Shown here piece by piece: positions 1-22,265 of a stretch of DNA of 22,265 nucleotides (position 1 is the stretch's first letter; every line of letters starts with the position of its first letter). Location: positions 1 through 22,265 of IMG/VR virus record IMGVR_UViG_3300034062_004105, one strand, 5' to 3'. The notes beneath the pieces were generated by a model. That model was not told the origin of the DNA and did not search any database. It worked only from the letters and a program-made list of their open reading frames with translations. This DNA comes from a virus. The position numbers and the translations under genes are program-made.

Positions 1-253
1 CCGCACGCACGATCTCCAAGAGACGCCCGTGAGGCACGAGCATGGGCTCGCCCTCTTCGCCGATCTTGACCTCGATCCGCACTTCGAGGTCGGTCGCGGT
101 CATCAGCCCGTCGCCGATGCGGACGTTCGTCAGCACCGGCTTCGGCGAGCGGGTCGGCACCGCCGGCTTCACCGCCTGGAGGGCGGCGAGTAGTTCAGTT
201 CTTAGAAACTTGATGCCACTTGCGGGCTTCGTCTTTGTTGCGGTCGCGGTCAT
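1..253 (-). CDS. dnaN: DNA polymerase III beta subunit-like sliding clamp (N-terminal part, cut by window edge)
   Basis: The frame starting at ATG 253 stays open to the left edge (84 codons). After about 13 residues it reads KFLRTELLAALQAV, then PVLTNVRI, then TATDLEV. This is the N-terminal pattern of bacterial beta clamps (a helix, then 'PVL.NV', then 'TDLEV'). In that family the protein forms a ring on DNA that tethers the replicative polymerase. An AAAGGA Shine-Dalgarno sequence lies about 10 nt upstream of the ATG. The gene overlaps the preceding 55-codon membrane-protein ORF by 59 nt in another frame. Its place downstream of the initiator and methyltransferase genes fits a phage replication operon. 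Identification rests on the first domain only; the rest is outside the window. Confidence 0.78.
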   Translation of the reverse strand, partial: MTATATKTKPASGIKFLRTELLAALQAVKPAVPTRSPKPVLTNVRIGDGLMTATDLEVRIEVKIGEEGEPMLVPHGRLLEIVRA

Positions 254-362
254 TGGTCAAATCCTTTCGACGTAGGGAAGCCCCCGAGAGAAGCCCGAGG
301 GCGAAGGTCAATCCGTTCACCAGCACTCCCACGCAGACAAGCGTGAGTTGTTCGATCGTCAT
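195..362 (-). CDS. Small single-span membrane protein (55 aa)
   Basis: The ATG at 362 overlaps the stop of the upstream methyltransferase gene (ATGA) and is preceded by GGAGG at about 8 nt. The product starts MTIEQLTLVCVGVLV and has one hydrophobic segment (about residues 6-28). A strongly charged tail rich in Arg, Lys and Asp follows (residues 31-48), consistent with a single transmembrane helix and a short cytoplasmic tail. No family is recognised. The last 59 nt overlap the start of the sliding-clamp gene out of frame, which suggests translational coupling. It could be a phage inner-membrane peptide; the function is unknown. Confidence 0.6.
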   Translation of the reverse strand: MTIEQLTLVCVGVLVNGLTFALGLLSGASLRRKDLTNDRDRNKDEARKWHQVSKN

Positions 363-1270
363 GCGATTAGCCTCCGTTCTCGGTCAAGGATTGCTCGCCC
401 GATGACTTCAACGATCTGCGGGACAACGGCGTTGCCGAGGCATCTAAGGCGGTCCATCCGAGAGGGAACCCCATAAGCCACTCGACCCACGTCGGGTTCA
501 GACTCCCACCACCCGTTGACTCCGTCACCGCTGCCGTGAGCAGCGAGCCACGAGCCAAGTGATTCGCGTGCGACTTCGTCCCAGGCTGGCCTGTTGCCTT
601 GCGGTCGGCCGCCTGGGGCGTCGGCCACATGGCCACAGCGGTCGCCAGACTGATGCCCGTCTTGCTGCGGCCAACCTTGGCAAAGTCCGGCCCTGCGGCC
701 GATGCCTTCGGCGTCGGAAACATCGCAGCCCGCAAGTTCCGGCACGCCACGCCACGACTCATCATTGAAGGGCACATCTGGTTGGCCTTGGTCGTTGGCG
801 TAGGCAACGATCCACACTCGCTCCCGCCTGTGCGGCGCACCAACGGCTGAAGCTGGAATAACGTGCCATTCTGCGTCATACCCGAGCGAGGAAAGGTCAC
901 CGAGAACGGTTCCCATTCCTCGAGTAAGCAACGCTGCCACGTTCTCCACGAGCACATATCTGGGTCGTATCTCGCCAATGATCCGAGCGAACTCGTGCCA
1001 AAGACCGGACCTAGCACCGGCGAGACCGGCACCTTTTCCAGCGACGCTGATGTCCTGACAAGGGAAGCCGCCGCAGATGAGGTCAACGCCCCACTCGCCT
1101 TGCGGCGGGAACGTCCGCACGTCTTCATGCTTCGGGACTTCCGGCCAGTGCTTTTTGAGGACCGCGACTGCATAGGGGTCTATCTCCACTTGCCACTTGC
1201 ATTGCATCCCAGCCCGCTCAAGGCCGAGCGAGAACCCACCGATCCCGGCAAACAACTCGCCAAACGTCAT
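359..1270 (-). CDS. C5-cytosine DNA methyltransferase (Dcm-type), copy 1
   Basis: The 303-aa product transfers methyl from S-adenosylmethionine to C5 of cytosine. The motifs are in canonical order: motif I FAGIGGF (residues 7-13), motif IV GGFPCQD with catalytic Cys71, motif VI ENV (109-111), motif VIII PHRRERVW (146-153), and a C-terminal GNAVVPQ motif X. A variable target-recognition stretch with VADA-type repeats lies between VIII and X. The ATG at 1270 overlaps the upstream stop (ATGA); an upstream in-frame extension was rejected. No cognate restriction enzyme is visible, so it is probably a solitary phage methylase protecting phage DNA. Almost the whole gene is also open in the +1 frame, and that frame has recognisable motifs (separate entry). 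Confidence 0.93.
   Translation of the reverse strand: MTFGELFAGIGGFSLGLERAGMQCKWQVEIDPYAVAVLKKHWPEVPKHEDVRTFPPQGEWGVDLICGGFPCQDISVAGKGAGLAGARSGLWHEFARIIGEIRPRYVLVENVAALLTRGMGTVLGDLSSLGYDAEWHVIPASAVGAPHRRERVWIVAYANDQGQPDVPFNDESWRGVPELAGCDVSDAEGIGRRAGLCQGWPQQDGHQSGDRCGHVADAPGGRPQGNRPAWDEVARESLGSWLAAHGSGDGVNGWWESEPDVGRVAYGVPSRMDRLRCLGNAVVPQIVEVIGRAILDRERRLIA
367..1173 (-). CDS. Possible overlapping gene in +1 frame of methyltransferase 1 (268 aa)
   Basis: This ORF lies wholly inside methyltransferase 1, shifted +1. Its translation is not random-looking. It contains YDPDMCSWRTWQ, FSVTFPRSGMTQNGT, three (L/F/W)PTP units (SLPTPTTKANQM, MFPTPKASA, MWPTPQAADRK) and LNPTWVEWLMGFPLGWT. From memory these are hallmarks of proteins often annotated next to, or as, phage cytosine methylases. 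The ATG at 1173 has a weak GGAGA about 9 nt upstream. Openness alone proves little, because this GC-rich DNA has many long shadow ORFs; the motif match is the argument. Alternatives are a genuine overlapping gene, a remnant of a +1 fusion, or a recurrent annotation shadow. Function unknown. Confidence 0.35.
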   Translation of the reverse strand: MQSRSSKSTGRKSRSMKTCGRSRRKASGALTSSAAASLVRTSASLEKVPVSPVLGPVFGTSSLGSLARYDPDMCSWRTWQRCLLEEWEPFSVTFPRSGMTQNGTLFQLQPLVRRTGGSECGSLPTPTTKANQMCPSMMSRGVACRNLRAAMFPTPKASAAGPDFAKVGRSKTGISLATAVAMWPTPQAADRKATGQPGTKSHANHLARGSLLTAAVTESTGGGSLNPTWVEWLMGFPLGWTALDASATPLSRRSLKSSGEQSLTENGG

Positions 1271-1524
1271 GCGGCACCGCCTTTCTGGGCGAGAATCGCT
1301 TGTAGGTACTTCGCCATCCGGCGGTTGTCGGCTTCGAGCCGTTCGCACTTCGCCTCGAAGTGCTCGGCCCGCATCGCACACCGCGAGGCTCGTGCCGCCA
1401 GCCGGCGGATGTGATGGTGGGCAAGTTCCAAGGCTCGGCGGGCACCGTCGTTCAGATCGTCATCCCACGAGTGAGCCTCGCAGAGATTGGCGACCACCGA
1501 GGAAGCGAGGGGTCGGCGTTTCAT
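1267..1524 (-). CDS. Small coiled-coil protein (85 aa), unknown function
   Basis: The ATG at 1524 overlaps the stop of the LexA-like gene (ATGA), and the stop at 1267 overlaps the methyltransferase start (ATGA), so the gene sits inside a translationally coupled string. The product is helical and charged. The segment from about residue 25 to 78 is rich in Arg, Ala, Glu and Leu with heptad-like spacing (HFEAKCERLEADNRRMAKYL), suggesting a coiled coil. No catalytic motif or family is recognised. A similar zipper-like small protein is encoded at 5371-5556. The role is unknown, perhaps a small phage regulator or accessory factor. Confidence 0.72.
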   Translation of the reverse strand: MKRRPLASSVVANLCEAHSWDDDLNDGARRALELAHHHIRRLAARASRCAMRAEHFEAKCERLEADNRRMAKYLQAILAQKGGAA

Positions 1525-1757
1525 TCGTCACCCCCGATCGGCACGATGCTGTTTGCACGCCCCGGCACACGGGTCACGTAGCCCCGCTTTTCAAGATAGA
1601 CGAGATGGCAGTACGCCGCCGAAGGCGAAGCCCAGCCAAACGCTTCGCCGATCTCGCGGACGCCGATGCCGTAGCCTCGCTCCGCGTAGGTGTTCACGAT
1701 CCAGCGGTACACCGCTTTCTGCCGCTTCGTGAGCGGCGGTCGAGCCGTCATGGTCAT
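1521..1757 (-). CDS. LexA-type winged-helix DNA-binding protein without protease domain
   Basis: The 78-aa product matches the LexA N-terminal DNA-binding domain in layout. It has LTKRQKAVYRWI (helix 1), REIGEAFGWASPSAA (helix-turn-helix; residues about 37-51), and HLVYLEKRGYVTRV (helix 3 and wing). LexA is normally about 200 aa with a Ser/Lys autoprotease domain, which is absent here, so RecA-triggered self-cleavage is not expected. The start at 1757 overlaps the initiator gene stop (ATGA); a second ATG two codons later is also possible. It is probably a transcriptional regulator of phage genes, and its operator is not known. The repeated 16-bp motif upstream of the early genes is only a speculative target. 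Confidence 0.78.
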   Translation of the reverse strand: MTMTARPPLTKRQKAVYRWIVNTYAERGYGIGVREIGEAFGWASPSAAYCHLVYLEKRGYVTRVPGRANSIVPIGGDE

Positions 1758-2587
1758 AGATCCTCCTCCTTGAGTTTCAACGTCGATGCAACTGCGGCGA
1801 CTTCCTTGGGCGATCGGTACGGTGCCGGTCGGTACTGGTCTTTCCACGCCTTGGGCGGTGGCTTGTCATCGGGGCGGCGGCCCGGCTCGCGGTTCGTGCC
1901 GCCCTTGTCCTGGCACCGCTGGAGCCAGCCGACGAGGAACCGCCGCCAGTTCCGCTTGCCGCACCGCTGGGGGTTCGCCCTGAGCCACGAGGTCGCCTTG
2001 GCGAGCTCCTGGGCAAGCACGGCTCCGGGGAACGCCGTAGCCCACTCCAGGCGATCGGCGTCAGTGATGCCCTCCCAGCCGGAATCCGCAGACCACGAGA
2101 GGGAAGGCTTCGCCCGCGACCGAGACGGCTTTGCCGGCTCGCTCGTGGGAACCGGCGCAGCCGGTTGTAATTCTTCTCTCTTCTCCTCTCCTCTCCTCTC
2201 CTCTAGTCCGCAATCTGTCCGCTCGTCATGCGGACAAGATGCGGACATCCTGCGGACAGACTTCGCCCGAGCGTCTAAAAGCCGCCTTTTTGCGGCATTT
2301 CCGAACCGCTCCGACCAGCCTGGAATGGTGATGGAATCGTCCGTAGACACCAACCAACCCGCCCGCTCAACAGCAGACCAGAAGGTTTCGTCCCCGCCGG
2401 CCACCGTGGCGAGCATCGACCGGGGCACCCGGATCGTGCCGTCAGCCGTCACGTGCCACGCCCACGACCACAGGCGAACCATCCGGCCGACCACGACCTC
2501 AATAGGCTCGTGAGTCGCCGCAGCCACCTCTAGCACCTCGGGCTTCGTGCCCAGGTTGCAGTCAATGGGTATCCATTCACCGGCCAT
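1754..2587 (-). CDS. Phage replication initiator-like protein (277 aa)
   Basis: The N-terminal about 105 residues (MAGEWIPIDCNLGTKPEV, then VVVGRMVRLWSWA and TFWSAVERAGWL) look like the helix-turn-helix domain of phage replisome-organiser proteins. A charged low-complexity linker follows (about residues 108-160, ERRGEEKREE). The C-terminal segment (WLRANPQRCGKRNWRRFLVGWL) may contact ssDNA or a helicase. This two-domain layout with an origin inside the linker-coding DNA is known for lambda O. Five copies of a GCGGAC core lie exactly in the linker region here. An AGGAG site precedes the ATG, and the start overlaps the upstream stop by 11 nt. Function is inferred from layout and operon context; no enzymatic motif is visible. 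Confidence 0.65.
   Translation of the reverse strand: MAGEWIPIDCNLGTKPEVLEVAAATHEPIEVVVGRMVRLWSWAWHVTADGTIRVPRSMLATVAGGDETFWSAVERAGWLVSTDDSITIPGWSERFGNAAKRRLLDARAKSVRRMSASCPHDERTDCGLEERRGEEKREELQPAAPVPTSEPAKPSRSRAKPSLSWSADSGWEGITDADRLEWATAFPGAVLAQELAKATSWLRANPQRCGKRNWRRFLVGWLQRCQDKGGTNREPGRRPDDKPPPKAWKDQYRPAPYRSPKEVAAVASTLKLKEEDL
2171..2204 (+). repeat. 34-nt polypyrimidine tract with (TCTCC)4 tandem repeat
   Basis: On the + strand this stretch contains only C and T. Positions 2182-2204 are four perfect TCTCC units plus TCT. It encodes the Glu/Arg-rich linker of the initiator-like protein on the - strand. It directly abuts the iteron array, so it may help strand opening or form an unusual helix at the origin. 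Five-base units also make it prone to slippage, which would shift the reading frame. Confidence 0.75.
2206..2257 (-). repeat. Iteron array: candidate phage replication origin
   Basis: Five copies of one hexamer core lie in 52 bp. Two copies read GTCCGC on the + strand (2206-2211, 2217-2222) and three read GCGGAC (2230-2235, 2241-2246, 2252-2257). Within each orientation the copies are spaced exactly 11 bp, one helical turn. The two groups face each other across a 7-bp centre, making a large dyad. The three direct copies share at least the 7-mer GCGGACA. The array sits in the linker-coding part of the initiator-like gene beside a pure pyrimidine tract. That is the arrangement seen in lambdoid origins, where initiator iterons lie inside the O gene. 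Binding by the encoded protein is inferred. Confidence 0.6.
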
Positions 2588-2807
2588 CTGTTGGCTCCTG
2601 TCGTTCTTGGTACCACTGTCGGCGGAACACCTCGAACGTCATGCCCCCGCCCTCACTCCGGTGAGCGGCGAAAGCGATCACACACTGCTCTAGCTGCGGG
2701 TCGCGGTTGCGTTCCTGCTCTGCTTTGGCAGCCGCTAGGGCTTCCTGCTTGCGGCGGGCTTGGTACTCGCGGTAGGGGAGGAGGTTGTCATCCGTTTGGC
2801 GTGCCAT
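2577..2807 (-). CDS. Small charged helical protein (76 aa), unknown
   Basis: The ATG at 2807 has GAGGAGG about 6 nt upstream and overlaps the end of methyltransferase 2 by 20 nt. Its own stop overlaps the initiator start by 11 nt. The product starts MARQTDDNLLPYREYQAR, continues with an Ala/Glu/Lys-rich helix, and ends with MTFEVFRRQWYQERQE. No family is recognised. Its position immediately ahead of the initiator gene suggests a replication-associated accessory role, but that is inference from context only. An upstream in-frame extension inside the methyltransferase gene was rejected because it lacks a ribosome-binding site and does not look coding. Confidence 0.65.
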   Translation of the reverse strand: MARQTDDNLLPYREYQARRKQEALAAAKAEQERNRDPQLEQCVIAFAAHRSEGGGMTFEVFRRQWYQERQEPTDGR

Positions 2808-3987
2808 CCGTGGCCTCCTCAAGCATTGCGATCCGCTTACCGATCCACGCCATGACCGGAACGGCCATGCTGTTACCGAGAGCCTTGTACCTAGGCCCAT
2901 CACTAGCAGGCTTGCTTCGGTATGTGACGTCCGTGTAGCCATCAGGGAAGCCTTGCAGCCGCTCGCACTCAAGCGGAGTGAGCCTGCGAACTGCGTGCGA
3001 TTCCATCACGGCACCGATCTGGTCAGTGCCGGTGCCACGCTGTAGCGTTTGACTTACATCGCCAGCGGTGTGGTTGTAAGTATCAAAAGCTACGATCGCA
3101 GCAAGCTGGCCGCCGCCATTTGAATGGCTGGCCCTATGGCTCATAGCCCTCATGGTGGGCGCAACATCACTGACAGAGTCGCCTCCATCTTGCTTGCAAG
3201 AAAAAGCGACCGCAGCAATAGAGCACACCTTCATTGGAGGTGTTACATCTGGCGGCGGGATGTTGTCGCAGTAGGAGTCATTCGCATAGAAGGACTGCGG
3301 CCGCGCAAGGATTACATCATCTTGCCCTCTGGATTCTCCGCATCGCTCGACACCCCTGCCGCTGCTTGTAAGGCTTGATGCAGTTGACCGGGCAACTCCT
3401 TCCCACGCTTGCCCGCGCGTCGGAGGATTCCCGCACAGGCTTTCGCGCTCAAATAGTACCGCTGCGGCACATCGCCAATCTCCAAGGTGGCCGACAACGA
3501 ACACACGACGACGACGCTGGGCGACTCCAAACCATTGAGCGTCCAGAACTCTGTACGCGAACCCATACCCGAGTTCTGCCAATGCCCCGAGGAAGGTGCC
3601 AAAGTCCCTTCCTCCTGCTGATGACAAGACTCCAGGGACGTTTTCCCAGACAATCCAACTGGGACGAAGCACGTCAGCAAGCTGTACGAATCGGAGGGCC
3701 AAGTTGCCACGCGGGTCATCCAATCCTTTTCGTAGCCCGGCGACTGAAAAGGATTGGCAAGGTGTTCCTCCGACCAAAAGGTCAACTGGCCCGTACTCAT
3801 TAAGCATCTCCTCCGTGATTGCCGTCATGTCGCCGAGGTTCTTCAGCCTCCAGTGATGGTCAACCACTGCGGCTGGGAATGGCTCAATCTCTGATGTCCA
3901 AGCACATTCCCAGCCGAGTGGCTGCCATGCCACATGAGCCGCACCTATGCCATCGCAGACGCTGGCGTAACGCATGTGGCTGCTCAT
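2788..3987 (-). CDS. C5-cytosine DNA methyltransferase (Dcm-type), copy 2
   Basis: The 399-aa product carries C5-MTase motifs: motif I SVCDGIGAA (residues 9-17), motif IV GGTPCQSFSVAG with catalytic Cys77, motif VI WENVPGV (114-120), motif VIII QRRRRVFVVG (157-166), a long variable target-recognition region (about 170-345), and motifs IX-X RRLTPLECERLQGFP and ALGNSMAVP. The ATG at 3987 comes 1 nt after the stop of the ParB-like gene. A second in-frame ATG lies four codons on. It is clearly divergent from copy 1, with different spacing and target region, so the two probably modify different sites. No restriction partner is seen. A +1-frame ORF with its own strong ribosome-binding site lies inside it (separate entry). 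Confidence 0.93.
   Translation of the reverse strand: MSSHMRYASVCDGIGAAHVAWQPLGWECAWTSEIEPFPAAVVDHHWRLKNLGDMTAITEEMLNEYGPVDLLVGGTPCQSFSVAGLRKGLDDPRGNLALRFVQLADVLRPSWIVWENVPGVLSSAGGRDFGTFLGALAELGYGFAYRVLDAQWFGVAQRRRRVFVVGHLGDWRCAAAVLFERESLCGNPPTRGQAWEGVARSTASSLTSSGRGVERCGESRGQDDVILARPQSFYANDSYCDNIPPPDVTPPMKVCSIAAVAFSCKQDGGDSVSDVAPTMRAMSHRASHSNGGGQLAAIVAFDTYNHTAGDVSQTLQRGTGTDQIGAVMESHAVRRLTPLECERLQGFPDGYTDVTYRSKPASDGPRYKALGNSMAVPVMAWIGKRIAMLEEATDGTPNG
3312..3800 (-). CDS. Possible overlapping gene in +1 frame of methyltransferase 2 (162 aa)
   Basis: This ORF lies entirely within methyltransferase 2, shifted +1. Its ATG at 3800 is preceded by GGAGGAG at a good distance, a strong initiation site buried in the methylase gene. 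The product begins MSTGQLTFWSEEHLANPF, contains EKDWMTRVATW, SGMGSRTEFWTLNGLES, CSLSATLEIGDVPQRYYLS and KACAGILRRAGKRGKELP. From memory, DVP-RYYLS-KAC-GILRRA-KRGK is a recurrent motif set in hypothetical phage proteins. The ORF covers methyltransferase residues about 63-225, including motifs IV-VIII. No function is known. Either it is a real overlapping gene or a conserved shadow of the methylase; codon-level conservation tests would decide. Confidence 0.42.
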   Translation of the reverse strand: MSTGQLTFWSEEHLANPFQSPGYEKDWMTRVATWPSDSYSLLTCFVPVGLSGKTSLESCHQQEEGTLAPSSGHWQNSGMGSRTEFWTLNGLESPSVVVVCSLSATLEIGDVPQRYYLSAKACAGILRRAGKRGKELPGQLHQALQAAAGVSSDAENPEGKMM

Positions 3988-3988
3988 C

Positions 3989-4816
3989 TCAGGCCACCGC
4001 CTCCACCGCGATGTCGACGCGGCTCTCATCCCAATCAAGGGCTTTGGAGCCGAGCCGTTTGTTGTACACCTCAAAGAAAGCACGCGCGACGCCTTCATCT
4101 CGCGTCGTTCCGCTCATCATCTTGAAGGTGTCGCCGTTCCTCATTAATGAGTTGGGCGAATGTCGATCCATCAGCGATTGCAGCCGCTTGCGATCAACAT
4201 TGTCACCAAATCGACGCAAGAAGAATGCGAGACCGCCGATGACTCCGCAGTGATATGCGGACTCAGCGAACTCTTGCCCCCACATCCGCCGCAACATCGT
4301 CAGCACTTCAGTGACGTGAGCCGCGCCAGTCTCGCCGCCGCCCATTCGGCGGTAGGCCGTTTGACACTGCTTCACGCCTCCGATGCTCTGCCGCTTGCCG
4401 TTCGGCTTCATTCCCCGAACATTCAAGCCAGCCGCAGTGATCGCTTCGTACACGATGACCGCATCCGGCTTGCCCGCACACACGTCAGCCTTGAAAAGCT
4501 GATGCGTGCTCAGGCCGCGACGCTTGTTGAGCTTGCCGAATAACTCGGCCTCATGCTCCGGGCCGCGACTCTTGATGATCTGGCACGGCACATGAGTCGC
4601 GCCGCGTTCCATCGCGGCATTGAGCCGCTGGAATCCATCGACCGGGTGAAGGCTCCCGTCATCCCTCTCGCCAGCGACGATGACGCCAAAAGCCTCTTCG
4701 TCAAAGTTCTTGGCGATCCCGGCCACATGTGCCGCGATAGCCTCACGCTGATACTCCTCATCCACAATGAGGTCGCCAACAGCGACCATCCGCACGTCGG
4801 GCTTATGCAAACGCAT
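3989..4816 (-). CDS. ParB/Srx-like domain protein (DUF6551-like), 275 aa
   Basis: The first about 110 residues have the ParB-like nuclease-domain pattern: VAVGDLIVDEEYQRE, then HVAGIAKNFD, and the signature VDGFQRLNAA (residues 59-68), followed by FGKLNKRRGLSTHQLF. In ParB-family proteins this fold binds or hydrolyses nucleotides. Phage versions often sit beside DNA methyltransferases, as here (1-nt gap to methyltransferase 2). The remaining about 165 residues are helical with no motif I recognise. The ATG at 4816 was chosen over 4852 because AAAGGA lies about 7 nt upstream. It is not a chromosome-partition ParB: the HTH centre and a ParA partner are missing. Role unknown, perhaps tied to DNA modification or host takeover. 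Confidence 0.75.
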   Translation of the reverse strand: MRLHKPDVRMVAVGDLIVDEEYQREAIAAHVAGIAKNFDEEAFGVIVAGERDDGSLHPVDGFQRLNAAMERGATHVPCQIIKSRGPEHEAELFGKLNKRRGLSTHQLFKADVCAGKPDAVIVYEAITAAGLNVRGMKPNGKRQSIGGVKQCQTAYRRMGGGETGAAHVTEVLTMLRRMWGQEFAESAYHCGVIGGLAFFLRRFGDNVDRKRLQSLMDRHSPNSLMRNGDTFKMMSGTTRDEGVARAFFEVYNKRLGSKALDWDESRVDIAVEAVA

Positions 4817-4852
4817 ATGCAATCCTTTCGTGATACAAAACTCACCATCCAT

Positions 4853-4882
4853 GCTGCCGCCCCGTGCGGGGCTAAAAGCAGC
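4853..4882 (-). other. GC-rich stem-loop between two genes
   Basis: An inner perfect stem GCCCC/GGGGC with a 4-nt loop is flanked by an outer 5-bp stem GCTGC/GCAGC with an A-rich bulge, in the 73-nt gap between the 64-aa ORF and the ParB-like gene. No T tract follows on either strand, so it is not a standard terminator. It may attenuate or stabilise the transcript. Confidence 0.35.
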
Positions 4883-4889
4883 GTGTTCG

Positions 4890-5084
4890 TTACCCTCCGC
4901 ATGTCTTGAGCCGCTTCGCCCGCTGTCGCGGACAAAGATTGATCGTTGCCGTCACGTGAAAACGCGGGCGTCTACGTCGATTCGGAAACGATTTCCCGTG
5001 CAGAAGTTTCTTGTTCAACTTTTTCTCGCGAGCCGCTTCAACTAGCTCGCGAATCTCAGCGTCAAAGCCCAAGTCGCAGATCAT
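4890..5084 (-). CDS. Small basic protein (64 aa), unknown
   Basis: The start ATG at 5084 overlaps the upstream stop in a TGATG junction and is preceded by GGAGG. The product begins MICDLGFDAEIRELVEAAR with an acidic helix and ends in a strongly basic tail (FPNRRRRPRF, RQRAKRLKT). Such a tail suggests nucleic-acid contact, but no domain is recognised. An in-frame start 15 nt upstream (GTG) is possible but lies inside the previous gene. Function unknown. Confidence 0.62.
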   Translation of the reverse strand: MICDLGFDAEIRELVEAAREKKLNKKLLHGKSFPNRRRRPRFHVTATINLCPRQRAKRLKTCGG

Positions 5085-5374
5085 CACTTCACCCTCCACT
5101 TCACCGCCCGCCGTCCGCTCCGCGTCTTCCCTTCGCCCGCCTGGACGATCATCCCCTTCGCCACAAGCTCGATCCGCCTGGGCCGCTGGGTGCTCGGCGG
5201 CATCGGGATGCCCAACTGCATCTGCTCATCGGTCGCCCCTTCGGGGTGATCCGCGAGGTAGTCGAGTACCTTCCGCTGGCACGCGTTCACCGTGGTCGGC
5301 GTGAGCGACTCGGCGGCAGCCCGCGAGGTGATGCTGTGCCGCTGGAAGAGCGGTAGGTCTTCGAGCGTGTTCAT
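5084..5374 (-). CDS. Winged-helix-like DNA-binding protein (96 aa)
   Basis: The product starts with LPLFQRHSITSRAAAESL. The central part (NACQRKVLDYLADHPEGAT, DEQMQLGI, PPSTQRPRRIELVAKGMI) has the layout of a winged helix-turn-helix. A recognition helix with STQRPRR is followed by a basic wing (GKTRSGRRAVKWRV). Similar small proteins are common in phage early regions. The ATG at 5374 overlaps the upstream stop (ATGA). It is probably a phage-encoded transcription or replication regulator; the target is unknown. Confidence 0.68.
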   Translation of the reverse strand: MNTLEDLPLFQRHSITSRAAAESLTPTTVNACQRKVLDYLADHPEGATDEQMQLGIPMPPSTQRPRRIELVAKGMIVQAGEGKTRSGRRAVKWRVK

Positions 5375-5556
5375 CGCGTGTCCTCCGCGAGCAGCCGCTT
5401 GTCGAGGTGTTCATTCACATCACGCAACGCCCGGCAGAGCGTGTGCAGACGCCGGTTCTCCTCGCGGAGCCGTTCGTTCTCAGCCTCCAGCGACTCGGCG
5501 AGTTGCCGCAGATCGCGGGAGGGGCGGGGGCGGAAGATGTTGCGAAGCCAGTTCAT
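5371..5556 (-). CDS. Small leucine-zipper-like protein (61 aa)
   Basis: The product begins MNWLRNIFRPRPSRDL, a short amphipathic, possibly membrane-associating start. A clear coiled coil follows (about residues 17-55; LAESLEAENERLREENRRL) with Leu/Asn heptad positions. The ATG at 5556 has AGGAG 7 nt upstream. The longer GTG form at 5574 would place the ribosome-binding site inside the gene. Its stop overlaps the next start (ATGA). Likely a dimeric small phage protein of unknown role. Confidence 0.65.
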   Translation of the reverse strand: MNWLRNIFRPRPSRDLRQLAESLEAENERLREENRRLHTLCRALRDVNEHLDKRLLAEDTR

Positions 5557-5558
5557 AG

Positions 5559-5792
5559 TCAGTCTCCTCTCCACCGCTTCGGCGGCACGTACCGTTCACC
5601 CTCCGGGTTCTCTACCTTCCACGCCTCAAACTTGATCGCCGCCAGTTCCCGCAACGCGGCGGCGGCCTCGGGCACCAGGGCCGCGTAGTCAAAGTCCCCG
5701 CGCCCTCGCTTCTCCGCTTCGATCGCGACGAGGCGATCGGCGAGCGACTTCAGCCGCAGGATCGGGGCGGTGCCGGGGTTGACGCTGGTCAT
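5559..5792 (-). CDS. Small hypothetical protein (77 aa)
   Basis: The start overlaps the preceding stop by 4 nt (ATGA). The product has an acidic/basic helical body (LKSLADRLVAIEAEKRGR, AAAALRELAAIKFEAW) and a C-terminal basic patch (YVPPKRWRGD). No family is recognised. It sits in a cluster of coupled small genes between the SSB-like and ParB-like genes, typical of phage early accessory genes. Confidence 0.62.
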   Translation of the reverse strand: MTSVNPGTAPILRLKSLADRLVAIEAEKRGRGDFDYAALVPEAAAALRELAAIKFEAWKVENPEGERYVPPKRWRGD

Positions 5793-6067
5793 GCGGGCAC
5801 CGCCTTCGCCGCGTTCGCCATGTCGCGGCAGTCATCGGCTCGATCCCGCAGCCCCCACGAGATCGCGTCAATCGATCGAGCCGCGTGATCCCACGCCTCG
5901 GCTTCGCTGTCGCTCCACTCCGCACTGTGCTGGAGCATGTAGCCGCCGGGCATCTCAACCCACCACTGCCCGGCGATCGCTCGCAGCGTGCCGCTCTGTG
6001 TCGTGATGCTCACGTACTTCGGATGGGCTGCTCCGACTTGCAGGATCGCTCGGTAGACCGTCTTCAT
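5789..6067 (-). CDS. Small hypothetical protein (92 aa)
   Basis: The ATG at 6067 follows GAGGAA by 8 nt; an in-frame extension further upstream is not supported by a ribosome-binding site. The N-terminal half looks like beta strands (MKTVYRAILQVG, KYVSITTQSGTLRAI, GQWWVEMPGGYML). The C-terminal half is an acidic helix (WSDSEAEAWDHAARSI). No known motif is seen. It leads the block of coupled small genes 5371-6067, after a 163-nt gap in which I see no gene, only a 6-bp stem-loop (GTGGCT/AGCCAC near 6191-6206). Confidence 0.65.
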   Translation of the reverse strand: MKTVYRAILQVGAAHPKYVSITTQSGTLRAIAGQWWVEMPGGYMLQHSAEWSDSEAEAWDHAARSIDAISWGLRDRADDCRDMANAAKAVPA

Positions 6068-6230
6068 CGTTCCATTCCTCGGGGTGTATTGGCCGCGTGA
6101 CGTGCGGCATCCGGTCGAGTCACTCGTGAGCAAGGGAGGTGTGAGCCTCGACTGCACCGATACATCGCCTCTGAGGTGCTTGGCGGCGGATGTGGCTTGC
6201 CAGCCACCAGGGCAACCGCGTGCCGCTGAA

Positions 6231-6704
6231 TCAGAACGGGATGTCATCGCCCGGCAGTCGCTCGACCGGCGGCTTCGGGTTCGCCTTGATCGCGGCGGGC
6301 TTCGGCTGCGTAGCCGTCGCCGGCACGTACCGCTTCACCACTGCCGAGACGTTGCCCTTCTTGCTCGTGTAGTGGCTGATCTCCACAGTGAGCACTTGCC
6401 CCTCGATCTCGTCAGGCGAGAGCGAGAGCCGGCCGTCGATCGCCTTGATGCCCAGACCATCGGCGAGGTTCGCGGCGATCCACGAAAGATCCTTCGGGAT
6501 GTCGTGCCAGACGAACTTGTAGTCGCCCTCCACCGTGGAGAGGCAGAGCTTCAGGCAGTCGCCTTCCGGGTTCGCGTCGCTCCGCTTGTATTCGTTCGGC
6601 TCTTCCTTCGCCGATCGAATCTTCATCACGTGCTTGCCGGCGGGCACGATGTCCCGCTCGCGGGTCACCGTCTCGGTCGGCTGCTCTTCGATCATGAAAT
6701 CCAT
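6231..6704 (-). CDS. SSB-like single-stranded DNA-binding protein (157 aa)
   Basis: The C-terminus ends GDDIPF, matching the acidic tail of bacterial and phage SSB proteins that recruits replication and repair partners. Before it lies a Pro/Lys/Ala-rich linker (about residues 125-150). The N-terminal about 120 residues alternate strand-like segments (VPAGKHVMKIRSAKEEP, DCLKLCLSTVEGDYKFVW, GQVLTVEISHYTSKKG), compatible with an OB fold although sequence similarity to cellular SSB is not obvious. A GGAAAGGA ribosome-binding site precedes the ATG. It lies 38 nt downstream of the RecA-like ATPase gene, and an annealase/ATPase plus SSB pair is a common phage recombination module. Confidence 0.7.
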   Translation of the reverse strand: MDFMIEEQPTETVTRERDIVPAGKHVMKIRSAKEEPNEYKRSDANPEGDCLKLCLSTVEGDYKFVWHDIPKDLSWIAANLADGLGIKAIDGRLSLSPDEIEGQVLTVEISHYTSKKGNVSAVVKRYVPATATQPKPAAIKANPKPPVERLPGDDIPF

Positions 6705-6742
6705 CTCTCACGTCCTTTCCGTAGGGGTGTCGTTCCGTTCGT

Positions 6743-7648
6743 TCACTCAGTCGCGGCGGGCTCGTCCGCCGTGGTCTCGATCGCGGCGAGCCGCTCGTTG
6801 ATCTGGTCGGTCAGCCTCGACCACTCGTCGCCGGTCAACTGCCCGGCAGCCACGTACCCGTCGATCGCCTTGGTCGCCTTGCGGAGATCCGCGTCTGTGC
6901 TCGCCCTGGCGATGAAGGCGGCGGCCTGGGTGGCCTTCTCGCTGGGCGGCGTCACGGTCGGCGTGCCGCCCGCGAGCCACGCCGCCAGCCGCTCGCCGGT
7001 CGCAGGCGTGATCGGCTTCGGGTCGCCCGCGAAGAGCCCAGTGCGATCCTTGCTGACCGTCGCGTAGTGCCCGTCGTGGATGAGGTCGAGCACGCAGGTG
7101 AACTCGAACTCCAAGCCGTCGCGGGCTTCAAGCTTCATCCCGAGCTTGGCGACCTTCTTCTTCCCGTGGTCATCCACCTGGGCGGTCTCGGTCTTGGATC
7201 GCCCGCAGCAGATGACGTGTGCCGGGCTTCGCAGGATCGCGTCCACGAACGCCCGCCAGCGGGGCGTGATAACCGAGAACGCCGACCATGTGTTGCCCCG
7301 GAACTGGGCTTTCGCCACGTCTTCGAGGATCTCCAGGCAGCCGCCCGGCCCGCTCCAGCAGTGCGTCACCGAGTCGATGACGATCACTTCGTAGCCCGCC
7401 TCTTCGGCTGCCTTGATCGCCTCAATGTACCGCTCGGGAGAGAACGGAGGTCGGAGGTCGATCACGTCGAAATCGTGGAGGTGATCGTAGAGGTCGGACG
7501 ATCCTTCCTCGGTGTCGATCACGACCGTCTTGCCGCCCATCCCCTTCGCGATCTGGAGGGCTCCCCACGTCTTCCCCGCACCGCTCGGGCCGGTGAGGAG
7601 GAGCCGCAACTTTGTTGCCGAGCGGCGGGCTTTTCTGATCTGAACCAT
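6743..7648 (-). CDS. Sak4/RecA-like AAA ATPase (phage recombination protein), 301 aa
   Basis: Walker A is GPSGAGKT (residues 20-27), an acidic VIDTEEGS follows, and Walker B is VIVID (88-92), inside a core of about 210 residues that fits the phage AAA_24/Sak4 type (RecA-like, single-strand annealing or recombination). A sensor-like segment HVICCGRSKTE and GLFAGDPKPIT close the domain. The C-terminal about 80 residues are helical and accessory. The start at 7648 has AAAGGGA about 9 nt upstream; an earlier in-frame extension has proline-rich non-coding character. It precedes the SSB-like gene in the same operon. A 210-nt leader upstream contains a 15-G run. It could alternatively act in DNA packaging or repair, but the SSB pairing favours recombination. 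Confidence 0.8.
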   Translation of the reverse strand: MVQIRKARRSATKLRLLLTGPSGAGKTWGALQIAKGMGGKTVVIDTEEGSSDLYDHLHDFDVIDLRPPFSPERYIEAIKAAEEAGYEVIVIDSVTHCWSGPGGCLEILEDVAKAQFRGNTWSAFSVITPRWRAFVDAILRSPAHVICCGRSKTETAQVDDHGKKKVAKLGMKLEARDGLEFEFTCVLDLIHDGHYATVSKDRTGLFAGDPKPITPATGERLAAWLAGGTPTVTPPSEKATQAAAFIARASTDADLRKATKAIDGYVAAGQLTGDEWSRLTDQINERLAAIETTADEPAATE

Positions 7649-7828
7649 CTGTCGAGTCCCTTTCGTTTCTGTCGTTTCCGTTCTTGAAAAGCCGCGTCCC
7701 CGTCCTAGGTCAGCGGCCCGATCCCTTCCTGGGTGTCGCCGGTTCCACCGGCTCTCCTTAGCGATTGACTCCCTCGTGCGTGTCGTTCGTGCGTGTACAG
7801 GCTTGCTTGGGGGGCCAGAGCGTAAAAC

Positions 7829-7843
7829 GGGGGGGGGGGGGGG
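7829..7843. repeat. Homopolymer of 15 G (poly-C on the transcribed - strand)
   Basis: Fifteen consecutive G lie in the 230-nt gap between the 74-aa gene and the Sak4-like ATPase gene, with a further G6 at 7809-7814. Such runs are rare outside contingency loci and slippage-prone in replication and sequencing. In the leader it would change spacing only; it is also a possible assembly-error site. The rest of the gap has a 6-bp GCCGGT/ACCGGC hairpin (about 7739-7753) and no convincing gene. Confidence 0.9.
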
Positions 7844-7878
7844 CAAGTGGCGTACCAAATCCCCCGCGATTTCTGCGG

Positions 7879-8103
7879 CTACTGAGCCGGCTCAAGCTCT
7901 TCGAGGTACATGAGCAACCGACCCTCAGCGGTATCCACGAGGTAAGCCCCGTCCTGCGGAGCGGCGACCACGCCCGGCTGGTAGCCCCCGCCGAAGGCTT
8001 TCGGGCACCGCACGCGGTCGCCGGGCTTCGGGCGGTAGGCGGTGCCGTAGAAATCAGCGACAGCGGCTTCGGCGGCAGCGGCTTCGCGGTAGTGAGCGTC
8101 CAT
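7879..8103 (-). CDS. Small hypothetical protein (74 aa), SH3-like
   Basis: The product starts MDAHYREAAAAEAAVADF (helix). It continues with a beta-rich half PKPGDRVRCPKAFGGGY, PGVVAAPQDGAYLVD and GRLLMYLEELEPAQ. The 'PGDRV' then 'G.V' layout resembles small SH3-like or KOW-like barrels, but no family is certain. AAGGGA lies about 9 nt upstream of the ATG. A promoter-like TTGACG-16-TAGGAT lies about 57-84 nt upstream, making this the probable first gene of the leftward recombination operon. Confidence 0.68.
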   Translation of the reverse strand: MDAHYREAAAAEAAVADFYGTAYRPKPGDRVRCPKAFGGGYQPGVVAAPQDGAYLVDTAEGRLLMYLEELEPAQ

Positions 8104-8159
8104 GTCGTGAGTCCCTTCAAGGTGCGTTACTGGTCATCCGTCCATCAGTGAGGGGGCGT

Positions 8160-8187
8160 ATCCTACCCCCCTCGGTTGCATCGTCAA
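8160..8187 (-). promoter_or_regulatory. Promoter-like element TTGACG-N16-TAGGAT
   Basis: On the - strand TTGACG (8187-8182) is followed after 16 nt by TAGGAT (8165-8160). Transcription would start near 8153, giving a leader of about 50 nt to the 74-aa gene. The match to the sigma70 consensus is 5/6 and 4/6. The prediction is from sequence only. Confidence 0.45.
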
Positions 8188-8243
8188 GCGAGTTTTCGTT
8201 CGCGTGGTTTCATCGAGCAAATGAGGGGTTTTCGTTCGTGCCG

Positions 8244-8281
8244 TATGGTCTATCGGTAGGTAGGCTATGGTCTAGCGGTAG
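8244..8281 (-). promoter_or_regulatory. Two tandem 16-bp operator/promoter-like repeats (22-bp period)
   Basis: Two copies (8244-8259, 8266-8281) agree at 15 of 16 positions and start exactly 22 bp apart, two helical turns. On the - strand they read CTACCG[A/C]TAGACCATA. A third copy, with two differences, overlaps the -10 box at 9079-9094. TTGACG lies just upstream at 8290-8285. They are candidate binding sites for a phage repressor or a phage-specific promoter motif. An 11-bp direct repeat GTTTTCGTTCG occurs at 8192-8202 and 8228-8238 in the same leader. Confidence 0.5.
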
Positions 8282-8286
8282 TTTCG

Positions 8287-8358
8287 TCAACCGGAAAGAC
8301 CAGCGGCGAGGATTCGCAGCAAAACGATCGCGAGCTCGATCCAGATTTCAGCGTTCAT
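8287..8358 (-). CDS. Possible 23-aa hydrophobic peptide
   Basis: The ATG at 8358 follows AAGGAGGG at ideal spacing, one of the best Shine-Dalgarno sequences in the window. The ORF encodes MNAEIWIELAIVLLRILAAG plus three residues, one continuous hydrophobic helix. The stop codon overlaps the TTGACG element at 8285-8290, next to the tandem repeats. It may be a leader peptide or small membrane peptide. It is too short for family recognition; the strong ribosome-binding site is the main support. Confidence 0.42.
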   Translation of the reverse strand: MNAEIWIELAIVLLRILAAGLSG

Positions 8359-8442
8359 GGTGCCCTCCTTGGCGTGTGAAGAATCCAAAAGTGCCACCCG
8401 TTTCGCGGCTGTCGGCTGGCCGGGTGGCCCCACCGTGTGCGG

Positions 8443-8637
8443 TCAGGCTGTGCGGACGAAGTACGGGTGCATACCTTCGGCTTTGATCTCGTCACATGCC
8501 TCCCATGCTTCGGCGAGCGTCGCGAACCGCTTCACGCAGTCCGCAGTCGGCAGGATCGGGATGACCCGTGCGCCGCAGTTGAGCAGGCAGCAGACTTGCG
8601 AGTTGAGGATTCGCAGGACGTAGTAGCCGTTCGTCAT
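8443..8637 (-). CDS. Small hypothetical protein (64 aa)
   Basis: The ATG at 8637 has AAAGGGAA about 9 nt upstream. The product starts MTNGYYVLRILNSQVCCLL and ends with a helix (ATLAEAWEACDEIKAEGMHP), resembling small phage proteins with an alpha/beta fold. Three Cys lie early (CC at 16-17, C21). It follows a 10-bp hairpin after the 104-aa gene. The 84 nt after its stop hold no gene. Function unknown. A longer upstream in-frame version lies within the 104-aa gene and is not supported. Confidence 0.65.
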   Translation of the reverse strand: MTNGYYVLRILNSQVCCLLNCGARVIPILPTADCVKRFATLAEAWEACDEIKAEGMHPYFVRTA

Positions 8638-8667
8638 CGTTCGTTCCCTTTCGTTTCGTGGAGTCGT

Positions 8668-8693
8668 GCCCGCCGGCCCAGGTGCCGGCGGGC
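8668..8693 (-). terminator. 10-bp perfect GC hairpin (terminator-like or processing stem)
   Basis: GCCCGCCGGC (8668-8677) and its exact complement (8684-8693) flank a 6-nt loop, 11 nt after the stop of the 104-aa gene. No T run follows on the - strand, so it may be a transcript-stabilising or partial terminator element. Confidence 0.45.
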
Positions 8694-8704
8694 GGGGTGG
8701 TTGG

Positions 8705-9019
8705 TCAGAGGCTCGTGAACAATCCGGTCGCGTCGCAGAAGTCAGCCTGGAGCGTGTCGCAGTAGACGTTCTCGCTCGTGGCGATGACGGTGTACTTGGT
8801 GCCCCAGAGGCGACCGTACTCGACCGTGTAGGTATCGCTCGGGGTGAGCCGCACCGTGACCATGTTGATGCCGTCCCTGATCCAGCCCGCCTTGGCGGGC
8901 AGCTTGAACCGAACGCCCGACTCAATCGCGGCGAAGCACTTGGCTCCGGTCATCGCGGCGAACCGACCGCCACCGAGTTGATCGAGGATCGTGTTTGCGA
9001 CTTGCATGTTGTTGGTCAT
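8705..9019 (-). CDS. Conserved hypothetical phage protein (104 aa)
   Basis: The product starts MTNNMQVANTILDQLGGGRF. It continues AAMTGAKCF, then strands VRFKLPAKAG, NMVTVRLTPSDTYTVEYG, and ends FCDATGLFTSL. From memory the sequence NTI-QLGG-RF-MTGAK followed by LTPSDTYTVE is a recurrent small protein of phages and mobile elements with unknown function. AGGGAG lies about 9-10 nt upstream of the ATG. It is the first gene after the TTGCAA-17-TATAGT promoter-like sequence (about 50-nt leader), so it is probably abundantly expressed early. Confidence 0.75.
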   Translation of the reverse strand: MTNNMQVANTILDQLGGGRFAAMTGAKCFAAIESGVRFKLPAKAGWIRDGINMVTVRLTPSDTYTVEYGRLWGTKYTVIATSENVYCDTLQADFCDATGLFTSL

Positions 9020-9076
9020 CGTCCGGTCTCCCTTGCTTTCGTGTCCCGCGAGTCTCATTCGCTCGCGTCTGGGGGT

Positions 9077-9105
9077 ACTATAGGCTATCGGTAGTTAGGT
9101 TGCAA
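9077..9105 (-). promoter_or_regulatory. Leftward sigma70-like promoter TTGCAA-N17-TATAGT
   Basis: On the - strand TTGCAA (9105-9100), a 17-nt spacer and TATAGT (9082-9077) give the best promoter in the window. The start would be near 9070, about 50 nt before the 104-aa gene. The third copy of the 16-bp motif (9079-9094) covers the spacer and -10, so a protein binding the motif could repress or activate here. Confidence 0.62.
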
Positions 9106-9131
9106 GGGGGTTAGAAAAGATTTTTTTGGGG

Positions 9132-9152
9132 GCGTTTTCGCGGGGAAAACGC
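9132..9152 (-). other. 8-bp stem-loop just after the excisionase-like gene
   Basis: GCGTTTTC/GAAAACGC with a 5-nt loop directly follows the TAG stop. On the transcribed - strand it is followed by C5 then A7, not by U, so termination is uncertain. On the + strand the T7 precedes the stem. Confidence 0.35.
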
Positions 9153-9421
9153 TACTTCCGCCGCCGGGCTGCTTTTTTCCGCTTGGCGGCGGGCCGCTTG
9201 GCGAGGTGCTTCTTGCCCGTCGCCCTGGTCGTGAGGGTGTCGCGGACGTGGGCGGCGGATCGCTTCGCCACCAGCCGCAGCCGTTTGCCCATCATCCGGC
9301 TTTCGAGCTTGCCCTCGCGGCAGAGCACCCGCACCCAGCCATCGGTGCAGCCGATGAACTCGACCGCCTCCGAGACCGTGAGGTAATCCACGCCGTCGAT
9401 GTTGTACGCCATGCTGACCAT
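9152..9421 (-). CDS. Excisionase/helix-turn-helix protein with Lys/Arg-rich tail (89 aa)
   Basis: Residues about 11-55 (VDYLTVSEAVEFIGCTD, GWVRVLCREGKLESRMMGKR) follow the MerR/excisionase helix-turn-helix pattern: T-S-A--IG-T-GWV---C--GKL. After it a tail of about 30 residues (TTRATGKKHLAKRPAAKRKK) is almost all Lys, Arg and Ala, histone-H1-like, probably a nonspecific DNA grip. It is divergent from the integrase gene, as usual for Xis or a lysogeny regulator. The start is uncertain: ATG at 9421 would be nearly leaderless from the predicted promoter; 9412 is the alternative. It is likely a directionality or repressor-type DNA-binding protein. Confidence 0.72.
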   Translation of the reverse strand: MVSMAYNIDGVDYLTVSEAVEFIGCTDGWVRVLCREGKLESRMMGKRLRLVAKRSAAHVRDTLTTRATGKKHLAKRPAAKRKKAARRRK

Positions 9422-9427
9422 GCCCAA

Positions 9428-9455
9428 ATGGTACGTAGAAATAGTTGGGAGTCAA
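9428..9455 (-). promoter_or_regulatory. Promoter-like element for the excisionase-like gene
   Basis: On the - strand TTGACT (9455-9450), 16 nt, then TACCAT (9433-9428). Transcription would begin close to 9421, implying a very short or no leader. The match is moderate and unverified. Confidence 0.38.
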
Positions 9456-9491
9456 ACTGTCCTCATCGCCCCGCCCGCAGAATCCGCACGA

Positions 9492-9521
9492 CCGGCGCGG
9501 GGATCGAGTCTCCCCGGCCGG
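9492..9521. other. 11-bp hairpin with one bulge in the int/xis control region
   Basis: CCGGC-[G]-CGGGGA pairs with TCCCCG-GCCGG across a 7-nt loop. It lies midway between the divergent excisionase-like and integrase genes. It may be a bidirectional transcription block or a protein-binding dyad; there is no T run. Confidence 0.45.
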
Positions 9522-9580
9522 CTGGCGGATACTGTGGACTAGGCAATGTTCGACTGGAGGCGGCTCCTATCGAATCGTTG

Positions 9581-9600
9581 TATAGTGGACTCCTGTCCAC
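9581..9600 (+). promoter_or_regulatory. TATAGT -10-like box overlapping a GTGGAC/GTCCAC dyad upstream of integrase
   Basis: GTGGAC (9585-9590) and GTCCAC (9595-9600) form a 6-bp dyad with a 4-bp centre, overlapping TATAGT (9581-9586). Another TGTGGACT lies at 9533-9540. No good -35 is seen, so an activator or repressor site controlling int is likely. Confidence 0.38.
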
Positions 9601-9623
9601 GCATCCAATGAGAGAGGGAGTCG

Positions 9624-10562
9624 ATGGAACCGATCACGCTGGCGGAGCTCTTCGAGCGGTATGGAGACCTGCGGAATCTCGACAAAAAAACGATGGTGCT
9701 CTACTCGATGCTGCTCACCCGCCTGCGGGCGTTCCTGGGGCACGAGCCCAGCACTGCCGACCTCGACGATCTGACGATCTCGCGGTATCTCAGGCATCGT
9801 GCCACCAACGTCTACCGAGGGCAGCCGATCCGCCCGGCGAGCGTCCAGAAGGACAAAGTGATGATCGCCGCCGTCTGGAACCTCGCCGCCCGAAAGCGAT
9901 GGGTGAGCGAGTTCCCCGAGCTCCCCCGCATCAAAGTCGCCAAGAGCATCCCGACCGGGCGGGCCTACACCGCCGAAGACGTGGCCGCACTCATCCGCCG
10001 GGCTCGCCGTCGGATCGGCACGACCGGGGGACAGCCCTCGGCGTGGTGGTGGAGCACGCTCATCTACATGGCGTACTGCACGGGCGAGCGGGCGACCGCC
10101 CTAATGTCGCTCCGCTGGGCCGAACTCGACACTGCCCGCCGCCGGGTCATTTTCCTAGGTGCGACCCGCAAGGGATCGACCCGCGACATCGAGCGGGACT
10201 TCACCGCTGACCTCGCCAAGTTCCTCGAAGCCCGCCGCCGCCGGCCCGAGGATCTGGTGTGGCCGTGGGATCGCCACCGTGGGAGCCTCTGGACGAGCCT
10301 CAAACTGCTCTGCCGGCTGGCAGGGGTGCGGTATCGGGGCTTCCACGGTCTGAGGCGTACACGGGCTTCCTACGCCGCCCTGGCGGGCGGTACGGCTGCC
10401 GCCACCCAGGTGCTCGATCACAGCGATCCCAGGCTCCAAGAGCGGTACGTAGACCCTCAGATATGCCCCAGCGAGCAGAGCGGGGTCGAAGTCATGCCGT
10501 CGCTGCGGCTGGACGATCCGCCCGCCGGGCAGGAGGAGCCGCCAGCCGAGCCGGCGGCGTAG
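9624..10562 (+). CDS. int: Tyrosine recombinase (phage integrase), 312 aa
   Basis: The catalytic residues of the tyrosine recombinase family are visible: Arg156 in TGERATALMSLRW, Lys183 in ATRKGST, His241 and Arg244 in FHGLRRTRASY, His266 in LDHSDP and nucleophile Tyr275 in QERYVDP. The N-terminal about 110 residues form the SAM-like core-binding domain. The protein catalyses site-specific recombination between phage attP and host attB. GGGAG lies about 5 nt before the ATG. It is the only large rightward gene, divergent from the excisionase-like gene. The attP site is probably in the flanking non-coding DNA but cannot be recognised without the host junction. The C-terminus has a Pro/Glu-rich tail after residue 290. 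Confidence 0.93.
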   Translation: MEPITLAELFERYGDLRNLDKKTMVLYSMLLTRLRAFLGHEPSTADLDDLTISRYLRHRATNVYRGQPIRPASVQKDKVMIAAVWNLAARKRWVSEFPELPRIKVAKSIPTGRAYTAEDVAALIRRARRRIGTTGGQPSAWWWSTLIYMAYCTGERATALMSLRWAELDTARRRVIFLGATRKGSTRDIERDFTADLAKFLEARRRRPEDLVWPWDRHRGSLWTSLKLLCRLAGVRYRGFHGLRRTRASYAALAGGTAAATQVLDHSDPRLQERYVDPQICPSEQSGVEVMPSLRLDDPPAGQEEPPAEPAA

Positions 10563-10577
10563 CAGATGTTCACGTAT

Positions 10578-10610
10578 CCCCCGGTATCCGCCGGGGGTAG
10601 GCTTTGATTC
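10578..10610 (+). terminator. Terminator-like hairpin after integrase
   Basis: CCCCCGG (10578-10584) pairs perfectly with CCGGGGG (10591-10597) around a 6-nt loop, followed by TAGGCTTTGATT. It sits 15 nt after the integrase stop. The T run is weak, so partial readthrough into the next gene is likely. Confidence 0.42.
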
Positions 10611-10627
10611 CTTGAAAGGAGGGTTCG

Positions 10628-10933
10628 ATGAAACTGAAGGTGTGGCAGATCGTGCTCGCGGTGTTCCTCGGTGTCGCCGGGATCGGCTTCGTCCTCCAGG
10701 CGACCGGGCTCGCGCCGAAGCCAAACGGCAAGCCGAGCGGGGCGATGTACATGGGCGGCGTCGCCGCCATCGACATGGCAAACTCGGGGGCAGAGAAGCC
10801 CACCGCCGAGCGAGTTGATGCGTTGGCTCGTGCGGCTGCGACGAAGAGCAACGTCGATGCAGACGATCGCAGCCGGTTCGTCCGCGACTTCGAGTTCGGA
10901 TTCTGGAAAGGCTGGAAGACGGCAACGCGGTAG
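10628..10933 (+). CDS. Small N-terminally anchored membrane protein (101 aa)
   Basis: The ATG at 10628 is preceded by AAGGAGG at 6 nt. The product starts MKLKVWQIVLAVFLGVAGIG with one hydrophobic helix (residues 6-26), then a flexible segment (APKPNGKPSG), a small hydrophobic stretch (MYMGGVAAIDMAN) and a charged helical C-terminus ending FGFWKGWKTATR. It has no recognised family. Being co-directional with the integrase on an otherwise leftward genome, it might be expressed from the prophage, for example in superinfection exclusion or host alteration, but that is inference from position alone. It ends just before a long shared hairpin. Confidence 0.72.
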   Translation: MKLKVWQIVLAVFLGVAGIGFVLQATGLAPKPNGKPSGAMYMGGVAAIDMANSGAEKPTAERVDALARAAATKSNVDADDRSRFVRDFEFGFWKGWKTATR

Positions 10934-10944
10934 GTGCCGGCACA

Positions 10945-10991
10945 GCGAGGAGGCGGCGGGGAAAGGGAGAAAACCCGCCGCCTCAACTCGC
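10945..10991. terminator. Long hairpin between convergent genes (probable bidirectional terminator)
   Basis: An 11-bp perfect stem (10950-10960 with 10974-10984) is extended by five more pairs (GCGAG with CTCGC) after a 2-nt bulge. The 13-nt loop is purine-rich (GAAAGGGAGAAAA). It lies in the 67-nt gap between the rightward membrane-protein gene and the leftward 62-aa gene. No T tract follows, but location and stability fit a transcription barrier. Confidence 0.62.
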
Positions 10992-11000
10992 TGGCCCGGA

Positions 11001-11189
11001 TCATTCGGTCGCGGGCTGCCGCAGTTCCTCGCGGTACGCCGCCTCGACCTTGAGCCGTCGCACCTCGAAGATCAGCCGCATCACATCCGCCGCGAGCGTG
11101 CCGCTCGTGCCCGTGTACGCTCCCGAGAACTGCCGAGCTCGTTGCTCGCACTCCGCGAGGTACGCGTCGGTGAGGGGCTCACGAGTCAT
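11001..11189 (-). CDS. Small hypothetical protein (62 aa)
   Basis: The ATG at 11189 overlaps the stop of the upstream nucleotide-hydrolase-like gene (ATGA). A longer in-frame version has no support. The product begins MTREPLTDAYLAECEQRAR and has a helical C-terminus (ADVMRLIFEVRRLKVEAAYR). It is the last gene of the leftward late/accessory transcript before the long hairpin. No family is recognised. Confidence 0.6.
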   Translation of the reverse strand: MTREPLTDAYLAECEQRARQFSGAYTGTSGTLAADVMRLIFEVRRLKVEAAYREELRQPATE

Positions 11190-11671
11190 CGGTGTTCCTC
11201 GCGATGAAGCAGGAGAGCCAAGAGCGAGTAGCTCGCGAGATCGAAGAGGTTGTCTTCGAGCGACTCGTTTTCCAGCCGCCCGGTCGCGTTGTACGCGGCG
11301 AGCCTCGTCACCTTGTCGGAGAGCCTGACCATCGCGCCCTTCCACGCCGGGATCCCGACGAACTTCGCTCCGTTGCGAATGTTGGCGAGCGGGTCTTCGC
11401 CGCTCGGGCAGCCGTAGTCTCGGCTCTTGCGACGGTGCATCTCTTTCAAGGCATCGCACAGATCGAAGAACTCCTGCGACGTGGGGTGAACGTCAGACCG
11501 CAGGAGCGAGTCGCCGCGCATCCGCAATCCTTCGCAGCACGAAGGAACCGTGTCGCCCTGGTCGAGTTGGTAGCCGATCATCTTTTCGTCGCTCGGGTCG
11601 GTCGCTTCGAGCCGAGCCTTGACCGCTGCCCGCATCGCCTCGTTCGCTTTCTCCAGAATCGCCGCTGTCAT
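11186..11671 (-). CDS. MazG/DUF1599-like nucleotide pyrophosphohydrolase-type protein (161 aa)
   Basis: The C-terminal half reads KSRDYGCPSGEDPLANIR, then WKGAMVRLSDKVTRLAAY, NESLEDNLFDLASYSLLALL. This matches the all-alpha pattern K-DYG...N...R-DK--RL...NES--D---DLA-YALL of phage DUF1599 (nucleotide-modification-associated domain 1) and MazG-like enzymes, which hydrolyse (d)NTPs to monophosphates. The acidic residues in NESLEDNLFDLA would bind metal. A GAAAGGAA site lies before the ATG, which overlaps the upstream stop (ATGA). In phages such genes adjust nucleotide pools or support modified DNA. Substrate unknown. Confidence 0.65.
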   Translation of the reverse strand: MTAAILEKANEAMRAAVKARLEATDPSDEKMIGYQLDQGDTVPSCCEGLRMRGDSLLRSDVHPTSQEFFDLCDALKEMHRRKSRDYGCPSGEDPLANIRNGAKFVGIPAWKGAMVRLSDKVTRLAAYNATGRLENESLEDNLFDLASYSLLALLLHREEHR

Positions 11672-12855
11672 GTGAGTTCCTTTCTCGGCCCTGCTACGTG
11701 CGTCGCGGTCAACCCACCGTCGAACGCGTAGAGGTGAGTCTCCATCGCTTGTCTAGCGTTCAGAAATCCCAGGCTCGCGTGCCAATCATCGGCGACGCAG
11801 AGCGAGGGTGCGGTTCGCACGAGCACGCCGTCGATCGTCTCGATCGGTCGCGACCACTCGGCAGCGGTCGAGTGGTAATGCCCGGTGTGGTACTCGCGGT
11901 ACGGGCACACCGCCCACTGCGACGCCGCCTCGATCGCCATGAGTTGCGGGAGCTTCTTCTTCGCCCGATGCCCGTGGGCGAAGCCCAGCAGGTTCCGCCC
12001 GTGCGAGAGGTACTTCCGCCCCGTGTAGCGTTCGTCGATCGTGATCCGCTTGTCGTTTCGGTATCGCTCCAGCAAGAGCCGATGGAAGACCCACGAGAGC
12101 GTCTCGTCGTGGTTGCCATGCACGAGCACCACATCGGTCGGAACCGTCTCGGCGGATCGCTCCACGATCCCGAGAAATGTCGTGACGCCAACATCCAGCA
12201 TCTTCTGGAGTCGCCCGTCGCGTTCGAGCAGCGTGCCGCTGGAAGTCTCGGCACGCTCGGCTCGATCGTAATGGAACAGATCACCTAGGAAGGCGATCGT
12301 GCGGCGAGTGGGCTTGTGGGAATCTCCCACCGCCAGGAGCTCATGCCCAGCCTCGCGCACGACTCGCTCGGCAATCGAGAGATCCCAATCCGCCCCCGTG
12401 GTCGCCTTCCACGAGTAGTTTCCCAGATGCGTGTCGCTGACCACGAGCACTTGCCAGAGCCCCGGCTTGGGCTTACCATGCCCCTTCGCTGCCGGGCGGC
12501 GAATCTCGCGGGTCGCCGCCCCGATCATCGCCTCGACCGCCTCGCGGACGTTCGGCCCCGACTTGGGTCTCAGCCTGACGAACACGCGATGCAGTTCGGT
12601 GACGGTTGTGCCGCCCTCGCCGTCGCCCGAGGCACACTCCCACTTCGTCGCCTCGGATGCCGCCACCTCATAGCGAGTCATATCCGCTTCGATATGGGCG
12701 AGCAGATCCTCGACCGTCTTGATCCGCCGGCTCGTGGAGCGGGCTTCGAGCGTGTCGCCTTCCTGCCGCTGCGTAACCTGTTCCGCCGTGGCCGGCGGGC
12801 TAGGTGCGGGCAGACTCGACACGACAGCCGCTTTCAGTCCTTGCTTGCCAGCCAT
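11668..12855 (-). CDS. Calcineurin-like metallophosphoesterase (395 aa)
   Basis: All metal-binding motifs are present in order: SDTHLGN (Asp141, His143), FLGDLFH (Asp192), VHGNHDE (Asn248, His249), GFAHGHR and TGHYHST (His326, His328). This is the two-metal phosphoesterase fold found in DNA repair nucleases, phosphatases and cyclic-nucleotide hydrolases. The first about 130 residues are a separate charged region of unknown fold (EQVTQRQEGDTLEARST, VREAVEAMIGAATREIRR). GGGAG precedes the ATG, and the start overlaps the previous gene by 22 nt. Whether it acts on DNA, RNA or protein cannot be told from sequence. It lies between tail genes and a nucleotide hydrolase. Confidence 0.85.
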   Translation of the reverse strand: MAGKQGLKAAVVSSLPAPSPPATAEQVTQRQEGDTLEARSTSRRIKTVEDLLAHIEADMTRYEVAASEATKWECASGDGEGGTTVTELHRVFVRLRPKSGPNVREAVEAMIGAATREIRRPAAKGHGKPKPGLWQVLVVSDTHLGNYSWKATTGADWDLSIAERVVREAGHELLAVGDSHKPTRRTIAFLGDLFHYDRAERAETSSGTLLERDGRLQKMLDVGVTTFLGIVERSAETVPTDVVLVHGNHDETLSWVFHRLLLERYRNDKRITIDERYTGRKYLSHGRNLLGFAHGHRAKKKLPQLMAIEAASQWAVCPYREYHTGHYHSTAAEWSRPIETIDGVLVRTAPSLCVADDWHASLGFLNARQAMETHLYAFDGGLTATHVAGPRKELT

Positions 12856-13085
12856 TCACGCACTCCCGGTACGCCGCAGATCGTGATGCCGCGTTGCTGA
12901 CAGTTCGCCACGATTGCTGCGGCAAGGCTGCGGCCCGAGGCTTGAATGGTGCCCGCCCGCCATTCGCGTTTGATCGCAATCAGTTCGTCGCGCACGTCAT
13001 TGGGCAATCGGTCGATCCAGCGAAGCGGCAGCCTTGGGGCTTGCGGGGCAGCAGCCGCCACGATCGCAGAGCGGAGATCATTCAC
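12834..13085 (-). CDS. Small hypothetical protein (83 aa)
   Basis: It starts with GTG at 13085, with GGAGG 6 nt upstream and an 8-nt overlap with the metallopeptidase gene. The product contains LRWIDRLPNDVRDELIAI, then WRAGTIQASGRSLAAAIV and GITICGVPGVREWLASKD, mostly helical. The C-terminal end resembles small DNA-binding helices, but no family is certain. It is tightly coupled to the metallophosphoesterase (22-nt overlap), suggesting co-expression or joint action. Confidence 0.62.
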   Translation of the reverse strand: MNDLRSAIVAAAAPQAPRLPLRWIDRLPNDVRDELIAIKREWRAGTIQASGRSLAAAIVANCQQRGITICGVPGVREWLASKD

Positions 13086-13362
13086 GCGGCACCTCCTTGT
13101 ACCCGAGCATGGTCAGCACACGCCGCTGCACGCGTGCAAGTTCGGTCACCGCTTCCTCGCTGATGCTCGGCCCGAGCACTGCGTGGGCGATCTCGTGAAG
13201 CACCGTCTCCAACTTCTGCGACCCCGTGCAGCGATCGTCAATCAGGATTCGCGGGCTGGTCGCGTTATCAAAGAACGTCCAGCCCATCGCGTCCCCCTTG
13301 AGCCGGGTGAACCGCAAGAGCCAACGCTTGCCGTCGATCGTGATGTGGTGATCTTCCGCCAC
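13078..13362 (-). CDS. HExxH metallopeptidase-like protein (94 aa)
   Basis: The motif LHEIAHAVLG (residues about 55-64) is a zinc-binding HExxH helix. The downstream segment SISEEAVTELARVQ supplies glutamates that could be the third ligand. The N-terminal about 45 residues are strand-like (KRWLLRFTRLKGDAMGWTFF, RILIDDRC). This is the shape of short phage SprT/ImmA-like minimal metallopeptidases. It starts with GTG at 13362 with AAAGGG upstream. The substrate is unknown: it could process a structural protein or cleave a host regulator. Confidence 0.68.
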   Translation of the reverse strand: MAEDHHITIDGKRWLLRFTRLKGDAMGWTFFDNATSPRILIDDRCTGSQKLETVLHEIAHAVLGPSISEEAVTELARVQRRVLTMLGYKEVPRE

Positions 13363-13397
13363 GACGAGCCCTTTCGCCCGTCAGTGTCGCGAGGATG

Positions 13398-13718
13398 TCA
13401 ACCGAACACAGCCTTCGCGTATCGCTGGGCGAGCCGCCTCGCGACGCGTTGCACACGAACGCCGGCATCATTCAGCCACTTCTGGCGAGCCTCACACCCG
13501 CACTCGCCCGGCTTGCCGGCAGTTCGCGTCCACCGCTCGACTCGCTCCTTCGTGACGCCGAGCCGAGAGAGCGAACGCTCCACGAAGTCGCCGAGCAAAA
13601 ACGGCCGCCACGGCTGCGGCGGGGGCGGGCGGCACTGCCGAAACGTCGGCCGCGACTTCGCCCGGTAGCCGCACGTCGGGCAAGTCAGCGATTTGCTGAA
13701 GTCGCAGAGCTGCGTCAT
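13398..13718 (-). CDS. Small Cys-rich protein with zinc-ribbon-like start (106 aa)
   Basis: The N-terminus has four cysteines (C5, C13-x2-C16, C29; TCPTCGY) as in a zinc ribbon. After a Pro-rich spacer (PPPPQPWRPF), a second domain has ECGCEARQKWLNDAGVR. A Cys-x-Cys next to a helix is a pattern I associate with small phage structural proteins near tail fibres. The ATG at 13718 overlaps the stop of the 749-aa protein (ATGA). Unknown function; it may be a chaperone or tip component for the upstream adhesin-like protein. Confidence 0.65.
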   Translation of the reverse strand: MTQLCDFSKSLTCPTCGYRAKSRPTFRQCRPPPPQPWRPFLLGDFVERSLSRLGVTKERVERWTRTAGKPGECGCEARQKWLNDAGVRVQRVARRLAQRYAKAVFG

Positions 13719-15964
13719 AGGATGGTCATGCTGTCGCCGAAAGCATTGGCCCAGACGCCCGCAGGCGGGCTGCATAGCGGCCCCGTCACACAGTCTGAGC
13801 AGTCTTGTATCTCAAGGTCTTCTACCCACGCCGTGCACTTCGGAGGGCAATCGATGTCGCAGCCATCCGGCTCTGCCGAGCTATGTGGCGGAAACGGCAC
13901 GAACACGCGGCCCAGACTGTCATGGGCAGAGCACGGAGCGATATAGACGCTCGGCAAGCCAAAGAAAGACCATCGCAGCACTCCAAGCCTCGCCAGTATT
14001 CCGCCTGGAGAATACAACGGCGAGGACGCCAACAGCATCACATAAGTGCCAGACGGCTGCCAAATGCCGCCCTGGGTGTTCACCCACTCAACAGTGATTT
14101 CCTCTGGCACCGGATCGGTGCCGCGACAGCACTGGTTGCACGATCGCTCGCCCGCGTAGCCATCCTCCGAATCGTATTCGCCTCCAGGCGTCACGACGGC
14201 TGTCACTCCATCGGCGTCGGTTGCAGTGAACGACAGATCGTCACAGTCTGTGACATTCGTTGTGGATGTCAGCGTCGTGGCGCACGTCTCGGAAGGCATC
14301 GGAAAGTCGCTGCTAGTCGAAAGCAACTCATTCTCGAACAGAACCAGCGGCGGCAGCGACGGCCCTCGATACTCGACCCGGACGGAGCCTCGCAGCCCGT
14401 ATAGGTTGCCGACGCCACAAAAGCGATGCTCGTAGATACATCGGCTGGCGTCTGGAGCCGTCTCCACCCCGTGCACGGCAGTAGCGACGGTCGCGCGTTT
14501 CAGAACAAAGGAGCGACCGTTGTACGTTGTGCCGCAGCACACCGGGAACTCCGGGTACTGCTGATACCCGCTGCCGCCGTTCGTGATCGAGATGGCTGCT
14601 ATCTGGCCGAATGTCGGGCTGGTCGGATCGTCATCAACCGTCACGTCGAACGTGGCACCCGACCCCTCGCTGGGCCTCCACTGGCTGCCGACCGGAAACT
14701 CTGACGGCGATTCAAACACGGTGATCGCGACCGTAGACACATATGGCGGCTCGCTCGCGTCAACGTGGTAGTAACTGCCAGGAGTCTCAACGGCGACTAT
14801 CAACGCGCCGGCAGAGGTTTCGTAATATGACCCGCGATTCAGCGCGTTGATCGCTACCGAATGCAGTTCGTCGGTTCGCGAGCCGATGTATTCGCCAGCC
14901 GGGCCGGCGACGAGGGGCGAAACATCCGGCGCGACAAATACCGCTGTAATCGCGCCGTTGCCATCGACCGATTCGATGTCCAGAAACGCATTCACATTTG
15001 CGATCCCGTCATCAGCAGACGCGAATGTGAGGTCTATGCCCTCGAACTGCTGATACCCGCTGCCGCCATTGAGCACCGTTACGCTGGCAAGTTCGTACAG
15101 TTTCTTGTTCGGAGCGGGCCACTGATTGGACGGGAGCAGCGTCCACACGGCCTCAAGAGACGCACCCGAGCCGCCGGTAGTGTTGATCGAAAACACCGGG
15201 ATCGGCTCATCGTGAACTACTCTGGCGGTTGCGACCGCAGCGGCAACCTCGACTCCGTTCGCGCCATCGTCAAACGTGATCGCCGCCCCTTCTGTGTAGC
15301 CGCTGCCGCCGTTGGTGACGCTGACGGAATCCACCCCCCAGGTAGCGTTGCCGTTGTAGAGCAGCGACACCGTGGCGGTAGCGTTGCCGCTGATCGTCAG
15401 CGTAGGCTCGGCTCGACCCACATAGAGCCTCGCCGTCGCCGCTTGCTCGACCGTGTCATCCACAGCGGCGGTAATCACGAGATACTCGCCATCGACGTAG
15501 CCGCTCCCGCCTGTGGCCGTCACGGACGCTAGTTGCCAGAAATCCACACCGCAGGCGTTGGGCACGACGTTGAAAGTGGGCGTGAAGGTCGCTCCGCTGC
15601 CCTGGCCGGAAAACGAAAGCGTCGGTGCAGTCCTGCCAAGGATCGCGTATCCCGTGCCCGCGTTGGTGATCGTGACGGCTGATATCGCGCCGCCCGACTC
15701 GGTGAGGGTCGCGGCGGCATTGTTGCCGAAGCACGCGGTGAAAATGGGCGACAGCCGATTCGGCCCCTCCCTGGAATCAGGGAATCCGCTGAGCGTGACC
15801 GTTACCGTGTCGGGCAGCGACCCTTGCGTGCACAGGCTGCACCCGCAGCACGGGCTACACGGTGAGCCGAGCATAAGCCCCATCGGGTACATCGAAACCG
15901 CGAACGCCAGCACCGCCAGAAGCGGCAGCGACGCGGGCTCAACAGCGGCGAGAAACTCGATCAT
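13715..15964 (-). CDS. Large Cys-rich tail/adhesin-like protein with GGSGY repeats (749 aa)
   Basis: The N-terminus has a hydrophobic helix (about residues 10-33, SLPLLAVLAFAVSMYPMG) followed by a dense Cys cluster CSPCCGCSLC and LPDTVTVTLSGF. The body carries at least five (V/I)T(I/V)-NGGSGY units (TITNAGTGY, VTATGGSGY, SVTNGGSGY, TVLNGGSGY, SITNGGSGY), each preceding beta-rich segments of about 40-80 residues, as in repetitive phage fibres. Further Cys pairs (CNQCC, CDIDCPPKC, CSDC) lie near the C-terminus. It follows the tail genes, so it is probably a receptor-binding or decoration structure. The ATG at 15964 overlaps the upstream stop (ATGA). A 22-bp identical DNA repeat within it could promote recombination. 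Confidence 0.72.
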   Translation of the reverse strand: MIEFLAAVEPASLPLLAVLAFAVSMYPMGLMLGSPCSPCCGCSLCTQGSLPDTVTVTLSGFPDSREGPNRLSPIFTACFGNNAAATLTESGGAISAVTITNAGTGYAILGRTAPTLSFSGQGSGATFTPTFNVVPNACGVDFWQLASVTATGGSGYVDGEYLVITAAVDDTVEQAATARLYVGRAEPTLTISGNATATVSLLYNGNATWGVDSVSVTNGGSGYTEGAAITFDDGANGVEVAAAVATARVVHDEPIPVFSINTTGGSGASLEAVWTLLPSNQWPAPNKKLYELASVTVLNGGSGYQQFEGIDLTFASADDGIANVNAFLDIESVDGNGAITAVFVAPDVSPLVAGPAGEYIGSRTDELHSVAINALNRGSYYETSAGALIVAVETPGSYYHVDASEPPYVSTVAITVFESPSEFPVGSQWRPSEGSGATFDVTVDDDPTSPTFGQIAAISITNGGSGYQQYPEFPVCCGTTYNGRSFVLKRATVATAVHGVETAPDASRCIYEHRFCGVGNLYGLRGSVRVEYRGPSLPPLVLFENELLSTSSDFPMPSETCATTLTSTTNVTDCDDLSFTATDADGVTAVVTPGGEYDSEDGYAGERSCNQCCRGTDPVPEEITVEWVNTQGGIWQPSGTYVMLLASSPLYSPGGILARLGVLRWSFFGLPSVYIAPCSAHDSLGRVFVPFPPHSSAEPDGCDIDCPPKCTAWVEDLEIQDCSDCVTGPLCSPPAGVWANAFGDSMTIL
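14557..15067 (-). repeat. Pair of 22-bp direct repeats inside the GGSGY-repeat gene
   Basis: An identical 22-bp sequence occurs at 14557-14578 and 15046-15067; it encodes the GGSGYQQ segment. Related degenerate copies encode the other GGSGY units (for example near 15295 and 15490). Recombination between the 22-mers would delete 489 bp, exactly 163 codons, keeping the frame. Confidence 0.85.
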
Positions 15965-16299
15965 GAGCAGCGGGCAGCGATGAGATACCACGCTGAGCCG
16001 TCCTTCGCGATCGCACACGGCGTTGAGGACGCAGTGCCCGACGTAGTGATCGCAGCAAACAGGTTGTATGCAATCACGGTGTTTGGCGTGGTGGTCACGT
16101 TTCTGAACGTCACTGTCTTCGGCGTGTCAATCGCCCATGCCCCAGTGAACGCACACATGCGAAACACTTTGCCGGCAGGCGGATCGACCTTGCCGAACGT
16201 CAGCGGAGCCCCGTCCCGGTCGCCTTGTTCGACGCGGCGCACGACGGCGGCGATCCGCTCGGCGGCACCGCGAGTGAAATCGACGCGGGCGGTACTCAC
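15961..16299 (-). CDS. Hypothetical tail-region protein (112 aa)
   Basis: It starts with GTG at 16299, sharing one base with the stop of the previous gene, with GGAGGAG just upstream. The product begins MSTARVDFTRGAAERIAAVV, contains RVEQGDRDGAPLTFG, then alternating strand-like segments (FRMCAFTGAWAIDTPKTVTF, NTVIAYNLFAAITTSG). It looks like a small beta-sandwich structural protein. The stop overlaps the start of the 749-aa protein, so the two are translationally coupled. No family is recognised. Confidence 0.65.
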   Translation of the reverse strand: MSTARVDFTRGAAERIAAVVRRVEQGDRDGAPLTFGKVDPPAGKVFRMCAFTGAWAIDTPKTVTFRNVTTTPNTVIAYNLFAAITTSGTASSTPCAIAKDGSAWYLIAARCS

Positions 16300-16667
16300 T
16301 ACTCCTCCAGGATCTGGAGGAGCAGCCGCGAGTTCGGAGAGTCAGCCTTCGCCGCGTAGTTGCCCGCCGCCAGCCGCAGCACGGCAGCATCGCCCGGCTT
16401 CAGCCGCACCGTCTCGAAGAGCGTCGTGCCGCTGAGCCGGCCGAAGGACACGGTATGCGTGCCGCTGGTCGCGAGTGACCGGGCGAAGCACAGCCCCAGG
16501 TTCGACGCCGATGCCGTGGTGATCGCCTGTGTGCTCGTGCCGACGTTGAGCGTGAGAGCAAGCAAGCCCGTCGTGGCAAAGTCACTCGTGATGTTGGACG
16601 CGTTGAGGTTCTGATTCAACGCCCCGGCGTTGACGTTCACATTCACGCTGTAGGAAATGTCGGGCAT
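16299..16667 (-). CDS. Hypothetical structural protein (122 aa), beta-rich
   Basis: The ATG at 16667 has AGGAG 6 nt upstream and follows the stop of the 289-aa gene by 8 nt. The product begins MPDISYSVNVNVNAGALNQN and is rich in Thr, Ser and Asn strands (GLLALTLNVGTSTQAITT, SGTHTVSFGRLSGTTLFETV), ending with LLLQILEE. This composition is typical of phage tail or decoration proteins. The longer in-frame ORF running into the previous gene was rejected because the extra residues are Arg/Pro-rich shadow sequence. Function unknown. Confidence 0.68.
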   Translation of the reverse strand: MPDISYSVNVNVNAGALNQNLNASNITSDFATTGLLALTLNVGTSTQAITTASASNLGLCFARSLATSGTHTVSFGRLSGTTLFETVRLKPGDAAVLRLAAGNYAAKADSPNSRLLLQILEE

Positions 16668-16675
16668 GGTTGCTC

Positions 16676-17545
16676 CTAAGACGGCGGCGCGCCGAAGTAT
16701 TGGGACATTGAGATTCTTTTGTAGACGCGGCGAGTGAGGATCGCAGGCAGATTGCCGCCGGTTTGCTTGCCGCCGCTGCCGTTGAGGGCGATCGGATTCG
16801 CGGATGCGACTTGCTCGCCGTCCGGGCCTTGAACGTCGGCTCGCCTCTTTACGCTGCCGTCGATGTAGTTGAAGCCGACATCGGGCAGGAGCAGGCTCCA
16901 CCCGCTCTGACGGCAGAGCAGTTCGCTCGTGATCTTCCAGTAGCGAACCTCTTGCCCGTTCAACTGCTCAACGGCTTGCTCGCCGCTGATGCCCTGCACC
17001 TTCACGCCGTCCGTTGGGAACCCGAGATAGCTGCCGTCGTTCACGCAGTTCGTAACCGCCGCCGCGAGAGCCGAGGGGAAGTTTTGCCGGTTGCTCTGGA
17101 TCGTGACCTTCTGCTGGGCTTCATCGACGGTCAGACCCTCGAAGTAATCGCCGGCTGAGTTTGTGAGCGGCTTCTGCGTTGAGCCGTCGTAGTAGTAGAG
17201 GGCGGGCACCGCGACGCCTTGTGTCTGGAACTTCCACACGTCGGGCCGCAGCCACGGCAAGAGATTCGCACTTTGCTCGTCAGCCTCGGGGATCTTGTAG
17301 CGGGCGATCAGTTCGGAGTGATACCGATTGCCCTCGTATGCTTCGTTGTATTCGAGTTCGTAGCACCGGGCGAAAGACTCTTCGGGGTGCGGCGTAAAAT
17401 GCTCCACGCCGATGGTGCTGACCACCAGGGCAGCCGGCGTGTCGGGGGTGTTGAGCGTCGCGATGAAACGCCGCTCATACTCGGGCGACGCCCCGATCAG
17501 ATGCGTCGCGGTACGCGGCAGTTCGTTCCAAGAGTGAACGCTCAT
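16676..17545 (-). CDS. Hypothetical tail protein (289 aa)
   Basis: The ATG at 17545 overlaps the tape-measure stop (TGATG). The product starts MSVHSWNELPRTATHLIGAS, has a region rich in aromatic residues (CYELEYNEAYEGNRYHSELI), a central segment NSAGDYFEGLTVDEAQQKVT, and a C-terminal LLPDVGFNYIDGSVKRRADV, ending SMSQYFGAPPS. In tailed phages the gene after the tape measure usually encodes the distal tail or a baseplate-hub protein, so that is the best guess. I see no recognisable motif, so the function is inferred from position only. Confidence 0.72.
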   Translation of the reverse strand: MSVHSWNELPRTATHLIGASPEYERRFIATLNTPDTPAALVVSTIGVEHFTPHPEESFARCYELEYNEAYEGNRYHSELIARYKIPEADEQSANLLPWLRPDVWKFQTQGVAVPALYYYDGSTQKPLTNSAGDYFEGLTVDEAQQKVTIQSNRQNFPSALAAAVTNCVNDGSYLGFPTDGVKVQGISGEQAVEQLNGQEVRYWKITSELLCRQSGWSLLLPDVGFNYIDGSVKRRADVQGPDGEQVASANPIALNGSGGKQTGGNLPAILTRRVYKRISMSQYFGAPPS

Positions 17546-20271
17546 CAGCCCGTCCCCGCGAGGATGTCAACCTTCTCGGCGTTCAGCTTGGCGAGCTCTC
17601 GCCGCATCTTCTCCAGCTCGGCGGTCTGCTTCTTCGCCTCCGCAATCGCCGGGTCTTCCTTGAGCGTGTCGAAAAACGCTGAGATGCCGCCCGAGCGGAT
17701 GTCGTTAATCTCGACGGAGCCGGTGCGAACGGTGGCAAGTTCTTCGGCGCGGGCGAGTTCGATCTCGAACTGGCGATCCAGAAGCTGTGATCGAGCGGCC
17801 TCGACTTTCTGAGTGATTTGCTCCTCTGCTCGCCGCCGCTGCTCCGCTGCCTTCTCCGCTTCACGGGCTACTCTTTCTGCTTCGCGTTCAGCCTCTCGGC
17901 GAGCTTGCTCAGCGGCTCGCTCGGCTTGTGCCGCTGCTTGCTCGGCTTGTCGTTGGGCTTGCTGGGATGCCCTTTCTGCTTCACGTTCCGCCTGCTCTGC
18001 GGCCTGCTGTGCGGCCCTCTCTGCCTCTTCTCGTTGCCTCTTCGCACCGCTTGCGATGTCATCTTCCCGAGCAGCGACTTGATCGAGGATTGCCAGCCGC
18101 GACGCGAGTGCATCGATCGCGGCTTGGTCTCCCGTCTCGCGAGCCGCCCGTAGCTGCTCTTCGACGCGAGCGATTTCCCCCTGCACCGCCAGCAAGTTTT
18201 CCGCCGCCCTGAAACGAGCCGAGTCGCCGCCGAACTCATTGTCGATGCGGGCCTGCTCCAAGCTGGCATCAACGATTTTCTGGACTTCAGCGGACTGCTT
18301 CTCTGCCGCTTGGGCTGCTCGCTCTTGTTGGGCGACCAGATCGGCAGTGCTGGCTGAAGCCTTGTCGATGCCGTCAGACACCTTGCTGGCTGATTCGCCC
18401 GCACTTTCGGCTGACCGCTCGATGCCTAGAAAGTTCTCGGCAATCGTAAGGAGGCGACCGACAACGCCGCCGATAGCGTTCGCGATAGTCGAGAAGACCG
18501 ACGCTACTGCGCCAAATGTCGAACTGATGATGTCGCCCAGCGTCTGAAGAAACGGCGACTGTGCGACAAGTTCAGAGAATCGCGAGACAAGCCCGCCGAC
18601 GAACTCGCCGGCTCTCTGGAATGCTGTCGTGATGATCGTCACAACGCGGGAGATCGTTTCGCCTAGGGCTCCGACGTTTGCAGCGATAGCCCCGATGGGA
18701 GTGAAGGACACGACCCATTCAGTCACCGATACGGCTGCATTGCTAATGCCTTGCAGGAAGTTGAATATGCCCTCGTATAAGGGCTCCAGTGCTTGCGAAA
18801 CTTCTTGCACGATCACGGCGAACGGCTCGAACACGGCACCAATCGTGCGGCCAAGGTTGCCGATCCCGACGCCGATCAGTTCAACGACGCGACCGATCTG
18901 CGTTAGCAGCGGCTCAAGGATGCGACCGATCGGATCAACGATCGCCGTGATGCCCGCCGTGACTTCGGCCAGCCCGCGAGCGATGCCGTCACCTAGCCCA
19001 ACGAACGGGAGCAGCAACGAGGTGCCGAGCCCTTCGGTCGAAAGTTTTAGAGCGTCAATGCTGCCGCCAAACTCGGAGAGCCGTTCGCGATCCAGATCGG
19101 ACACGGCACGGCCGAACCGCTCCATGTCTGCCGCAGCAAGCCCGAGTTCATTGAAGAACGGCAACAACTGAACGCCGCTGCGTCCGAACAAGGCGATCGC
19201 CGCAGCCGACCGCTGAGCAGGGTCTTCGATTGCAGCCAGCCGCTCGCCGATCAAGTCAATCCGCTGCTGCTCCGAGAGTGCCCCGAAGTCCTGCACCGAG
19301 ACGCCGAGCCGCTGCAACGCCGAACTCGCCTTCTTGCTCTCTTCGTCTGCCCCTGCAAGCGTGTTCTGAAGCCGAGCGAACGAGCCGCTCAACTGCTCAA
19401 TCGAAACGTCTGCCCTGCGGCCCGCTTCCTCCAGCACTTGCACGAACTCAAACGACACGCCCAACTGCGTCGCCAAGCGACTGAGACGCTCTACGCGATC
19501 CTCCAGGGCCACGAGTCCACGCACCACCGCTGTCGCACCGGCCGCGAATGCCGTGATGCCCGCGAGGGCGAGTGTGAACGGGTTGATGAGGGCCGTGACT
19601 GAAGACACAAGCCCCTGGAAGCCCGCCGTCAATCCGCCTGCGAAGATCCGCGACAGCCCTTCGCTCGCACTCGCGATGCCCGAGATCCGCCCCGCGATGT
19701 TGCCCAGCGGGCCGGGCAGCACTGAGAACACCCCAGAGAGCTCGTTGAACTGGAGCGTCGTGCCAGAAGCCGCCGCGTCGATCGCATCGGTCTGCACAGC
19801 CAGCCCGCGAGCCGCACGCTCGGCATCAGTGAGCCCCTTGGCGGCGGATTCGGTCGCCCGGTTGTAGGTCTCCAGCGAGATCCGCCCGGCGTTCAGTTGC
19901 TCAGTCAGTTCCGCCTGAGCACGGTCGAACCGCTCCAGCGTTGTGAGATTGGCTTCGGTGATTTGCTGCGCTCGCTGGAACGCGGCAGCCTCTTTGTTCG
20001 CGGCTTCGGTTAGCCGCTCGAAGGCAGCGGCGAACTGCGTCGCAGCCCCAGGCCCGCCGTCGCGAAGGGTGTTGATAAGATCCTGCGACTGCTGCTCAAA
20101 GCGGGCCTGAGCCGCCGCCGCCGCTTCGCTCCCGCCGGAAAACTTGGCGAACTGACTCGTCAACTTCTCGGCTTGATCGCCCAGCCCCACAAGCGCACGC
20201 TGCACTGGATCGAGCCGCAGCCCGCTGGCGTCAGCCGTGACCCGCAACGCTAATGAGAGGACGTTAGCCAT
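17545..20271 (-). CDS. Tail tape measure protein (908 aa)
   Basis: Length, position (after the chaperone pair) and composition all fit a tape measure: long helical N-terminus, a Gly/Ala-rich hydrophobic core (about residues 220-270, FTLALAGITAFAAGATAVV), further hydrophobic stretches (about 470-640, PIGAIAANVGALGETISRVV), and a coiled coil almost pure in Glu, Ala, Gln and Arg (about 735-835, ERASQQAQRQAEQAAAQAER). Established tail-length scaling (about 0.15 nm per residue) would give a tail of roughly 136 nm, an inference. The start overlaps the stop of the T-like ORF by 8 nt. No lysin domain is apparent. It sets tail length and occupies the tail tube lumen before DNA ejection. Confidence 0.9.
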   Translation of the reverse strand: MANVLSLALRVTADASGLRLDPVQRALVGLGDQAEKLTSQFAKFSGGSEAAAAAQARFEQQSQDLINTLRDGGPGAATQFAAAFERLTEAANKEAAAFQRAQQITEANLTTLERFDRAQAELTEQLNAGRISLETYNRATESAAKGLTDAERAARGLAVQTDAIDAAASGTTLQFNELSGVFSVLPGPLGNIAGRISGIASASEGLSRIFAGGLTAGFQGLVSSVTALINPFTLALAGITAFAAGATAVVRGLVALEDRVERLSRLATQLGVSFEFVQVLEEAGRRADVSIEQLSGSFARLQNTLAGADEESKKASSALQRLGVSVQDFGALSEQQRIDLIGERLAAIEDPAQRSAAAIALFGRSGVQLLPFFNELGLAAADMERFGRAVSDLDRERLSEFGGSIDALKLSTEGLGTSLLLPFVGLGDGIARGLAEVTAGITAIVDPIGRILEPLLTQIGRVVELIGVGIGNLGRTIGAVFEPFAVIVQEVSQALEPLYEGIFNFLQGISNAAVSVTEWVVSFTPIGAIAANVGALGETISRVVTIITTAFQRAGEFVGGLVSRFSELVAQSPFLQTLGDIISSTFGAVASVFSTIANAIGGVVGRLLTIAENFLGIERSAESAGESASKVSDGIDKASASTADLVAQQERAAQAAEKQSAEVQKIVDASLEQARIDNEFGGDSARFRAAENLLAVQGEIARVEEQLRAARETGDQAAIDALASRLAILDQVAAREDDIASGAKRQREEAERAAQQAAEQAEREAERASQQAQRQAEQAAAQAERAAEQARREAEREAERVAREAEKAAEQRRRAEEQITQKVEAARSQLLDRQFEIELARAEELATVRTGSVEINDIRSGGISAFFDTLKEDPAIAEAKKQTAELEKMRRELAKLNAEKVDILAGTG

Positions 20272-20596
20272 CTTCGAGATCGCCTAGACCAAACTGCCGC
20301 CGCAACTCCAACAACGCCGCCATGTCCTGCGACTCGTGCTGCGGCGGCTTCTCTATCGGAATGAAATCCTCGGGCTTCGGTCGTTTCTGATTCTTTCCGA
20401 TGTGCGGAGCCAGGAGAGCCGTGACGATCAGTGCCGTCTCCCGCCACGAATCCGGCAACGCCGAGAAGTAGCGGTTGTAGGCGATCCATTCAGAGAGCTC
20501 GGCCGAATCCATTCGCGTGCTCAACTCGCTGACCGTCATGCCGAGATCGCGAGCGACCGCGAACATATAACGGCGAGTCGGGCTCGCGTTCAGCCT
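20264..20596 (-). CDS. Tail assembly chaperone T-like extension, translated by -1 frameshift
   Basis: In the -1 frame relative to the upstream chaperone gene, translation is open from the slippery heptamer (last base at 20596) through a 10-codon bridge (RLNASPTRRY) to MFAVARDLGMTVSELS, and ends at 20264. The extension (about 110 residues) continues SAELSEWIAYNRYFSALPD. That resembles the lambda T-type half of G-T chaperones, and small phage proteins beginning AR-LG-TVSEL. The fused product would be 223 aa (113 + 110). The ATG at 20566 has no good Shine-Dalgarno sequence, which supports frameshifting over separate initiation. Its end overlaps the tape-measure start by 8 nt. Confidence 0.8.
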   Translation of the reverse strand, partial: RLNASPTRRYMFAVARDLGMTVSELSTRMDSAELSEWIAYNRYFSALPDSWRETALIVTALLAPHIGKNQKRPKPEDFIPIEKPPQHESQDMAALLELRRQFGLGDLEDG

Positions 20597-20602
20597 TTTC
20601 CC
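20573..20602 (-). promoter_or_regulatory. Programmed -1 ribosomal frameshift site: slippery heptamer plus stimulatory hairpin
   Basis: On the transcribed strand GGGAAAA (20602-20596) is in the required phase, G GGA AAA with the zero frame GGA|AAA. It ends 3 nt before the stop of the first ORF. After an 8-nt spacer a hairpin GCGAG (20587-20583), loop CCCGA, CTCGC (20577-20573) follows. This is the X XXY YYZ rule, close to lambda's GGGAAAG in the G-T pair. Shifting joins the two ORFs. Confidence 0.82.
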
Positions 20603-20934
20603 AGTTCTTGCACATCCTCCTCTGTCATGCGGTTGTGCTTCATCGCCTCATCGAACAGCCGGCCCATCACCGCACCGCTCTTGCTCGCGAGCTTGTCGAT
20701 CTGGTCGCGGGTGAACAAGAGCTTTCCGGTCTCGTCGCACAACACGCCCGCGAGGTACTGCGTGCGGAAGTTCTCGATGCCGGTTTCCTTCTTGCCGATC
20801 CACCGCCGCTCATACGAGTCACGCTCGCCCACGCTCATCACGCGGATGAACACGTCGCCGCCCCACTCGGGCACAGGAACCCGCTTCAGCCCCATGTCAT
20901 CCGCCGCGAGAATCTGCTCTGCCGTCAGTGCCAT
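20590..20934 (-). CDS. Tail assembly chaperone (G-like), 114 aa
   Basis: The product starts MALTAEQILAADDMGLKRV and contains VFIRVMSVGERDSYERRW, ENFRTQYLAGVLCDETG and KLLFTRDQIDKLASKSG, ending MTEEDVQELGKG. This acidic, helical pattern is that of tail assembly chaperones encoded immediately before the tape measure. The chaperone coats the tape measure during tail assembly. AGGAG precedes the ATG. The stop lies within the frameshift cassette, where a fraction of ribosomes would continue into the T-like frame. A tail tube-like gene upstream and the tape measure downstream give the usual order. Confidence 0.85.
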   Translation of the reverse strand: MALTAEQILAADDMGLKRVPVPEWGGDVFIRVMSVGERDSYERRWIGKKETGIENFRTQYLAGVLCDETGKLLFTRDQIDKLASKSGAVMGRLFDEAMKHNRMTEEDVQELGKG

Positions 20935-20947
20935 CTGTCACGATCTC

Positions 20948-21310
20948 CTATGGATTAGTCGGAGCTCCGACCGTATCCATTACCCTAAACGTGTACGCAA
21001 ACCTCACGACCTCATTCGCGACTGCTTCGATGCGTGCGTCTTCGTAGATGCAGTCGCGATCAAAGAACGTCACGAGCGTTCCAGCCGACGCGGTGCGACC
21101 CGCGAACGTCAGCCGCTTTCGCCGGCCGTACTCGCTCTCGGGCAGGTGAGCCGTGGAGAACGCGGCGATCCGCAGCGTGCCCAGGCTCGGCGTCCATGTG
21201 GTCGTGCGACCGAGCGGCAGCCCGCGAGCGGCATCCAAGTCAAACGCCTGCACCTCTTGGAGCGACTGACCGCCCCAAGTAATCGTGAACCCTTGGCAGG
21301 GAATCGCCAT
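20948..21310 (-). CDS. Probable tail protein (120 aa)
   Basis: The product begins MAIPCQGFTITWGGQSLQEV and has a beta-rich core (GRTTTWTPSLGTLRIAAF, SEYGRRKRLTFAGRTASAG). It ends with VRFAYTFRVMDTVGAPTNP. The strand pattern and position between the tail tube-like gene and the tail chaperone suggest a small tail tube or tail-terminator-type component. GGAGGG lies about 6 nt upstream of the ATG. I know of no definite family; the assignment rests on gene order and composition. Confidence 0.65.
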   Translation of the reverse strand: MAIPCQGFTITWGGQSLQEVQAFDLDAARGLPLGRTTTWTPSLGTLRIAAFSTAHLPESEYGRRKRLTFAGRTASAGTLVTFFDRDCIYEDARIEAVANEVVRFAYTFRVMDTVGAPTNP

Positions 21311-21328
21311 GACGGCCCTCCGTCATGG

Positions 21329-21763
21329 TCAGGTCAGCGAGCTAGTGCGAACCAGCGTCAGTACCGCCTGCCCTCGCACCGCGTCATTGGTCGCGAGCGT
21401 CAGCGTCGAACTAGCCACCGTCGCATAGAACGCCGTGCCAGCGGCAGCAGTCGATCCGATCAGAGCGGTGCCGCCGATCGCGATGTAGACCGTCGCGGTC
21501 GAGCCGTCGAGGAAGATCGTCTTGCCCAGGTAGTCGAACGTGATCTGCCGGCCCGACCCGCCGTCCTCGGCAGGGATCACGAGCGGACGATCAAGCGTCG
21601 CAGCGAGTTCGCCCGCAGACTGTGCCAAGTGCGCCACATCAATCCGTGCATCTGCACCGGCGGCAGGATTGGTGTTGCTGATGACGATGTTCGTCGCCGT
21701 GTAGTTGTTGGCACCGAAGCGAAGGATTGTGCCGGAACCATCGTGCGGGGTCGAGAATGACAC
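21329..21763 (-). CDS. Probable major tail tube protein (144 aa)
   Basis: It starts with GTG at 21763, 4 nt after the upstream stop, with AGGAGA upstream. The sequence has alternating strands (GTILRFGANNYTATNIVISN, RIDVAHLAQSAGELAAT, RQITFDYLGKTIFLDG, TVYIAIGGTALIGSTAA), a beta-sandwich fold typical of tail tube proteins. The 'DVAHLAQ...R' segment is reminiscent of many small phage tail tubes. Position directly after the tail-completion gene fits the canonical head-to-tail order. It would polymerise into the tail tube around the tape measure. The assignment as major tube rather than minor tail protein is inference. Confidence 0.68.
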   Translation of the reverse strand: MSFSTPHDGSGTILRFGANNYTATNIVISNTNPAAGADARIDVAHLAQSAGELAATLDRPLVIPAEDGGSGRQITFDYLGKTIFLDGSTATVYIAIGGTALIGSTAAAGTAFYATVASSTLTLATNDAVRGQAVLTLVRTSSLT

Positions 21764-21767
21764 GGTT

Positions 21768-22187
21768 CTAGATCTCCTGCCAGAGAATGGTGTAGGTCTG
21801 CGTCACGCTGTAGACGGCGGGCAACTCGCCGCCGGCCAACTGCACGAACCCGTCGCTCTCACTGAGCAGCGACACGTTCCTGACTGAAATCCAGTTTCCC
21901 AACGCCCCGTTGAAACCATCCAGTGTTTGGCGGCAGCGGTCAGCGAGTTCCCTTACTCCCTCATACGTGGTCGCGTACATATCCACGGCCAGCGTCACGG
22001 TCGCGATCCCAGACGGGCCGGCGAGGGTGGCTTCCCGCTGCACCGCCTGCCGCCGCCAAGTGACGAACGGGATCGCCGCCGAGGCGGGGGCGATGACGGG
22101 GTACACCCGGTCGCCCACGATCTCCGCGACGGCGGGGGCGGCGACCAGGGCATCGCCGATGAGGCGTTCGGGGGATTTGACGCTCAT
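21768..22187 (-). CDS. Tail completion protein (DUF3168-like), 139 aa
   Basis: The product begins MSVKSPERLIGDALVAAPA and contains DRVYPVIAPASAAIPFVTWR, then VTLAVDMYATTYEGVRELAD, and ends LPAVYSVTQTYTILWQEI. This matches the DUF3168/tail-completion pattern: residues P-YP-IAP--A-IPFV--R, then D-YA--Y--V--LA, then Y-----Y-I. The family joins the head-tail interface to the tail tube in siphoviruses. The ATG at 22187 overlaps the stop of an upstream gene cut by the window edge (ATGA), so the gene is in the middle of the late operon. Confidence 0.75.
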   Translation of the reverse strand: MSVKSPERLIGDALVAAPAVAEIVGDRVYPVIAPASAAIPFVTWRRQAVQREATLAGPSGIATVTLAVDMYATTYEGVRELADRCRQTLDGFNGALGNWISVRNVSLLSESDGFVQLAGGELPAVYSVTQTYTILWQEI

Positions 22188-22265
22188 GAAAGATTGCCGC
22201 CTGTCGTGGTGATCGCACTCAGGGCTTGCTCTAGTGAGATCCGCAGTTCGCGAGTGAGGATTTCC
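22184..22265 (-). CDS. C-terminal end of an unidentified late gene (partial)
   Basis: The frame ending with TGA at 22184-22186 is open to the window edge. It encodes ...EILTRELRISLEQALSAITT followed by TGGNLS, a helical C-terminus. The stop overlaps the start of the tail-completion gene (ATGA), as in the rest of the operon. By gene order it should be a head-tail connector or a head-completion protein, but only 26 codons are visible, so no family can be assigned. Confidence 0.55.
   Translation of the reverse strand, partial: EILTRELRISLEQALSAITTTGGNLS

Follow-up and report, generated by a model that had tools for sequence, protein, structure and literature searches.

Probable programmed −1 frameshifting in the lambda G/GT-type tail assembly chaperone gene of an environmental tailed phage

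Tail genes and the G and T reading frames

The DNA analyzed here (the window) is a virus record of 22,265 bases, IMG/VR IMGVR_UViG_3300034062_004105, with a G+C content of 63%. Its tail module lies on the minus strand at the right end of the window, in the order tail terminator, two genes without a family, G, T, and tape measure. A tail terminator or completion protein is encoded at 21768–22187 (PF11367 Tail_completion_gp17, E = 3.8e-12; PHROG 347, tail terminator), and the tape measure protein, with 908 amino acids, at 17545–20271 (PHROG 8462, tail length tape measure, E = 2.8e-22, along with many other matches). G and T are thus flanked by the terminator on one side and the tape measure on the other, all on the same strand, which is the position expected of a G/GT-type chaperone. 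The two genes between terminator and G (20948–21310 and 21329–21763, both minus strand) have no Pfam or PHROG match; judged by place, one of them may encode the tail tube protein. On the far side of the tape measure, a minus-strand gene at 13715–16018 encodes a protein of 767 aa in which G-S-G-Y motifs recur (ITNAGTGY, VTNGGSGY, VLNGGSGYQ, and others) and which weakly resembles PHROG 460 (head closure); it is possibly a tail or fiber protein.

The zero-frame ORF of G (20590–20934, minus strand) encodes 114 amino acids and belongs to the tail assembly chaperone family PHROG 344 (E = 2.6e-27), while its matches to PF06222 and PF16459 are weak and fall below the cut-off. The T-like extension in the −1 frame (20264–20596, minus strand) has 110 amino acids plus a stop and begins RLNASPTRRY-MFAVARDLGMTV. 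It matches PF06223, “Minor tail protein T,” with 28.5 bits against a cut-off of 25.9, as well as PHROG 337, tail protein, and PF06223 was also matched in all 13 relatives that were scanned. There is an 8-nt overlap between the start of the tape measure gene and the T stop. Taken as one unit, G and GT span 20264–20934 on the minus strand. Stepping back one base after the AAA codon at the end of G yields RLNASPTRRYMFAVARDLGMTV..., and the resulting fusion consists of 113 G residues, RLNASPTRRY, and 100 further amino acids. The first-pass annotation had proposed a short form of 114 aa and a fusion of 223 aa, and both lengths were reproduced by our conceptual fusion.

The slip site and its conservation among relatives

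At the end of G the zero frame reads CTG GGA AAA GGC TGA. The slippery heptamer G_GGA_AAA (GGGAAAA) is read at 20596–20602 (minus strand), and the TGA that ends the short form (20590–20592, minus strand) follows 3 nt (GGC) later. The first-pass annotation had already placed the heptamer in the correct phase 3 nt before the stop, which is exact to the base; its 8-nt spacer ahead of a hairpin corresponds to 20595–20588, and the downstream ORF it described is indeed open in the −1 frame, past the G stop and as far as the T stop at 20264–20266. As a bare string, GGGAAAA is weak evidence, because the 22-kb window contains it three times when both strands are counted. The phase of the heptamer, its place beside the stop, and its conservation among relatives, taken together, do not fit chance.

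A scan of IMG/VR returned 293 relatives, 80 of which were kept, and an alignment-based scan extended the set further; the group is abundant, with more than 580 IMG/VR matches. Among the closest 80 relatives (76–100% identity), 79 carry GGGAAAA and one carries GGGAAAG, in every case exactly 3 nt before the stop and with T in the −1 frame. The 99 distinct junctions comprise 79 with GGGAAAA, one with GGGAAAG, 14 with AAAAAAC (A_AAA_AAC), and five with G_GGG_AAA. The AAAAAAC heptamers abut the stop, and the gap between heptamer and zero-frame stop is either 0 or 3 nt among relatives.

Conservation of the heptamer among relatives had been suggested as a check on the first-pass reading, and a recognized heptamer of the form X_XXY_YYZ is present in 94 of the 99 distinct junctions, compared to a mean of 4.4 and a maximum of 12 in 2000 synonymous-codon shuffles, counts that overstate the significance because the relatives are not independent. 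Codon choice follows the same pattern: the slip-site glycine is GGA in 80 of 85 cases (6% GGA elsewhere in the gene), and the slip-site lysine is AAA in 98 of 99 (14% elsewhere). Many remoter homologues in cellular genomes also have A_AAA_AAC, A_AAA_AAG, or G_GGA_AAC near the stop; all of these cellular-genome homologues are at most 48% identical, too distant to point to a host, and the best across the full query comes from a Planctomycetaceae MAG (46%). This comparison among relatives strongly supports a −1 frameshift that would be in working order, and the signal is real and looks functional.

The same set of junctions bears on whether the frames could be joined by transcriptional slippage, or only appear to be split through a sequencing or assembly error, rather than being joined by ribosomal slippage. 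The slip site does contain a short run of A. However, the run is four bases long (six in the A_AAA_AAC relatives), below the nine described for bacterial transcript slippage (PMC5009743), and a sequencing error is ruled out by the recurrence of the arrangement in 99 distinct junctions. We regard this explanation as scarcely credible.

One clade departs from the recognized heptamers. Its five junctions (e.g., L158, L167) read CTG GGG AAA ACC TGA through a synonymous change of GGA to GGG, and T remains in the −1 frame. At G_GGG_AAA, ideal re-pairing in the A site would not be allowed, and the lysine tRNA would presumably re-pair to GAA via a G:U contact; the case of GGGGGAA in actinophages has been argued along comparable lines (PMC10885494). 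The first-pass annotation had held that loss of the heptamer in relatives keeping both ORFs would count against its reading, and to the letter such a loss is found in this clade (5 of 99). The G/GT reading nevertheless stands, because the exception is one derived clade with a single synonymous change and a degraded site, and because other clades substitute another recognized heptamer. Junctions with G_GGG_AAA_A in which both ORFs are retained (L158, L165, L167–L170, and L193) may represent a non-standard slip site.

T might instead be an independent protein, started at an ATG in the −1 frame (20564–20566, minus strand) that is coupled to the G stop lying 23 nt before it, in which case the heptamer would be incidental. 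The window has this ATG, as do 61 of 99 relatives, and the G stop is close enough for re-initiation. Yet the codon at this position is not ATG in the other 38: it is TTG in one, CTG in five, and ATC in 14, and in 18 of the 99 there is no table-11 start. An SD-like 4-mer precedes the position in only 7 of 99 relatives, vs. 84 of 96 for the G start. Given the missing ATG and the rarity of SD-like sequences, a separate start is unlikely as the main route to T. It would also leave the conserved GGA AAA unexplained, as well as the conserved peptide RLN(A/V)SPTRR(Y/F), which the −1 frame, conserved from the heptamer onward, encodes family-wide in the stretch that separates the G stop from the ATG. 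Production of T from its own start only is therefore a poor explanation, and we consider it very improbable; some re-initiation may co-exist with frameshifting.

Downstream structure and other candidate stimulators

The hairpin singled out in the first-pass annotation, GCGAG-CCCGA-CTCGC (20573–20587, minus strand; arms at 20587–20583 and 20577–20573), exists in the window, where it lies 8 nt past the heptamer and has a local folding energy of about −8 kcal/mol. These features would suit a stimulator of an otherwise genuine frameshift. Its five pairs are intact in only 6 of the 99 relatives, however, and its 5′ arm also pairs further downstream, within a longer stem-loop found repeatedly across the family. 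In the minimum free energy fold of the window this longer structure occupies 20548–20588 (minus strand), with an outer 7-bp stem formed by CGCGAGC (20588–20582) and GCTCGCG (20554–20548) and a smaller stem within. Among window-like relatives, the seven CGCGAGC/GCTCGCG pairs form in 92.6% of cells, compared to 12–58% when the register is slid, and long stems similar to that of the window clade occur in other clades too. The short hairpin is thus present as described but is probably not the stimulator, and we consider that role for it improbable.

Several results point to structure of the longer kind across the family. A different clade has an 18-pair stem with 77.6% pairing, vs. 42–51% when slid. 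In most clades, individual folds have long stems that begin 7–8 nt past the heptamer. From the stop onward, a segment of 45 nt has a mean z of −2.08 relative to synonymous shuffles, whereas windows further along range from −0.6 to +0.9. By folding energy, the 48-nt stretch at this place has a median rank of 1.2% among local windows, with 69 of 99 relatives in the top 5%. Conserved RNA structure 5–9 nt past the heptamer is accordingly seen as a family-wide excess of folding together with clade-specific stems. RNAalifold gave no consensus structure for the ungapped family alignment, because the register differs from clade to clade (i+j = 70, 71, or 77); for this reason structure was tested clade by clade and by per-sequence folding. 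Compensatory changes are few in the junction stems, with little covariation, and none were found in the stem of the window clade. In the window itself, downstream folding is no more than moderate, at rank 11% among local windows and with a z of about −0.9. With so few compensatory changes and only a moderate fold in the window, the downstream stem-loop is a likely rather than a proven stimulator.

Upstream of the slip site, an internal Shine-Dalgarno-like AGGAGG (20616–20621, minus strand) lies 13 nt before the heptamer and may also stimulate slippage. Upstream SD matches of at least 5 nt were found in 93 of 100 sequences (synonymous null: mean 73, maximum 84), and matches of at least 6 nt in 53 of 100 (null mean 35, maximum 45), a moderate excess among relatives that are not independent. 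If AGGAGG and the stem-loop are both active, the arrangement would resemble the cassette of E. coli dnaX, with an upstream SD, a heptamer, and a downstream stem-loop; it differs in the gene and the heptamer, and in an upstream SD that is only moderately above coding expectation. Tentatively, the family could carry a full dnaX-like cassette, in which an internal SD and heptamer are combined with a stem rebuilt in each clade, and joint changes in stem and slip site tune the G:GT ratio. The G_GGG_AAA clade, whose downstream stems are unusually strong (about −30 to −33 kcal/mol), could then be viewed as pairing a weakened slip site with an especially strong stem, although we find this extended reading doubtful.

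Comparison with known systems and proposed expression

Our conclusion is that this tailed phage very probably makes its lambda G/GT-type tail assembly chaperones by programmed −1 ribosomal frameshifting. The majority of ribosomes would end at the TGA at 20592–20590 and release the 114-aa short chaperone, while a minority would slip one base back on G_GGA_AAA and continue in the −1 frame, adding the T domain to give the 223-aa fusion. The frequency of slipping would be set by the stem-loop located about 7–8 nt downstream, perhaps with a contribution from AGGAGG 13 nt upstream. If lambda is a guide, both forms would coat the tape measure protein, and recruitment of the tail tube protein would fall to the T domain. 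What the sequences show is the anatomy of the locus, a conserved slip site, coding in the −1 frame, and a downstream structure that recurs; that slipping occurs, its rate, and the chaperone roles of both forms are what we infer.

In lambda, low-level −1 frameshifting joins G and T, and tail assembly depends critically on their molar ratio of 30:1 (PMC5009743). The likeness to lambda G/GT proposed in the first-pass annotation is supported by the protein families, the gene order, the slip-site codons, and joined CDSs annotated for homologues. Both systems have the gene directly before the tape measure, a G_GGA_AA(A/G) slip site near the end of G, a T extension in the −1 frame, and a T domain of the PF06223 family. 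They differ in that the lambda slip site is G_GGA_AAG, with 15 nt separating it from the G stop, whereas here G_GGA_AAA is 3 nt before the stop, and in the length of the T extension (144 aa in lambda vs. 110 aa). Comparison of G with lambda gpG by hhalign gave a probability of 0.2%, i.e., no detectable similarity, and the gene is therefore assigned to the G/GT type by role, architecture, and T domain, and not as a sequence homologue of gpG. Direct hhalign of T with lambda T aligned 85 columns (P = 0.005) with a probability of only 7%, and BLASTP of the 223-aa fusion against lambda GT gave no significant match; it is Pfam that supports the family link.

Closer counterparts are found among actinophages, in which joined chaperone CDSs have been annotated in more than two thousand genomes (PMC10885494). 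Jflix2, Dubu, and phiSASD1 have homologues annotated as frameshift-joined CDSs. The Streptomyces phages Dubu and phiSASD1 share a homologous G (36–38% identity), a T in the −1 frame, and the tape measure as the next gene, but their G_GGA_AAC has C as the Z base and abuts the stop, rather than lying 3 nt before it as here. The Rhodococcus phages Jflix2, REQ1, Madraxi, and Shagrat likewise have a homologous G (40–46% identity) and a T-like ORF in the −1 frame, but are without the G_GGA_AAR heptamer: Jflix2 has an in-phase G_GGT_TTC 33 nt before the stop, and the other three have no heptamer of the standard form. Rhodococcus and Thermobifida phages in our set (L083, L086, L088, L089) combine a homologous G and a −1-frame T with no standard in-phase heptamer near the stop.

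Since G/GT-type frameshifting is known from lambda and actinophages and is annotated in homologues, the locus adds a member to a known class, here in a little-described family of environmental viruses. For this abundant group of environmental phages, it provides the correct annotation of a gene pair that automatic callers would give as two ORFs. The many close junctions, with swapped heptamers and rebuilt stems, also form a natural series in which slip site and structure may jointly set the frameshift rate.

Elsewhere in the window, two C-5 cytosine DNA methylases (PF00145) are encoded in this one phage genome, at 359–1381 and 2788–4098, both on the minus strand. An integrase (PF00589, PHROG 1) is encoded at 9624–10562 on the plus strand, opposite to the tail genes, and on this basis the virus is probably temperate.
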